NCBI GenBank assembly: GCA_017558065.1 | Contig: JAFYWK010000052.1 | Location: forward strand, 1-60,696 | DNA length: 60,696 nt | Direction of reading: 5' to 3' | Source: Paludibacteraceae bacterium | Lineage (GTDB): Bacteria; Bacteroidota; Bacteroidia; Bacteroidales; Paludibacteraceae | Shown here: positions 1 through 60,696 of the stretch, piece after piece | Numbering within the stretch: the first letter of the stretch is position 1 | Layout: the number at the start of each line of letters is the position of its first letter | Made by a program: the position numbers and the translations under genes | The notes under the pieces: model-generated | What the model saw: only the letters and a program-made list of their open reading frames with translations | What the model was told of the DNA's origin: nothing | The model's database searches: none

Positions 1-320
1 TTAATTTTGTGGGAAGTTGGCTCCAAACGCCCCGTTGGTATAATTATAGAAAAAGCGTGGAACCTTACCTTTGCTTATTCTCTTGACAAAGGTTCTAGCA
101 AAACCCAACACACAAGAATAAACAATGAATGCCCACGCTGATATGTTCATCATTGTGGGACACAACGAATTAAACACACCAAGGGGCATTTACCGCTCTC
201 TTGCTTTGGGTGTGTGAAAATTTGCTAGATTTTTGTCAACCAAAACAAGCGCCAATAAACGCCTTTTATTATGTCTGCTACCCTTCGCCGCTGATGTGCA
301 GACATCCCCAGCGCAGGTTC
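1..320 (-). ncRNA. Candidate structured RNA, family not recognised; may continue beyond the window
   Basis: A canonical promoter on the minus strand (327-358) predicts a transcript starting near 320 and reading leftward. The transcript has nested complementary segments that make one long irregular arm: 232-239 with 83-90 (8 pairs), 221-229 with 94-102 (9 pairs), 211-216 with 109-114 (6 pairs) and 184-190 with 128-134 (7 pairs), with a small hairpin 161-165/153-157 inside. Near the 5' end, hairpin 310-313/289-292 plus 302-306/293-297 competes with a perfect 8-pair stem, 298-305/271-278, so two folds exclude each other. I see no tmRNA tag, SRP loop or RNase P core sequence. A 62-codon reading frame at 1-189 lies inside the helices and is probably fortuitous. 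A 6S-like or other Bacteroidales regulatory RNA is possible; the pairing is seen, the function is inferred. Confidence 0.5.
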
Positions 321-326
321 ACGGTG

Positions 327-358
327 CAAAGGTAATCAATTATTTTGGATTGAGCAAG
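327..358 (-). promoter_or_regulatory. Promoter of the structured RNA
   Basis: On the minus strand CTTG (358-355) is followed by exactly 20 bases and TACCTTTG (334-327), matching the Bacteroidota primary sigma consensus. No convincing protein-coding gene follows, which supports an RNA product. Confidence 0.7.
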
Positions 359-370
359 AGAAGTGCAAAT

Positions 371-406
371 AAAAATGCCATTTATGCGAATTTTGCATAA
401 ATGGCA
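371..406 (-). terminator. Rho-independent terminator downstream of the STAS/ATPase pair
   Basis: A perfect 12-pair stem (TGCCATTTATGC, 376-387, with 395-406) has a 7-base loop. Read on the minus strand it is followed by a T run (375-371). It sits where transcription from the STAS-like gene should end and before the promoter at 327-358. Confidence 0.75.
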
Positions 407-465
407 ATATGTTTTTGGGCTTATAACGCTATATTAAATATGTCGGGCAACGGTATTGTTGCGAA

Positions 466-523
466 ATAATTTACAATTTATTGATTTACAATTTACAATT
501 TATTTAGTTATTTACAATTTAAT
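466..523. repeat. Degenerate heptamer array (tttacaa-type)
   Basis: Units close to aatttac/caattta recur with a period of 7 bases in the AT-rich gap between the terminator (371-406) and the STAS-like gene. It belongs to the period-7 class seen elsewhere in the window. Confidence 0.5.
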
Positions 524-560
524 GGGTTAGTATTATGTTTTCTTATGTATGTTCTCTTTA

Positions 561-896
561 TTATCTTGCACTCAGTTGCTGCAACACATTGCCAATCGTT
601 TCGCAATGGATGATTGGAGTGTCGGTGGCAGGGCGTTGGCGGGGCAAGAAACGTCCTAACTTGACTGATGAAAGCATCTTCTCTACAAAGGGCTCTACAT
701 TGATCAAGTCCACACTCATATTGCCATGAGTGAGGTTATACAACTCGTCGGCAGCAGAGCGAGAGATTTGCATTACACCACTCATATCCAACAAATAAGA
801 ATCAGCAGCATTCAATGATGCAGCCAATCGTTCTACCATTTGGCGTGTATGGAGTTCGGTACCAAACTTCTCTTGTATGTTAATAATCTGTTTCAT
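561..896 (-). CDS. STAS-like domain protein (DUF4325 type)
   Basis: A small protein of 111 residues. The segment around SYLLDMSGVMQISRSAADEL resembles the phosphate-accepting/ligand strand region of STAS-like (DUF4325) proteins, which commonly sit beside GHKL-type ATPases. ATG at 896 is preferred to the in-frame TTG six bases upstream. Only two bases separate this ATG from the stop of the preceding ATPase gene, so the two are co-transcribed and probably act together, in the manner of anti-sigma kinase/antagonist pairs; that analogy is inference. A strong terminator follows at 371-406. The family call rests on motif impression and on the neighbour. Confidence 0.6.
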   Translation of the reverse strand: MKQIINIQEKFGTELHTRQMVERLAASLNAADSYLLDMSGVMQISRSAADELYNLTHGNMSVDLINVEPFVEKMLSSVKLGRFLPRQRPATDTPIIHCETIGNVLQQLSAR

Positions 897-898
897 AG

Positions 899-1624
899 TC
901 AACTTGTATATGTGTATAAATTAAAGTTATTAGGTACTTGGTCAGGAATGCGCACAATAATCATTGTTCCTTTGAAATCAATCTCAGAAGGCAATGAGAG
1001 AATCTTTTTGGTATCTTGCGAATAAAGCAAGAGGGCGTTACCCGATAATACGGCAAATTCTCCGCCTAATCCCTTAACCACCATGCGCATGTTAGATGAA
1101 ATGCCATAACCTCGATTCTCTGTATCTGGCAGATTCTTAACTGAATAACCATTTTGAGCAAGGTTGAGTGCTTCTGCATCACTATCGCCTAAACGATCCA
1201 AATGCTTTTGCGCTGCTACGTAGCTACCATAAATAGTTATGCCTAAATCTGCGATGGCAATATCTATGCAATGTTGTTCCGCGTTGTGATGCAGATAGGC
1301 ATAGCCTTTGTCCGTTTGTGCGTGCTGTTGGATATTGCAAATTAGTTCATCTAACAAGTAGGTTAGTGGACTATTGAGGGGCTTAACTTGCTCTGGAGCA
1401 CATGTCTGCAAGTTCTTTTTTAGTCGGTTGATTGCCACAGATGCAGACTCATCGTCTAAAGCAAATTGGTAGATATCCTCTAATGGCTGTTGGCAATAAA
1501 TGGAAATAATCGCCTGTAGGATAGGGAATTGCGTAGCCAACGGAGCAGCATCAGTGGTAATGGCTGCAAAGAACGCAGATAATGTGTCCTCGAATGATAC
1601 TATTTTAGGTGTGGTGTCAGGCAT
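899..1624 (-). CDS. GHKL/HATPase_c-type ATP-binding regulatory protein
   Basis: A soluble protein of 241 residues with the histidine-kinase-like ATP-binding fold. The N box is LDELICNIQQHA (91-102, Asn97), the G1-like box is IADLGIT (about 124-130), and a G2-like box lies at NRGYGISSN (160-168). No dimerisation helix with a phosphorylatable His, no receiver and no membrane segment are visible, so it is not a classical sensor kinase; a Ser/Thr-type anti-sigma-like kinase or conformational switch is more likely. The first 85 residues resemble nothing I recognise. It is transcribed from the promoter at 1653-1684, with the STAS-like gene directly downstream. An 11-base tandem repeat array lies upstream of the promoter. 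Confidence 0.65.
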   Translation of the reverse strand: MPDTTPKIVSFEDTLSAFFAAITTDAAPLATQFPILQAIISIYCQQPLEDIYQFALDDESASVAINRLKKNLQTCAPEQVKPLNSPLTYLLDELICNIQQHAQTDKGYAYLHHNAEQHCIDIAIADLGITIYGSYVAAQKHLDRLGDSDAEALNLAQNGYSVKNLPDTENRGYGISSNMRMVVKGLGGEFAVLSGNALLLYSQDTKKILSLPSEIDFKGTMIIVRIPDQVPNNFNLYTYTS

Positions 1625-1652
1625 TGATTTGATATTAATGCTTATTTGGCTG

Positions 1653-1684
1653 CAAAGTTACACTTTTTTTTTGAGATATGCAAG
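1653..1684 (-). promoter_or_regulatory. Promoter of the ATPase/STAS operon
   Basis: On the minus strand CTTG (1684-1681), 20 bases including an A tract, then TAACTTTG (1660-1653). It lies 29 bases upstream of the ATG at 1624. About 50 bases here are nearly identical to the promoter at 28267-28298. Confidence 0.75.
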
Positions 1685-1780
1685 AGAAGAGTGATTTTTT
1701 TGCGTTTTTTGACTCGGCGAACCACCGCCGAGCACTAGACAGGTGGCGGATTGTCTCGCGGGGAAGTGCGCGTTGTGTCA

Positions 1781-1890
1781 CGGTGATTATTCGGTGAAGT
1801 TGCGGTGCAGTTGCGGCGAAGTTACGGCGATCATTCGGTGAGGTCACGATGAGGTCACGATGAAGTCACGATGAGGTCACGATGGAGATA
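1781..1890. repeat. Ten tandem 11-base units
   Basis: Ten contiguous degenerate 11-mers run from 1781 to 1890. They grade from cggtgaagttg-like to cgatgaggtca-like units, so neighbours resemble each other more than distant units do. The array lies in the 444-base gap 1625-2068, about 100 bases upstream of the ATPase promoter. The rest of the gap (1891-2068) is AT-rich and contains aaaattatag elements also found near 3490-3540; I see no gene in it. Confidence 0.85.
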
Positions 1891-2068
1891 GGTGGCAGAT
1901 AAGGGGCAATAGATAGGGGAATAACGGGGGAATGATGTAAAATAAAACAAAAATTATAGAAAATTAGCCCAAAAATTATCAAAAATTTGATTAGTCACTA
2001 CCAATATTGTTGTATAATGGAGTAAACTAACCAAAATTATAGCAGCTAATCATACGCATTTGACAAAA

Positions 2069-2437
2069 TCACGATTGTTTGCGGGCGAGAGAGATTTCGT
2101 GCTTGATGAAATCGTATAATCGGGCTGGTACTGGTGGTTTGCCATTGGCTTTGGGCATGCGCTGGTGTTTGCTTGCTTCGCGCAGTGCTTGCAGATGCTT
2201 CTCGTGCCAAAGCGCTTTTTGTTCTGAATCGCGCAAAATAGCACAAGCCTCCTCATTGATACTGCGGAAGTTTTGTACGACAGCATGGGCTGCCATCTCT
2301 TTCTTCTTGGCTTTCGAATACTCTGGTTTGCGGCAATACGCTGCCCAGCCCGTTCTGCCAGGAATAGGGCGAAGGTAGTGGTCCTTGTCAATTGAGCCAC
2401 CGATACTCTCTAAAAAGGATGCTACGTGTACAATCAT
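2069..2437 (-). CDS. Conserved hypothetical protein, lysine/alanine-rich
   Basis: A 122-residue soluble protein, predicted to be mostly helical and basic. The middle reads GRTGWAAYCRKPEYSKAKKK, followed by a helix-rich stretch and a C-terminal ARLYDFIKHE segment. I believe similar short proteins occur in Bacteroidales but know of no assigned role. The frame is preferred over three overlapping frames in the same stretch because its composition is protein-like and its ATG (2437) sits in a suitable gap. It is transcribed away from folD's end and no clear promoter was found in the 45 bases upstream. No cysteine clusters, signal peptide or membrane segment are visible. Confidence 0.55.
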   Translation of the reverse strand: MIVHVASFLESIGGSIDKDHYLRPIPGRTGWAAYCRKPEYSKAKKKEMAAHAVVQNFRSINEEACAILRDSEQKALWHEKHLQALREASKHQRMPKANGKPPVPARLYDFIKHEISLARKQS

Positions 2438-2535
2438 AGTTGTGGATTTGGTAAGTCGCAGGAACTTTTATTAAAACAAAAATGACACAAAATTTAATCC
2501 GAAAATTAACAAAATTATTCGGATATGGTTTTAAG

Positions 2536-2573
2536 ACACTTATTGTCGTCATATTTTTGACGACAATAAGTGT
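2536..2573 (-). terminator. Strong hairpin after folD
   Basis: A perfect 16-pair stem (2536-2551 with 2558-2573) has a 6-base loop. It begins 13 bases beyond the folD stop codon. It has no good T run on either strand, so it may work as an RNA-stabilising 3' hairpin or a weak terminator. Confidence 0.5.
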
Positions 2574-2585
2574 TAATTTGTGTAA

Positions 2586-3437
2586 TTATTTGTTATTCAT
2601 ACGATTGAGGAAGCACTCAATCGTGTTGCGCATGAGCATGGTGATAGTCATAGGGCCTACACCGCCTGGGACAGGGGTGATAGCACCAGCCACAGGCAAT
2701 ACTGCTTCGTAATCCACATCACCCACAAGTTTGCCATCCTCGGTGCGGTTGATACCCACATCAATCACGGCTGCACCTGGCTTCACATACTCCGCAGTCA
2801 CCATCTTCGCACGACCTACAGCAGCCACGAGGATATCTGCTTCGCGGCACACGGCAGCCAAGTCCTTGGTGCGGCTGTGTGCAATAGTCACAGTAGCATT
2901 GCGGTCAAGCAAGAGTTTAGCAACGGGCTTGCCCACGATATTGCTGCGGCCGATGACAACGGCTTTTTTGCCTGCCATCTCTACGCCCGCTTGGTCGAGG
3001 AGTTCGATGATACCTTTGGGGGTACATGGAAGAATGCAGTGTTGGTTGAGCCAGAGGCGTGCCACGTTCTCAGGGTGGAAGCCGTCCACATCTTTCTCAG
3101 CAGAGATAGCTGCGATAACTTTGTCCTCAGAGATATGTTTTGGCAAAGGCAATTGCACGAGAATACCGTCCACGAGTGGATCGTTGTTGAGTTTGTCGAT
3201 CTCAGCGAGGAGTGTTGCTTCGCTCACATCTTCAGGGAGTTCCACGAGGTGGCCGTCGAAACCGCAGTACTCGGTTGCTTTGATCTTGCCGCGCACATAC
3301 GAGCGGCTGGCAGGGTTGTCACCTACAATGATGACCATGAGGCATGGGCGGCGACCATATTGCTCCGCCAATGCATCTACTTCGATTTTCATCGCATCCT
3401 TGAGGGATTGCGAGATTTGTTTACCGTCTATTATCAT
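2586..3437 (-). CDS. folD: Bifunctional methylenetetrahydrofolate dehydrogenase/cyclohydrolase
   Basis: A 283-residue cytosolic enzyme that interconverts 5,10-methylene-, 5,10-methenyl- and 10-formyl-tetrahydrofolate, giving the formyl donor used by purine synthesis. Visible signatures are the SYVRGKIKA segment with the catalytic Lys, LVQLPLPKHI, DVDGFHPEN, the NADP-binding GRSNIVGKP, and the C-terminal TPVPGGVGPMT. Length is normal for the family. The start is placed at ATG 3437 (MIIDGKQ) because eight extra residues of the longest frame are not family-like. It lies downstream of purD, with a 142-base gap containing aaaattatag repeats, so it probably has its own promoter. Function is consistent with the purine genes around it. 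Confidence 0.95.
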   Translation of the reverse strand: MIIDGKQISQSLKDAMKIEVDALAEQYGRRPCLMVIIVGDNPASRSYVRGKIKATEYCGFDGHLVELPEDVSEATLLAEIDKLNNDPLVDGILVQLPLPKHISEDKVIAAISAEKDVDGFHPENVARLWLNQHCILPCTPKGIIELLDQAGVEMAGKKAVVIGRSNIVGKPVAKLLLDRNATVTIAHSRTKDLAAVCREADILVAAVGRAKMVTAEYVKPGAAVIDVGINRTEDGKLVGDVDYEAVLPVAGAITPVPGGVGPMTITMLMRNTIECFLNRMNNK

Positions 3438-3579
3438 GTATTCAAGGGTATTTAATAACAAATATTAGGATATTTTCACTACCAAAATTATAGAAAATTA
3501 TAGAAAATTACCCAAAATAATTCAACGAAATTTTGATTAATTTTTTACAATAAACTGCAATTTTTGTTTTATATCATTC

Positions 3580-4845
3580 TCAAAGTGCCCAGTGCGCAAT
3601 GTCTTTGCGGTAGAAGAGATTGTCGCAGTGGATTTTCTCTATCTCCTTATATACTTTCGCTTGTGCCTCGGCGATGTCTTTGCCTGTAGCAATACACATC
3701 ATCACGCGACCGCCGTTGGTCTTCAGCACGCCGTTGTCGTTCTTGGTACCCATATGGAAGACAGGGCCGTCGAAGAGCCCAACGCCTTCAATTACAGCGC
3801 CTTTCGCATAGTCGCCAGGGTAACCCTTAGAAGCAAGTACGACGCCAATGGTGGCTTCGTTTTTCCATTGTAAGGGGCTATTGGCTATTGGCGATTGGCT
3901 ATTGGCGCCTGTTGCGATGCCGTAGAACACATCGTAGGCGTCAGACTCGAGGAGTGGGAGAACGACTTCGGTCTCTGGGTCGCCAAAGCGAGCATTGAAC
4001 TCAATAACCTTGACGCCTTGAGCGGTTTTCATGAGTCCGCCATAGAGCACACCTGTGAGTGGCAATCCTTCCGCGCACATACCTTTTGCAACGGCTTCAA
4101 GGACATATTTGCGGGCAAAGGCCTCATCTTCTTCGGTCACAAAGGGTAGGGGAGTGTATGCACCCATACCGCCGGTGTTAGGACCTTCATCGTTATCGTA
4201 AGCACGTTTATGGTCTTGTGAGAGAGGCATAGGATAGACGTTTTCGCCGTTTACAAAACACATGAATGAGAATTCAGGACCTTCCAAGTAGTCCTCAATC
4301 ACCACTTTGCCTTTACCAAATGCCTCGTTGCAGAGCATATCTTGAAGCGCAGCGTCTGCCTCTTCGAGAGTAGTAGCGATCACTACGCCCTTGCCAGCAG
4401 CCAAGCCATCGTACTTGAGTACGGTAGGGAGAGTACCTGCTTTGACGTAATTCAAAGCCTCGGCGTAGTCGCTAAAGGACTGATAACCAGCAGTCGGCAC
4501 GTGGTACTTGTCCATGATGATTTTGGCGAACTCCTTGCTGGACTCGATTTGTGTAGCGGCTTTGGTGTGACCAAAGATAGGCATACCTTCTGCGCGGAAA
4601 GCATCTACTACACCAGCAGCAAGCGCTGCTTCTGGTCCAACCACGGTGAGATCGACTTCTGTCTCTTTGGCAAAGAGGAGCAAGCCCTCGACATCGGTGT
4701 CTTTGATAGCTACGCATTCAGCCAATTGGGCAATACCAGCATTGCCTGGAGCGCAGTAGATCTTCTCTACTTGTGGGCTGCGGGAGAGCGCATATACAAT
4801 GGCGTGTTCTCGTCCTCCGCCGCCTATGACTAGTACTTTCTTCAT
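3580..4845 (-). CDS. purD: Phosphoribosylamine-glycine ligase (GAR synthetase)
   Basis: A 421-residue ATP-grasp enzyme for the second step of purine synthesis. It starts with the N-terminal KKVLVIGGGGREHA fold; the ATP-grasp core includes LKYDGLAAGKGVV, GPEFSF, PNTGGMGAY and FNARFGDPETE. Oddly, a four-unit heptamer array (3878-3905) lies inside the gene and encodes an extra ANSQSPIANSP-like loop in the C-terminal region, before the LQWKNEATIGVVLAS strand. The reading frame stays open, so the insertion is tolerated. It is transcribed from the promoter at 4919-4950, divergent from the DUF3109 gene. Confidence 0.95.
   Translation of the reverse strand: MKKVLVIGGGGREHAIVYALSRSPQVEKIYCAPGNAGIAQLAECVAIKDTDVEGLLLFAKETEVDLTVVGPEAALAAGVVDAFRAEGMPIFGHTKAATQIESSKEFAKIIMDKYHVPTAGYQSFSDYAEALNYVKAGTLPTVLKYDGLAAGKGVVIATTLEEADAALQDMLCNEAFGKGKVVIEDYLEGPEFSFMCFVNGENVYPMPLSQDHKRAYDNDEGPNTGGMGAYTPLPFVTEEDEAFARKYVLEAVAKGMCAEGLPLTGVLYGGLMKTAQGVKVIEFNARFGDPETEVVLPLLESDAYDVFYGIATGANSQSPIANSPLQWKNEATIGVVLASKGYPGDYAKGAVIEGVGLFDGPVFHMGTKNDNGVLKTNGGRVMMCIATGKDIAEAQAKVYKEIEKIHCDNLFYRKDIAHWAL
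3878..3905. repeat. Four heptamers inside purD
   Basis: Plus-strand units ctattgg, ctattgg, cgattgg, ctattgg are perfectly contiguous. They lie in the purD coding sequence in a loop region and keep it in frame. Confidence 0.85.
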
Positions 4846-4918
4846 ATGTTCAAAGAGTTTTAGAAGTTTTAAGAGTTTTAAAGGTAAATGATTTAGACTG
4901 CGATTCTAAATTTGGGTG

Positions 4919-4950
4919 CAAAGGTACAAAAAAAAATGAATATATGCAAG
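4919..4950 (-). promoter_or_regulatory. purD promoter
   Basis: On the minus strand CTTG (4950-4947), N20, TACCTTTG (4926-4919), with an A/T tract in the spacer. It is 74 bases upstream of purD and divergent from the promoter at 5021-5052. Confidence 0.75.
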
Positions 4951-5020
4951 TTTTTGCGTGGAAAAGTGACAAGCATTACTTCTACACTATTACACTATCC
5001 TATAAAAAATATGTCGAAGA

Positions 5021-5052
5021 TTTGTCTATGTCAAAAAAAAGCAGTAATTTTG
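5021..5052 (+). promoter_or_regulatory. Promoter of the DUF3109-cinA-transporter run
   Basis: TTTG (5021-5024), N20 containing eight A, TAATTTTG (5045-5052). The ATG of the DUF3109 gene is 26 bases beyond. Confidence 0.75.
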
Positions 5053-5077
5053 CAGGCGAATGATAGTGTAAGCGATT

Positions 5078-5659
5078 ATGTTTTTGATTCAAAATACATT
5101 AGTCAGTCTGGATGTCTTGGAAAAAGATTTCTGCTGTGATTTGGATAAGTGTCGCGGTTGCTGCTGCATAGAAGGCGATGCAGGGGCGCCCTTGACGGAT
5201 GAAGAGGAAGCGAAAATTCGTGAGATATTGCCCATTATCTTGCCCGATATGACCAAAGAGGCAAGAGCTGTAGTAGAAGCACAGGGCTTATCGTATCTCG
5301 ACCCCTCTGGCGAGAAAGTGACATCGATTGTGAATGACAAGGATTGTGTCTTTGCTCGTACAGACCACAATGGTTGGTGCTATTGCCTCATTGAGAAAGC
5401 ATACAACGCAGGTAAGATAGATTTTAAGAAACCTATCTCCTGTCACCTGTATCCTATTCGCCTCAATCAGGTAGGCGATATGATAGGTGTGGAGTATCAC
5501 CGTTGGGATATCTGCCATTGCGCACGTGTACTGGGGAAGAAATTGCATCTGCCAATCTATCAGTTTTTGAAAGAACCGCTTATTCGCCGATTTGGACAAG
5601 CGTGGTATGATGAACTGTGTCTGGTGGCAGAAGAATGGAAGAAACAGGTTAGAGGTTAG
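5078..5659 (+). CDS. DUF3109 family cysteine-rich protein
   Basis: A 193-residue protein of the DUF3109 family, common in Bacteroidota. Cysteines are clustered: CCDLDKCRGCCCIEG near residues 19-33, then a single DCVF, WCYCLIEKA, ISCHLYPIR and DICHCAR. The pattern suggests a bound metal or iron-sulfur cluster, as in the related YkgJ-type proteins; the bound metal is not known to me. Its stop is two bases before the cinA start, so the genes are translationally close. ATG 5078 follows the promoter directly; there is no signal peptide. Its role is unknown. Confidence 0.85.
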   Translation: MFLIQNTLVSLDVLEKDFCCDLDKCRGCCCIEGDAGAPLTDEEEAKIREILPIILPDMTKEARAVVEAQGLSYLDPSGEKVTSIVNDKDCVFARTDHNGWCYCLIEKAYNAGKIDFKKPISCHLYPIRLNQVGDMIGVEYHRWDICHCARVLGKKLHLPIYQFLKEPLIRRFGQAWYDELCLVAEEWKKQVRG

Positions 5660-5661
5660 GG

Positions 5662-6918
5662 ATGAGAGCAGAAATCATAACGATAGGTGATGAGTTGTTG
5701 ATAGGGCAAGTGGTGGATACCAACTCTGCTTGGATGGCGCAGCGGCTCAATGAGATAGGCATAGAGGTCTATCAGATCACATCCGTACACGATAATCGTG
5801 AACATATATTGCAAGCACTGGATGGCGCTTTCTCGCGAGTGGATATTGTGCTTACCACTGGTGGCTTAGGTCCGACCAAGGATGACATCACCAAGCATGT
5901 GATGTGTGCGTATTTTGGTACATCATTAGTGGAAGACTCTCGCGTGCGCGAGCACATATGCGAGTTATATAAGGAGCGCCCCGATGTGCTCAACCGTCTG
6001 ACCGCCACACAATGGTTGGTGCCTAAATCAGCTATCATACTGCCTAATAGAGTGGGGAGTGCACCCATCATGGTGTTTTCGCAGCACTCTAAATTTCTTA
6101 TTGCTATGCCTGGTGTACCACATGAGATGAAGATTGCGATGCTAGAGCAGGTGTTGCCGTATGTTAAGTTAAAGGTTAGAGGTGAGCGGTTAGAGGCAGG
6201 GGATATTATTCACAAGACGATGTTACTGACGGGAATACCTGAGTCCAAGCTTGCTATACTCATCGAAGAATGGGAGAAAGCATTGCCTGCCAGCATGCAT
6301 TTGGCGTATCTGCCGAAAGACGGTATTATTCGTCTTCGATTGAGTAGTTATGGCGAAGCTACGATAGATGAAATTGAACAGAGACTAGCTGATCTCAGAC
6401 CGTTAATAGCAGAGTTCTTATTAGCCGCCGAAGATTTGCCTTTGGAAGTGATATTGGGCAATTTGCTTAAAGAACACCAGCAGACTATTGTTACTGCTGA
6501 GAGTTGTACTGGTGGACGTTTAGCTGCGGTGCTGAATGCGCAATCAGGTTCGTCGGCTTACTACATGGGTTCAGTGGTAGCATATGATAATAGTGTGAAA
6601 GAACAAGTACTTGGTGTACAGCATGATACTTTGATGAAGTGGGGCGCCGTAAGTGAGCAAACCGTTCGTGAGATGGCAGAGAGGGTACGTTTTCTAATGC
6701 ATGCAGATTATGCGATTGCTACTTCTGGAATAGCAGGACCTACTGGCGGTACGGATGATAAACCTGTAGGTACCGTATGGATTGCATGGGCAACACCTGA
6801 AGGCACAGAAGCAGAGCGCTTCCATTTTGGCACAGCCCGCGAACGCGAACAAATTACTCAACGTGCAGTTACGGCGGCGTTGGTAAGGATGATAAAGATT
6901 ATAAGTGATAGGTTATAG
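5662..6918 (+). CDS. cinA: CinA family nicotinamide-nucleotide amidohydrolase
   Basis: 418 residues in two parts. The N-terminal MoCF-like domain (about 1-170) has EIITIGDELLIGQVVDTN and TTGGLGPTKDD; in this family it can act as ADP-ribose pyrophosphatase. The C-terminal CinA domain (about 260-415) has VTAESCTGGRLAA, the YYMGSVVAYDN segment and TSGIAGPTGGT, typical of NMN deamidase in pyridine-nucleotide recycling. A short heptamer-like repeat at 6174-6194 encodes an extra KVRGERLEAG stretch in the linker after the first domain. It follows the DUF3109 gene by two bases and is followed by a heptamer pair (6911-6931) and the transporter gene. Confidence 0.92.
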   Translation: MRAEIITIGDELLIGQVVDTNSAWMAQRLNEIGIEVYQITSVHDNREHILQALDGAFSRVDIVLTTGGLGPTKDDITKHVMCAYFGTSLVEDSRVREHICELYKERPDVLNRLTATQWLVPKSAIILPNRVGSAPIMVFSQHSKFLIAMPGVPHEMKIAMLEQVLPYVKLKVRGERLEAGDIIHKTMLLTGIPESKLAILIEEWEKALPASMHLAYLPKDGIIRLRLSSYGEATIDEIEQRLADLRPLIAEFLLAAEDLPLEVILGNLLKEHQQTIVTAESCTGGRLAAVLNAQSGSSAYYMGSVVAYDNSVKEQVLGVQHDTLMKWGAVSEQTVREMAERVRFLMHADYAIATSGIAGPTGGTDDKPVGTVWIAWATPEGTEAERFHFGTAREREQITQRAVTAALVRMIKIISDRL

Positions 6919-6931
6919 GTTATAGGCTATG
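6911..6931. repeat. Heptamer repeat at the cinA/transporter junction
   Basis: Units ggttata, ggttata, ggctatg are contiguous. They cover the end of cinA (stop 6916-6918) and the first bases of the next gene. This is the same period-7 class as elsewhere. Confidence 0.7.
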
Positions 6932-8590
6932 GAATATATACGAGAATTATTCTTAACTCCTTCGGTTACGCAGTCTATTGTGTTGCTTACGTTGGTGGTG
7001 TGCTTGGGATTATGGGCAGGCGAACACTTACGCATTAAGAATTTCTCATTGGGGGTTACATGGATACTCTTTGTGGGCATTATCTGCTCATCTTTTGGCA
7101 TATCAATCGATCCGCAAGTGAGTCATTTTGCCAAGAACTTCGGACTAATATTGTTTGTCTATTCTATTGGTTTACAGGTCGGACCATCATTTTCTCCGTT
7201 TGGTAAGAGTGGTCTGCGGCTGAATATGCTGGCTGTGACTATTGTGCTGTTGGGCTGTGCTATCACAGTCGCATTGCATTATCTGACGGGTATTGATATG
7301 AGTACTATGGCAGGTATCATGTCGGGTGCGGTGATGAATACGCCTTCGTTGGGTGCGGTACAGCAAACGGCTTCGGACTTGCTGGGAGTGGTCTCGCCAG
7401 ATATAGCAATGGGTTATGCGCTGGCCTATCCATTGAGCATTGTGGGACTGATTATGTCCTTTGAATTGATACGCTTCTGTTGTCGTGTGGACTTGCGCAG
7501 AGAGGAAGAGAATCTGCGCGAGGAACATGTGTCGGACGATGATCCTATATGTGTGGATATTCGTTTGGAGATAGCGAACGCAATAACGCTCAAGGAGTTG
7601 CACGAACAGTGTAAGGTGAATAATATGTTAGTTAGTCGTGTGACGCGAGAGGATGGAAGGGATGAATTGGTGGATTCGGCAACCGTGTTCTATCCTCATG
7701 ATATAGTGCGTATTGTGAGCGACAAGCGTCACGAAAAAGATTTGCAAGTATTGGGCGAAGTGACACACTATGGTTTTCGTGGTCGTGAGCGCTCCAATCA
7801 CTTGATTTCGCGCCGTGTGGTAGTTACACGCAAGGAGTGTAACGGCAAACGGCTGAGTACCTTTGATGTTCGCCATCGCCACCATGCCAATATCACGCGT
7901 ATCAATCGTGCGGGTGTGGAACTGCTGGCGACCCCCGACTTTGTATTGCAACTGGGCGACCGTATCATGGTGGTAGGCGACAGAGATGATGTGCGCCATG
8001 TGGCGGATATATTCGGAAATGAGTTGAAGCGTTTGGATTTGCCGAACTTGATGCCCATCTTCTTTGGTATCTTCTTGGGTGTGTTGCTGGGGTCGTTGCC
8101 TATAGCTATTCCAGGTATGAATCAGTCGTTTAAGTTGGGTTTGGCAGGCGGTTCGCTGATTGTGGCACTGCTGATTGGACGTTTTGGACCGTATTACAAT
8201 ATGGTGACTTTTGCCACCACGAGTGCCAATATGATGTTGCGTCAGGTGGGACTGACCCTGTTCTTGGCTGCAGTGGGGTTGAGCGTGGGAGATGGTTTTG
8301 TGCGTACTATTATGGATGGCGGATATATGTGGGTGGTGTACGGTGTGATGATAACCATGATACCTCTTGTGACGGTTGGTTTAGTTGCATATAAGGGCAT
8401 GAAGATTAACTTTTTTAAGGTGGTAGGCCTCTTGATAGGTGCGATGACAGGTGCACCCGCGCTGGGGTATGCAGAGAGTCTTTCGTCGCATAATGATCAG
8501 GCGTCGGTGATTTATGCAACCGTTTATCCGTTGACGATGTTTCTCCGTGTAATGGCAGGACAATTGTTGATTGTGATATTTTGTTCGTGA
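6929..8590 (+). CDS. AspT/YidE/YbjL-family antiporter
   Basis: A 553-residue inner-membrane protein with the split architecture of the aspartate:alanine-antiporter family. An N-terminal membrane half (about 10-180) is followed by two cytosolic TrkA-C (RCK-C) regulatory domains (about 205-375) and a second membrane half (about 380-553). The duplicated repeats show as GAVMNTPSLGAVQQ in the first half and GAMTGAPALGYAES in the second. AspT exchanges aspartate and alanine; YidE/YbjL substrates are unsettled, so no substrate is assigned here. It is the third gene of the run from the promoter at 5021-5052 and ends just before the fumarase promoter. Confidence 0.88.
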   Translation: MEYIRELFLTPSVTQSIVLLTLVVCLGLWAGEHLRIKNFSLGVTWILFVGIICSSFGISIDPQVSHFAKNFGLILFVYSIGLQVGPSFSPFGKSGLRLNMLAVTIVLLGCAITVALHYLTGIDMSTMAGIMSGAVMNTPSLGAVQQTASDLLGVVSPDIAMGYALAYPLSIVGLIMSFELIRFCCRVDLRREEENLREEHVSDDDPICVDIRLEIANAITLKELHEQCKVNNMLVSRVTREDGRDELVDSATVFYPHDIVRIVSDKRHEKDLQVLGEVTHYGFRGRERSNHLISRRVVVTRKECNGKRLSTFDVRHRHHANITRINRAGVELLATPDFVLQLGDRIMVVGDRDDVRHVADIFGNELKRLDLPNLMPIFFGIFLGVLLGSLPIAIPGMNQSFKLGLAGGSLIVALLIGRFGPYYNMVTFATTSANMMLRQVGLTLFLAAVGLSVGDGFVRTIMDGGYMWVVYGVMITMIPLVTVGLVAYKGMKINFFKVVGLLIGAMTGAPALGYAESLSSHNDQASVIYATVYPLTMFLRVMAGQLLIVIFCS

Positions 8591-8595
8591 AATAA

Positions 8596-8627
8596 TTTGC
8601 ATATGTCAAAAAAAAGTAGTAATTTTG
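8596..8627 (+). promoter_or_regulatory. Fumarase promoter
   Basis: TTTG (8596-8599), N20 with an A8 tract, TAATTTTG (8620-8627), 48 bases before the ATG. It probably drives the run 8675-15072. Confidence 0.75.
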
Positions 8628-8674
8628 CGCGTTGAAAAAACATCAATTGTAAAATAATAAATAATAATATAGTT

Positions 8675-10315
8675 ATGGAATTTAAGTATGCACCCATGTT
8701 TCAACTTGGAAAGGATGAAACAGAGTATTATTTGCTGACCAAAGACCATGTGTCGGTTGGCGAGTTCGAAGGTAAACCAATTCTCAAAATTGAGGCAGAA
8801 GGATTAACCAAGATGGCTAATGCCGCCTTCTCGGATGTGAGTTTCATGCTTCGCCGTAGTCATAATGAGCAAGTGGCAAAGATTCTTCGTGATCCAGAGG
8901 CCAGTGCTAATGATAAGTATGTGGCATTGACTTTCTTGCGTAATGCAGAAGTGTCGTGCAAAGGTCAGTTGCCATTGTGCCAAGATACAGGTACAGCGAT
9001 TATTCACGGCGAGAAAGGACAACAAGTGTGGACTGGCTATTGCGATGAGGAAGCATTGAGCAAGGGTGTGTATTTAACCTATACCGAGCGCAATCTGCGT
9101 TATTCGCAAAATGCTCCGCTGAATATGTACGACGAGGTGAATACCAAGTGCAATCTGCCTGCGCAAATTGACTTGGAGGCGACAGAGGGTATGGAGTATC
9201 ACTTCTTGTGCGTGACCAAAGGTGGTGGTTCTGCTAACAAGACCTATCTTTATCAAGAGACCAAAGCACGTATTCAAAACCCAGGTACGCTGATTCCATT
9301 CCTCGTGGAGAAGATGAAGAGTCTGGGTACAGCGGCTTGCCCTCCATATCACATTGCATTTGTGATTGGTGGTACGAGTGCGGAGAAGAACTTGCTGACC
9401 GTGAAGCTCGCTTCGACACACTACTATGACACGCTGCCTACTACAGGCGATGAGACAGGTCGTGCGTTCCGCGATATAGAATTGGAGGAGCAACTCTTGA
9501 AAGAGGCATACAAGATTGGTCTTGGTGCGCAGTTTGGTGGTAAATACATGGCACACGATATTCGCGTGATTCGTCTTCCACGTCACGGCGCTAGCTGCCC
9601 AATCGGCTTGGGTGTGAGCTGCTCGGCTGACCGCAATATCAAGTGTAAGATCAACAAGGATGGTATCTGGATTGAGAAGATGGATAATAACCCAGCAAGT
9701 CTGATTCCAGAGGAATTGCGCAATGCAGGTGAGGGCGATGCAGTATGCATTGATCTGAACCAACCTATGGCTGATGTGTGCAAGATCTTGACCCAATATC
9801 CTATTGGTACACGCCTCAGCTTGAATGGTACGATTATTGTGGGTCGCGATATTGCGCACGCTAAGATCAAAGCGCGTTTGGACGCTGGTGAAGGTATGCC
9901 TGAGTACCTGAAGAATCACCCTATCTATTATGCTGGACCAGCCAAGACTCCTGCGGGTATGCCTTGTGGCTCCATGGGCCCAACTACAGCAGGTCGTATG
10001 GATCCATATGTGGATGAGTTCCAAGATAACGGCGGTAGCATGATTATGTTGGCTAAGGGTAACCGCTCGATAGATGTGACCAACGCATGCCAAAAGCATG
10101 GCGGCTTCTATTTGGGCTCAATCGGTGGTCCTGCTGCTATCTTAGCGCAAGAGAATATTAAGTCAATTGAGTGCGTGGAGTATCCTGAATTGGGTATGGA
10201 GGCCATCTGGAAGATTGAGGTAGAGAATTTCCCAGCGTTTATCTTGGTGGATGATAAGGGTAATGATTTCTTCAAGCAACTCAAACCTTGCGAGGGCTGT
10301 TCCATTATACAATAA
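8675..10315 (+). CDS. fumA: Class I fumarate hydratase, iron-sulfur type
   Basis: A 546-residue dimeric [4Fe-4S] hydratase for fumarate to malate, used by anaerobic Bacteroidales in the reductive branch to succinate. Family signs are [11 protein letters not shown] with a cluster-binding Cys, [18 protein letters not shown]-like [33 protein letters not shown], the swivelling C-terminal domain with [23 protein letters not shown] written in part ([12 protein letters not shown]), and the terminal CEGCSII. Length matches fused alpha-beta class I enzymes. It begins 48 bases after its own promoter, and an M23-like gene follows after 21 bases. The oxygen-labile cluster fits a strict anaerobe. Confidence 0.95.
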
Positions 10316-10336
10316 TCGATTGAACCATCGAGCTAT

Positions 10337-11173
10337 ATGACAGAAGAGAAAAAGAAAAAAACTTTTTGGCGACGTCTGCGGGATAAGTACCGCATCAGTG
10401 TGTTAGATGAGAGTACGCTGACAGAACATTTGCATATACGACTGAATGGTTGGAGCGCAATTGTCGTGACGGCTCTTCTGTTCTTATTGTCGTTGGGTGT
10501 GTTTTCGCTGGTGATTTTATATACACCTGTCAAGAATTATTTGCCTGGATATTCGGAAGATATCCGTCAGCAGCTCATGAGTGAGTCCGCACGAGTCGAT
10601 TCGTTGGGGGCTACACTGGAGTTGCAGCGCCAGTATTTGGATATTGTAAAGCAAGTGGTGGCAGGCGAAATACATACGGATACAGTGCAGAGTCTTGATT
10701 CCATGTATATCATCACACGAGAACAGTTGTTAGAAGCCAAAAGCGAAGCGGCTGCTGATTTTGTGGCGCAGTATGAGGCCAAAGAAAAAGATAACCTACA
10801 ACTCTTCTATGTCGCCAATACTACGCCTATCTTGTCCTTTTTTCGCCCAGCTCATGGCGTGATCGTACAGCCTTTTTCTGAGAAAGAAAAGCGATATGGT
10901 GTGACGATTCGAACTCCTGAGAATGAGAATGTTACATCTGTGTTGGCTGGTACGGTGGTCTATGTTAATTATGAGATTGGCAACACGTATAGCATCATGG
11001 TGCAACATACTAATTACTTGTCGGTATATCGTAATACGACCAAGGTGCTCAAGCGTGTGGGCGATGTGGTGCAAGCGGGTGAGAGTATTGCCATTGTGGG
11101 CAATATGCCTCTATGGTTTGAACTTTGGCAAGACGGCAAAGCGATTAATCCACAAGAAGTAATAGCATTTTGA
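10337..11173 (+). CDS. Membrane-anchored M23/LytM-like protein without zinc ligands
   Basis: 278 residues: a short basic cytosolic start, one membrane helix (about 37-63), a coiled-coil-like periplasmic stretch (about 75-150) and a C-terminal LytM/M23 fold (about 168-275). All usual zinc ligands appear lost. The HxxxD site reads KRYGVTIR, the YxH site reads VYRNTT, and the last HFE reads WFELW. It should therefore be a non-hydrolytic regulator or scaffold, as EnvC- and NlpD-type LytM proteins activate amidases. The gene sits between fumarase and dxr with short gaps (21 and 16 bases), an arrangement I associate with Bacteroidales. The fold call is firm; the role is inferred. Confidence 0.85.
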   Translation: MTEEKKKKTFWRRLRDKYRISVLDESTLTEHLHIRLNGWSAIVVTALLFLLSLGVFSLVILYTPVKNYLPGYSEDIRQQLMSESARVDSLGATLELQRQYLDIVKQVVAGEIHTDTVQSLDSMYIITREQLLEAKSEAAADFVAQYEAKEKDNLQLFYVANTTPILSFFRPAHGVIVQPFSEKEKRYGVTIRTPENENVTSVLAGTVVYVNYEIGNTYSIMVQHTNYLSVYRNTTKVLKRVGDVVQAGESIAIVGNMPLWFELWQDGKAINPQEVIAF

Positions 11174-11189
11174 TTAGGCGAAAGGTAAG

Positions 11190-12341
11190 ATGAAACAAAT
11201 AGCAATATTAGGCAGTACGGGCAGTATAGGTACGCAAACACTGGATGTGGTGCGTCAGTATCCGAATGAGTTTTCGGTGTATGCCTTGTCGGCTCATCGC
11301 AGTGTGGATCTGCTGATTCAACAGGCGTTGGAGTTTAATCCTGCCGTGGTGTGCATAGCGGATGAGCATTACTATACGCGTCTGCGCGATGCACTCAGCG
11401 ATCTACCAATAAAGGTGATGGCTGGCATGGATGCTATTGCTCAGATGGTGACCATGCCTGATATAGATGTGGTGGTGGCGGCCATGGTGGGCTATGCGGG
11501 TCTGCGTCCAACGATGGAAGCTATACGAGCCAAGAAAACAATCGCTTTGGCTAACAAAGAGACGTTGGTTGTAGCGGGTGAGATTATCTGTCGATTGGCA
11601 CAGCATTATAAGGTGCCCATCTTGCCAGTAGATAGTGAGCACTCTGCCATCTTCCAGAGTCTGGTAGGTGAGTCGCGTGAAAGCATCGAGAAACTGTTGC
11701 TTACTGCCAGCGGTGGACCTTTCCGCAACTTGACTTACGAACAGATGCTGCATGTGACAGCCGCTCAAGCGCTTCAGCACCCCAATTGGGAAATGGGCGC
11801 GAAGATTACGATTGACTCTGCCAGCATGATGAACAAGGGTTTTGAGGTGATAGAGGCACGTTGGCTGTTTGATATACCTGTGGAGAAAATACAGGTGCTG
11901 GTGCATCCTCAGTCGGTGGTACATTCAGCGGTGCAATTTGTGGACGGAAGCGTGAAAGCGCAACTCGGTACGCCCGATATGCGTATGCCGATACAATATG
12001 CGCTGACTTATCCCGAACGTTGGCAGAGTGAAGTGCCACGATTGGATCTCTTCGCGACCAAGCAACTGACTTTTGAGGAACCCGATATGCAGCGATTCCC
12101 TAATCTCAGATTGGCATACGAGGCAATTGACAAAGGTGGCAATATGCCATGCATACTGAATGCAGCCAATGAGGTGGTAAATCTGGCTTTTCGTGAAGGC
12201 AAATGCGGGTTCATGCAGATGTCGGACGTGATAGCCGAAACGATGGCAAAGACAACTTTTGTAGTAGAGCCAACATACGAAGACTATGTGCAGACTGACC
12301 GTCTCGCACGACAAATAGCAAAAGAACGAATCAATAATTAA
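11190..12341 (+). CDS. dxr: 1-deoxy-D-xylulose 5-phosphate reductoisomerase
   Basis: A 383-residue NADPH- and metal-dependent enzyme, first committed step of the MEP isoprenoid route. The N-terminal Rossmann motif is ILGSTGSIGTQTLDV; the middle has ANKETLVVAGE, the metal-site VDSEHSAIFQ, TASGGPFR, and the segment HPNWEMGAKITIDSASMMNKG. Length is normal. It follows the dead M23 gene and precedes rseP, an order common in this group. A 143-base gap follows, which contains GC-rich short inverted repeats but no gene. Confidence 0.97.
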   Translation: MKQIAILGSTGSIGTQTLDVVRQYPNEFSVYALSAHRSVDLLIQQALEFNPAVVCIADEHYYTRLRDALSDLPIKVMAGMDAIAQMVTMPDIDVVVAAMVGYAGLRPTMEAIRAKKTIALANKETLVVAGEIICRLAQHYKVPILPVDSEHSAIFQSLVGESRESIEKLLLTASGGPFRNLTYEQMLHVTAAQALQHPNWEMGAKITIDSASMMNKGFEVIEARWLFDIPVEKIQVLVHPQSVVHSAVQFVDGSVKAQLGTPDMRMPIQYALTYPERWQSEVPRLDLFATKQLTFEEPDMQRFPNLRLAYEAIDKGGNMPCILNAANEVVNLAFREGKCGFMQMSDVIAETMAKTTFVVEPTYEDYVQTDRLARQIAKERINN

Positions 12342-12440
12342 GAATAACAATTAATCCTCCGACGGCACGGAGAAGTCTCCCTCGAAAACATCCGAGAAGC
12401 TCGTGGCTTCAAGGATAGAGTGGAGTCATCGAGCGCCCAA

Positions 12441-12457
12441 TGACGCAAATTGCGTCA
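12441..12457. promoter_or_regulatory. Palindrome upstream of rseP
   Basis: TGACGCAA-a-TTGCGTCA is a perfect inverted repeat of eight bases per arm around a single base, 28 bases before the rseP ATG. It could be an operator or the base of an RNA hairpin; nothing identifies a regulator. Confidence 0.4.
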
Positions 12458-12484
12458 GTCAATGCGCGAGATTGCCGAACACGA

Positions 12485-14023
12485 ATGCAGTGGTTACAAC
12501 TCATACTTGCCCTTAGTATCCTCGTGGTCATTCACGAGTTGGGGCATTTTTGCTTTGCGCGTATATTTAAGGTACGCGTGGAGAAATTCTACATGTTTTT
12601 TAATCCAAAGTTCTCCCTTATCCGCGCCAAGAAGATCAACGGCAAATGGCAGGTGAAGTTCTTTGCTCCTAATGTGGAGCCAGCGGCAGTGTCTGTGCTA
12701 GATGCCATGGGCAACGAGAAGAAAGATGAGAAGGGCAATACGCTCTATCGTCCTATGACAGAAGAGGAATTGGCAGCATTGCCTGAGGACGATTGGCGTC
12801 ATTACCCCGATAATACGGAGTGGGGACTGGGTTGGGTGCCTTTTGGTGGCTATTGCGCTATCGCAGGTATGGTGGATGAGACGAAGTCAGCTACGGATCT
12901 GCCAACCGAACCACAGCCATGGGAGTTCCGTAGCAAGAATGTGTGGCAACGCCTCTGTATCATCATTGGCGGTATATTAGTGAATTTTGTGGCTGCGCTC
13001 TTTATCTTTGGAATGGTGCTCTTTACATGGGGTAAAGATGCACTGCCGCTTAACCAAGTACATACAGGACTTTACTATTCTGATATACTCGTTGGTGAGG
13101 GTTTTGAGCAGAAAGATAAAGTGTTATCTATCAATGGTGTAGAACCACAGACATTAGGCGAGATAACGCAGGCTATCATTCTGGAAGGTCAGCGCAACGT
13201 ATTGGTGCTTCGTGGCGAAGACACCGTGTCTCTCACTATGTCCGAGGATTTGGGAAAGCGTTTTTTGGCATTGCAAAACGATTTCGATGCAGTAGAACGC
13301 GAGAAAGCACGTCAAGATAAATATTATGCTAAGCGTAGTTACACATTGCTTTCTTACTATATGCCATATATAGTGGATACAGTCATCCCTGGTGGAGCAG
13401 CGTCTTATGCTGATATACGCAAAGGGGATATACTGACGGCTATCAATGGCACACCTTGTCCAGCTTTTGCGCAGGTCACTCCATTGCTGGCGCAGTATCC
13501 ATGCGATAGTGTGACTATCTCCTATACGCGTGATACATTATTGTTAGAGGCTCGTCTTTTTATTGGCGATCAAGCTAAAATGGGAGTGGGGGGAGTATTG
13601 CCATGGCAGTATTACACACCGGTACATACTAGTTATACCTTCTTTGAGGCGGTCCCAGCAGGTATTCGATTGGGTTGGGATCAGTTGGTTATGTACGTGA
13701 AGCAGTTCCGTTTGGTGTTTACGAAAGAAGGGGCACAGAGTGTAGGTGGTTTTGGCGCGATTAGTAATATGTTTCCAGATGTGTGGGACTGGCAATCATT
13801 CTGGTATATGACTGCGTTCTTGAGTTTGATATTGGCATTTATGAACTTCTTGCCTATTCCTGCGTTGGATGGTGGGTATATATTGTTCCTCTTGTGGGAG
13901 ATTATCACAGGCAAGAAACCCAGCGATAAGTTCTTGGAGGTAGCCAACACGATTGGTTTCTGGCTTCTTCTTGCCCTACTCATATTCGCAAATGGTAATG
14001 ATGTATTTAAAGCGTTCTTTTAA
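12485..14023 (+). CDS. rseP: RseP-type site-2 metalloprotease
   Basis: A 512-residue membrane-embedded zinc protease of the S2P family, which cleaves membrane proteins such as anti-sigma factors within the bilayer. HELGH lies at residues 17-21 in the first membrane helix, the PDZ-like regions fill the centre (about 190-400), and NFLPIPALDGG near the C-terminus carries the second metal-binding site. A Bacteroidota-type insertion of about 80 residues follows the first helix. ATG 12485 (MQWLQLIL) is chosen because the longer frame from 12440 runs through a palindrome and gives a non-family N-terminus. Two bases separate it from the next gene. Confidence 0.92.
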   Translation: MQWLQLILALSILVVIHELGHFCFARIFKVRVEKFYMFFNPKFSLIRAKKINGKWQVKFFAPNVEPAAVSVLDAMGNEKKDEKGNTLYRPMTEEELAALPEDDWRHYPDNTEWGLGWVPFGGYCAIAGMVDETKSATDLPTEPQPWEFRSKNVWQRLCIIIGGILVNFVAALFIFGMVLFTWGKDALPLNQVHTGLYYSDILVGEGFEQKDKVLSINGVEPQTLGEITQAIILEGQRNVLVLRGEDTVSLTMSEDLGKRFLALQNDFDAVEREKARQDKYYAKRSYTLLSYYMPYIVDTVIPGGAASYADIRKGDILTAINGTPCPAFAQVTPLLAQYPCDSVTISYTRDTLLLEARLFIGDQAKMGVGGVLPWQYYTPVHTSYTFFEAVPAGIRLGWDQLVMYVKQFRLVFTKEGAQSVGGFGAISNMFPDVWDWQSFWYMTAFLSLILAFMNFLPIPALDGGYILFLLWEIITGKKPSDKFLEVANTIGFWLLLALLIFANGNDVFKAFF

Positions 14024-14025
14024 TT

Positions 14026-14616
14026 ATGGATGGAGTTTTTGTTCATGAGTCATCTTATGTGGATGACAATTGTATAATTGGCAAAGGTACTAAGATTTGG
14101 CATTTCTCGCATGTTATGTCGGGTTGTCAGATAGGTGAGGATTGTAATATCGGTCAGAATGTAGTGGTGTCGCCAAGTGTGGTGTTGGGACGTAACTGCA
14201 AGGTGCAAAACAATGTGTCAATCTACACGGGTGTTCGCTGCGGTGACGATGTGTTTTTGGGTCCCAGCATGGTGTTCACTAATGTGATTAATCCTCGTTC
14301 GGCTGTATCTCGCAAGGATGAGTATAAGGAAACCTTGATTGGTCGCGGTGCTTCTGTAGGCGCTAATGCCACTATTGTATGTGGCAATTCGCTCGGAGAA
14401 TACTGCCTGATTGGTGCTGGTTCGGTGGTGACAAAGGATGTGCCTGCTTTTGCGCTGATGGTAGGTAATCCAGCGCGTCGAGTAGGGTGGGTGAGTCGTC
14501 ATGGCGAGAAACTGCATTTCGATGAAGATGGCTTTGCTACTTGTCCCGCTACTGGCGAGAAATATCAGTTAGTCAACGAAAAATGTCAATTGCTAAACAA
14601 TTCTACACAACTCTAA
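14026..14616 (+). CDS. Left-handed beta-helix acetyltransferase, WbpD/WlbB-like
   Basis: 196 residues with hexapeptide repeats throughout (for example IGEDCNIGQNVVV). The stretch NNVSIYTGVRCGDDVFLGPS, then MVFTNVINPRSAVSRK and GAGSVVTKDVPAFALMVGNP, match the family that N-acetylates UDP-2-acetamido-3-amino-2,3-dideoxyglucuronate (WbpD/WlbB). A partner oxidoreductase of the same route (WlbA/WbpB-like) lies at 40697-41713. The last 15 residues are low-complexity (NEKCQLLNNSTQL), encoded by short repeats at the gene junction. It sits between rseP and the DUF4293 gene in a plus-strand run, away from a sugar cluster. The nucleotide-sugar substrate is inferred from similarity. Confidence 0.85.
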   Translation: MDGVFVHESSYVDDNCIIGKGTKIWHFSHVMSGCQIGEDCNIGQNVVVSPSVVLGRNCKVQNNVSIYTGVRCGDDVFLGPSMVFTNVINPRSAVSRKDEYKETLIGRGASVGANATIVCGNSLGEYCLIGAGSVVTKDVPAFALMVGNPARRVGWVSRHGEKLHFDEDGFATCPATGEKYQLVNEKCQLLNNSTQL

Positions 14617-14619
14617 ACA

Positions 14620-15072
14620 ATGATTCAACGTATTCAAACTCTCTACCTGTTGTTGGTAGTCGTCCTTGGCACCTTGTTGTGCTTCTTTTCGCCTGTGCAG
14701 TTTCTTTTGCCAGATGGCATAGAGTATGTCAGTCTGCAGGCATTTGATAAGTGGCCATTTGCAGTGATGACGATAGCTATTCCTTTGTTGGCAATGGTGA
14801 ATATCTTTTTATTTAAGCGTCGTTTGTTGCAAGCGCGTCTGAATATTATGAATGTGATTTTCTGCATCGGATATTATGCATTGGTGGCATTGTATGTTGC
14901 GTTTGTTGTGAAGGGGTACGAACCTATTCATGATGTGAAGATGGCTGGCGCTGATTGGTATGTTAATGTGTGGGCTGCTATTCCTGCTGTCAATATCGTA
15001 CTGACGATGATGGCTACCCGCAGAATACTGAAGGACGAAGCGCTGGTCCGTGCTGCTGACCGTCTGCGCTAA
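14620..15072 (+). CDS. DUF4293 family membrane protein
   Basis: A 150-residue protein with four predicted membrane helices (about 5-27, 45-66, 75-100 and 115-135). It begins MIQRIQTLYLLL, as is usual for DUF4293, a small Bacteroidota-specific family with no known function. It starts three bases after the acetyltransferase stop and ends the run before the tRNA promoter. No conserved catalytic residues are visible. Confidence 0.85.
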   Translation: MIQRIQTLYLLLVVVLGTLLCFFSPVQFLLPDGIEYVSLQAFDKWPFAVMTIAIPLLAMVNIFLFKRRLLQARLNIMNVIFCIGYYALVALYVAFVVKGYEPIHDVKMAGADWYVNVWAAIPAVNIVLTMMATRRILKDEALVRAADRLR

Positions 15073-15104
15073 CGCGTGATTTTTTCAAAAAAATGTATAT
15101 AATA

Positions 15105-15136
15105 TTTGTCTAATTAAAAAAAAAGCAGTACCTTTG
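15105..15136 (+). promoter_or_regulatory. tRNA-Ser promoter
   Basis: TTTG (15105-15108), N20 with an A9 tract, TACCTTTG (15129-15136). The tRNA begins 46 bases further, so a short leader is processed off. Confidence 0.75.
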
Positions 15137-15181
15137 CAGGCACTTTAGGTGATGTGGTCTTGTTAGACTAAAGAAAAATGG

Positions 15182-15269
15182 GGAAAGTTGTCTGAGTGGT
15201 CGAAAGAGCCGCACTCGAAATGCGGTGTACACATTGCGTGTACCGGGGGTTCGAATCCCTCACTTTCCG
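15182..15269 (+). tRNA. tRNA-Ser (anticodon CGA)
   Basis: The acceptor stem pairs GGAAAGT (15182-15188) with ACTTTCC (15262-15268); G15269 is the discriminator, as expected for serine. The anticodon loop is CTCGAAA with anticodon CGA (reads UCG). A long variable arm (class II) and the T loop GTTCGAATC are present. CCA is not encoded. Confidence 0.95.
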
Positions 15270-15270
15270 C

Positions 15271-15331
15271 AATAGAAAGAGAAATCTGTCTGTCCAAGTT
15301 TTACTTGAGCAAGCAGATTTCTCTTTCTATT
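15271..15331. terminator. 18-pair hairpin after tRNA-Ser
   Basis: A perfect stem of 18 pairs (15271-15288 with 15314-15331) starts two bases after the tRNA. It can stop transcription of the tRNA and help define its 3' end. No long T run follows. Confidence 0.6.
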
Positions 15332-15357
15332 GTAAGGATGCCTCTGGCAGACACTTT

Positions 15358-15410
15358 AGGGATTACGCAGAAATCCCTCACAGGGATGCCTTTAGCAAGA
15401 TGGCATCCCT
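15358..15410. terminator. Two hairpins with repeated ggatgcc boxes downstream of purH
   Basis: Stem 15358-15364/15372-15378 (7 pairs) and stem 15382-15390/15402-15410 (9 pairs) fill the gap between tRNA-Ser and the purH stop. The box ggatgcc recurs at three places (near 15337, 15384 and 15414). These are likely 3' structures of the converging purM-purH transcript. Confidence 0.45.
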
Positions 15411-15420
15411 TGGGGATGCC

Positions 15421-16956
15421 TTAGTGCTTGAAGTGGCGTGTGCCAGTCATGAGCATGCAGATGCCGAGTTCGTCAGCTTTCACAACGCAGTCGTTGTCGC
15501 GGATGCTACCGCCAGGTTGTACGATTGCGGTTACACCATATTGTGCAGCCAATGCCACGGTATCATCAAATGGCAAGAAGCCGTCAGAAGCTAGGATAAG
15601 ACCTTCAGTCACACCTGCTGCGTGCGCTTGCTTCATAGCAATCTCAGCGCTACCTACGCGGTTCATTTGACCTGCACCTACGCCCAGTGTTTGGCCGTTC
15701 TTCACGACTACAATAGCATTGGATTTCACATGCTTAACGATATTCCAACCGAATTGCATGTCCGCCAATGTTGCTGCATCAGGTTGCACCTTGGTAGCGC
15801 ACATGTCGGCTGTGATCGTCTCGATTTGGGTGTCGAGGTGTTGTACGAGCAAACCGCCGTTGACGCTCACATATTGGTCAATAGCTTCGGTGCTTGGAGT
15901 CATGTCCACTTGGATAACGCGGAGGTTCTTCTTGGTAGCGAAGATCTCCATTGCCTCGTCGGTGAAATCAGGAGCAATCACGATCTCAAGGAAGATAGGC
16001 TTCATGCCCAGGGCAATCTCCTTGGTGATGGTGCGGTTGCAGATCACGATACCGCCGTAGATACTTACGGTGTCTGCCTCGTATGCTTTTTGCCATGCCT
16101 CTTCGATGGTAGCAGCTACAGCAGCGCCACATGGGTTCATATGCTTGAGGGCTACACAGAAAGGCTCTTGGAAGTCGCGAGCGATATTGAGGGCAGCGTT
16201 AGCATCTTGAATATTGTTGTAAGACATCTCCTTGCCTTGGAGTTGTTTGCCTGTGGCAAGTGAGAATGGGATAACTTTGGTAGAAGCATAGAACTTAGCC
16301 GATTGGTGAGGATTCTCACCATAACGAAGACCTTGCTTGAGGTCAAACTCGAGGAAGAGTTTCTCGTTGAGTCCTGCTTTTTCGCGCATGTAAGTAGCGA
16401 TGCAAGCATCGTATTGCGCAGTGTGGGTATATGCCTTAGCAGAGAGTTGAAGACGAGTTTCGAGCGTAGTGTTGCCCGTAGCATTGATCTCAGCAAGGAT
16501 AGTGTCGTAGTCGGCTGGATCGCAAACGACGGTCACATCGTTGTAGTTCTTTGCTGCTGAACGGAGCATAGATGGACCACCTATATCGATGTTCTCAATA
16601 GCATCTGCCATGCTTACGCCCTCTTTGGCGATGGTCTCGCGGAATGGATAGAGGTTCACGCACACGAGGTCGATGAACGAGATACCGTTCTCCTCCAATG
16701 CTTGCAGGTGAGATGGTTCGTCACGGCGTGCGAGAAGACCACCATGTACCTTTGGGTGAAGGGTCTTAACGCGACCGTCGCAAATCTCAGGGAAACCGGT
16801 TACATCGCTGATTCCGATGGTGTTAACGCCTGAGTTCTCTAATAATTTTTGTGTACCGCCTGTGGCGATGATTTCCCAGCCCGCTATTTGCAGACCTTTC
16901 ACGAAATCTACCAATCCTGATTTGTCGCTTACGCTGACAAGAGCTCTTTTTGCCAT
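15421..16956 (-). CDS. purH: Bifunctional AICAR transformylase/IMP cyclohydrolase
   Basis: A 511-residue enzyme for the last two steps of IMP synthesis. The N-terminal MGS-like cyclohydrolase domain (about 1-150) starts ALVSVSDKSGL and contains VKTLHPKVHGGLLARR. The transformylase domain follows, with LRYGENPHQSA, CVALKHMNPCGAA, the nucleotide-binding SNAIVVVKNGQTLGVGAGQMNR and the terminal TGTRHFKH. Length is normal. It lies 35 bases downstream of purM and shares its promoter (18096-18127). It uses 10-formyl-THF, supplied by FolD (2586-3437). Confidence 0.97.
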   Translation of the reverse strand: MAKRALVSVSDKSGLVDFVKGLQIAGWEIIATGGTQKLLENSGVNTIGISDVTGFPEICDGRVKTLHPKVHGGLLARRDEPSHLQALEENGISFIDLVCVNLYPFRETIAKEGVSMADAIENIDIGGPSMLRSAAKNYNDVTVVCDPADYDTILAEINATGNTTLETRLQLSAKAYTHTAQYDACIATYMREKAGLNEKLFLEFDLKQGLRYGENPHQSAKFYASTKVIPFSLATGKQLQGKEMSYNNIQDANAALNIARDFQEPFCVALKHMNPCGAAVAATIEEAWQKAYEADTVSIYGGIVICNRTITKEIALGMKPIFLEIVIAPDFTDEAMEIFATKKNLRVIQVDMTPSTEAIDQYVSVNGGLLVQHLDTQIETITADMCATKVQPDAATLADMQFGWNIVKHVKSNAIVVVKNGQTLGVGAGQMNRVGSAEIAMKQAHAAGVTEGLILASDGFLPFDDTVALAAQYGVTAIVQPGGSIRDNDCVVKADELGICMLMTGTRHFKH

Positions 16957-16991
16957 ATCTTTTTTATACCTTAAAAAATTTGAATTACTAA

Positions 16992-18017
16992 TTAAATAAT
17001 CTCGTTCTCACCTTCGATGACTTTGCCGATCACTTGCGCTTTGTCGCCGTGCTGAGCGAGGATAGCGATGGCTTTCTCTGCATCTGCCGCTGGCATAGCA
17101 ATCACCATACCAATACCCATGTTGAAGATGTTGAACATTTCGCGGTGAGGGATATTACCCCACTTCTCCAAGCATTGGAACACTGGTAGAATATCCCATG
17201 AACCCTCGGTCACGCTGAAGCCCTGACCATCCTTCAAGATACGAGGGATATTCTCATCAAAGCCACCACCTGTGATATGTGCGACACCGTGCACATCGCA
17301 GTTGTGGATAACCTCCAGCACTTGCTTCACATAGATGCGAGTTGGAGTGAGAAGCACTTCGCCGAGTTTCTTGTCTGCGCTGAGTTCTGGATATACGGTG
17401 TGCAAGTCAAGTCCTGCATCGCTAACCACTTTGCGCACGAGGCTGAAACCGTTGCTGTGTACGCCTGAAGAAGAGATACCTACGAGTACATCGCCTACAG
17501 CCACTTTGCTACCGTCGATGAGTTGAGATTTCTCCACCACGCCAGTGGTGTAACCTGCAATGTCGTATTCGCCATCGCCATACATACCTGGCATCTCGGC
17601 TGTCTCGCCACCTACGAGGGCGCAACCTGCTTGGCGGCAACCTTCTGCCACACCTGCTACGATAGCTTCTACTTTCTCAGGGATATTGTGACCAATAGCC
17701 ACATAGTCGAGGAAGATGAGTGGTTCTGCACCTTGTGCCAATACATCGTTCACGCACATAGCCACTGCATCAATACCAATGGTATCGTGCTTGTCCATTG
17801 CGAAAGCGAGTTTGAGTTTGGTACCAACACCATCGGTTCCGCTCACGAGAACAGGCTCTTTGATGTTCAATGCCGAAAGGTCGAACATTCCACCAAACGA
17901 ACCGATATTGCCCATAGAGCCAAAGCGGTTGGTGCTTTTTACATGCGATTTAATACGAGTTACTACTTCGTATCCGGCTTCGAGGTTTACGCCGGCTGCC
18001 TCATAATGTTGTGCCAT
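16992..18017 (-). CDS. purM: Phosphoribosylformylglycinamidine cyclo-ligase (AIR synthetase)
   Basis: A 341-residue ATP-dependent enzyme of the fifth purine step. It shows [11 protein letters not shown], the glycine-rich [16 protein letters not shown], the [14 protein letters not shown] loop and [11 protein letters not shown]. Length is normal. The leader between promoter and start codon carries heptamers tatgaat, tatgaac, tatgagt (18030-18050). purH follows after 35 bases. Confidence 0.96.
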
Positions 18018-18029
18018 TATATAATTAGT

Positions 18030-18050
18030 TATGAATTATGAACTATGAGT
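18030..18050. repeat. Heptamers in the purM leader
   Basis: Three contiguous 7-base units (tatgaat, tatgaac, tatgagt) lie within the 5' untranslated region of purM, 13 bases before the ATG on the minus strand. Confidence 0.6.
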
Positions 18051-18095
18051 GAAGAGTTGTTTTAGCAACTTTTTAGTGCAATTTAAAATCGGGTA

Positions 18096-18127
18096 CAAAA
18101 TTAGCATTTTTTTTTGAAATACGCAAG
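18096..18127 (-). promoter_or_regulatory. purM-purH promoter
   Basis: On the minus strand CTTG (18127-18124), N20 with an A9 tract, TAATTTTG (18103-18096). Confidence 0.75.
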
Positions 18128-18249
18128 GGAATATTGGAAAAGTTTTAGTCTATATTGAATTTGTAATTCAAGGGTGGCAAACTATGCTATTACTACTCAT
18201 AGTTCATACTATCACTTACGGGTTCATAACGGGTTTATATGCTACCTTC

Positions 18250-18293
18250 ACTATGTGATTACTATGAGATTACAATGTGATTACTATGTGATT
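18250..18293. repeat. Four tandem 11-base units
   Basis: Units actatgtgatt, actatgagatt, acaatgtgatt, actatgtgatt are contiguous, with weaker copies upstream to about 18180. They lie at the start of the 921-base gene-free gap 18018-18938. Confidence 0.85.
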
Positions 18294-18426
18294 CATATCC
18301 CTTGCTTATCCTATAGCAACACCCTTACCACTCCGACACCACTAGCCGAAGTTAGGCTGATACTACTTCATGCTACAGAATAGTAATTTACTTCTCTATT
18401 TGATTTAGATTTTCCAGATTTTCCGG

Positions 18427-18733
18427 ATTTTCCGTGATTTGAGATAAACCAGAAAACACGGAAAATACGGAAAACCTAATACATATTTTTTTCTTTCAGC
18501 ACAAACAACAAATCCGCATAATCAATTCTTTTTCATTCGATTATACGGATTCTCCTTATCACCTGATAACCTCTCACCTCCATCCTACGGACTTCCTGCG
18601 GACACATTCTTAGCCCACCTCAAAAGTCCGCAGGAATTGCTTCCAACATCCCTTCTCCCTGAAAATCAATGCACCATCTTAATCACGTAGGTTGACATTA
18701 TTGACACTTTTGGCACTTTCAATAATGCCAAAA
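18427..18733. other. Cluster of four hairpins in the gap left of the defence island
   Basis: Inverted repeats follow one another: 18427-18436/18457-18466 (10 pairs), 18511-18523/18539-18551 (12 of 13 pairs), 18593-18603/18626-18636 (11 pairs) and 18708-18715/18726-18733 (8 pairs). Near 18410-18432 the box gattttcc repeats with a period of about 9. No coding frame of interest is present. These could be terminators for the converging transcripts or remains of repeated elements. Confidence 0.55.
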
Positions 18734-18846
18734 TGCCAATATTGCCACATGTTTTTATATTTCGCGCGAGTATATTTTTTTGAAAAAAGTTTTCGTGTGC
18801 CGAAAATGAACTAACAAGAAATCCTTATAAGTTCGATTATTGGCTA

Positions 18847-18880
18847 CAAAAGTAGTATATCAAACTGCAACAATTGTCAT
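18847..18880 (-). repeat. Left copy of an imperfect direct repeat that flanks the defence island
   Basis: On the minus strand it contains GCAGTTTGAT followed 5 bases later by TACTTTTG (18854-18847). About 30 of 40 positions match 28161-28200 at the other end of the island, in the same orientation. It looks like a promoter, but no gene follows it. Confidence 0.5.
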
Positions 18881-18938
18881 AGTTTAATGTCTTAGAAAAA
18901 TTGCAAATAATTTATTGTTCCTATGATTTCATTGATAT

Positions 18939-19628
18939 TTAGAAATTAATTACTGATATTCCACCATCATTTATTATTTGCGAGACAGACTGAGCGCCGT
19001 TTTGGGTAATACAAATAGATGATTCAGGTTGTTGTACTTTGACAGGAACATCTGTATTAATTTCAGTATTTATGTCAACATCTAGTAATAACTCATCTTT
19101 TATATGAGCTATAAGTTTTTGAAATTGATTTGCCGAAAGTTGTTCGAATGAGAGAGTATTGATTTTTTGAATATATTCCCATGCTTTACCAAAATAAGTA
19201 AGTATAGCATTCACTTTTTCCAGTTCATTCAGAATAGGTCTATCTATATGTTCTTCGTTAGATAGGTTTTGTTGAAGTTGCGAAAAATACTTTTTCCAAT
19301 AGCTACATACTGTGCTATACATATCATAAGTACGACTAAAATCCTCCATATTTATCCAACGAACTCGATTGGAATTTATTCCGTTTTTTATAATAAGTGC
19401 TAATTCGTACATGCAATTAAGAGAATAAAAATAAGAATTAGATAGGACTACTAATACATTATCTGCTTGACCTATTTCGCGCTCAAATGCCTCTATATCA
19501 TGTCCATATCTACAATCTTTTTCATCAATATAATAATCAATATTAGATTGTTTTAAGCAAGGACATAGCCAATTTTTAACTATTGACTTTGCAGGTTGTT
19601 TCCAACTATATGAAATGTATATTTTCAT
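18939..19628 (-). CDS. TIR-domain effector with C-terminal amyloid-like motif
   Basis: A 229-residue protein. The TIR domain fills about 1-125 and starts at once with KIYISYSWK. It has the DEKDCRYGHDIEAFEREI helix region and SLNCMYELAL, where Glu75 is placed like the catalytic Glu of NAD-degrading TIRs. A helical stretch (about 95-190) follows, then a linker and a C-terminal motif, ITQNGAQSVSQIINDGGI (207-224). Nearly the same motif begins the NACHT protein encoded three bases upstream. By analogy with bacterial amyloid signalling motifs, the NTPase would template assembly of this protein and switch on NAD cleavage and abortive infection. The TIR fold and shared motif are seen; the mechanism is inferred. 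It is the last gene of the island. Confidence 0.85.
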   Translation of the reverse strand: MKIYISYSWKQPAKSIVKNWLCPCLKQSNIDYYIDEKDCRYGHDIEAFEREIGQADNVLVVLSNSYFYSLNCMYELALIIKNGINSNRVRWINMEDFSRTYDMYSTVCSYWKKYFSQLQQNLSNEEHIDRPILNELEKVNAILTYFGKAWEYIQKINTLSFEQLSANQFQKLIAHIKDELLLDVDINTEINTDVPVKVQQPESSICITQNGAQSVSQIINDGGISVINF

Positions 19629-19631
19629 GTT

Positions 19632-22600
19632 TTATTTGTCCAAATCGTTGAGACATTTGTTCAAGTAATAGTTAATATCTTCTTTCTCCAGCAGCTTATC
19701 CAATAAATCCATTGCACTTTCGAGAGAATAATCTGTGTTATCATACACACGCACATTATTGTATGCTTCGATGAGAATTTCCGTTATACTTTGTAATTCG
19801 TTGTACTCAATAGTATATTTTTGCGAAGTTGATTTCTTCTCATACAATATTGATAATAATTCTAAACAATAATGTGGATTAACTGTTGCTAAATACTTCA
19901 TGTATTCATAGATTCGGTATGAACAAAATACACATAATCGAGAATGAATAAATTTAGATAGGAATAGTTGGTAATCAATATTCTGCTCCCAATTACTAAG
20001 ATATTTAAATATCTCATCATATTCTTCAGCCAACTCTTTTTCTTCATATTGGAGATAACGCAATAAGGCTTCTTGCATTTGTTGAGCAAATGTAGCATGA
20101 AAATATTTACCAACAAAGTCAATAATCTTTTTTCGTGCTATAGGAGATTTATCTGCAAAGTTAAATAACATAGTTTTTGCACTCTCCTGTCCATTCAGCC
20201 ATGCGCGAAATAAAAAATCTGCAGTTACATCATTCCCTACTGTTGATTGCATTGCCATATTGAAATATGGTAATAGTTGTTTAAAGTCTTTATTAATAAA
20301 ATAAAGAATAGGATTAGCACTATGTACGGGAAGTTTAAAGTAATTAGGGTTGCCGTCTTTTGTAATTTCTAAAAATAGTTGAAGTGTCTTTTGATAATTT
20401 ACATTTAACAAACAAGCCATACGGAATAATATACCTACTTTGCTAGTAATAGATGCTATAGGAATAATTTGTTCTAGCACATTCAATATATCATCTGCAT
20501 AATTTTTGTCCCAACAAGTATGCATAAGAGAATCAATGGCTCTTCCTCGTTCCCTATTAAGTGGTAAATTATAATCAATATTATCTATTTCATCTTCATC
20601 TTTAGATGGATTTAAGACTATATTTCTCACGAAGTTATACACTTCTTGAGGCATATGCAATTGTTGTTTAATATAGTATTCAATACGCGAACACATTATT
20701 AAATTCGTAAGTGGCTGCTCTACATTATCACGATGTTGTATCTCCTTTATCAATAAGCAAAATAATTGATCAATCTTGTCTGGGGAATAATTACAGCGAA
20801 TAAGACTTTCTAACCCTTCTATGATATATTTAATATGAATAGATGAATCATGTAGAGCTTTTAAATAAATAGCATAAAACTTATCTGGTTTCTTTAATGC
20901 CTGTTGTGCAAAAGAATTTGCAACACCAGTAAGAGTCGGTTTTTCAAAATCTATTAAATCATCGTCATTATAAGAACGCATAGCATTAAGAATATCTGCT
21001 TCTTTCTCCATTTTTTCAAATACATTTTCAGGGAGTGAAGTATATCCTTCGTGTACTTCCATTTTATTCGGTGCCGTATTCTTTAAATCAGGATATTTTC
21101 TTTTCATGCTGATATAAAAACTATATTCTTCTGGAAAGTTTTTAAGCATTTGTTCAGGAACACAATGATAGTATTGAGCTCGTGTGTATCCTATTCTAGA
21201 CAAAGGATATTTCCTATTAGGATATGACAAATGCTTTTTTTCCCAATCGGGACTTATTTTTTTTATGCAATCAAAGAGTTCTGATAATTCCTGGGTAGAA
21301 ATGCCGCTCTTTACTATAGATTCAAACAATTGAATATAATAGTAAGTCAATACAGAAGAGTGATAAGTGCGATTGATATTTTTTATAAGATAATTTATAG
21401 CTCTTTTTCTATCTTGTAAAATGCCATGTCTCAAAACAGATGCTACAATAGTATGCATAATTACCAAATTTGTCTGTATCAATATAGACATTTTATTTTC
21501 AACCTCCTCTTTTTGATTCTTGTTTAGCAAATAGCATAAGTATGACCTCATGTCATTTACTAAGCATACATGAAAGTTAGACTCAAGTGATGTTTGTTGG
21601 TTGTAGTTCCAATATGCCATTGAACTCTTGATATCATCTTCCGTATCAAGTATTGTATTCCCTGCAATATAAGCTACTAAATCATAGGCAAATTGATATG
21701 CTTTGCCGGGGAAATGCTCTTTGAGTTTATCATATATATGTTTTGCTTCATATGGTACATTATTATGATAATTGAATATGTCCTCTGAAGTTTTTCTATA
21801 TAACAAAAACAAATATTTCTTCAACCTTTCAATGACCCAATCTGTATTATGAAAAATATTTGTTTCCATCATATGAGGGAACACTAAAATATCATTATTA
21901 ACATCCAAAAATTTAATAACATATTGTAAATCCTCTGTAAATTCTATTTGCCCTTGTCGTTCTAGCAGATTTATCAATCTGTTCTTATATAAAGTTGACA
22001 ACTTGGAATTGCATATTGTACGGATATATTGAATCTGTTCTTTAAAATTACGATATAGAGTTTTACTCAAAATCGTAAACATATAGTCCTGCAAGTTGTT
22101 CTCTATCGCAAAGAATCCCCCTCGCATATTTATCCAATTTTTATATAATATAAATCCAGCATAAGTAGTGATGGAATTTATGAAATGAAAAAGATACTGT
22201 TTGTTCGTGAAGATTCGTTGATAAATTAGTCTTTCTTCTAATTTAGTATAATTATCGAAATTGGCAATAATAGATATTGTTAAATGGCGTATGTGGAATC
22301 GATATTTATAACAACTTTCATTATCGGTAGTATCAAATAGAATCATTTGGACATTATGCAAAAATCCTTTTGAATCTGTAGTATGTTGGTATTCCAATAT
22401 TTGTTTTATATGGTTACGAACAAACAGTCCTTGGTGTTTCGTTTCAAAAAGGTCTTCTAATTTTTGCTGTTTTTCAAAAAATAATCGAGCAAAAACATAG
22501 TCAAATAAGGTCTGATGCATAAATTGCCACACATCCTTATTTTCGACTATTATTCCTTTCGATAGAAGATATTGACATTCTTTATGCCATGTCGAAGATA

Positions 22601-23555
22601 ACAAGGATTTATGAATAGATAATGTTTGTTTCTTATACAATAACGATACAAAATACCATAGAAAATCTATTAATTCAATAGTGTTACCCTGATAGTTATC
22701 AAGCATATTTTCCCATAATAAAGAATATAAGTCAGTTAGATTCTTTATGTTATATGCAGATTTATCTGAATGAACTTTACAAAATAATGATAAATTAAGT
22801 GGGTTAGATAATAATAGTAATAAATCGGGAGAGAGGTGTATATCTGATGGCAATCCATTTTCATATAAAGTTTTCCGTATTTCTTCTTCAGTTAATTGAT
22901 TAACTGTTATTAGTTTGCAGTGCCTCAAATCCGAGAATGATTGATCATAGTAAAAGTCATAAGGCCTACATGAGATTAGAATCCTTACATTAGGAATTTG
23001 GACCGCTTGATTGATTAAACCAATCATTTCAGCCAAGGGTTTTCGTTGAGATGATAGAACAGCAGATAAAGCATCTATTTGGTCTATAATCAAAATCGTT
23101 TTATATCGTTGTGATGCTTCTTCGATAGCTTTGATAATCGGTTTCCCTAAGTTGGCCTTTGAATTAATGTCTTGACTATCTTTTCCATCATAAAAAATAT
23201 CAGATTTAAAAGCCAGCACTTTGCAATCATCACGCTTTTGCAAATTTAGTAACACATCCTTTAGAATTACAGATTTACCACAACCTGCCTTTCCTAATAA
23301 AATGGCTATTCGCTGATCATTCAAACTATTATCTTGCGTTAAAGGAGTGTCAATCCATGAAAGAAATTGTTGGGTTTCATTTCTATCAATATGGAACCCA
23401 CCGATATTGCTAATATGGATTTCAAGTGCTGTAGATATATCAGCAAATGTTTGTATCGTCTGTGTTTGCAGTATACCACCTTCATTTACGACTGCTACAA
23501 TACTTTTTTCTCCATATTGCGTAATATTTGTATTTTTCAATTGGTTATCAGACAT
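19632..23555 (-). CDS. NACHT/STAND NTPase, NLR-like sensor with N-terminal amyloid-like motif
   Basis: A 1307-residue protein. The N-terminus carries ITQYGEKSIVAVVNEGGI (11-28), matching the C-terminus of the TIR protein. The NTPase has Walker A LLGKAGCGKS (about 86-95), Walker B TILIIDQIDAL (about 153-163), sensor ILISCRPYDF (about 192-201) and the PLNLSLFC helix typical of STAND proteins. A winged-helix-like region near 345-365 reads FMHQTLFDYVFARL. The remaining ~900 residues look all-helical and should form the sensor repeats; I recognise no specific ligand domain. No effector domain is fused, so signalling must pass to the adjacent TIR protein. ATG 23555 is preferred to TTG two codons earlier. 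The DNA is clearly AT-richer than the housekeeping neighbours, suggesting transfer. Confidence 0.85.
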   Translation of the reverse strand: MSDNQLKNTNITQYGEKSIVAVVNEGGILQTQTIQTFADISTALEIHISNIGGFHIDRNETQQFLSWIDTPLTQDNSLNDQRIAILLGKAGCGKSVILKDVLLNLQKRDDCKVLAFKSDIFYDGKDSQDINSKANLGKPIIKAIEEASQRYKTILIIDQIDALSAVLSSQRKPLAEMIGLINQAVQIPNVRILISCRPYDFYYDQSFSDLRHCKLITVNQLTEEEIRKTLYENGLPSDIHLSPDLLLLLSNPLNLSLFCKVHSDKSAYNIKNLTDLYSLLWENMLDNYQGNTIELIDFLWYFVSLLYKKQTLSIHKSLLSSTWHKECQYLLSKGIIVENKDVWQFMHQTLFDYVFARLFFEKQQKLEDLFETKHQGLFVRNHIKQILEYQHTTDSKGFLHNVQMILFDTTDNESCYKYRFHIRHLTISIIANFDNYTKLEERLIYQRIFTNKQYLFHFINSITTYAGFILYKNWINMRGGFFAIENNLQDYMFTILSKTLYRNFKEQIQYIRTICNSKLSTLYKNRLINLLERQGQIEFTEDLQYVIKFLDVNNDILVFPHMMETNIFHNTDWVIERLKKYLFLLYRKTSEDIFNYHNNVPYEAKHIYDKLKEHFPGKAYQFAYDLVAYIAGNTILDTEDDIKSSMAYWNYNQQTSLESNFHVCLVNDMRSYLCYLLNKNQKEEVENKMSILIQTNLVIMHTIVASVLRHGILQDRKRAINYLIKNINRTYHSSVLTYYYIQLFESIVKSGISTQELSELFDCIKKISPDWEKKHLSYPNRKYPLSRIGYTRAQYYHCVPEQMLKNFPEEYSFYISMKRKYPDLKNTAPNKMEVHEGYTSLPENVFEKMEKEADILNAMRSYNDDDLIDFEKPTLTGVANSFAQQALKKPDKFYAIYLKALHDSSIHIKYIIEGLESLIRCNYSPDKIDQLFCLLIKEIQHRDNVEQPLTNLIMCSRIEYYIKQQLHMPQEVYNFVRNIVLNPSKDEDEIDNIDYNLPLNRERGRAIDSLMHTCWDKNYADDILNVLEQIIPIASITSKVGILFRMACLLNVNYQKTLQLFLEITKDGNPNYFKLPVHSANPILYFINKDFKQLLPYFNMAMQSTVGNDVTADFLFRAWLNGQESAKTMLFNFADKSPIARKKIIDFVGKYFHATFAQQMQEALLRYLQYEEKELAEEYDEIFKYLSNWEQNIDYQLFLSKFIHSRLCVFCSYRIYEYMKYLATVNPHYCLELLSILYEKKSTSQKYTIEYNELQSITEILIEAYNNVRVYDNTDYSLESAMDLLDKLLEKEDINYYLNKCLNDLDK

Positions 23556-23652
23556 AGTCAAATAGTTTAGTTTTTAATATTGCTTAATATTTTAATTGTT
23601 TTATTATTCACACTGATTACTCTTTGTGCGCTATTTGCCCTCATATATACGA

Positions 23653-23664
23653 TGTAGTTCTACA
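23653..23664. promoter_or_regulatory. Possible operator between the R-M and NACHT genes
   Basis: TGTAGTTCTACA is a perfect 12-base palindrome in the 113-base gap before the NACHT gene. No clear TAnnTTTG box is present there, so it is unclear whether NACHT-TIR has its own promoter. Confidence 0.3.
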
Positions 23665-23668
23665 ATAT

Positions 23669-24847
23669 TTATTTTACTCCGACGAGATCACTCAATGGAC
23701 GAATTTTTGCCACATTAGTATATGCGCGCTGTTGGAGTTGGATTTCTTGGTCGTAAGGTATAGTTTTACTTGAATCAAAACGCAATACCGCATAATAAGG
23801 TGCGTTTTCTGCGCTAAATCCCAATGCTTGCAAATTCTCTGCTGTCCAAATTTGGAATCCCTTTTTGGTTAGTTTAAATAGTTGAGGATTCTTACCATTG
23901 TCATGCAACAACACATATCCTAAACGCTCAAAACCTTTTTGTACAAGCAATGAACCTTTACTATCTCCTGCTCGTAAATAGCACAACCCTTTTTCCAACA
24001 TTAACTGATAGTCTTTAGGGCGTGCGTGATTGACAAGTACCATCGTTTCCTCTGGTGTTTCACGCATTTTTTTGAGTAGTTTTTGCGCTTCTGTTGGATT
24101 ATCCAGTAACTCTCGGCGGCGCTTGCTTAACTCAATAAAACTTTTATCTTGCTCTATGCCTATAAACTTGCGACCTAATAGATTGGCAGCTATGCCTGTT
24201 GTGCTACTACCAGCAAATGGGTCGAGAATAGTATCGCCTTCGTTAGTAGAAGCCAACACAACGCGATAAAGCAAGCGCAATGCCTTTTGTGTAGGATGTT
24301 TGCCGCAAGTCTTTTCCCACATACCCACAGCAGGAATACGCCACACATCTGTCATTTGAGAACCGCCATTGAGTTGCTTCATGGTTTCATAGTTGAACTT
24401 GTGCGGTTTCTTCTCATGCTTGCGTGCCCAAATAACAAGTTCTGTAGAGAAGTTAAAATATCGGCACGACAAGTTTGGTGGTGGGTCAGATTTTTGCCAA
24501 GTAATGACATTTAGTATCTTATAACCCAACTCTTGCAGACAGCGTTGCACTACAAATATGTTGTGGTGTGTACCTGAAATCCAAATTGTACCATTGTCTT
24601 TGAGTTTTGGACGGCACAACGATAGCCATTGTTTGTTGAATTGGTAAATGTACTCAGGTGTTCCACCTTTGTCCCAATCACCTTTATCCACACACACTTG
24701 TTTGCCACTTTGCACACTTATTCCGCCATTACTTAAAAAGTAAGGTGGGTCAGCGAAGATTGCATCAATAGAGTTATCTTCTATTTCTTGCAATCGCTCC
24801 ATACAATCGCCAATCAGAAGAGTAAAATTAGAATATGTATTTATCAT
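23669..24847 (-). CDS. Beta-class DNA methyltransferase, DpnA-like, with C-terminal extension
   Basis: 392 residues. The motif order is that of beta-class N6-adenine methyltransferases: DPPY (33-36) first, then the target-recognition region (about 60-170), and the AdoMet-binding ILDPFAGSSTTGIAA (187-201) near residue 190. In DpnII systems the second enzyme (DpnA) has this form and methylates GATC, including in single strands. The protein is longer than classical DpnA; the last ~150 residues form an extension I do not recognise. Its ATG overlaps the stop of the unknown upstream gene by one base (TAATG at 24847), so translation is coupled. The start at 24847 is chosen over an 18-residue-longer frame that would run into that gene. 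Confidence 0.85.
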   Translation of the reverse strand: MINTYSNFTLLIGDCMERLQEIEDNSIDAIFADPPYFLSNGGISVQSGKQVCVDKGDWDKGGTPEYIYQFNKQWLSLCRPKLKDNGTIWISGTHHNIFVVQRCLQELGYKILNVITWQKSDPPPNLSCRYFNFSTELVIWARKHEKKPHKFNYETMKQLNGGSQMTDVWRIPAVGMWEKTCGKHPTQKALRLLYRVVLASTNEGDTILDPFAGSSTTGIAANLLGRKFIGIEQDKSFIELSKRRRELLDNPTEAQKLLKKMRETPEETMVLVNHARPKDYQLMLEKGLCYLRAGDSKGSLLVQKGFERLGYVLLHDNGKNPQLFKLTKKGFQIWTAENLQALGFSAENAPYYAVLRFDSSKTIPYDQEIQLQQRAYTNVAKIRPLSDLVGVK

Positions 24848-26178
24848 TACGCCATTAGCCCTCCTCCACCGATTCCTATTTCTGTATATGCAGTCGTCCA
24901 TCCTGTTTGTCCTAGAATACTAATAGATTTTGGAGGCATTAGTTTTTTATTTTCATTACATATTTCTTTAAAAGGACATTGTTTTAGTTTTTTATCTTTC
25001 GGTAATGACTTTACATATTCAGTCTGTAGAATAGCAATCTCTCCATCATCAGAAGAACAAGGCATAAGTCTTAACTTTAATTCAGCTAAAACATGTTTAT
25101 GTTCTTCTGAAAAGCAAACTTGACATTTGGAATTTCGTGGAGAATGCCATGCAAAACGATGCCCATTTTCACACTCATACATATATAAATTTTCCTTGCA
25201 GAATTGTCTTCCCACCACTCTATACACAAAATAATCCATTAAGCATGGACTCTCTAAAGATTCTGATGGATATTTGGCAGTCCATATTTCCCAAACTTTA
25301 CGCCACGCAATAGCATTCATTTTATCAATGTACGCATATTGATGACAAAAGATATCTAAGAAACTAGAAACCAATGGAATGGCTGTTTTTAAGATGCCTG
25401 TACGAAGAGCAACCTTGATGGTGTTAACATCACTTGCTACATCTATTTTATCAAAGTTATTTATATCAGTCCATATTCCAAGAACGTACATATCACGAAC
25501 TAGCATATCTGCTTTCTTATTGCCATAACCTGCACTAACGCAATTAATAAGAGCATTTCGAAAATCATAAATGTTGTTATCGTATTGTCCTATAAGTTCG
25601 TAAGGTGTACATCCATGAGATAGTATGAATTTAGCTATGTTTTCTGCATAAGTATTACGTTTGTCACTTTGGGACAGATTTGACAATTCGAGCTTGTTGA
25701 TAAATGACGCAGGATTATCAGCTATAAAATTAGGATCAAATGATGATGGATCATCTTTGTATATTGCAGCTAATTCAGAAAAAACACGTGACCCCCTAAA
25801 ATCTTGATTTGCAGTTAGCATTCGAATTTGACAAACTTGTTCATTAGTTAGACCACATTTATCATAGATTTGTGTGAATGCTTTACCATCTGTTAGGATA
25901 TATACATTATGAAGTGCCTCTGCTACTTCTTCGCACTTAACCTCATCTACGATACAATCTAGTATCTCCTCATGATTCTCTTCCCAATATTTATGAAAAT
26001 CTGATATATATTTCCATATTTGCCCAAAAGCCTCTACCCTACTAGTTTCTGTAGGATTGATACAATACAAAAATTCATTTAATAATTTGACAACTTTACG
26101 AGCCTCTTCAATCGTTAAATCATGATTACCATGAGAAATTTGCGTTAATTCTTGGTAAAATTTAGATAATGTATCCAT
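24847..26178 (-). CDS. Unknown protein in the R-M operon; HhH-like segment and zinc ribbon
   Basis: 443 residues, not recognised. The segment SAGYGNKKADMLVRDMYVLGIW (about 226-247, written here in part: GYGNKKADMLVRDM) resembles a helix-hairpin-helix of DNA glycosylase-type proteins. Around 335-365, YECENGHRFAWH plus KCQVC could form a zinc ribbon, and CPFKEIC near the C-terminus adds two cysteines. It lies between the DpnII-type nuclease (1-base gap) and the second methyltransferase (1-base overlap), so it is an integral member of the operon, yet it is absent from the classical three-gene DpnII set. A DNA-binding specificity or base-excision role is possible; none is claimed. Confidence 0.7.
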   Translation of the reverse strand: MDTLSKFYQELTQISHGNHDLTIEEARKVVKLLNEFLYCINPTETSRVEAFGQIWKYISDFHKYWEENHEEILDCIVDEVKCEEVAEALHNVYILTDGKAFTQIYDKCGLTNEQVCQIRMLTANQDFRGSRVFSELAAIYKDDPSSFDPNFIADNPASFINKLELSNLSQSDKRNTYAENIAKFILSHGCTPYELIGQYDNNIYDFRNALINCVSAGYGNKKADMLVRDMYVLGIWTDINNFDKIDVASDVNTIKVALRTGILKTAIPLVSSFLDIFCHQYAYIDKMNAIAWRKVWEIWTAKYPSESLESPCLMDYFVYRVVGRQFCKENLYMYECENGHRFAWHSPRNSKCQVCFSEEHKHVLAELKLRLMPCSSDDGEIAILQTEYVKSLPKDKKLKQCPFKEICNENKKLMPPKSISILGQTGWTTAYTEIGIGGGGLMA

Positions 26179-26179
26179 G

Positions 26180-27013
26180 TCATTTTATGTTTTTGATAAA
26201 TTCTTCTATGGAAGTCAAATTATATATACTTGGTATGATATTAAACGCCTCTTGCAATTTGTTCTTAGCCGAGTTCCAGCCAATACCATCTGTTATCCAC
26301 ACAAACTCAAAACCATCTACAGCATTGATTTTAGGTGCAATATCAGAATAAGCACGAGCCACTTCGTTGAGTTTAGAGCCTCCGCCAGAATAGAAGTTTA
26401 CCTCAATTAAGTGAATCTTTTGTGGAGTTTCAATAACAAAGTCAAAGCGCTTTTCGTCATCGCCTAATGCCTTTGTCATTTCTGCCCATTCACTAGAATA
26501 CACCTCTGTACGATAGTCAATGCCATTGTTCTCAAAAATCTCAGCCACTACATTCTCCATAACATGACCACTACGATTTTTGCGAGCATTGGAATCCAAA
26601 CCTGTTTCTACACCAAACACATAGTCAACCAAATTAGTAATCTTTTGCGATTGTAAAACCTCAGCTAATCCTGTGTCATTTAGAAATTCCATCACACCAT
26701 CTACTGACTCAAATAAAGAATCAAGTACAACACACTCACCCAATGAATTAAGAACTTTCTTTTTTCCTTCACTGCGCACTGCTATTAAAATATCCATCAC
26801 ATTGAAAGCTGATTTATCGCGCCTCCAAATTGTTTCTACTGCACTTTGTATGTCAGTTGCACCAATTAAACTATTAAGCATGCAAAGACTGAGTTTGATG
26901 TCTTCCACATTGTCGTGAATCTTATCAAAGTCACAGAAGAAACCAAGTGTTTGATTGGTTTCTTTCAATTGCGACATAAAAGTTGCAAATTCTGTTGGAG
27001 TGTGTGCTGCCAT
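26180..27013 (-). CDS. dpnB: DpnII/MboI-family type II restriction endonuclease (GATC)
   Basis: 277 residues of the DpnII family. The signature region is GLDSNARKNRSGHVMENVV (138-156), with a nuclease core formed by Glu in VMENVV, RFDFVI (Asp181) and LIEVNFYSGGGSK (192-204). DpnII enzymes cut unmethylated GATC. The gene is one base downstream of the Dam-type methyltransferase and one base upstream of the unknown 443-residue gene. Length is typical. Specificity is inferred from the family and partners. Confidence 0.9.
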   Translation of the reverse strand: MAAHTPTEFATFMSQLKETNQTLGFFCDFDKIHDNVEDIKLSLCMLNSLIGATDIQSAVETIWRRDKSAFNVMDILIAVRSEGKKKVLNSLGECVVLDSLFESVDGVMEFLNDTGLAEVLQSQKITNLVDYVFGVETGLDSNARKNRSGHVMENVVAEIFENNGIDYRTEVYSSEWAEMTKALGDDEKRFDFVIETPQKIHLIEVNFYSGGGSKLNEVARAYSDIAPKINAVDGFEFVWITDGIGWNSAKNKLQEAFNIIPSIYNLTSIEEFIKNIK

Positions 27014-27014
27014 A

Positions 27015-27887
27015 TTAGATATAGTTTCGGATTAATAATTCGGTTAGTTTGCCTCGTTTGTTTGGATTGGCATTGATACTTCGCGCTGCCCAAACGCGTT
27101 CAATTTGATATTGCATATAGAGGTCATCAAAAAAGCCATCTTGACAATCTGAATTGCTTAACATAAAATGATGACCAGCGGCTTGTACTTGATCACAAAA
27201 ATCTTTCAGTCGCTTTTGTGCCAAATCATTAAACGCTTCTTTAGTGTAGTCATTAAAACTACTTGTAGCATTTAGCGGACGATATGGAGGGTCAAAATAG
27301 AAGAATGAATTGCCGTGTGCATGATTGAGAGTTTGAGTATAGTCGCCTGTCAAAATTTCAACCTTTTGCAGTAGTTCGCTATCTGCAAAGATTGTATTAG
27401 GGTCACAAATCATAGGTGTTTCGTAGCGACCAAAAGGAACATTGAACAAGCCCGATTTGTTTACTCTGTACAAACCGTTAAAGCAGGTGCGATTGAGAAA
27501 AAAGAATAATGTAGTGTTGCGTATTGGGTCAAGTGCTTTCGTATTAAACTCCGTACGCATAAGCATAAAGAATTGTTTTCGGCTATCTTCTGAACGTAGC
27601 GAGTAGTACTCTTTTTGAATCTCAGCAAGAGAATCAACCAAAAGTTGTGGAAACTGTTTGACCACTTTATAGCATGTAGTCAAATCTTCGTTAATGTCGT
27701 TAATGACTGCCGACTGAATGTTGGAGTGTGTCTGCAACATATAGAAGAGCATTGCTCCTCCGCCTACAAAAGGCTCAATGTAAGTGACATTCTCCCATTG
27801 GTCAAAGTCAGCTGGAAGCATTGCTTCGAGTTGGTCAATGAGTTGCGTCTTTCCGCCTACCCATTTGACAAATGGTTTCGCTTTCAT
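27015..27887 (-). CDS. dpnM: Dam-family (D12 class) adenine methyltransferase, DpnM-like
   Basis: 290 residues in alpha-class order: FVKWVGGKTQL (6-16) at the N-terminus, EPFVGGGAML (38-47) for AdoMet binding, and DPPYRPL (199-205) as catalytic motif IV near the C-terminus. The central NRTCFNGLYRVNKSGLFNVP is typical of GATC-methylating Dam/DpnM enzymes. It is the protective methylase of the R-M operon and precedes the nuclease gene, so the host is methylated first. The zinc-ribbon gene lies 19 bases upstream. Confidence 0.93.
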   Translation of the reverse strand: MKAKPFVKWVGGKTQLIDQLEAMLPADFDQWENVTYIEPFVGGGAMLFYMLQTHSNIQSAVINDINEDLTTCYKVVKQFPQLLVDSLAEIQKEYYSLRSEDSRKQFFMLMRTEFNTKALDPIRNTTLFFFLNRTCFNGLYRVNKSGLFNVPFGRYETPMICDPNTIFADSELLQKVEILTGDYTQTLNHAHGNSFFYFDPPYRPLNATSSFNDYTKEAFNDLAQKRLKDFCDQVQAAGHHFMLSNSDCQDGFFDDLYMQYQIERVWAARSINANPNKRGKLTELLIRNYI

Positions 27888-27906
27888 TGTTAATTTATTT
27901 TATTCG

Positions 27907-28125
27907 TTAATTTTCTTCATCCCATGTTGTATAATATGAAGTACCTTTACCATCGGCATACATTTGTTCGAAATCTTCATCTGAATAATAGTGATGCAGA
28001 CATTCATCCGAGCAATAATGCTCTCTACCGTCATCAATGCAATAGCCCTCTGTCATTCGTTTTCCACAATGATCGCAAATGCGAAAACCAATACATTCAA
28101 CAAACTCATCATGAATACCGTCCAT
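27907..28125 (-). CDS. Small zinc-ribbon protein, first gene of the R-M operon
   Basis: 72 residues with two cysteine pairs spaced for a zinc site (CDHCGKRM and HYCSDEC), and an acidic, tyrosine-rich C-terminus (YYSDEDFEQMY). Such short zinc-ribbon proteins are frequent in Bacteroidales accessory regions; their role is not known to me. As the leading gene before dpnM it might regulate the operon, in the position of a controller protein, though it has no recognisable helix-turn-helix. It is read from the promoters at 28167 and 28267. Confidence 0.7.
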   Translation of the reverse strand: MDGIHDEFVECIGFRICDHCGKRMTEGYCIDDGREHYCSDECLHHYYSDEDFEQMYADGKGTSYYTTWDEEN

Positions 28126-28160
28126 AATCTTTGCGTTTTTTAGTTAGTAATTTTTGAAAT

Positions 28161-28200
28161 CGTCTGCAAAATTACTACATCAAACTGCTAAAACTTGTCA
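28161..28200 (-). promoter_or_regulatory. Promoter of the R-M operon; right copy of the island-flanking repeat
   Basis: On the minus strand GCAGTTTGAT is followed by TAATTTTG (28174-28167). A YTTG box is missing at the usual distance, unlike the housekeeping promoters. The same arrangement recurs at 18847-18880. A 6-pair hairpin lies around 28181-28205. Confidence 0.5.
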
Positions 28201-28266
28201 GTTTGTCGGAAAAAGTTATTTTTTTTGCTTTTTTCGTATTTTTGATGAAGTTTTTATTTCAAGCCG

Positions 28267-28298
28267 CAAAGATACAATTTTTTTTTGAGATATGCAAG
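28267..28298 (-). promoter_or_regulatory. Housekeeping-type promoter upstream of the R-M operon
   Basis: On the minus strand CTTG (28298-28295), N20 with an A9 tract, TATCTTTG (28274-28267). Nearly identical over about 50 bases to the promoter at 1653-1684. It could add a constitutive level of the R-M genes. Confidence 0.7.
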
Positions 28299-28343
28299 AA
28301 AAGAGTGATTTTTTATTTATAGAACACGCTGATTAATATAAAG

Positions 28344-28448
28344 TTTTTTAGGAATGGAGTAAACGGCTTTAGGATTTTAGTCAACTTTTTTAGGAATTTG
28401 GACAACCTTTTTAGGAATTGAGTCAAGTATTTTAGGTTATATTAACAA
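28344..28448. repeat. Five 21-base units, each of three heptamers
   Basis: The units start at 28344, 28365, 28386, 28407 and 28428. Each reads roughly tttttta-ggaattn-agtcaac. They lie in the 716-base gap 28126-28841 right of the defence island. There are no spacers, so it is not a CRISPR array. Confidence 0.85.
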
Positions 28449-28549
28449 ATAGCACTTTTCGTAGGCAAGGAGTTGTACCGTTGTTCTGTCGGTCTTCTCC
28501 CGCTCATCGGTCGGTAAAATGAGGGACGGTATAAGAGAGGGAAAAGAAT

Positions 28550-28692
28550 GGGCAATCTTAATAAAAGTACTTTTTTGACTTTCGGAGTTCTTAGGTCGTT
28601 CCTTGGTTCTTCTTTGGTTCGTCCCTGGTTTTTGACACGGGAGAATTTGGGTAGGTACAAAGGAAGGGAATCTTAATAAATGTGCTTTTTTG
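28550..28692. repeat. 29-base direct repeat around an 11-base tandem array
   Basis: Copies at 28550-28578 and 28664-28692 share aatcttaataaa and cttttttga. Between them, 28587-28630 consists of four 11-mers (gttcttaggtc, gttccttggtt, cttctttggtt, cgtccctggtt). The rest of the gap to the purL terminator shows no gene. Confidence 0.7.
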
Positions 28693-28790
28693 AAAAAGAA
28701 CCCGAATAAAAATCGGGGCTAATTGACAAAGAAAGCAAGAAAAGTGCAAAAACACATTAGTGTAGAGTGTAAAGTGTAGAGGCAAGGATA

Positions 28791-28823
28791 AAAAATAGAG
28801 CATATCGGGTGATATGCTCTATT
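28791..28823 (-). terminator. Terminator of the menA-to-purL transcript
   Basis: ATAGAGCATATC (28796-28807) pairs perfectly with 28812-28823 over a GGGT loop. On the minus strand a run of T follows (28795-28791). It stands 18 bases after the purL stop. Confidence 0.85.
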
Positions 28824-28841
28824 TTGGGGTATATAGGCGGT

Positions 28842-31800
28842 TTACTTCTTACGGAAGTAGCGGACTGCGTTGTCGAACAATGGTTGCAACTTATTGCCAG
28901 CGATATTGGTGAACACACCTTCTTCCCAGCGTTCGGTGTGACCCATCTTACCCAGGATCTGACCGTTCTTGGAAATGATACCCTCGATGGCATAATACGA
29001 ACCATTAGGGTTGTGTGGTGCCTCCATCGTAGCCTCGCCTGTCATAGGATCAGCATAACGGAATGCTACTTGGCCGTTCTCGAAAAGCTCCTTAGCCAAC
29101 TCCTCTGAAACCACAAACTTACCCTCACCGTGGCTGACTGCAATTGTATGAGTATCACCAACTTGCATACCTGCCAACCATGGGCTAGCAGTAGTAGCTA
29201 CGGTAGTAGTAACCATCTGCGAGATGTGGCGGTTGATATCGTTGCGGAAGAGGGTTGGTGAGTCTGGCGTCACCATACCCAACTTGCCATAAGGCAGCAA
29301 GCCGCTCTTCACCAATGCTTGGAATCCGTTGCAGATACCGAGGATCAGACCACCGCGGTCAATCAATGCTGTGATAGCTGCACCGACCTTCTGGTTGTTG
29401 ATTACGCTGGCAATGAACTTACCACTGCCGTCTGGTTCGTCACCTGCAGAGAAACCACCCGCAAACATAAGGATATGGCAGCGGTTGATATGCTCTACCA
29501 TTTCGTCGATACTAGAGAGGACATCCTCGCCTGTGAGGTTGCGGAAGATAGTAGTCTCCACCTCTGCTCCTGCTTTGCGCCATGCCTTGGCAGAGTCGTA
29601 GTCGCAGTTGGTACCTGGGAATACTGGTATATAAACAATAGGATTCTCTACAGCGGGACCATTATAATCAACAACATCAACAACTTTATTTTCAACAACT
29701 TCCGCGGCAATCAACTCCCTGCCGCGGCAAGTGATACCTGCAGGCAGGAGGTCGGTGTGCTGCGCAGGTACTGCGGATGGGTAGATCTTGTCGAACTGAC
29801 CACAGCAAGCGTGGAGCAATGCCTCGCGGGAGATGCGCTCGTTATTAATAACGAGGTGGGTTCCGTCGGTGACTTCACCCAAGTATTGGATCGCTACGCT
29901 GTTAGAAGTTAGACCGCTTTCGCTGTTAGAAGTTAGATCGCAGGTCGCTTCTACGAGGATAGAGCCGTAGTTATAGTCGAAGAGTTCGTTCTCTGCGATT
30001 TGGACATTGACGCCCAATTCGTTACCGAAACTCATCTTTGCCAATGCCTCTGCTACGCCACCGAAGCCTAGCGCAAAGGTAGCGCAAACCTTGCCAGATT
30101 GGATAGCATTGGTGGTATAAGTCCAGTTCTCTTTCAATTGCTCTACATTAGGCATATAGTTTGCCAACGCGTTGTGCTTGATGAGATACAACTTATTGCC
30201 TGCTTTCTTGAGGTCAGTAGAAACCACCTTATCGGCTGGCACGGTTGTGATACCGAAAGCAATCAAAGTAGGAGGTACGCTGATATGCTCGAAAGTACCT
30301 GACATAGAGTCTTTACCGCCGATACTTGGGAGGCCGAAAGCGACTTGCATCTTGAGTGCACCGAGGAGTGCAGAGAGTGGTTTGCCGTAGGCATGCTCGC
30401 TGCTCATACGCTCGAAGTACTCTTGGTAAGAGAAGCGCATCTTACTATAATCCGCACCTGCTGCTACGACCTTGGTACATGCCTCTACGACTGCGTATGC
30501 AGCGCTGTGGTATGGGCTCCAGTCAGCAATGAATGGGTTGTAACCAAACGCCATGATAGAGGCGGTATTGGTATAGCCATCGGTCGGGAGTTTCTGCACA
30601 CTGACTTGTGTCTCAGAGAGTTGTGTCTTGCCGCCGAATGGCATGAGTACAGTACTACGACCGATGGTGGCATCGAAATTCTCGATCAGACCCTTTTGTG
30701 AGGTGACATTAGCATCGGACATGACCTTCACCATTTTCTCCTCGAGGGTAGCACCATTTACGGTTTGCGCAAATGGGTTCTTCTCCTCTACAGGCAAGAT
30801 AGCGGCAGAAGCAAAGTGCTTAGCACCTGCGCTATCGATAAACTCGCGGGTGAGGTCGGCGATGAGTTCGCCTTTGTAGAACTGACGCATGCGACCGCTA
30901 TCGGTGACATCTGCCACATGGGTATATTCGATATTGTCAAGGTGGCAATAGTGCTCCATCTCAGCACGGTCTTTGGCCTCGATGACCACTGCCATACGCT
31001 CTTGTGACTCACTGATAGCCAGTTCGGTAGGGTTAAGACCACTGTACTTGGTAGGTACACGGTCGAGGTAGATATCGAGTCCGTCAGCGAGTTCGCCGAT
31101 AGCGACGCTCACACCACCTGCACCGAAGTCGTTGGACTTCTTGATAAGGCGAGTAGCTTCAGGGCGACGCATGAGTCGTTGGAGTTTGCGCTCCTCAGGT
31201 GCGTTACCTTTTTGTACCTCGCTACCGCAGGTCTCGAGGGATGCTTCGGTATGCTCTTTGGATGAACCAGTAGCGCCACCTACGCCGTCACGACCTGTGC
31301 GGCCACCGAGCAGAAGGATAATATCGCCTGCTGCAGGACTCTCGCGGCGGATATTGCTGGCTGGGGATGCACCTACTACGGCACCTACCTCAAGGCGTTT
31401 CGCTACGTAGGATGGGTGGAAAATCTCACGCACATGGGTGGTAGCCAGACCGATTTGGTTGCCATAGCTGGAGTAACCAGCGGCTGCCTTGCGAGAGATG
31501 ATCTGCTGTGGCAGTTTGCCAGGCATGGTCTCTGCTACAGGCTTATATATATCGCCTGCGCCCGTTACGCGCATGGCTTGATAGACATAGGCACGACCAG
31601 ATAGTGGGTCGCGGATCGCACCACCGAGACAGGTAGAAGCGCCACCGAAGGGCTCGATCTCGGTTGGGTGGTTGTGGGTCTCGTTCTTGAATTGGAGGAG
31701 CCATTTCTCGGTCTTGCCATCTACATCGACATCGATGAAGATAGAGCAAGCATTGTTCTCCTCGCTGACCTCCATATCGTCAAGAAGGCCTTTCTTGCGC

Positions 31801-32630
31801 AGGTAACGCGCACCGATAGTAGCGAGCTCCATGAGGCACAATGGTTTCTCTGTGCGGCCGAGTTCCTTGCGGATATCATGGAACATGCCGAGGGTGGACT
31901 CGATCTCGTCTTTCACGAAGGATTCATCGATCTTAATGGACTCGAGTATGGTGGTGAAAGTGGTGTGACGGCAGTGGTCAGACCAGTAGGTATCGAGGAT
32001 ACGGAGTTCAGTCTCGGTAGGGTTGCGTTGCTCCTTGTGGAAATAGGTGACTACCTCGTGGAGGTCGTCGGTGTTCATTGCCAAGCCCCATTCTTTGCAG
32101 AAAGCTGCATACTCCTCGCGTGGCATAGTGATAAAGCCATCGAGCTGCGCAAGCGGTTTGACATCGGCTGTTTGGTTTTGGGTGAGCTGAGAGAGGTCTT
32201 TCTCGCGTGACTCTACGGCGTTGATGTAGTAGTGGCGGATCTTGTTGAGCTCGGCGTCGGTGAGTTGCTCGTCAAAGACGAGGAGACGGCTGGAGCGAAT
32301 CTCTACCTCAGCATTAGGGTCGATGAGGTGGACACAGTCCACAGCCGAAGAGGCGCGTTGGTCGAACTGACCAGGAAGGTACTCTACGGCGAGGTACTTC
32401 TTGCCTGTGAGGTCGCACTCGTCTGATACCGTGTCGGTTACGGTCTCGCCGAAGACGCTGTAGCGGCATTGCTCAAGTAATTCAGGTGTAAAACCAAAGA
32501 GGTCATACACATTGATATAGCGGAGGGATTGCAGGTGAAGTTGGAGGTTCTCGTTGAGCTCGTTCTTTAAACTGCGAGCCTCTACCTGAAACGCAGGACG
32601 CTTTTCTACGAAAATTCTATAGTTTGCCAT
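28842..32630 (-). CDS. purL: Phosphoribosylformylglycinamidine synthase, single-chain form
   Basis: A 1262-residue fused FGAM synthase. An N-terminal domain (about 1-200) is followed by two PurM-like halves, with DTYWSDHCRHTTF, NETHNHPTEIEPFGGAST and GGRTGRDGVGGATGSS, and a C-terminal glutamine amidotransferase with FPGTNCDYDSAKAW and the nucleophile in LGICNGFQAL. The length is that of proteobacterial/Bacteroidota large PurL. An odd 24-base duplication (29897-29937) encodes LTSNSESG-LTSNS, an extra loop in the second half. It follows purE by two bases and is the last gene before the terminator at 28791-28823. Confidence 0.97.
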   Translation of the reverse strand: MANYRIFVEKRPAFQVEARSLKNELNENLQLHLQSLRYINVYDLFGFTPELLEQCRYSVFGETVTDTVSDECDLTGKKYLAVEYLPGQFDQRASSAVDCVHLIDPNAEVEIRSSRLLVFDEQLTDAELNKIRHYYINAVESREKDLSQLTQNQTADVKPLAQLDGFITMPREEYAAFCKEWGLAMNTDDLHEVVTYFHKEQRNPTETELRILDTYWSDHCRHTTFTTILESIKIDESFVKDEIESTLGMFHDIRKELGRTEKPLCLMELATIGARYLRKKGLLDDMEVSEENNACSIFIDVDVDGKTEKWLLQFKNETHNHPTEIEPFGGASTCLGGAIRDPLSGRAYVYQAMRVTGAGDIYKPVAETMPGKLPQQIISRKAAAGYSSYGNQIGLATTHVREIFHPSYVAKRLEVGAVVGASPASNIRRESPAAGDIILLLGGRTGRDGVGGATGSSKEHTEASLETCGSEVQKGNAPEERKLQRLMRRPEATRLIKKSNDFGAGGVSVAIGELADGLDIYLDRVPTKYSGLNPTELAISESQERMAVVIEAKDRAEMEHYCHLDNIEYTHVADVTDSGRMRQFYKGELIADLTREFIDSAGAKHFASAAILPVEEKNPFAQTVNGATLEEKMVKVMSDANVTSQKGLIENFDATIGRSTVLMPFGGKTQLSETQVSVQKLPTDGYTNTASIMAFGYNPFIADWSPYHSAAYAVVEACTKVVAAGADYSKMRFSYQEYFERMSSEHAYGKPLSALLGALKMQVAFGLPSIGGKDSMSGTFEHISVPPTLIAFGITTVPADKVVSTDLKKAGNKLYLIKHNALANYMPNVEQLKENWTYTTNAIQSGKVCATFALGFGGVAEALAKMSFGNELGVNVQIAENELFDYNYGSILVEATCDLTSNSESGLTSNSVAIQYLGEVTDGTHLVINNERISREALLHACCGQFDKIYPSAVPAQHTDLLPAGITCRGRELIAAEVVENKVVDVVDYNGPAVENPIVYIPVFPGTNCDYDSAKAWRKAGAEVETTIFRNLTGEDVLSSIDEMVEHINRCHILMFAGGFSAGDEPDGSGKFIASVINNQKVGAAITALIDRGGLILGICNGFQALVKSGLLPYGKLGMVTPDSPTLFRNDINRHISQMVTTTVATTASPWLAGMQVGDTHTIAVSHGEGKFVVSEELAKELFENGQVAFRYADPMTGEATMEAPHNPNGSYYAIEGIISKNGQILGKMGHTERWEEGVFTNIAGNKLQPLFDNAVRYFRKK
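29897..29937. repeat. 24-base duplication with heptamers inside purL
   Basis: The 17-base segment cgctgttagaagttaga occurs at 29897-29913 and 29921-29937. Each contains adjacent heptamers gttagaa and gttagac/gttagat. The insert keeps the purL frame. Confidence 0.85.
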
Positions 32631-32632
32631 GA

Positions 32633-33100
32633 TTAGATAACGGTATTAACTACTTTCTCGGTTTGTTGTTTGCGGAAGTCCTCGAGTTGAGCGAGGAGCG
32701 CATTGTCTTGCAATGCGAGGATGGCGATTGCAAGCAGAGCTGCGTTCTTAGAGCCGTTGATAGCCACTGTAGCCACTGGGATACCTGCAGGCATCTGCAC
32801 GATGCTGAGGAGTGAATCCAAGCCGTCAAGAGTTTTGCTGCGAATAGGCACTCCAATCACAGGGAGTGAGGTGAGTCCTGCAATCACACCTGCGAGGTGT
32901 GCTGCTCCGCCTGCACCAGCGATGATGATGCTTAGTCCACGCTCGCGAGCGGACTCTGCCCAACGCATAAGCTCGTGTGGAGCACGGTGCGCACTGATGA
33001 CGCGTTTATCTACTTCAATTCCAAATTGCTCAAGGGTCTCAATGGCGGGAGTCATTACTTCCAAATCGCTGGTTGAACCCATTACTACGCCTACTTTCAT
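32633..33100 (-). CDS. purE: N5-carboxyaminoimidazole ribonucleotide mutase
   Basis: A 155-residue class I PurE that moves the carboxyl group of N5-CAIR to give CAIR. Seen are VVMGSTSDLEVM, the catalytic-site ISAHRAPHEL, IAGAGGAAHLAGVIAG and LDGLDSLLSIVQMPAGIPVATVAI. The class I type normally needs PurK, which is not in this window. It lies between gltX (24 bases) and purL (2 bases) in the same transcript. Confidence 0.96.
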   Translation of the reverse strand: MKVGVVMGSTSDLEVMTPAIETLEQFGIEVDKRVISAHRAPHELMRWAESARERGLSIIIAGAGGAAHLAGVIAGLTSLPVIGVPIRSKTLDGLDSLLSIVQMPAGIPVATVAINGSKNAALLAIAILALQDNALLAQLEDFRKQQTEKVVNTVI

Positions 33101-33124
33101 ACTTGTGTTATGTGTTAAATGTTA

Positions 33125-34654
33125 TTATCCTAATTTTTTCAATGCGGTGCGGACGCGGGCAAGGGTTTCTTCTTTACCCAATACGTCGGTGATGTTCCAG
33201 ATATGTGGACCGCGGGCGGCACCTACAAGGCAGATGCGGAAGGCATTCATCACGATACCTACGCCATACTCCTTCTCGGCAATCCAAGGCATGATGAGGT
33301 TGTCTAATCCCTCAGCCGACCAATCATCGTGTGCTTCGAGAAGAGCGAGCATCTCGGTCATATGCTTTGGAGAATCCTCTTTCCAACGCTTCTTCAATGA
33401 TTTCTCATCATACTCGGTAGGAGCCACAAAGAAGAAATTGACTTGATCCCATAACTCGCTGACAAAGTTTACACGGTCTTTGGTGAGTCCGATTACTTTC
33501 GCCACAGTAGCCTTATCGCCTGATAGCTCTTTCGCCTCTAAATAAGGCATAAACTGCTCAGCCAACTCTTCGTTAGACTTGAGTTGTAGGTATTGGTGGT
33601 TGAACCATTTGCCCTTCTCATAGTCGAATTTTGCACCAGACTTGCTCACGCGCTCGAGAGAGAACTGCTCGATGAGCTCTTGCATGGTGTACATCTCTTG
33701 GTCACCAGTAGCATGCCAGCCGAGCAATGCGAGGAAGTTAATGACTGCTTCTGGATAGTATCCCTCCTCGCGGTAACCCGATGATACTGAGCCATCTTTC
33801 TGGTTGTGGAACTCGAGAGGGAAGACTGGGAAACCGAGTCGGTCGCCATCGCGCTTGGAGAGTTTGCCATTGCCGTCAGGTTTGAGAAGCAGTGGCAAGT
33901 GCGCAAACTCTGGCATGGTATCTTCCCAACCAAACGCCTTATACAAGAGCACATGGAGTGGGGCTGAAGGCAACCACTCTTCGCCACGGATGACGTGGCT
34001 AATCTCCATAAGGTGGTCGTCCACGATGTTGGCGAGGTGGTAAGTAGGCAGGTCATCGGCTGACTTGTAGAGAACCTTGTCATCAAGAATATTGGAGTTG
34101 ATGACTACTTCGCCGCGAATAAGATCATGAACATGTACATCGATATTAGGTTGTACTTTGAATCGAACCACGTATTTCTCGCCAGCTGCGATACGAGACT
34201 CTACCTCCTCTTGGGAAAGGGTGAGGGAGTTTACCATCTGTTCGCGGGTGCGGGCATCGTATTGGAAATTGGCAATCTCTGCGCGTTTGGCCTCGAGTTG
34301 CTCTGGGGTGTCGAATGCAATATAGGCATTGCCCGATGCGAGGAGTTGGTCCACATATGTGTGGTAGATCTCTCGTCGCTCGCTTTGGCGATATGGGCCA
34401 TGATCGCCTTTGCCGTTAGGTGCCGATTGGCAGATGCCCTCGTCGATCTCTATGCCGAGCCATGCAAGGGCTTCGGTGATATATTCTTCGGCTCCAGGCA
34501 CGAAGCGTGTGGAGTCGGTATCCTCAATACGGAGAAGCATGTCGCCGCCGTGTTGGCGAGCGAAAAGGTAGTTAAACAAGGCGGTACGAACGCCACCGAT
34601 GTGCAACGCGCCAGTAGGACTGGGCGCAAAACGAACACGAACTTTTCTATTCAT
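33125..34654 (-). CDS. gltX: Glutamyl-tRNA synthetase
   Basis: A 509-residue class I synthetase. The HIGH-like motif is in [24 protein letters not shown] (quoted in part: [12 protein letters not shown]), the KMSKS-like motif is [12 protein letters not shown], and DTDSTRF and [11 protein letters not shown] are also seen. Length is normal for the bacterial discriminating or non-discriminating GluRS; the sequence alone does not separate these. It lies two bases downstream of the CotH gene, an unusual partner, and is followed by purE. Confidence 0.97.
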
Positions 34655-34655
34655 A

Positions 34656-37600
34656 TCAATTATTAATCATTATTATTTCAGTCTTTTCGTTGTGGCGAAC
34701 GATATATAACCCTTTGTCAAGGGCGGGTAATTGTTCGCCTTGGTATATCAATCTGCCCATGATGTCCCATATGGATATAGAGCATTGGGTATTGGTCATT
34801 GGGGATTGGATATCGGTATGGACATAACCCAATCGGTTGTCCATCCATTGAATGCGTTGGGTGATGTATTCCTTGAGATAGTTGACTTCTGCTGCATAAC
34901 TACCACGCGCCACAGGATTCATGTGCTCTTGGCTATGGAGGATATTCCAACGCATGAAGTTAAGTCGTTGGGAGTAATAGAGGGCGACAGCCATGCTATC
35001 TATCCATTGGCAGAGTGCTTCTGCGGTGATTTGGTTGTGACGCCCTGTTTGCCAATGAGATTTTAATTCAGACATGGTTTTTGGGTCCTGTAGTACGATA
35101 CGGCGCACAAAAGTACCCATATCGCCAGCTACAGATCCTCCGCTGAAGCATACAAACTCAGACTTATTGTTGAGCGGATAGGTGCGATAGTCATTGTCGA
35201 AGGCGATGTCAAAATCCCATACAGGACCCGTATAAACCTTGTCCTCACCGCGTTTTTTGTACTGATAGACGCTCCAATAGGTGTCAGTATTACCTGATAG
35301 TTCGCCAATGAGGAAATGCTTGAGGAAGGTCTCTGCATCCAATAGGCGTCGCCAACCATTAAGACTATCTGCAAAATGTGGACCATAGACATCGGCTTCC
35401 ATGGCATTGAAGAAGTCACGGATATACTTGCTTTGCTCGGGCGTGATGTCATCCTCGTCGGGTGACTTGATTGTCACAGGGATATTGTGATTGGAATTGA
35501 ACCAACTCTTTTCTTCGTAAGCGTAGGCGTCAATCTCCCAGAGATAGCCGCCAGTCAGGCCTTCGCCCGAAGTGTCGGAAGTCTCCATCTCGTCAATATT
35601 CACGCGGTTCTTATTAACCTCAATCTGATCGCAGAGTTGGTAGCAACCTTTGTATTCGCCATTGAGTATGACGTCCACTGCTTGTCCGTATGGGGTATAT
35701 GGCATACCCATTTGTTGGCTGATATGGAAGGCCAGCAAGTTGCGCATGAGGGTCTTATCGCCGTAGTTATTGATGAGTGTCCATTTCTTGGCTTTAGCAG
35801 GAGCACCTAATGGCTGTTGCTTGTGCTCGAACTTGATACGGTATGGCTTCTTAGGGAATTGAGTAGAAGCATTGCCGCGAAGTCGGGTGGTAGCAGTATC
35901 CATGACATACGCATGATTCGTATCAATGATGCGTACATAGGATGGAATATCGTGCTCCTTGTCGTAAGGTTCTTCTGCCTTTACGGTATTGATTACCACC
36001 AATGGCAGTCCGCTGGGCAGATAGAACTGGCTCTCATCACCTTCGCCAGCATGACCATAGAACTCCAGTTCGGCAATATTGCAACGCACATTGTTAGGTC
36101 CTACGTAGCGTACATAGCGAAAACCTTTGCTGACATGTATGTCGGTATAATGTGTTTTGCCAATTTCGCCAGCTTTGTCTATAATATATAAAGGTACGGC
36201 ATCTAAGAAATCTGCACGATTAGCACCTTCTATCATGCCTAACTTGACGCGTTCGGGACCTACACCATCATTACGGGGCGACCAACCGACGCGCGTGATT
36301 ATGTGTGGTGTGCCCAAATCCAATCCTACCCATGTGTAAGAACGGTCATAAGAGGCGTAGAAGGTGTTGAGGTCACCATCAAAAGCGTTGGCGGGTTGGT
36401 TGACCGTGGTGCTGACTGAACCATTGCTATAATCGACAGCAGGAGAACCGATTGGGGTGCCTGTGAGTAGTTGATTGCCAGAGGAGTCAGTTGTATGATA
36501 ACCTAATTTGTTATCCATCCATGCTATACGATCAGTGATGTATTGTTTCAGGTAATTCACTTCGTTGAGGAAACTGCCTCGTGCTACAGGATTACCGTGC
36601 TCTATAGAGTTAAGAATATCCCAGCGAATAAAATTGAGTCGCTGCGATTGATCGATGAGATTGGCTTGCTCGTCTATCCATTGGCAGAGTGCTTCTTTGG
36701 TAATACCATTTTTGCGGGCTTTGCTCCAAATCTGGTATATCTCATTCATAGTATGCTCGTCCTCTTTCAAAATGCGATGTGCAAAACTTCTCATGTTACC
36801 AGCGTGTGACCCGCCGTCGAAGCATACGAAATCGGTCTTGTTGCAGACAGGATAATGACCACCTACATTGTCGAAGGCAATGTCAAAATCCCAGATAGGA
36901 CCTGTGTAAATCTTATCCTCACCGCGTTTCTTGTATTGGTAAGTGCTCCAGTAGGTGTCAATGTTACCAGCCAATTCGTTGATAATAAAGTGTTTGAGGA
37001 AACTTTCGGCATCTAATATACGGCGCCATCCTAATTGAGGATCTTTGAATTGTGCTCCAAAAACATCGTTCTCCATGGTGTTGAAGTAACGCTCAATGTA
37101 TTCTCTTTGCTCGGGCGTGATGTCATCCTCGTCGGGTGACTTGATGGTCACAGGGATATTGTGAATGGAATTGAACCAACTTGCCTCTTGGTTGGCGTAG
37201 GCATCAATCTCCCAGAGATAGCCGCCAGTCAGGGCTTCGCCTGAAGTGTCGGAAGTCTCCATCTCGTCAATATTCACGCGGTTCTTATTAACCTCAATCT
37301 GATCGCAGAGTTGGTAGCAACCTTTGTATTCGCCATTGAGTATGACATCGACAAATTGTCCATGTGGCGTGTATTCCATTTGGAAAATTTGGCTGATACG
37401 AAAGGCCAGCAAGTTGCGCATGAGTGTTTTGTCACCATGGTTGCTAATAAGTGTCCATTTCTTGGCTTTAGCAGGAGCACCTAATGGCTGTTGCTTGTGC
37501 TCGAACTTAATGCGGTATGCTTTTTTAGGGAAATGTAGTGATGCATTACCGCGAAGTCTGGTGGTGGCAGTATCGATGAGGTATTTGCTATCAGTATCTA

Positions 37601-38210
37601 TGATACGCACATATGACGGAATATCGTTAATTTTGTCGTAGGGCTCTTCTGCATTGACCGTATTGATAATAACTATAGGCAGTCCGCTGGGCAGATAGAA
37701 CTGGCTCTCATCGCCTTCGCCAGTATGACCATAGAACTCCAGCTCGGCGATATTGCATCTTTGGTCGTTGGGGCCTACAAATCGTACGTATCTAAATCCT
37801 TTGCTCACTGCTATATCGGCATGGTGCATCTGTCCTATCACTCCTATTTGATCTATCAGATATAAGGGCACAGCATCTAAGAAATCTGCACGATTAGCAC
37901 CTTCTATCATGCCTAATTGAACGCGTTTGGGACCTTGGTCGTTATTACGAGGCGACCACCCAACGCGCGTGATTACGTGTGGCGTACCCAAATCCAATCC
38001 CACCCATGTGTAAGAACGGTCATAAGAAGCGTAGAAGGTATTGAGGTCACCATCAAAAGCGTTGGCGGGTTGGTTGACCGTGGTGCTGACTGAACCATTG
38101 CTATAATCGACAGCAGGAGAACCGATAGGGGTGCCTTGCAGTAAGATGTCACCCGCGAAAAGGGGGGTGCTAAGAAGGATGGTAGCAAGTGTGAGTAGGT
38201 GTTTCTTCAT
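34656..38210 (-). CDS. Secreted protein with two tandem discoidin-like plus CotH-kinase units
   Basis: 1184 residues. Signal peptide [19 protein letters not shown]. Two copies of a ~560-residue unit follow (about 20-578 and 579-1140). Each has an F5/8 C-like carbohydrate-binding domain ([20 protein letters not shown]) and a CotH-type kinase-like domain with [49 protein letters not shown] and [12 protein letters not shown]. CotH proteins are atypical kinases, sometimes spore- or surface-bound. The C-terminus ([20 protein letters not shown], then LYIVRHNEK) resembles a type IX secretion sorting domain. A heptamer array in the gene (34777-34819) encodes [12 protein letters not shown] just before this tail. 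The two copies are nearly identical in DNA blocks and diverged in others. Substrate unknown. Confidence 0.85.
34777..34819. repeat. Degenerate heptamers near the 3' end of the CotH gene
   Basis: Units such as ggtattg, gtcattg, gggattg, gatatcg are contiguous with a period of 7. They form the linker between the second CotH unit and the C-terminal sorting-like tail. Confidence 0.7.
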
Positions 38211-38215
38211 GTGTG

Positions 38216-39373
38216 TTATTTCTTATAGAGTTTCCATATGTTGTGTTTTCGCGATGAGCGAGGAAGGGGTTTGGTCATATCGTCTGTCATGTGTAGTACG
38301 AATCGCTTGTAATAGGATACCAATAAGGTGGTGACGGGCAATGCGATAATCATTCCCACAAACCCGAGCAACGAACCCCATACGGATAGGCTGAGCAATA
38401 TCCATGCGGGGCCCATACCTGTGACATCACCCATAATCTTTGGCACGAGCAACATATCTTGGATTGTTTGTACAATGATAAATACAGCAGCAATACAGAG
38501 CATCACTACCCACACGGGACGACCAGTCTCCGCCGCTTGAATGAGTCCGAGCAAGATACATGGCGGAATGCCCAATGCTTGCATGTATGGTACAAGGTTG
38601 AGTACTCCGATAAAGAGACCAATGCCAATACCCATTGGCAAACCAATGATTTGGAACCCAATAGCAAACAAGATGCCTACGATACCAGCTACAAGGGCTT
38701 GTCCGCGGAAGTACGCATTCATATTGCGATCCAAATCGCTCATGAGCATCACAATGCTGTCGCGGAAACGAGTCGGGAGGTATTTGTGCCAATTGGTGGT
38801 GATCTTTTCGTAGTCAATGAGCAGGAAAATGATGTATAGGATGCATATAAATGCGACAGCAAGTCCCATTAATGCATTCACTCCGCTGCTAATCCAGTCG
38901 CCTAAGATAGGTAGTACTTTTTTGACGCCTTGTTGTATTTCTTGGGATTCGATGAGTGTTTTGATGTCGATACTCTGTATAATCTCTTCGATACGTTTAT
39001 TCACCTGAGGCGAGAAATATTCGCTGCCGTCCCACTGACTGACATAGGTCTTGACGCTCTGCGATAGTGAGTTGGCTTGGCGACTAATGGCTGGCATGAC
39101 GGCCGCTACGGCACCTGTCAGCACGCCTATCACTAGCAGGATAGTGACCATGATGGATAGCACGCGGCTCTTCAGTCGGCATGTGTGCTGAAAGAAATTG
39201 ACAATAGGAGCCAGCATGTATGCTACCACGAAACTAATCAAGAATGGCAGCAACACACCGCTCAATCGGCGAACAAGCAGATATAACGCAACAAGCACCG
39301 CTAAGGTGATGCATGTACGAACCAGCCATTGGCGGTTGAGGATGAAGGTATTATTGGACGCGTCGTTTGGCAT
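38216..39373 (-). CDS. AI-2E family (PerM-like) membrane permease
   Basis: A 385-residue inner-membrane protein with about eight helices: two near the N-terminus (about 15-60), one near 70-90, then a long soluble loop (100-155) and a C-terminal cluster of helices (about 155-345). GQALVAGIVGILFAIGFQIIG and LVPYMQALGIPPCILLG segments are typical of the AI-2E/PerM family, which exports small molecules or ions; some members are Na+/H+ antiporters. No substrate can be assigned. It is second in the transcript starting at 40463, nine bases after the prenyltransferase gene and five before the CotH gene. Confidence 0.88.
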   Translation of the reverse strand: MPNDASNNTFILNRQWLVRTCITLAVLVALYLLVRRLSGVLLPFLISFVVAYMLAPIVNFFQHTCRLKSRVLSIMVTILLVIGVLTGAVAAVMPAISRQANSLSQSVKTYVSQWDGSEYFSPQVNKRIEEIIQSIDIKTLIESQEIQQGVKKVLPILGDWISSGVNALMGLAVAFICILYIIFLLIDYEKITTNWHKYLPTRFRDSIVMLMSDLDRNMNAYFRGQALVAGIVGILFAIGFQIIGLPMGIGIGLFIGVLNLVPYMQALGIPPCILLGLIQAAETGRPVWVVMLCIAAVFIIVQTIQDMLLVPKIMGDVTGMGPAWILLSLSVWGSLLGFVGMIIALPVTTLLVSYYKRFVLHMTDDMTKPLPRSSRKHNIWKLYKK

Positions 39374-39382
39374 ATTTGGGTA

Positions 39383-40429
39383 CTATGCTGTGGCCAGCAA
39401 GATAATGTGTACAATGATAAGGATGAGACAGAAGAATGTGCATATGTTTCGTGCAAGAAGCCAACGGAAGAGGAACCAATCCATACCGCTCTTGATATAC
39501 GAATTCCAGTCGCCCATTGGTCCCATCCACCAGCGAGGGGCATCGTTGCGAGGGAGACCGTAGGCAAAGAGTCGTGTGGAGTGAATGAGGAATATGGACA
39601 TGGGTAGAGTGCATAGGGTCAATAGATACCATGGACTCCACCAGCCGAGTAATATGCCAGTAATCAACAAAATGAATGGAACTACCGCAAAAAATCCGAT
39701 AAAGAGAATCATTCGTTGTTTGCCGTGATTGTGGATATCCTTGCCCATTAGTAGTCGAGCAAAAGTCATCTTGTTGAGTTCTGCATCTGCGTTTACCTCC
39801 ATGACCGAGTGGACATAGACAATATTGGTCACCATACATCCGATAGCGATGCTCATACACAGCATTTGCCATGTGAATGGTGTGCCTGTCAATGCCGCCT
39901 GTATACCGAGCATGTTGAGTGGCCCAAACATGAGTCCTATAACCAGTTCGCCAAGACCGTGATATCCCAGTTCAAGTGGTTTGCCGGAGTAACTGATACC
40001 GAAGATTAACCCCAAAACAGCATAGATGACAATGCCCATAGCTGCTTGCCAACCATGTATGAGCCATTGCGCTACAAAAGTAATAGCGCCCATCGCACCA
40101 GCAAAAGCGAGAAAAGCGACAACTGCCCAGCCAAGATGGTGTATGTCGGTAGCACCACTCTGGATGTAATGACATTTCTCCATGCGAGCACGGATACTGG
40201 TGCTGCTGAGGTCGGAACGGACACGTGAGTCGTGCTTGTAGTCGAAGTAGTCATCGGCAAGATTCATGCCGAGGTGTGCGGCGCATATGCCGAAAAAGAT
40301 GGGAAATGATAACCACCAAAGGAATCCGTCTTGCCCGATGCAAAGTATGATAGCCGTGAGGCAGGGTAGGGCAGACTGCGGAAGCGCAATGTTACGCGCA
40401 TTCTTAAACCAGAAAGCAATAGAAGACAT
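39383..40429 (-). CDS. menA: UbiA-family prenyltransferase, MenA-like
   Basis: A 348-residue polytopic membrane enzyme. The Mg-binding motif is NLADDYFDYKHD (about 57-68), and a second acidic site lies near VMEVNADAELNKMT. The segment LGYHGLGELVIGLMFGPLNMLG is close to DHNA polyprenyltransferases that make menaquinone. Start ATG 40429 is chosen because the longer frame would begin inside the promoter at 40463-40494. A paralogous UbiA function cannot be excluded. It is the first gene of the long minus-strand transcript ending after purL. Confidence 0.82.
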   Translation of the reverse strand: MSSIAFWFKNARNIALPQSALPCLTAIILCIGQDGFLWWLSFPIFFGICAAHLGMNLADDYFDYKHDSRVRSDLSSTSIRARMEKCHYIQSGATDIHHLGWAVVAFLAFAGAMGAITFVAQWLIHGWQAAMGIVIYAVLGLIFGISYSGKPLELGYHGLGELVIGLMFGPLNMLGIQAALTGTPFTWQMLCMSIAIGCMVTNIVYVHSVMEVNADAELNKMTFARLLMGKDIHNHGKQRMILFIGFFAVVPFILLITGILLGWWSPWYLLTLCTLPMSIFLIHSTRLFAYGLPRNDAPRWWMGPMGDWNSYIKSGMDWFLFRWLLARNICTFFCLILIIVHIILLATA

Positions 40430-40462
40430 ATATAATAGTTGCTGTGGGTACCTAATCGAGCG

Positions 40463-40494
40463 CAAAGGTACAACAAAAAATGCAAATATCCAAA
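40463..40494 (-). promoter_or_regulatory. Promoter of the menA-AI-2E-CotH-gltX-purE-purL run
   Basis: On the minus strand TTTG (40494-40491), N20, TACCTTTG (40470-40463). The six genes downstream have gaps of 2 to 24 bases, and the first strong terminator is at 28791-28823. Confidence 0.75.
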
Positions 40495-40623
40495 TCTTTT
40501 AGCATTAAAAGAAAATAATTTTGAATTTTGCGTAGTTAGGTGCGTGTATCTTCGGCTTATCTTCAGTTTATCTTAGGCTAATTAGTGTGTGTGAAAATAA
40601 TAAACAAAAAAATACGTCGAATA

Positions 40624-40655
40624 TTTGCGTATGTCAAAAAAAAGCAGTACCTTTG
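40624..40655 (+). promoter_or_regulatory. Promoter of the exopolysaccharide genes
   Basis: TTTG (40624-40627), N20 with an A8 tract, TACCTTTG (40648-40655). It lies 41 bases before the WlbA-like start and overlaps a longer false frame. Confidence 0.75.
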
Positions 40656-40696
40656 CGGCGGCAAATTATGCGCGAAGAAAATTAACAAAAAAACAT

Positions 40697-41713
40697 ATGC
40701 AAGAGAAATTTATAGGACAATACAATGCGAACGCAGTGCAGCATTTTGCGCTGATAGGTGCTGCGGGTTACATTGCGCCTCGTCATATCAAGGCGATTGC
40801 TGATACGGGCAATAACTTGATGGTGGCTTATGATAAGTTTGATTCGGTGGGTCGTTTGGATAGTAGTTTTCCAGACTGTTCATTTTTTACAGAGCATGAG
40901 CAGTTTGACCGTTTCTGTTCGAAGCAAATGCGTACGGACAGTCCGTTGTCGTGGATGAGTATTTGTACGCCCAATTATACGCATGATGCGTTCATTCGTT
41001 ACGGATTGCGTTTGGGTTGTAATGTGATATGTGAGAAACCATTGGTGTTGAATCCATATAATATCGACAACCTTGTGGAGTTGGAGCAAGAGACTGGGCA
41101 CAAAGCATACACGATTCTGCAACTGCGTTTGCATGATCGTATAGCAGCGTTGAAGAAGAAGATAGAGGAAGGCCCACAGGATAAGATCTATGATGTGGAC
41201 TTGACCTATATAACGAGCCGTGGCAAGTGGTATTACAGCTCGTGGAAGGGAGATGTGCATAAGGCAGGTGGAATAGCGACGAACATCGGCGTGCACTTCT
41301 ACGATATGCTGCAATGGCTGTTTGGCGAGGTAGAGCAGAATATTGTGCATGTGATGTCGTTTGATCGAGTGGCAGGATACTTGCAGCTGAAGCGTGCTCG
41401 TGTTCGTTACTTCCTCAGTATCAATGCGGCATGTTTGCCATCCAATGCGGTGGAAGGTGAGAAGAAGACCTATCGCACCCTCTCTATTGATGGCGAGGAG
41501 TTTGAGTTTAGTCAGGGATTCACAGAATTGCATACGGAGAGTTATCGTCAGATATTAGCGGGCAATGGTTTCCGCATTTCAGAAGCGCGTCCAAGTATTG
41601 AGATCGTGAGTACGATTCGCGGTGCGCATCCTGTGGGTCTGGTAGGTGATTATCATCCATTGGCTAAGATGCCGTTGGCTGCACATCCGTTTGGATGGGA
41701 TGAGAAGAGATAA
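40697..41713 (+). CDS. Gfo/Idh/MocA oxidoreductase, WlbA/WbpB-like
   Basis: 338 residues. A Rossmann NAD domain (about 15-135) has FALIGAAGYIAPRHIKAI and the active-site CEKPLVLNP; a C-terminal alpha/beta domain follows. The segments YDKFDSVGRLDSSFPDCSFF, SICTPNYTHDAFIRYGLRLG and TILQLRLHDRIAALK match enzymes that oxidise C3 of UDP-GlcNAcA in synthesis of diacetamido-uronic acids. The WbpD-like acetyltransferase of the same route is 26 kb away (14026-14616); the aminotransferase (WbpE) and dehydrogenase (WbpA) are not in the window. ATG 40697 is chosen since the longer frame runs through the promoter. It leads the export genes. Confidence 0.87.
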   Translation: MQEKFIGQYNANAVQHFALIGAAGYIAPRHIKAIADTGNNLMVAYDKFDSVGRLDSSFPDCSFFTEHEQFDRFCSKQMRTDSPLSWMSICTPNYTHDAFIRYGLRLGCNVICEKPLVLNPYNIDNLVELEQETGHKAYTILQLRLHDRIAALKKKIEEGPQDKIYDVDLTYITSRGKWYYSSWKGDVHKAGGIATNIGVHFYDMLQWLFGEVEQNIVHVMSFDRVAGYLQLKRARVRYFLSINAACLPSNAVEGEKKTYRTLSIDGEEFEFSQGFTELHTESYRQILAGNGFRISEARPSIEIVSTIRGAHPVGLVGDYHPLAKMPLAAHPFGWDEKR

Positions 41714-41745
41714 TAGACGAAAGATTAAAGGTTAAAGCGAGAGTT

Positions 41746-42573
41746 ATGAGTTATAAGCGAATATTGATTGTTCTATTACCCCTGCTAATGGCATCGTGTG
41801 TGACCAGTAAGCGAGTGAACTTAATGCAAGAACCGGGGAAGAATCATATCCCTCAATATGCAGATACATTATCGTATGAGGATTATGAGCTACGGACGGG
41901 CGATAGGTTGTATATTTACGTCTATTCTGTGGATGAGCGCATAGATAAGATGTTTAATGCATCCGGAAGTATCTCGAATGCGCAAATGCGTCAGACGGGT
42001 TCTGGTGGCGGTTATGATCTGTACACCTATTTGGTGGAAGATGATGGTACGATTGATTTTCCAATGGTGGGACATGTGCCTGTTCGTGGGAAAACAACGC
42101 GTGAAGTGAAACGTGCGTTGGAAACGGAATTGAGTAGTTTTGTCAAGAACTATGGTGATTTTCAGATGATGTCAGTGGAGGTGAATATTGTTCGTCGTTC
42201 GTTCAGCGTGATTAGTGATAGAGGCAGTGGTACGTTCAATATTCAGAAGGAGAAAGTGACGATTTTTGAGGCATTGGCTATGGCTGGAGATATAGGTGAC
42301 TTTGGCGATAGGAGTAAAGTACGTATCGTGCGAGAGAAAGAGGGGAAAACCGAGGTGAAGGTATTTGATGTCCGCAGTAAAGATATTATCAATTCAGAGT
42401 ATTACTATATCGAGCCCAATGATGTGATTTATATCCAGCGAATTAAGGGACAAAGTTTCGGAATCAACTCTGTGACAACGTCCATTAGTGTCGCTGCGAC
42501 AACCTTGGCTTTTGGAGGTTTTGTATATGGTTTAGTGGTTCGAATTATGAATTCCGTTGGGGGGCAAAGATGA
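41746..42573 (+). CDS. Polysaccharide export lipoprotein, Wza-like (first copy)
   Basis: 275 residues. Lipobox LMASC at residues 15-19 directs it to the outer membrane. A Poly_export domain (about 45-140; ELRTGDRLYIYVYSVDE, then VEDDGTIDFPMVGHV) is followed by an SLBB-like domain (about 150-235; IFEALAMAGDIGDFG, YYYIEPNDVIYIQ). A C-terminal hydrophobic stretch (about 245-265) fits the short membrane segment of Wza-type proteins. It lies 32 bases after the WlbA-like gene, with heptamers (gattaaa, ggttaaa) in the gap, and is followed by a paralogue. Confidence 0.88.
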   Translation: MSYKRILIVLLPLLMASCVTSKRVNLMQEPGKNHIPQYADTLSYEDYELRTGDRLYIYVYSVDERIDKMFNASGSISNAQMRQTGSGGGYDLYTYLVEDDGTIDFPMVGHVPVRGKTTREVKRALETELSSFVKNYGDFQMMSVEVNIVRRSFSVISDRGSGTFNIQKEKVTIFEALAMAGDIGDFGDRSKVRIVREKEGKTEVKVFDVRSKDIINSEYYYIEPNDVIYIQRIKGQSFGINSVTTSISVAATTLAFGGFVYGLVVRIMNSVGGQR

Positions 42574-42606
42574 TTATAGTATTAGGATAGTTAATGTATA
42601 AGAAGG

Positions 42607-43371
42607 ATGAAAACAATACATGAACATATGATTTTGGTAGCCTGTCTCATAGTTGCGACTATGCTGACGAGTTGCTATGGGTATCGTCAGGTGGGTCTTT
42701 TGCAAGAGCGTGAGGACTTGCCCGTATATGATTCTGTACCTTATGAGCCATATCGATTGCAGGTGAATGACGAGATTATTTACCGTGTAATAACGATGGA
42801 TGAGACAATCGCTAAAGTGTTTGCTGCCAATAACTCGGTGGGTGGACAGTATGCCAATTCGTATCGGATTTATTCGGATGGTACGGTGGATATACCATTT
42901 CTGCAGCCGATAAAATTAGAAGGCCTTACTGAGTTGGAGGCGCAGGATACATTACGCAAAGCAATGCGCGAGATCATACCCGATGCGGATGTGAAGTTGG
43001 CAATGTACAACAAGCAGTTCACCGTCCTGGGTGATGCCAATTCTGGTACTTACTCTATATATAAGGAGCGATTGACTATTTTTCAGGCATTGGCAATGAC
43101 GGGGGATTTGATGAACTCGGGCGATCGGCGTCATGTGCGCATCGTTCGTCCGCATGGCAATGAGGAACCCGAAGTGTTGGAATTTGATATCCGAACCAAT
43201 TCCATCATTGATTCCAAATATTACTATGTTTACCCCAACGATTTGATCTATGTAAGTCGCGATTCGGGTAGTTTTTACAAGCAGACTAGTTATAGTTCGT
43301 TCTTGGCATTGATTACCAGTTCGGTATCGTTGTTGATAACAGTACTCAATTATATACCAGGAATATGGTAA
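42607..43371 (+). CDS. Polysaccharide export lipoprotein, Wza-like (second copy)
   Basis: 254 residues. Lipobox MLTSC (about residues 19-23), Poly_export domain (about 40-130; LQVNDEIIYRVITMDE, SDGTVDIPFLQPI) and SLBB-like domain (about 135-220; IFQALAMTGDLMNSGD, YYYVYPNDLIYVSR). The end (about 228-250) is hydrophobic. It is a diverged paralogue of the gene before it, so the outer-membrane channel may be a hetero-oligomer, or each copy may serve a different polymer. The Wzc-like kinase gene follows after 38 bases. Confidence 0.88.
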   Translation: MKTIHEHMILVACLIVATMLTSCYGYRQVGLLQEREDLPVYDSVPYEPYRLQVNDEIIYRVITMDETIAKVFAANNSVGGQYANSYRIYSDGTVDIPFLQPIKLEGLTELEAQDTLRKAMREIIPDADVKLAMYNKQFTVLGDANSGTYSIYKERLTIFQALAMTGDLMNSGDRRHVRIVRPHGNEEPEVLEFDIRTNSIIDSKYYYVYPNDLIYVSRDSGSFYKQTSYSSFLALITSSVSLLITVLNYIPGIW

Positions 43372-43409
43372 GTTGTAAATATCACAATTAGAAATAAATA
43401 ATAAAGCTT

Positions 43410-45968
43410 ATGATACAAGAAGAACAATTTCAAAACAATCAAACGCAGACACCTTCTGCTACTCAGCAAGCACAACAAGTGGTTCAAACACTGCAACAAG
43501 TACCATTGTTGGAAGAAGAGAGTTCGGGAATAGATATTCTGGAATGGGTGTTCAAGATTATCAACCACTGGTACCTCTTTGTAATTGCTGCGATGATTGC
43601 TTTCTCTTTGGCTTATCTGAAGAACCGAAAAGTGATGGAGACCTATCTGACCACAGGTACGATGATTATTCAAGAGTCATCTAGTGGCGGCTATGGTAAC
43701 TCGGCGCTGATGCAAGGTTTTGGTATGGAGGCTGGGTATCGCAATGTGAACAACCAATTGATTATTTTGGGTAGTTACGATTTGATATCTCGTACCGTGG
43801 ACTCATTGCCATTCATGAAGGTGGAGTATATGACCAAAGGACGATTCAAGACACGTAATATCTATCGCAATACTCCTATTTTGGTAGAATACACGCGCCT
43901 TGATCCAACGGCATATAACTTCTTATATAAGTGCGTGGTACAAGAAGATGGTTCGTTGTTAATCACAATTGATGACAACGATGATTTTAATTTCTCTTAC
44001 ACGGCGCATTATGGTCAAGAGTTGAACACTGCGTTGTTTGATATTACCATCCTGCCAACGGAAATGATGATGCGTCCAGGTCAGCATATTTATTTCCGTT
44101 TCCGCAGTCGTGAGGGCCTTACGAATGAGTTTTCCAGTCGCTTGCAATTGAACTTTATCACAGAGCGCAGTACGATTTTGGGTATTCAGTTGGTGGGTGT
44201 AACGCCAGAACGTGATAGAGATTTTATTGATAAACTGTCGGATATCTATTTGTTGCATAGTGTAGAACGCAAGAATATGGTGGCGGATAAGACGATTGAG
44301 TTTATCAATCAACAGTTGGGTGTTCTGCAGGTGAGTTTGAGTCAGAGCGAGAGTGCCATGACTGATTTCCGTCAGGAGAATAAGTTTGTGGATGTCTCTT
44401 CATATGCTGGAGGATTGATGGCTAAAGTAAATCAATACGACCAACAGAAAATGGCATTACGTTTGAAGGAGACATATCTCAATTATCTGACTAACTATTT
44501 GGAGCAGAAAATTGAGCAAGGTACGGTGGTTGCGCCTGTATCTGTGGGAGTCAATGAACCTATGTTGATGACCTTGGTACAACAATTAAACGACTTGCAT
44601 ATCCAGCGAGGTGAACTCAGTGAACGCAATGTATATTATGCTAAATATACAAATGATATCAATAATGTGAAGACTGCGATTGCGGAGTTAGTGCAATCCA
44701 TGAAGGCATCGCTTGAAATAGAAAAGCAAGACTTGTCGGCGCGTCTGAGAGAGGTGGAGTATGAGATTCAAAATCTGCCAGAAAAAGAGTTGCAGATGGT
44801 GGCAATAGAGCGTAACTATCGCATTGACGATAATTATTATACCTTCTTCTTGCAAAAACGTGCTGAAGCTGAGATTCAAAAAGCTCGTAATACTCCAGAT
44901 AGTGAGATTATGGATAGGGCGCGTACAACACGCTCTATGAATAGCAAGGAAAAACGCAAAAACATGGTTGCATATATGGCAATCGGATTGGTTATACCAT
45001 TGCTGATACTAATCTTGTCAGAGTTATTGAATAATAAAGTACGTAACCCGAAAGAGGCCGAGAAATTGGGCGACTTCAAGGTGATTGGTACCTTGCGACG
45101 CGTGAAATCGCAAAACCCGTTGCACGCGCAAAAGCACCCTCGTTCGGGATATGCGGAGATGTTGCGTAGTATTCGTCTGCGAATTGAATTTATCGTTCAA
45201 CGAAAGACGAATATCGCCATTGCCATCACATCTAGCCAGTCTGGTGATGGTAAGACATTCATTAGTACGAATATGGCGGCGCAATATGCGATGACAGGAC
45301 ACCCAACCGTATTGTTGGATATGGATATTCGTAAGCCTAACGTGCATGATAAATTAGGTGTGGAGGCACGCGTGGGCGTTACGAACTATCTGATTGGAGA
45401 TTGCGAACTGGAAGATATCATTATCCACCATGAGGCATTAGGGTTTGATGTTATACCCGCAGGAACCATTCCTCCTAACCCAGGTGAGTTGGTTCGTAGC
45501 GATAAGTTGACAAACTTGTTACTGACATTGCGTCAGCGCTACGAGTTTATCATAGTGGACTCTTCACCTGTCGGATTGGTGCCTGATGCTTTGGCATTGA
45601 TTGAGCAGACGGATATTACATTGTTCGTAATTCGTTGTATGGAAACGAACAAGAAGTTCGCAGAACAAACCTTGCAGGCATTATCGCTCAACCATAAGGA
45701 TAAGATTAATCTTGTATTGTCTGATGTGCAAGTGGATCGTACGAATGGCGGTTATGGTTACGGATATGGCTATGGATATGGTTATGGCGGCTATGGATAT
45801 GGACATGGCTACGGTTATGGTTACGGTTATGGCTATGGTAAAAAGAAATCAGGAGGAAAATATGGCAGCTATGGTAAATATGGTAAGTATGCTCAATATT
45901 ATTACTCCAAGTTCTCCAAGAAAAAGGAACAAGATAATCATTATTATATAGATGATAGTGACGAGTAA
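43410..45968 (+). CDS. Wzc-like chain-length determinant and bacterial tyrosine kinase
   Basis: 852 residues. N-terminal Wzz domain between two membrane helices (about 54-70 and 513-535), with long coiled coils in the periplasmic part. The cytoplasmic BY-kinase has Walker A SSQSGDGKT (about 607-615), Walker A' VLLDMDIRKP (about 634-643), and a Walker B-like FIIVDSSPVGLVPDA. The last ~75 residues hold an extreme run of Gly-Tyr pairs (from about 779) and then more tyrosines (YAQYYYSK, NHYYID). Wzc tails are tyrosine-rich and autophosphorylated, controlling polymer export, but this many Gly-Tyr repeats is unusual. It is the last gene of the export set. Confidence 0.9.
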   Translation: MIQEEQFQNNQTQTPSATQQAQQVVQTLQQVPLLEEESSGIDILEWVFKIINHWYLFVIAAMIAFSLAYLKNRKVMETYLTTGTMIIQESSSGGYGNSALMQGFGMEAGYRNVNNQLIILGSYDLISRTVDSLPFMKVEYMTKGRFKTRNIYRNTPILVEYTRLDPTAYNFLYKCVVQEDGSLLITIDDNDDFNFSYTAHYGQELNTALFDITILPTEMMMRPGQHIYFRFRSREGLTNEFSSRLQLNFITERSTILGIQLVGVTPERDRDFIDKLSDIYLLHSVERKNMVADKTIEFINQQLGVLQVSLSQSESAMTDFRQENKFVDVSSYAGGLMAKVNQYDQQKMALRLKETYLNYLTNYLEQKIEQGTVVAPVSVGVNEPMLMTLVQQLNDLHIQRGELSERNVYYAKYTNDINNVKTAIAELVQSMKASLEIEKQDLSARLREVEYEIQNLPEKELQMVAIERNYRIDDNYYTFFLQKRAEAEIQKARNTPDSEIMDRARTTRSMNSKEKRKNMVAYMAIGLVIPLLILILSELLNNKVRNPKEAEKLGDFKVIGTLRRVKSQNPLHAQKHPRSGYAEMLRSIRLRIEFIVQRKTNIAIAITSSQSGDGKTFISTNMAAQYAMTGHPTVLLDMDIRKPNVHDKLGVEARVGVTNYLIGDCELEDIIIHHEALGFDVIPAGTIPPNPGELVRSDKLTNLLLTLRQRYEFIIVDSSPVGLVPDALALIEQTDITLFVIRCMETNKKFAEQTLQALSLNHKDKINLVLSDVQVDRTNGGYGYGYGYGYGYGGYGYGHGYGYGYGYGYGKKKSGGKYGSYGKYGKYAQYYYSKFSKKKEQDNHYYIDDSDE
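45747..45842 (+). repeat. Hexamer (ggntay) repeat coding the Gly-Tyr tail of the Wzc-like kinase
   Basis: About 16 in-frame hexamers of the type ggttat/ggatat/ggctac lie in tandem. The tract can gain or lose units without a frameshift and could change the number of phosphorylatable tyrosines. Confidence 0.8.
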
Positions 45969-45993
45969 AATAGTATTAATTAAGGTATAAAAG

Positions 45994-48900
45994 ATGAAAA
46001 AATTGATTAGAATTTTATGCATAATAATGTGCATGTGTAGCATTAGTATGCAAGAGATGGTCGCAAAAAATACTGCTTCTACTGCTGTTTATGCGACAAG
46101 TAATCAGGTAGATAACTATGGTTTTTTGAATGCTCCTGATGGCTCGACATGGACATACACTGCTTCGTTTGAAAAGAAGTATGGGGGTTATACGATGGTA
46201 ACCTTGACTATCTACAATGACAGCAAGGAGCATGTGGGCACTATTGTGGATTCGTTGAAGTTGGATTCTACGATGATTGCCATCAACCAAGCTGAGATCA
46301 ACCCATTGGTAACCAAACAGTTTTTTAACAACGATAGCAAGTATGAATTGATGCTCTTCCTGCACGCTCAGACCAAGAATTATGAGGGCAAGTTTTTCAA
46401 CCACGTATTCTCTATCGCCGATGGAGAGACCGTGACAGAGCCAGTGGCAACTGTAGAAGGTCGCCAGATTTATGCGCAGAATACATCAGAGTTCAACGAG
46501 AATTATGTGATGATTTTTGCTCGCGATAGTGCCTCTACAAGCAAGAATTATACATTGTGCTACGATATTCGTCGCAAAGCTGCGTATGGCGATAAAGATG
46601 GCATTCGTCACACTTTCCGTGTGCCATATGCCAATGTGGCTGCTCTGACTGACTTGCAACCTATCTTTATGGTGCAGTCTGGCTATGACCAATTCTATGT
46701 GTTGCAACAATATGAGAAACCATATTTTGATCCTAATACTCCACTTGATCAAGATCCTGTGGTAAACCCAGATAACAATTTGGTAATTACTTTTATCAAC
46801 AAGATTTTCAAGACTGTTCATACCACTAAAATTCCTATCACGCAAGACGAGAATCAAAAATTGCTCTATACCTTCCCTATGCTTGGTGGATTAGAAGGAG
46901 CAAAAGATATCCTTCTCAATTACGATGGCACCAAACCAGCGTATGTCATTACTAAGGAGAAATACAATCTAGAGTCTGATGGTTCAATCACATCTTTCTA
47001 CAAGTATGATGTGGATGGCAATGAGTTGAATACCATTGCTGAGAACACTTTGGGTCGTATCAAGATGAGCCCCGTGGTAGGTCAAGAAGAGCAATGGATG
47101 TTTATGAAGGAGGAGTACGATGGCGAGTTCTTCTTTGTGGATCTTCCATCTTGCGAACCTCGTGCGGAAATTTCTATATACTTGGAAGATGGACGCACCA
47201 TTTCATCACAAATCGACCGTTATCCTAAGGGCGATAGTTACGAGTATGCAGTAGCGCTCTTGCAAGGTAACAATGAGGAGGATGGTACTATCAGCCAAGA
47301 TATAGCATGGCTGAATGCAGATGGTAGTTTCAACCGTTATGAGAATATCAATCTAGGCAAATATATTGAGGCAGCGCAAGTGAATATCACAGCCGACGCA
47401 CTCAATCCATGGGTTATACACACTGATGATGCGCGCGAATATATGGTATTGGTTAAACGTTACAACCCAAAGAATACGAGCGATAAGGAGACAGCATTCT
47501 TAGTTTGCAATACCAAGGGTGAGATTCTTTTGGATTACGGAAAAGATGAGGAAAAAGGCGAGTTGAATATGGTATATCTGATGGATAAGGGCTCCAATCC
47601 AAGCATCTTATGCGTATATCAAAAGAATGGCGCATTGACTATGCATTATACTCCATTGCCCTTGAATAAGGCAACATTGCAAGGTGCTGGTACCGCACAA
47701 GATCCTTATCTGCTGACCTGCTCGAATGACTTCAAACTGATAGACAACCATCCATCCGCATATTATGAGGTGGCAAATGATATTGATTTCTTGTCTATTC
47801 CATTTGATGGTCCAAAACGCGCATTTACTGGTAAGTTAGATGGTAATGACTATACTTTGAATAATCTCTGCCTTATGGGTGGAGGTTTGCTGAGAGAGGT
47901 GAAAGACTCTGCTAAGATTACTAATATCAAGTTTGAGAGCCCAATCTTGCTTCTCTCGGATAAGCATATAGAGATGGCAGCAGGTGTGTTGGCTAATAGC
48001 ATGCAAGGTGGTGTAGATTCTGCAGGTGTGGCATCGTATGCATTGCTGAGCAATGTGCATGTGGCAAGCCCTGTGATTAAGGCTATCGGCTATAAGGAGA
48101 TTATCGGTGGTATCGTAGGTTATGTGGCGTTGAATACAGATGTGAATACCTGTACTGTGACCGAAGCAGACATTATGGCTCCTGATGCACAAGTAGGTGG
48201 TGTAATTGGTAAGTCACAAACCTATAGCCAAATCCATGCATGTCTCTTTACTGGTAGGGCAGAAGGTAAAGTTGTAGGTGGTATTACTAGCGAAGTAAGC
48301 GGTGGGGAACCAGTATATGATTGCCGTGTAGATGCCGATTTATATAGTACCAATACTATCGGTGGTATTGTGGGATATAGCGGTCGCTCTAAGATATACA
48401 ATAACATAGTAAGCGGTACCCTCAATTTGACCGATACTGTTAAAGTTGGTAAGGTCGGTGGTATCATTGGTCACGTGGACACTGATGCTACAGGTGCTGC
48501 TACTGATATGTTGGCAGAAAACTGCTTGGTGGCATTGAGCGCAATCAATGTACCAGAGGGCAAGGATGTGATTGCTCACCGTGTGATAGGTTTCTCTAGT
48601 GGCGATGATTATGAATATGACTGGGATAATGTGGATTGGAGTAAACCACAGTCAGAGTGGCCCCGCGCATATTTCGCACCAGAGAAGAACTTCAAGAATA
48701 ACTATGTGGTATCTGACTTGGCTGCGTTGGATGCTAATGTCCAACTGACCGATACTACAACCGAGGGTGCTACATTGGCATGGAGCGAAGTGACAACAGA
48801 GTGGCTTGGCGAACATGGTTATAAGTTGGGTAATAATGTAGATGCTCCTTGGGTATTGAGTGAAAACACTTTGACCTTGTGGTTTGAAGGCGAGCAAGTA

Positions 48901-49035
48901 GGAACAGGCATAGAGGATGTCTGGGCTGAAGATGCCAACGGCACTCAATCTACTACGCGCAAGATGATTATTAATAGTCAAGTAATTATTATGCGCAATG
49001 GCAAGATGTATAATCTGATGGGATGTAGTTTATAA
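45994..49035 (+). CDS. Large secreted protein with GLUG-like repeats and T9SS-type tail
   Basis: 1013 residues. Signal peptide of about 25 residues (MKKLIRILCIIMCMCSISMQ, cut before KNTAS). Residues 30-560 look beta-rich and are not recognised. Between about 610 and 840 repeated GGIVGYV, GGVIGKS, GGIVGYSG, GGIIGHV elements resemble GLUG-type beta-helix repeats of surface proteins. The end, RKMIINSQVIIMRNGKMYNL, matches the tails of two other secreted proteins in the window. It lies 25 bases after the Wzc-like gene, so it may be co-transcribed and surface-exposed with the polysaccharide. Function unknown. Confidence 0.75.
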   Translation: MKKLIRILCIIMCMCSISMQEMVAKNTASTAVYATSNQVDNYGFLNAPDGSTWTYTASFEKKYGGYTMVTLTIYNDSKEHVGTIVDSLKLDSTMIAINQAEINPLVTKQFFNNDSKYELMLFLHAQTKNYEGKFFNHVFSIADGETVTEPVATVEGRQIYAQNTSEFNENYVMIFARDSASTSKNYTLCYDIRRKAAYGDKDGIRHTFRVPYANVAALTDLQPIFMVQSGYDQFYVLQQYEKPYFDPNTPLDQDPVVNPDNNLVITFINKIFKTVHTTKIPITQDENQKLLYTFPMLGGLEGAKDILLNYDGTKPAYVITKEKYNLESDGSITSFYKYDVDGNELNTIAENTLGRIKMSPVVGQEEQWMFMKEEYDGEFFFVDLPSCEPRAEISIYLEDGRTISSQIDRYPKGDSYEYAVALLQGNNEEDGTISQDIAWLNADGSFNRYENINLGKYIEAAQVNITADALNPWVIHTDDAREYMVLVKRYNPKNTSDKETAFLVCNTKGEILLDYGKDEEKGELNMVYLMDKGSNPSILCVYQKNGALTMHYTPLPLNKATLQGAGTAQDPYLLTCSNDFKLIDNHPSAYYEVANDIDFLSIPFDGPKRAFTGKLDGNDYTLNNLCLMGGGLLREVKDSAKITNIKFESPILLLSDKHIEMAAGVLANSMQGGVDSAGVASYALLSNVHVASPVIKAIGYKEIIGGIVGYVALNTDVNTCTVTEADIMAPDAQVGGVIGKSQTYSQIHACLFTGRAEGKVVGGITSEVSGGEPVYDCRVDADLYSTNTIGGIVGYSGRSKIYNNIVSGTLNLTDTVKVGKVGGIIGHVDTDATGAATDMLAENCLVALSAINVPEGKDVIAHRVIGFSSGDDYEYDWDNVDWSKPQSEWPRAYFAPEKNFKNNYVVSDLAALDANVQLTDTTTEGATLAWSEVTTEWLGEHGYKLGNNVDAPWVLSENTLTLWFEGEQVGTGIEDVWAEDANGTQSTTRKMIINSQVIIMRNGKMYNLMGCSL

Positions 49036-49048
49036 ACGATACATGAGA

Positions 49049-49088
49049 AAAGAAAAAGAGTTCAGAAATTTCTGAACTCTTTTTCTTT
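49049..49088. terminator. Bidirectional terminator between converging genes
   Basis: A perfect palindrome with 20-base arms (49049-49068 with 49069-49088), A-rich on one side and T-rich on the other, serves both the secreted-protein gene (plus) and tex (minus). Confidence 0.9.
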
Positions 49089-49094
49089 ATATTG

Positions 49095-51212
49095 TTATGG
49101 TTTTAAGGAGAGTTGTATTCTCCCACGCGCACGATCTATATCTATCACGCGTACGCGCACGTGCTGATGGAGTGAAACCACCTCATTCGGATTGCTAATA
49201 CGGCGAGAGCTTATCTCTGAGATATGAATCAATCCATCTTTGTGTACACCGACATCGCAGAAAGCACCAAAATTAGCGATGTTCGTGATGATGCCAGGCA
49301 AGACCATACCCACCTGCAAATCATCAATTGTATGCACCGATTCATCAAAGTGAAACTCCTCCAACTGCGTACGTGGATCGCGGCTGGGTTTCTCTAACTC
49401 GTGGAGAATATCTGTTAGGGTAGGGATACCTACCTCGCTGGTAACGTACTGCTTGAGATTAATCTGACTGCGCAATTCTGCGCGTTGTATCAAGTCGCTC
49501 ACGGTGCAGCGCAAGTCTTTGGCCATACGCTCCACGATAGCATAACTCTCTGGATGGACGGCGGAGTTGTCGAGCGGGTTGTCAGAATTAGTGACGCGTA
49601 GGAATCCAGCCGCCTGTTCGTAGGTCTTGGCGCCCATTTTGGGTACTTTCAAGAGTGCCTTTCGGTTAAGGAATGGACCGTTTTCCTGACGATATGTGAC
49701 AATGTTCTGTGCTAATGCAGGACCTAATCCTGAGATATAAGTCAAGATATGCTTGCTGGCGGTATTGACATCTACGCCCACACAGTTTACAACGCTCTCC
49801 ACTGTCTGTTGCAGACTCTCGCTAAGGCGTGTTTGATTGACGTCGTGCTGATATTGCCCTACGCCAATTGACTTTGGGTCAATCTTTACTAATTCAGCCA
49901 AAGGATCCATTAGGCGTCTGCCAATTGAAACAGCACCTCGTACTGTAACGTCCTCATTGGGAAACTCCTCGCGTGCCGTCTTGCTAGCAGAATAGACCGA
50001 TGCGCCGCTTTCGCTAACGACAAAAACTTGAGGGGATGGGCGATTGGCTATAGTCGATTGCTTCTCTAGTGCAAAACGCACCATCTGCTCTGTTTCGCGT
50101 GAGGCGGTGCCGTTGCCAATGGCAATAGCATCAATCTGGTATTGATGAATGAGGTGTTGAAGCGTGTCAGTGGCTTGTTTGGTATTAAGAAAGACAATCG
50201 TGTGATGCAGCAAATCGCCTTGTGCAGAGAGTACCACTACCTTGCAACCTGTGCGGAAGCCCGGATCAAGCGCCAGTACGCGCTTCTGTCCGAGGGGCGA
50301 CTCCAACAATAGTTGGCGTAGGTTGGCTGCAAAGACACGAATCGCTTCGGCATCGGCTTTCTCCTTGCTGCTGGCAGCAAACTCCGTTTCGATAGCGGGC
50401 TTGAGCAAGCGCTTGTAACTATCCTCCATCGCCAGTTCTACCTGATAGGATGCGTCGCTATTACTGCGCAAAAAGAGATGGGCGAGCTTGTCGAGTGCTT
50501 TCTCCCTGTCAGGGGAAATGTCCACACGGATAAATCCCTCATTTTCGGCACGTCGGATGGCCAGCAGGCGGTGTGATGAGATACGGCGGAGCGGTTCGCT
50601 AATGGCAAAATAGTCTTTGTACTTTTGCGCTTCAGCTTCAGACTCTTTGCCTTTGATTACTTTAGTGGTGATGATAGCCGAATAACTGAACTCGCGGCGA
50701 ATGCTTTGTCGAGCACGTTCGTCTTGGTTGATCCACTCGGCTATAATATCGCGAGCACCTTGTAATGCTTCGTCTCGCTCTTTGCCTAATAGCCTGATTG
50801 CCTCATCGCCTTCTCGCCTTTGTGCAAAAAGGGCTTTTGCCAATGGTTCATATCCTTGCTCGCGAGCCAAATCCGCGCGCGTCTTGCGGTGGGGCTTGTA
50901 GGGTAGATAAATATCCTCCAGTTCGGTGGATTCCCAACATTGTTCAATGCGAAGGCGCAGTTCTTCGGTCAGTTTGCCTTGTTCCTCAATCGTCTTGAGT
51001 ATCGTGACTTTGCGTTCGTCCAGCTCTAAGAAACGATGATACTCATCGGCAATCTGGCTAATCTGCACTTCATCCAAACTGCCTGTTCGCTCCTTGCGAT
51101 AGCGGGCAATAAAGGGAATAGTCGCATGCTCATTAAGCAAGGCAATAGTGGCTGCCACTTGCGTAGCAGCCACTCCTATGCGCGACGAAATGATTGTCGA
51201 AAAATCAGTCAT
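49095..51212 (-). CDS. tex: Tex family transcription accessory protein
   Basis: 705 residues, with the family's order: helical Tex N-domain (about 1-190; IPFIARYRKERTG), YqgF-like RNase H fold (about 315-445; RVLALDPGFRTGCKVV), tandem HhH (about 490-560; SGLGPALAQNIVTYR, KVPKMGAKTYEQAAGFLRV) and a C-terminal S1 RNA-binding domain (about 632-703; GIITNIANFGAFCDVGVHK). It binds RNA and affects transcription or RNA turnover. ATG 51212 (MTDFST) is chosen; the longer frame overlaps the end of the OMP gene and is not family-like. It is the last gene of the minus-strand run. Confidence 0.95.
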   Translation of the reverse strand: MTDFSTIISSRIGVAATQVAATIALLNEHATIPFIARYRKERTGSLDEVQISQIADEYHRFLELDERKVTILKTIEEQGKLTEELRLRIEQCWESTELEDIYLPYKPHRKTRADLAREQGYEPLAKALFAQRREGDEAIRLLGKERDEALQGARDIIAEWINQDERARQSIRREFSYSAIITTKVIKGKESEAEAQKYKDYFAISEPLRRISSHRLLAIRRAENEGFIRVDISPDREKALDKLAHLFLRSNSDASYQVELAMEDSYKRLLKPAIETEFAASSKEKADAEAIRVFAANLRQLLLESPLGQKRVLALDPGFRTGCKVVVLSAQGDLLHHTIVFLNTKQATDTLQHLIHQYQIDAIAIGNGTASRETEQMVRFALEKQSTIANRPSPQVFVVSESGASVYSASKTAREEFPNEDVTVRGAVSIGRRLMDPLAELVKIDPKSIGVGQYQHDVNQTRLSESLQQTVESVVNCVGVDVNTASKHILTYISGLGPALAQNIVTYRQENGPFLNRKALLKVPKMGAKTYEQAAGFLRVTNSDNPLDNSAVHPESYAIVERMAKDLRCTVSDLIQRAELRSQINLKQYVTSEVGIPTLTDILHELEKPSRDPRTQLEEFHFDESVHTIDDLQVGMVLPGIITNIANFGAFCDVGVHKDGLIHISEISSRRISNPNEVVSLHQHVRVRVIDIDRARGRIQLSLKP

Positions 51213-51217
51213 CCGAA

Positions 51218-51709
51218 TTAGAACAAATAGCGAACGCCGAGGGTGATACCGTCGTAAAGACCGCCTAAATTGAACCCAATACCATTGTTGCCAGCGACTC
51301 CAATTGTTGGACGCCAATCAAGTGAGAGTTGCAATGGGAACCAAAATTGGTATTCAACCCCTACGTGTCCTGCTACACCCGCGTACCAAGTGTTAGCTAT
51401 GTTGGCATTCAAAAGACCATACATACCACCAGAACCGCCTACACCGAGGTACCAGTTCCATTGTCCTTCGTAATCCCAAGGTATTGCAGTACCAAATGGG
51501 TTGATCCAGTCGTAAGTTACTTTTGCTCCAATACCTGCAAATTGTGGTATGTTTACAGAAACATCCAACATATTAGCTTCGCTAAATGCATGTTGATAGG
51601 ATACATCTGCACCCCAACCCAAATTCAAACCAATCGCACGTGGTTGAGCCACTGCTGAACCTACGCATACCACTGCTAAAATAGCAGCCAAAATCAAACT
51701 TTTCTTCAT
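51218..51709 (-). CDS. Small outer-membrane beta-barrel protein
   Basis: 163 residues with a signal peptide (MKKSLILAAILAVVCVGSAVA). The mature part is rich in alternating hydrophobic, glycine and aromatic residues (WNWYLGVGGSGGMYGL, WYAGVAGHVGVEYQFWF) and ends LGVRYLF. The terminal phenylalanine is the usual signature of barrel proteins inserted by BamA. About eight strands fit the length. It follows the aminotransferase gene by 27 bases. Role unknown. Confidence 0.8.
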   Translation of the reverse strand: MKKSLILAAILAVVCVGSAVAQPRAIGLNLGWGADVSYQHAFSEANMLDVSVNIPQFAGIGAKVTYDWINPFGTAIPWDYEGQWNWYLGVGGSGGMYGLLNANIANTWYAGVAGHVGVEYQFWFPLQLSLDWRPTIGVAGNNGIGFNLGGLYDGITLGVRYLF

Positions 51710-51736
51710 AATACTTAAGTTGTTAATAGTTAATAT

Positions 51737-52942
51737 TTATTTTAGTTTTGCCAATGCTTCCTTCATACGACGCATGGCCTCTGTGATGAGGTCTTCGCTG
51801 GTGGCGTATGAGAAACGTATGCAGTTGTCTTCGCCAAACGCACTACCCGATACGCATGCTACATGTGCCTCTTGTAGCAGATATGTCACCAGCTCATCGG
51901 CATTGTGTATCGTCTGACCATTGTATTGCTTGCCAAAGAACGCAGAGACATCTGGGAAGAGGTAGAACGCACCTTGTGGCTCCAATACCTTCATACCAAG
52001 TATTTCTCGTGCCAATCCAAGAATCAAGTTGCGGCGGCGCTCAAATGCTTGGCGCATCTCCTCTACGCAGGTTTGGTCGCCTGAATAAGCTGCTTCGGCT
52101 GCTTTTTGCGCAATAGTAGTGGCGCAACTGATGGTCTGACCTTGCAGGCGTTTTACTGCAGTGATGAGTTCCTTATCATGACTTGCCAACCAGCCGATAC
52201 GGTATCCTGTCATGGCGTATGCCTTGCTCACTCCGTTGATGACGATAAGGCGGTCTTCCAACTCTGGGAACTGCGCCAATGTCTCGTGCTTGCCCGTGTA
52301 AAGAATATGTTGGTAAATCTCGTCCGCCAATACATTCACTTGTGGGTAACGTTTCAGCACTTCAACCAATGCTTTCAGATTTTCGAGCGTATATACCGAA
52401 CCTGTTGGGTTATTAGGCGAGCAGAGCATCAGCAGCTTGGTGTTAGGGGTGATAGCGGCCTCCAGTTGCTCAGCGGTGATGCAGAAATTATTCTCCATTG
52501 TAGTGCGCACCAATACGCTTTCACCTTGCGCAATCTTAACCATTTCCACATAACTTACCCAGCATGGCGTAGGCATAATCACCTCATCGCCAGGACCAAT
52601 CAATGCTTCGATAGCGTTGCAGATGGCTTGTTTTGCACCTACTGAAACAACAATCTCATTGGCATTGTATGGTTTGACAGGATAGTCCTGAATATCCTTG
52701 TTCAATGTGTCGGCAATAGCTTGGCGCAGGGCAGGGAAACCTGGTGTTGGACCATAATGTGAAATGTCGTTATTGATGGCATCAATGGCAGCTTGCTTTA
52801 CATGTGCGGGGGCAGGGAAATCGGGTTCTCCCAATGATAGACCAATCACATCTACTCCTTCGGCACGGAGTTGTTGGCATAGCGCTGCCACCTGCAGGGT
52901 GGCTGACTCTTCGAGCGCTGCAATTCGTTTTGAAATGTTCAT
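51737..52942 (-). CDS. aspC: Class I/II PLP-dependent aminotransferase (aspartate type)
   Basis: 401 residues of fold type I. It begins like family Ib aspartate aminotransferases (IAALEESATLQVAALCQQLR, GLSLGEPDFPAP). SPNNPTGSVY, ADEIYQHILY and the PLP-lysine segment VSKAYAMTGYRIGW (Lys near 240) are visible, and the substrate-carboxylate Arg is in DNCIRFSYA. The substrate is probably aspartate or a related amino acid; related prephenate/aromatic activities cannot be excluded. It lies in the trmH-to-tex run, 19 bases after a secreted-protein gene. Confidence 0.9.
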   Translation of the reverse strand: MNISKRIAALEESATLQVAALCQQLRAEGVDVIGLSLGEPDFPAPAHVKQAAIDAINNDISHYGPTPGFPALRQAIADTLNKDIQDYPVKPYNANEIVVSVGAKQAICNAIEALIGPGDEVIMPTPCWVSYVEMVKIAQGESVLVRTTMENNFCITAEQLEAAITPNTKLLMLCSPNNPTGSVYTLENLKALVEVLKRYPQVNVLADEIYQHILYTGKHETLAQFPELEDRLIVINGVSKAYAMTGYRIGWLASHDKELITAVKRLQGQTISCATTIAQKAAEAAYSGDQTCVEEMRQAFERRRNLILGLAREILGMKVLEPQGAFYLFPDVSAFFGKQYNGQTIHNADELVTYLLQEAHVACVSGSAFGEDNCIRFSYATSEDLITEAMRRMKEALAKLK

Positions 52943-52961
52943 TTTTTTTATAGTATATTGT

Positions 52962-54152
52962 TTATAATTTTGTACCTAAAATGGTGTATGTATCATTACC
53001 GGATATGATTACTAACTGATTGTTGATAAATGCTTTACGTATGATTTTTTTGCTGCTGGTATATTGAATACCTGTTTCAATATCTTCTTCATCATCTCTG
53101 CCTTCAATAGTCAAGCGGTAAATGCATATGGGTATTTTATTAGGTTCTGCATAGCAAGCAAACAATGCAGGATGATTGCCTACGTTGTATTGCAGGTATT
53201 TTCCTAAACTGTTGCCGAGATTCATAATGATTGCTTCTCCAGTGGAATCGACCGATATGTCCCAATAACCGTAGTTCCCGTATGTCCCATTATCGTATAG
53301 TTTGTCCCAAAGAGCTAGTTTGTTTTTGGTTTGTCCGCCACTTGCCACCAAATATGCACCCTCATAGCGAATATTATCTTCGATATAAAAAGCCGCTTTG
53401 CCATCCAATTCGGTTAGATGTAGCGTATAAATGGCATCATCGTCTGCTGCTACATACGTGCGATCCTCAGAGTATTTGCCACCAATAGCATGGATATTGT
53501 TCTGCGAAATGGATTCATCAAAGTATCCCATGATATGGTTAATCTCCGCATTATGCACGCCAATGATAATTTGGTCTAAATCTTGCAGTTGCTTGACATC
53601 TGTCACTAATTTGTAAACTTCTCTATCGAATTCTGAAGCGCTATGTATGCTGATGGTGTTGATATTGATTGCATTTTCGCTACAATTAACCCAAAAACGA
53701 ATTTTTCCTGTTTCGGCAACGGAAATCTGTATGGTCGTATCACGGTTGTATTGCCCCATGCTTTTCGGTGGACGATTGATAATCAACTCATGGGGCGTGT
53801 TTTCGCCTATTTGTACGAAGATACTACCTTTTCCTTTGGATGCGTTTTGGCAAAAATTGATATCAACACTACGCACTTCTTCAAATGTAACGATAGATGT
53901 TGCACCAGCTCCCGAAGTACCTGTCTTTACACTTACTCCACGACCATAGACACGATTTTGTGCATCTACATAACCTACTTGATAGTCATATGCCTCTTTA
54001 TCGCACACCCAACCATCGTTTTTGCCATCGCATACAGTAGCATTGATTGCACTTTTCCAATCTTTAGATGTGAAAGTATATATCGTGGTTTCAGCATGAC
54101 TATGGAGTAATGCTACACAAACAAGCACTATTGATAAGAGGTTCTTCATCAT
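52962..54152 (-). CDS. Secreted protein of unknown function with T9SS-type tail
   Basis: 396 residues. Signal peptide (about 1-20, LLSIVLVCVALLHSHA). The first part (about 22-170) is beta-rich with YTFTSKDWKSAINATVCDGKN and may be a jelly-roll-like binding domain. The central part (about 190-345) is not recognised. The end, IRKAFINNQLVIISGNDTYT plus ILGTKL, is the same tail type as in the proteins at 45994-49035 and 54170-56308. It is encoded 17 bases after the phosphodiesterase gene, so the two secreted proteins are probably co-expressed. Confidence 0.7.
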   Translation of the reverse strand: MMKNLLSIVLVCVALLHSHAETTIYTFTSKDWKSAINATVCDGKNDGWVCDKEAYDYQVGYVDAQNRVYGRGVSVKTGTSGAGATSIVTFEEVRSVDINFCQNASKGKGSIFVQIGENTPHELIINRPPKSMGQYNRDTTIQISVAETGKIRFWVNCSENAININTISIHSASEFDREVYKLVTDVKQLQDLDQIIIGVHNAEINHIMGYFDESISQNNIHAIGGKYSEDRTYVAADDDAIYTLHLTELDGKAAFYIEDNIRYEGAYLVASGGQTKNKLALWDKLYDNGTYGNYGYWDISVDSTGEAIIMNLGNSLGKYLQYNVGNHPALFACYAEPNKIPICIYRLTIEGRDDEEDIETGIQYTSSKKIIRKAFINNQLVIISGNDTYTILGTKL

Positions 54153-54169
54153 ATTTCAATATTGTAGCG

Positions 54170-56308
54170 TTATTTGGATTGTCCTAAAATGTTGTAAGTT
54201 TTATTGTTGCGTTTGATATACAATTGTCCTTCGTGAATAAATTTATTCGTTTCTTCTATTGTATTCTCAATTCCGGTTACGTCAGTTGTCTCAGAAACTG
54301 TCACGGTACAATCCGCAGAGAAATCATCCAGGGTTACTGTTATGGTATAGGTTCCTAAGGTCTTACTTGTGAACTTAGCCACAGTGCCATCTGCTCTGAG
54401 AGAACTGTTGCGATTTGTTTTAGCATAACGCCATGTGATTTTATCCACATCTGCATTGGCTGGGGTAAGCATGGCTGTGATAGTTGCAGTATCGCCTTTT
54501 GCGATAGTAATGTTGGCAGGAGAGAGACTCACATCTTTCAGACGAATCTTGTGTGGCTCAGCACTAATCTCCCAACCTGCTATACCATGCCCGAGGCAGT
54601 ACTCGTATAGATTAATTGTAATAGGATCCACTCTCTCCCACCAGAAGAATGCACCTACTGATGAATTGGCATTGTAACCTCCGTTACCCAATTGCGCTTC
54701 AGTGTACATAGGAGTCAAATCAGCCGAAGTCATATCACGAAGTGTCCAACCGCCTTTGTAGTGACTACCAGACATATACACAAACATATCGTGCCCATTG
54801 AGCTCAAAGAACGCACCTCCGATGGTGTTATTGCGCGCTGGGGCTGTTGTGCCATTGGGTGAAGTCATGTATGAACCTTTATCACCATTTTTATACAAGT
54901 GATAACCGTTGGCACGCACTTGGTAGATAAAGTGATTAGGGGTATTATTTACAGGAATTACGTAGCCCGCAGTAGTACCTTCGAGGCTAACTGCACAAGA
55001 TGTAGTAGATACAAATTGACCATTGGCAATCTTTACCACTTCCACAAATTTCTGCTTATTAGGGAAGAAATATACATATCCACCTGCTGCAGAGAAGATA
55101 TCACCACTCGCAGTTGGGAAGTTCGTTTGGCCGTTATTGTTGAGTTTTATATCAATCACATGTTCAGAATTGTCTTCTGCTTTGTATACAGTCAGTTGTG
55201 TAGGAATAGATGCACTCTCAGAAGTGTGCAGAATCAAATTGCCCGCATCGTCGCGACAGATACCATGGCGAAGAGTAGGAATCTCGATACCAGGCTCAAA
55301 TACATTGCCTGCTGTATCTATAGCTACTAATTTTTTGGCATTGTAATCCGACATATAGAATACTCCATCAATGAAGGCTGCTTCTTGTGCCTGTGTGTAT
55401 TCTCCTCCCAATGTGGTTGGGAAATCTGCTGGCAATGTGCCTGCAGTTTCGGTATACTTAAAGAGTGGTGTTACATATATAGCATCCAGCGGTGGGGTAG
55501 GTGCAAGGGCTTCCCAATCTATCTCCTCGAGTTCAGGCATCTCAGCTGGCATTAGGTAGTCGCAAGTCATTGTGGTGCAGCCGAGTTCTCCATGTTGTTG
55601 GTATGATGTTAGATTATTGACGGTCCAGCATGCTACTTCCATTCCTGCTTCATGACATTTACGTGCCATAGCTTTGCTTAGTCCGCCTGTCTGTACACTT
55701 GGATTGATACCCCATTGCTTGCACCACTCATAGCGTGCTTCGGTAACTTCATAGCAAAGGTATTGACATTGTAACTTAGGATAATTGGTTCGTACAAACT
55801 CGAGCGATGGTTGCATGGAAGTTAAGATACGTGCTTCTTCCACCAAACCATGTTTCTCTATCAGTTTGTATAGACCAGGGAAACGACTCATATCGTTACT
55901 ATTGATACCTACAGCCCACTTGAGCTCAATGATAGGGAACACATTGTTCTCCTTGCAGATCTCCAAATAGCGATCTACGGTCAAAATCTTAGCGGTGTAC
56001 TCTACGCCACCACGTGTTTGTGTGAGTGTGAGATCCTTGAGATCAGCAAACTTAGTATAAGGAATTTGGACATCATGTCCCACACGACTCAAATTGTCAT
56101 CATGCCAGCAGACATACTCGCCATCGCTGGTAGTTTTCACGTCAATTTCCAAACCTGTATAACCATAGTAATTGATACCATTCATCATGGCCTCTTCGGT
56201 GTTCTCTACACCGCGATAACTACCGCGGTGACCAGCAAACTGAGGTTTCCAAGCATGGGCTTGTGCAAACATACATGCAATGCACAATAGGGTAAAGATT
56301 CGTTTCAT
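54170..56308 (-). CDS. Secreted glycerophosphodiester phosphodiesterase with Ig-like domain
   Basis: 712 residues. Signal peptide (about 1-19). GDPD domain (about 22-260): AGHRGSYRGVENTEEA, EIDVKTTSDGEYVCWHDDNL and ELKWAVG supply the catalytic His pair and metal-binding acids. A beta-rich, probably propeller-like region (about 280-585) follows, then a BIG2-like Ig domain (about 590-680; VSLSPANITIAKGDTATITA) and a tail FIHEGQLYIKRNNKTYNILG typical of type IX cargo. It likely releases glycerol-3-phosphate from phospholipid or teichoic-acid-type glycerophosphodiesters outside the cell. The gene is 13 bases after trmH. Confidence 0.88.
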   Translation of the reverse strand: MKRIFTLLCIACMFAQAHAWKPQFAGHRGSYRGVENTEEAMMNGINYYGYTGLEIDVKTTSDGEYVCWHDDNLSRVGHDVQIPYTKFADLKDLTLTQTRGGVEYTAKILTVDRYLEICKENNVFPIIELKWAVGINSNDMSRFPGLYKLIEKHGLVEEARILTSMQPSLEFVRTNYPKLQCQYLCYEVTEARYEWCKQWGINPSVQTGGLSKAMARKCHEAGMEVACWTVNNLTSYQQHGELGCTTMTCDYLMPAEMPELEEIDWEALAPTPPLDAIYVTPLFKYTETAGTLPADFPTTLGGEYTQAQEAAFIDGVFYMSDYNAKKLVAIDTAGNVFEPGIEIPTLRHGICRDDAGNLILHTSESASIPTQLTVYKAEDNSEHVIDIKLNNNGQTNFPTASGDIFSAAGGYVYFFPNKQKFVEVVKIANGQFVSTTSCAVSLEGTTAGYVIPVNNTPNHFIYQVRANGYHLYKNGDKGSYMTSPNGTTAPARNNTIGGAFFELNGHDMFVYMSGSHYKGGWTLRDMTSADLTPMYTEAQLGNGGYNANSSVGAFFWWERVDPITINLYEYCLGHGIAGWEISAEPHKIRLKDVSLSPANITIAKGDTATITAMLTPANADVDKITWRYAKTNRNSSLRADGTVAKFTSKTLGTYTITVTLDDFSADCTVTVSETTDVTGIENTIEETNKFIHEGQLYIKRNNKTYNILGQSK

Positions 56309-56321
56309 AATATAAAATCAT

Positions 56322-57062
56322 TTAAGGTGTGTTATTTCTTCTGAACTCTGCCAGCACGATAGCTGTGGCAATGCTGACGTTTAAGCTCTCCGAGGTCGGT
56401 GTGTTAGCAGGGTAGGAGGGAATCAGCAATGGGTGTGTCACCATGTCTCTTACCGCGGGTGATATGCCGTTGCCTTCGTTGCCCATGACGATGATACCTT
56501 TTTCTTTATTCGGAATAGCCATAGGTCCGTACATATTCTTGCCGTCCAGCAGTGTGCCGTATATAGGATAGCCCATTTCTTGATATTCGCGCAGCACATT
56601 GGGCAGATTGTCCACATAGTGTACCTTCACGCGTGCCAAAGCGCCCATGGTGGCTTGCACCACTTTCGGATTGTAGCAGTCGGCTGTCTCGCGCGAACAT
56701 ATTATATGGTGTATGCCAAACCAGTCACAGGTGCGGATGATGGTGCCTAAGTTGCCAGGGTCTTGCACGCCATCCAGTGCAAGCAACACCCCATCTCCCA
56801 TATCCAATACCCCATCTCCCATATCCAATCGCCTCTTGAAAACGCCTATCACGCCTTGCGGTGTGCGCAATGAGGACATCTGTTCGATCTCCTTTTGGGT
56901 GGCATTATCGGGGGTCACCAACAATACCAATTCAAATGCCTCCTTGAGGTCATTGACGCATTTCTCGCCTTCTGCCACAAACAGGCCTTCCGCGTCGCGG
57001 CATTTCTTTTGCTGCAATTGGCGAACCCATTTGACCTGTGATTTAGTGATACGTTGATTCAT
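56322..57062 (-). CDS. TrmH/SpoU-family RNA 2'-O-methyltransferase
   Basis: 246 residues. N-terminal substrate-binding part (about 1-90; FVAEGEKCVNDL) and SPOUT domain with ALDGVQDPGNLGTIIRTCDWFG, IVMGNEGNGIS and IPSYPANTPTSESLNVSIA, which make up the knotted AdoMet site. It probably methylates a ribose in rRNA or tRNA. A perfect 21-base duplication (56788-56829) encodes DMGDGVL twice in the linker between the domains. It is the first gene after the promoter at 57082-57113. Confidence 0.92.
   Translation of the reverse strand: MNQRITKSQVKWVRQLQQKKCRDAEGLFVAEGEKCVNDLKEAFELVLLVTPDNATQKEIEQMSSLRTPQGVIGVFKRRLDMGDGVLDMGDGVLLALDGVQDPGNLGTIIRTCDWFGIHHIICSRETADCYNPKVVQATMGALARVKVHYVDNLPNVLREYQEMGYPIYGTLLDGKNMYGPMAIPNKEKGIIVMGNEGNGISPAVRDMVTHPLLIPSYPANTPTSESLNVSIATAIVLAEFRRNNTP
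56788..56829. repeat. Exact 21-base duplication inside the trmH-like gene
   Basis: Two identical 21-mers (56788-56808 and 56809-56829), each three heptamers (accccat, ctcccat, atccaat), lie in the interdomain linker and keep the frame. Confidence 0.9.
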
Positions 57063-57081
57063 TGTCGTGTATAAAACAGCG

Positions 57082-57113
57082 CAAAATTACTATTTTTTTT
57101 TGATATATACAAG
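57082..57113 (-). promoter_or_regulatory. Promoter of the trmH-to-tex run
   Basis: On the minus strand CTTG (57113-57110), N20 with an A9 tract, TAATTTTG (57089-57082). It is divergent from the promoter at 57139-57170. Confidence 0.75.
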
Positions 57114-57138
57114 TATTTTGGCTAAAATAAAATGTTTG

Positions 57139-57170
57139 TTTGTATATTTGCGAAAAAAGTAGTACTTTTG
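57139..57170 (+). promoter_or_regulatory. MATE exporter promoter
   Basis: TTTG (57139-57142), N20, TACTTTTG (57163-57170), 17 bases before the ATG at 57188. Confidence 0.75.
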
Positions 57171-57187
57171 CAGCAAATTATAGTTGT

Positions 57188-58546
57188 ATGAACAAGCAGA
57201 TTCTTCGTTTGGCTATTCCGAGTATTCTTGCCAATATTACGATTCCGTTGGTAGGATTGGTGGACACGGCTATTGTGGGACATATATCCGATGCGCATGC
57301 TATTGGCGGTATCGCTATTGGTACGATGCTTTTCGACTTGCTGTATTGGAATTTTGGTTTCCTGCGTGTCGGAACCAGTGGTATGACTGCTCAGGCTTTT
57401 GGTCGTAATGACCGAGAGCAATGTGCCCGTCTATTGGCACAGAGTGTGGGTATAGCATGGATAGGTGCTGCTCTAATATGGCTGGTGCAGTGGTTGTTTG
57501 TCACGGCGGCTTTGGCCGTTGTGCCGTGTTCCGAAGAAGTGGCTATGTTTGCACGCAAATACTTCTTTATCCGTGTATGGGCTGCACCTGCCACGTTGTC
57601 GTTAATGGCTATCAAAGGCTGGTTTATCGGCATGCAAGACACTGTCAGTCCGATGATTACAGACATGGTGGTGAATGTGGTGAATATGGCGGTTAGCTAT
57701 GTGCTGGCGGTCTATACGCCGATGGGTGCGATGGGGGTAGCGTTGGGTACGGTTATTGCGCAGCTCACGGGACTTTTGTTGTCGATGGTCATTCTGCTTT
57801 GGAAATACGGTCACGTATGGCAGGGTTTGTCATTCATTCGATTGCTTAGGGATATGCGTGGTATGCGCCAACTCATATCGTTGAATACCAACCTATTTGT
57901 GCGGTCATTGTGTTTTATGATTGTGTATGTGGGCTTCACAGCATTGTCGTCTAAGTATGGTGATACGGATTTGGCAGTATGTAGCATCCTCATGAAACTC
58001 TTCATGTTGGTTTCCTACTTTGTGGACGGCTTTGCCTATGCAGGCGAAGCCCTTGTTGGCAAATATATTGGCGAAGCCAAATCTCAACCTTTATCTAATA
58101 GCCCGCAGGGCGTCCAATATCCAATAGGCGGAACGCCGTCCAATAGCCACAATATCTCCTCCCTCGTTCGCCTGCTTTTTATCTGGTCATTGGGTGTTGG
58201 GGCTGTGTTTACGGTGGCGTTTGCGTTGTGGTATATGCCTATGTATAGTATGATGACTTCGGATGTGGTTGTACTTAATCGCCTTACGGATTTTACAGGA
58301 TGGTTCATTGCTATGCCTATCGTAAGTACGCTGGCATTTATGTGGGACGGTGTTTTTACAGGTGCCACGGCGGGCAAACAGATCCGCAATGCAATGATTT
58401 GGGCAGCAATAGGTTTTGTGTTAGGGTATGTGGCAACTTTCCATTACTTGGGCACACATGCCTTATTTGTCGCCTATTTTCTCCACCTCGCCGCCCGCGT
58501 TATTTACCTTACTGCTAACTGGAAACAAGTAGTAGAACAACAATGA
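57188..58546 (+). CDS. MATE family multidrug/toxin exporter (DinF type)
   Basis: 452 residues with about 12 membrane helices in two six-helix halves. It starts LRLAIPSILANITIPLVGLVDTAIVGH, typical of the DinF branch, and contains MTAQAFGRND and FVDGFAYAGEALVGKYIG at the equivalent places of the halves. An insertion (58094-58145) of heptamers and tiny hairpins encodes SNSPQGVQYPIGGTPSNSHN in the loop between the second half's helices, without breaking the frame. It exports cationic or organic toxins using Na+ or H+ in known relatives; the substrate here is unknown. ATG 57188 is chosen as the longer frame overlaps the promoter. Confidence 0.9.
   Translation: MNKQILRLAIPSILANITIPLVGLVDTAIVGHISDAHAIGGIAIGTMLFDLLYWNFGFLRVGTSGMTAQAFGRNDREQCARLLAQSVGIAWIGAALIWLVQWLFVTAALAVVPCSEEVAMFARKYFFIRVWAAPATLSLMAIKGWFIGMQDTVSPMITDMVVNVVNMAVSYVLAVYTPMGAMGVALGTVIAQLTGLLLSMVILLWKYGHVWQGLSFIRLLRDMRGMRQLISLNTNLFVRSLCFMIVYVGFTALSSKYGDTDLAVCSILMKLFMLVSYFVDGFAYAGEALVGKYIGEAKSQPLSNSPQGVQYPIGGTPSNSHNISSLVRLLFIWSLGVGAVFTVAFALWYMPMYSMMTSDVVVLNRLTDFTGWFIAMPIVSTLAFMWDGVFTGATAGKQIRNAMIWAAIGFVLGYVATFHYLGTHALFVAYFLHLAARVIYLTANWKQVVEQQ
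58094..58145. repeat. Composite heptamer/hairpin insert inside the MATE gene
   Basis: The order is tctaata (58094), gcccgcagggcg, tccaata, tccaata, ggcggaacgccg, tccaata (ends 58145). The two 12-base parts are each a four-pair mini-hairpin. The block is in frame and encodes a hydrophilic loop. Confidence 0.8.
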
Positions 58547-58558
58547 AATCTTTCTTTG

Positions 58559-58584
58559 TCGCGGCAGGGTGTTGATTGCCGCGA
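58559..58584 (+). terminator. Hairpin between the MATE and NUDIX genes
   Basis: TCGCGGCA (58559-58566) pairs with TGCCGCGA (58577-58584) over a 10-base loop, 12 bases after the MATE stop. No T run follows, so it may only pause or protect the transcript. Confidence 0.4.
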
Positions 58585-58619
58585 AACGTTGTTGATGTTG
58601 TCTTCTAAATATTAATATA

Positions 58620-59174
58620 ATGATTAAGAAACTCGAAAACAGAAAATGGCGTGTACTCAAGAGTACTCCTTTGTTGAATCTTGGACCCTGGTTGAATGTG
58701 CGCCAAGAAGAAGTAGAACTGCCTAATGGCACACAAATCCCTGCATGGTTCGTGATGGATTTCCCTAATTGGATCAATGTGATTGCCATCACTAAGGAGG
58801 GTGATTTTGTGATGATTGACCAGTATCGTCATGCTTTGGGCGAGACGCACTATGAGTTGGTGGCGGGTGTAGTGGACGAGGGCGAGACGCCTTTGCATGC
58901 TGCTATGCGCGAACTCAGCGAAGAGACAGGCTATGAAGGTGGCGATTGGCAGGCATTTATGGAACTATCGCCTAATCCTACTAATCATACCAACAAGAGT
59001 TACACTTTCTTAGCAACGGGGGTGGAGAAGGTACGCGAACCGCATCAGGAGCCATCTGAGGACATCCATGTGCATGTTCTCACTCGTGATGAGGTCTATA
59101 AACTACTCTCCTCGGGCGAGATTATCCAAGCCTTGCATGCCGCTCCGCTGTGGAAATACTTTGCCTCTTTGTAA
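58620..59174 (+). CDS. NUDIX hydrolase, ADP-ribose pyrophosphatase-like
   Basis: 184 residues. The Nudix box GVVDEGETPLHAAMRELSEE (about 82-101, continuing TGYEG) has all the catalytic residues (G-x5-E-x7-REUxEE-x-GU). The upstream INVIAITKEGDFVMIDQYRH and the proline-rich ELSPNPTNHTNKSYTF are typical of ADP-sugar pyrophosphatases. It would hydrolyse ADP-ribose or a related nucleotide sugar. The gene ends in the stop TAA at 59172-59174, where the first 11-base array begins. No own promoter was identified; it may be read through from the MATE gene. Confidence 0.9.
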   Translation: MIKKLENRKWRVLKSTPLLNLGPWLNVRQEEVELPNGTQIPAWFVMDFPNWINVIAITKEGDFVMIDQYRHALGETHYELVAGVVDEGETPLHAAMRELSEETGYEGGDWQAFMELSPNPTNHTNKSYTFLATGVEKVREPHQEPSEDIHVHVLTRDEVYKLLSSGEIIQALHAAPLWKYFASL

Positions 59175-59259
59175 TTACTCTATAACAACTTTGTAACAAC
59201 TCTGTAACTACTTTGTAATAACTTTGTAACTACTTTGCTACTTAGTACATACTTTGCCG
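59172..59259. repeat. Eight tandem 11-base units
   Basis: Units such as taacaactttg, taacaactctg, taactactttg, taataactttg are contiguous and start on the stop codon of the NUDIX gene. They lie in the 398-base gap 59175-59572. Confidence 0.88.
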
Positions 59260-59299
59260 TTTATAAGTTGAATGAACCTCGAATGTGTCTTGTATCTTA

Positions 59300-59354
59300 C
59301 GCACAATTCACGCACAATTCACGCACAATACACGCACAATAAGCGCACAATTCC
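59300..59354. repeat. Five tandem 11-base units
   Basis: Units cgcacaattca, cgcacaattca, cgcacaataca, cgcacaataag, cgcacaattcc. The sequence is unrelated to the neighbouring array at 59172-59259 but has the same period. Confidence 0.9.
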
Positions 59355-59416
59355 TTTCACTTCCATGGCTAATCACCCTGATTCCAGTCGCTTAATAACA
59401 AAAAAATCGCTATATT

Positions 59417-59448
59417 CTTGCTTTATTCAAAAAAATGTACTAACTTTG
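59417..59448 (+). promoter_or_regulatory. Promoter of the terminal lipoprotein gene
   Basis: CTTG (59417-59420), N20 with an A7 tract, TAACTTTG (59441-59448). A leader of about 117 bases follows, with short inverted repeats (ccac/gtgg near 59463-59482; cgga/tccg near 59521-59540) that might be a regulatory 5' region. Confidence 0.7.
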
Positions 59449-59572
59449 CAGACCGAATAACTCCACGCTGGTGTTTTATGTGGAATCAAAAATATGTATA
59501 TATAAAAAAACTTGTTATCGCGGAGTGAGCCGAAAATCCGATAAAGAGTAGGCTAACACAAATTATGAAAAA

Positions 59573-60696
59573 ATGAAAAAGACTAATTTGTTTGTTGCAT
59601 TGGTACTTATAGTAAGTGCTTGTGTAATATCGAGTTGCAAAGGACCTCTTAACAATGACCCTACAGGTGGTTTGTTACCAGAGCCTAAAGACACCATGGC
59701 TGTTTTGTCACCAGATGACCAAAAAAGCTATCTTGTTGAGGTGGGTAAGGAGTTAATCAACACCTTCAACCCAGAAGATCAAAGAGCTGCAGTAGAATTG
59801 GCGGATGAGTTGTATTCTAAGTACCAAGAGTATGACTGGGAGGCTATTTCAAGTGAGTTTGATGAGGAGCTCGAAGATATTTATTCTACGGAGTTTGAGT
59901 CTTTCTTTGGTATGCCACGTCGCATGATTGATGCTATCAATGGTAAAAAGAAAGTATCTTTAGAAGACAAAGAAATCTTGCTTACACTTTCAAAGTTTGG
60001 TCGTGTAATTGAGTTTGATGATAAAAACAAAACTGTGAAAATCACCAAAACCAATGACCCTTCTATCACAGCAATCTTTTCGGATGCCAAGGGCACTAAG
60101 TGCGAACTCAAAGTGTGGGGTGAAGGCAAAGAAATCGAAGGTTCATATACCTATGAAGATGGTCACTGGGAATATCCTCAAGTGTGGGATGAATATTGGG
60201 GAGAATGGGTTTCCGATTGGGAAAACGGTAAGTATATTTCTGACGGTAAACGCACTATCCGAGTAAAAGTGCCTACAACCATTAAAATGCACCTCAAACA
60301 CGGTTCTAATTCATTGATTTCGTTTACTTTTAACTGGGACTCTAACATTAAAGACTATGTAAACACTTCTTTGAATCTTCAAGTGACTAATTTAGTGTTC
60401 GCTGAAGAAATCAAAGTAAGTACCACCGAAGCTTCTATCGTATTCTCTTTGAGTTACGGAGATAAAGGTTTGATTGCTGCCGCAGTAAATTTGCCTAAGT
60501 ATGAGTTGATTGATTGGGAAGGAGGCAAAGATATTACTGAAGAAGAAGGCGAAAATTGGCTCGAAGAATATGGTGAAAAATATACAAGCATGCTTGGTAC
60601 AGTTGGAAAAGGGGAAGTTAAATTGGATGTTCTGGGTAAGATACAGTTGCGTGGTGGTGTTACCGACGGTGCTGCATTGGTGGATGCGTATTACAA
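59573..60696 (+). CDS. Lipoprotein of unknown function, cut by the window end
   Basis: At least 374 residues, open to the last base of the window. Signal peptide MKKTNLFVALVLIVSACVIS with lipobox ISSC (Cys22), then an acidic, likely outer-membrane-anchored protein (PEPKDTMAVLSPDDQKSYL). The middle and C-terminal part alternates hydrophobic and charged residues (VKVPTTIKMHLKHGSNSLIS) and looks beta-rich. I do not recognise the family, though multi-hundred-residue acidic lipoproteins of this kind are frequent in Bacteroidales. ATG 59573 is preferred since an ATG at 59565 meets a stop after three codons. It has its own promoter at 59417-59448. Confidence 0.8.
   Translation, partial: MKKTNLFVALVLIVSACVISSCKGPLNNDPTGGLLPEPKDTMAVLSPDDQKSYLVEVGKELINTFNPEDQRAAVELADELYSKYQEYDWEAISSEFDEELEDIYSTEFESFFGMPRRMIDAINGKKKVSLEDKEILLTLSKFGRVIEFDDKNKTVKITKTNDPSITAIFSDAKGTKCELKVWGEGKEIEGSYTYEDGHWEYPQVWDEYWGEWVSDWENGKYISDGKRTIRVKVPTTIKMHLKHGSNSLISFTFNWDSNIKDYVNTSLNLQVTNLVFAEEIKVSTTEASIVFSLSYGDKGLIAAAVNLPKYELIDWEGGKDITEEEGENWLEEYGEKYTSMLGTVGKGEVKLDVLGKIQLRGGVTDGAALVDAYY

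What the first reader, a model, noticed from the sequence alone, without database searches (positions are those of the whole stretch)
18939..23555. Two-gene TIR/NACHT system joined by a shared amyloid-like motif
The TIR protein ends with ITQNGAQSVSQIINDGGI and the NACHT protein, encoded three bases upstream, starts (residues 11-28) with ITQYGEKSIVAVVNEGGI: 9 of 18 identical and 4 conservative. Each motif sits at the end facing the partner's functional domain. In bacterial amyloid signalling sequences (BASS; described for NLR-associated motifs, related in logic to fungal HET-s and animal RHIM) an NLR N-terminal motif templates the same motif at the C-terminus of an effector encoded next door. 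This predicts ligand sensing by the ~900-residue helical region, NTPase oligomerisation, motif nucleation, TIR filament formation and NAD loss. The sensor region is not one I recognise.
Basis: partly seen in the sequence, partly recalled or inferred. Interest (0 to 1): 0.9.

Follow-up and report, generated by a model that had tools for sequence, protein, structure and literature searches.

The report
NACHT sensor and TIR share tag
Two neighbouring genes in a Bacteroidales genome encode a large NLR-like sensor and a TIR enzyme that carry matching 20-residue tags, and because relatives put the same tag on quite different partner proteins, the tag most likely works as a self-assembling plug that wires a sensor to interchangeable effector proteins.

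Summary
A NACHT protein (19632-23555, minus) and a TIR protein (18939-19628, minus, 3 bases away) share a motif at receptor N-terminus and effector C-terminus: 9 of 18 identical; 2 of 20,000 shuffles reach the score. In related loci, 15 of 15 motif-bearing receptors whose next gene is readable are followed by a motif-bearing effector: 13 TIR proteins and 2 single-helix membrane proteins of 61 and 64 aa. Fifteen related loci whose receptor lacks the motif contain no copy, though 5 have short flanks. The motif label changes at least 3 times on the receptor tree, own pairs resemble each other more than crossed pairs (3 of 20,000 permutations), and codons do not indicate recent copying. This supports a homotypic coupling motif strongly. 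Against: a profile built without the window's own branch misses the window motifs. TIR is already a reported BASS effector; the Bacteroidales hosts, motif pattern and membrane mini-protein partner look new in the papers held.

The parts
19632..23555 (-). NACHT receptor gene, 1307 aa
   Evidence: ORF; Pfam NACHT 34.5 bits, cut-off 26.7; homologues
23469..23525 (-). Receptor-side coupling motif (ITQYGEKSIVAVVNEGGIL), near the N-terminus
   Evidence: Pairwise score 52, 2 of 20,000 shuffles; profile match 2.7e-6 with a profile that contains this row; not found by a profile without the window and L021 rows
22860..23309 (-). NACHT NTPase domain (residues 83-232)
   Evidence: Pfam PF05729
19635..22544 (-). 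C-terminal region, presumed sensor (970 aa from just before the conserved HQTLFDY), function unknown
   Evidence: Conserved with 18 homologues, 20-46% identity to the window; weak match to PDB 9n00 over profile positions 2-133 only
18939..19628 (-). TIR effector gene, 229 aa
   Evidence: Pfam TIR_2 45.1 bits, cut-off 28
19380..19622 (-). TIR domain as matched by Pfam (residues 3-83)
19404..19406 (-). Glu75, invariant in 11 aligned TIR effectors; catalytic glutamate by recalled analogy with TIR NADases
   Evidence: invariant column; catalytic role recalled, not tested
18951..19010 (-). Effector-side coupling motif (ITQNGAQSVSQIINDGGISV), at the C-terminus
   Evidence: (1.7e-5, profile contains this row)

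Best explanation
A two-gene receptor-effector defence module. The NACHT receptor senses an invader with its large C-terminal region and oligomerises. This brings its N-terminal 20-residue motifs together, and they template the same motif at the C-terminus of the TIR protein by homotypic beta-stacking, most likely as a small signalling amyloid of the BASS / HET-s kind. Clustered TIR domains become active NADases and stop or kill the cell. Shown by sequence: the paired motif, its co-occurrence in receptor and next gene, pair-specific likeness, conservation above its flanks, and re-use on different effectors. Inferred: ligand sensing, oligomerisation, amyloid form, direction of templating, NAD cleavage, anti-phage role.
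For: Motif in receptor and next effector gene in 15 of 15 evaluable loci, effectors being 13 TIR and 2 membrane mini-proteins. No copy in 15 related loci whose receptor lacks it. At least 3 changes of the motif label on a tree of 22 receptor cores, with strong branches. Own-pair likeness 49.8 against 41.4 for crossed pairs, 3 of 20,000 permutations, n=15. Same codon at 70 of 140 shared residues, 61.7 expected. Motif identity 0.51 against 0.23 in the linker of 12 TIR effectors and 0.45 against 0.18 in 15 receptors. In farther homologues a SEFIR (3.6e-15) or caspase (2.2e-13) domain is fused where the motif sits. In 393 genomes of the order the profile reaches E 1e-3 at 4 places only, all receptor N-termini or effector C-termini of such pairs (that profile contains those rows). 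Architecture equals that described for BASS, for which TIR effectors are reported (PMC7889193, three of four parts read).
Against: A profile without the window and L021 rows does not find their motifs at E 1; restricted to the four proteins its best hits are on the first half of the motif in the window pair, but weak (7.9 and 2.2 bits). Own effector is not always the best match: ranks 1.5 to 12 of 15. In L030 about 90 residues follow the motif, in L027 a PLD domain follows it, and in L032 and L038 a membrane stretch of about 130 residues precedes it, so the terminal position is not strict. Two published BASS3 or BASS3-like peptides show no profile match and only marginal likeness (66 of 2000 shuffles each). 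No direct evidence of fibres, NAD loss or phage defence.
Confidence: 0.62

Rival explanations
1. Homotypic but not amyloid: two short beta strands and an N-x-G turn pair in a discrete, finite receptor-effector complex. Recruitment, not templating, activates the TIR protein, as proposed for helical effector-associated domains.
For: All coupling evidence fits equally. The motif can lie inside a protein (L027, L030) or behind a membrane stretch (L032, L038). No match of 32 motif rows to Pfam amyloid-motif families.
Against: Twenty residues with two glycines and an asparagine turn are short for a stable folded dock; the layout (NLR N-terminus, effector C-terminus, same motif) is the one found for amyloid pairs (PMC7889193).
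Confidence: 0.24
2. The motif keeps the pair inactive: receptor and TIR protein form a resting complex through it, and ligand binding releases the TIR protein.
For: Co-occurrence and pair-specific likeness do not tell activation from restraint.
Against: The motif stands where effector domains are fused in other homologues, and membrane mini-proteins with nothing but one helix and the motif fit recruitment better. Inference.
Confidence: 0.06
3. Shared descent without function in signalling: a remnant of a split fusion gene or of DNA-level copying.
For: The genes are adjacent and related loci share ancestry.
Against: Synonymous codons are near expectation (70 of 140 against 61.7), while the motif is much better conserved than its flanks; unrelated effectors carry it.
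Confidence: 0.05
4. Chance likeness in the window, unrelated to the motif of the relatives.
For: Only 9 of 18 identities; held-out profile misses it.
Against: 2 of 20,000 shuffles; best of 82 comparisons in the window; same position in homologous receptor and TIR proteins; the closest relative L021 (46% identity over the C-terminal region) has a pair too.
Confidence: 0.03

Closest known systems
BASS, NLR-associated bacterial amyloid signalling sequences (Dyrka et al. 2020, J Mol Biol, not held; seen through PMC7889193 in three of four parts and through passages of PMC8086366, PMC9815663, PMC12261475)
   Same: NLR N-terminal motif and effector C-terminal motif of the same sequence type in adjacent genes; TIR named there as a less frequent effector; motif of about 20 residues
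   Different: Usual effector there is the Bell domain and hosts are mainly filamentous actinobacteria and cyanobacteria; here TIR, membrane mini-proteins of 61-64 aa and a PLD-domain protein in Bacteroidales; no detectable match to two published BASS3 or BASS3-like peptides; BASS1-10 profiles not tested
HET-S / NWD2 and other fungal NLR amyloid pairs (PMC7889193)
   Same: Logic: receptor N-terminal motif templates the same motif at the effector C-terminus, genes adjacent
   Different: No sequence match; effector there is a HeLo pore-former, here mostly TIR
bNACHT / Avs antiphage STAND proteins
   Same: NACHT-type NTPase with a large C-terminal region; receptor profile matches PDB 9n00 at 6.3e-29 over NTPase and following region
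   Different: Only partial matches to PADLOC PDC-M54A (3e-12) and, in two homologues, Avs2 (6e-6 and 2.5e-10); NCBIfam EruA 19.5 bits against a cut-off of 1000. Those systems, as recalled, mostly fuse the effector
Effector-associated domains, EADs (PMC8195603, passages)
   Same: Small homotypic adaptor on receptor and on effectors of the same operon, with varied effectors including TIR
   Different: EADs are alpha-helical domains; this is a 20-residue motif with a strand-turn-strand pattern

Membership tests
BASS NLR-effector pair | Same motif at NLR N-terminus and at C-terminus of an effector encoded next door | tested here: met
   Window pair; 15 of 15 evaluable loci, with the motif internal in the L030 effector
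BASS NLR-effector pair | Match to one of the BASS1-10 profiles | not testable with these tools
   Profiles and the founding paper not held; two published BASS3 or BASS3-like peptides do not match the motif profile
BASS NLR-effector pair | Amyloid or prion behaviour of the motif | not testable with these tools
   Needs peptides; structure prediction switched off
BASS NLR-effector pair | Effector of a known BASS-associated type (Bell, less often CHAT or TIR) | tested here: met
   TIR_2 above cut-off in the window; TIR reported with BASS in PMC7889193
Pfam amyloid-motif families (HET-S, NACHT_sigma, Ses_B named in PMC8086366; RHIM recalled) | Pfam match of the motif | tested here: not met
   0 of 32 rows match these at E up to 10; one row hits Curlin_rpt at 0.011. 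Short queries, low power
NACHT STAND receptor | NACHT domain above Pfam cut-off | tested here: met
   34.5 bits against 26.7
Named bNACHT or Avs family | Full-length match to a defence-system model | tested here: not met
   Partial PADLOC matches only, PDC-M54A and mad8; EruA 19.5 bits, cut-off 1000
TIR NADase effector | TIR domain above Pfam cut-off | tested here: met
   45.1 bits against 28
TIR NADase effector | Conserved catalytic glutamate | tested here: met
   Glu75 invariant in 11 aligned effectors; that it is the catalytic one is recalled
TIR NADase effector | NAD cleavage on activation | not testable with these tools
   Needs an assay
Effector-associated domain (EAD) system | Alpha-helical adaptor domain shared by receptor and effector | tested here: not met
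   Shared element is 20 residues with two glycines and strand-like pattern; no Pfam EAD match

The most novel reading that the evidence does not exclude
A signalling-amyloid motif family of Bacteroidales (consensus IxQxG[ED]KSIYIExNxGxIxI), outside BASS1-10 and outside filamentous bacteria, that acts as a common plug: one receptor class is wired to interchangeable effectors (NADase, PLD-domain protein, and a 61-residue single-helix membrane protein that would be among the smallest receptor-templated killers), with repeated swaps between motif, helical-looking and fused N-terminal modules.
Probability: 0.48. Interest if true: 0.82.

Novelty: new variant of a known kind. Interest (0 to 1): 0.66.

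Why it matters
The papers seen place NLR amyloid signalling mainly in filamentous or multicellular bacteria and tie it to multicellular life (PMC7889193; passage of PMC9815663). A paired-motif system in Bacteroidales, with several members from rumen, omasum, colon or faeces by their record titles, would loosen that tie. The module is compact, comes with natural effector swaps and a ready specificity test (own pair against crossed pair), so amyloid signalling in bacterial immunity becomes testable in ordinary laboratory strains. The 61-64 aa membrane partner offers a minimal system: one helix plus one motif.

Tried and rejected
Chance and DNA-level copying were tested and rejected. Relatives in viral contigs were looked for with the TIR protein and with the receptor alignment, and in phage records with the Segatella copri receptor: none found; the two viral-contig scans start from short exact patterns, so distant relatives can be missed. 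The motif profile against solved structures gave nothing. The nature of PDB 9n00 could not be established. Structure of motif, TIR and sensor could not be predicted. A 35-nt direct repeat at 77% identity near both ends of the insert was judged too weak to be an attachment site. The 'not in print' question: ten searches found no paper with this motif or a Bacteroidales case; ('amyloid signaling motif' with 'Bacteroid') returned none. The founding BASS paper and its supplementary tables were not available, so I do not claim that the motif is unpublished. Papers: PMC7889193 three of four parts; PMC12261475, PMC8086366, PMC9815663, PMC12881547 and PMC8195603 as passages; all others as search listings only.

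Full report
WHAT IS THERE. The window is a whole contig of a 2.4 Mb assembly in 83 contigs, of the order Bacteroidales by its kinship with genome G147, whose contig equals the Porphyromonas pasteri record L033 in length and sequence. On the minus strand a 1307-aa NACHT protein is followed after 3 bases by a 229-aa TIR protein. The N-terminus of the first and the C-terminus of the second share an ungapped stretch, 9 of 18 identical. Of 20,000 shuffles of both ends 2 reach the score; among 41 adjacent same-strand ORF pairs of the window, 82 end comparisons, it scores 52 and the next best 30. Alone, the pair would be suggestive; the case rests on relatives.

RELATIVES. Receptor homologues are rare: 6 of 393 genomes sampled from the order at E 1e-5 and 4 of 395 from the phylum at E 1e-20, each count with the window's own genome. 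One scan of 84,980 species genomes, which starts from short exact patterns and so is not exhaustive, gave 19 loci; a plasmid search gave one more in Segatella copri. With the window, 17 receptors carry the motif: window, L012, L021, L023-L027, L029, L030, L032-L038. L025 and L032 end before the next gene is readable. In the other 15 the next gene, or in L033 the next but one and in L023 the second piece of a frame-split gene, carries the motif. Thirteen of the 15 are TIR proteins. Nine of the 13 come with a shared domain of about 170 aa: fused in L012, L026, L027, L030, L035, L036 and L038, in the first piece of the split L023 gene, and as a separate ORF in L033; window, L021, L024 and L034 lack it. 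Two of the 15, L029 (Bacteroides fragilis Q1F2) and L037, are proteins of 61 and 64 aa with one hydrophobic helix and the motif at the very end. L027 and L038 have one more motif-bearing gene each; the two are homologous (48% identity), and the L027 protein goes on into a PLD domain (1.5e-21) behind the motif.

THE MOTIF. Over 34 copies glycine 16 is invariant, glycine 5 is in 33, asparagine 14 in 31, glutamine 3 in 30, with hydrophobic residues prevailing at 1, 9, 11, 18 and 20. The pattern suggests strand, N-x-G turn, strand. It is better conserved than its flanks: mean pairwise identity 0.51 against 0.23 in 12 TIR effectors, 0.45 against 0.18 in 15 receptors. A profile of 32 copies run over 393 genomes of the order reaches E 1e-3 at four places, the receptor N-terminus and TIR C-terminus of the window and the same two of G147; seven further places lie between 0.01 and 0.05. 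Over 395 genomes of the phylum it reaches 1e-3 at the two window places and one more at 0.0085; over 26 genomes of G147's genus at three places, the third on a contig of 3,907 bases. Those profiles contain the window and G147 rows. A profile without the window and L021 rows does not find their motifs at E 1; a profile without the L029 and L037 rows finds their two mini-proteins (4.4e-7, 0.0011) but not their receptors. So the window belongs to a diverged branch whose motif is tied to the others by place in homologous proteins, not by an independent profile hit.

IT IS A COUPLING MODULE. Motifs of one locus resemble each other more than motifs of different loci: 49.8 against 41.4 by BLOSUM62, 3 of 20,000 permutations, n=15; by identity 128 of 20,000; within the main clade of 11 pairs 339 of 20,000. 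Own effector is not always best, ranks 1.5 to 12 of 15, and the loci are related, so these are not independent draws. Shared residues use the same codon in 70 of 140 cases, 61.7 expected, so the likeness is kept at protein level. Fifteen related loci whose receptor lacks the motif contain no copy (best E 0.2); five of these (L010, L011, L018-L020) were fetched with flanks of about 1.5 kb and may not reach the neighbour. On a tree of 22 receptor cores the motif label needs at least three changes, forced by strong branches: L022, which lacks the motif and has a frame-broken TIR neighbour without it, groups with window and L021, and L028, which lacks it, groups with L029 and L037. Some rows sit on long branches (L013, L031, L039, L022). 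Farther homologues have a SEFIR (3.6e-15) or caspase (2.2e-13) domain fused at this end. The motif thus stands where an effector is fused in others, which is the strongest sequence argument that its job is to bring in the effector.

MECHANISM. Most likely chain: ligand, receptor oligomer, stacked N-terminal motifs, templated effector motifs, clustered TIR, NAD loss. Receptor oligomerisation and TIR NADase action follow from established knowledge of NACHT and TIR families (recalled; TIR domains that cleave NAD are also in the passages of PMC8195603). The templating step is inferred from motif anatomy and from the BASS and fungal systems described in PMC7889193. Amyloid against a finite beta dock is not decided here. 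I put the odds that the motif couples receptor to effector at about 0.9 and that it does so by amyloid-like templating at about 0.62.

COMPARISON AND NOVELTY. It works like a BASS pair. The profile and assay tests that would settle membership could not be run, so membership is open. TIR effectors with BASS are reported (PMC7889193), so that pairing is not new in itself. New as far as the papers seen show: Bacteroidales hosts, this motif pattern, a 61-64 aa membrane partner, a PLD partner, and repeated swaps of the N-terminal module on one receptor class. I rate it a new variant of a known kind.

SETTING. In four relatives of the genus the purL and purM matches end 20 to 57 bases apart (L064-L067), a fifth has a different insert of about 3.3 kb there (L062), a sixth contig ends there (L063), and the window has 10.8 kb with this pair and a DpnII-type restriction system. 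Six of the eight relatives with a purM match were looked at. A variable defence cargo at a fixed site fits.

Noticed in passing
window 18018-28841: The pair and a DpnII-type restriction system sit in an insert between purM and purL; four relatives have these genes 20-57 bases apart and one has a different 3.3 kb insert (symporter-like and leucine-rich-repeat-like genes by eye) at the same site.
   Followed up: partly
window 23669-27887: DpnII-type system (two DNA methylases, DpnII endonuclease 5.1e-100) with an extra 443-aa protein at 24847-26178 that matches nothing in Pfam, PADLOC or NCBIfam and has a cysteine-rich, zinc-ribbon-like end by eye.
   Followed up: partly
L032:7623-8060, L038:5286-5740: In these two receptors a stretch of about 130 aa with three hydrophobic segments precedes the motif in the same ORF, as if the receptor were membrane-bound.
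   Followed up: partly
L012, L026, L027, L030, L035, L036, L038 effectors (first about 170 aa); L033:11932-12444: A conserved domain of about 170 aa stands before TIR in nine of thirteen TIR effectors, in L033 as its own ORF; Pfam gives no convincing match for the L033 copy.
   Followed up: partly
L027:13133-14320, L038:10800-11549: Second motif-bearing gene beside the TIR effector: an uncharacterised domain of about 210 aa plus motif, followed by a PLD domain in L027 only.
   Followed up: partly
L021:5413-7974: The closest relative has, directly before the receptor gene, an 853-aa protein with membrane segments and a P-loop (KAP-like by eye) that is absent from the window.
   Followed up: no
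window 28341-28445: Imperfect 21-base tandem repeats in the intergenic stretch beside purL.
   Followed up: no
L012:1-3503: On the Segatella copri plasmid the module lies near an AAA ATPase and UvrD-helicase gene pair that recalls a Gabija-type system by eye.
   Followed up: no
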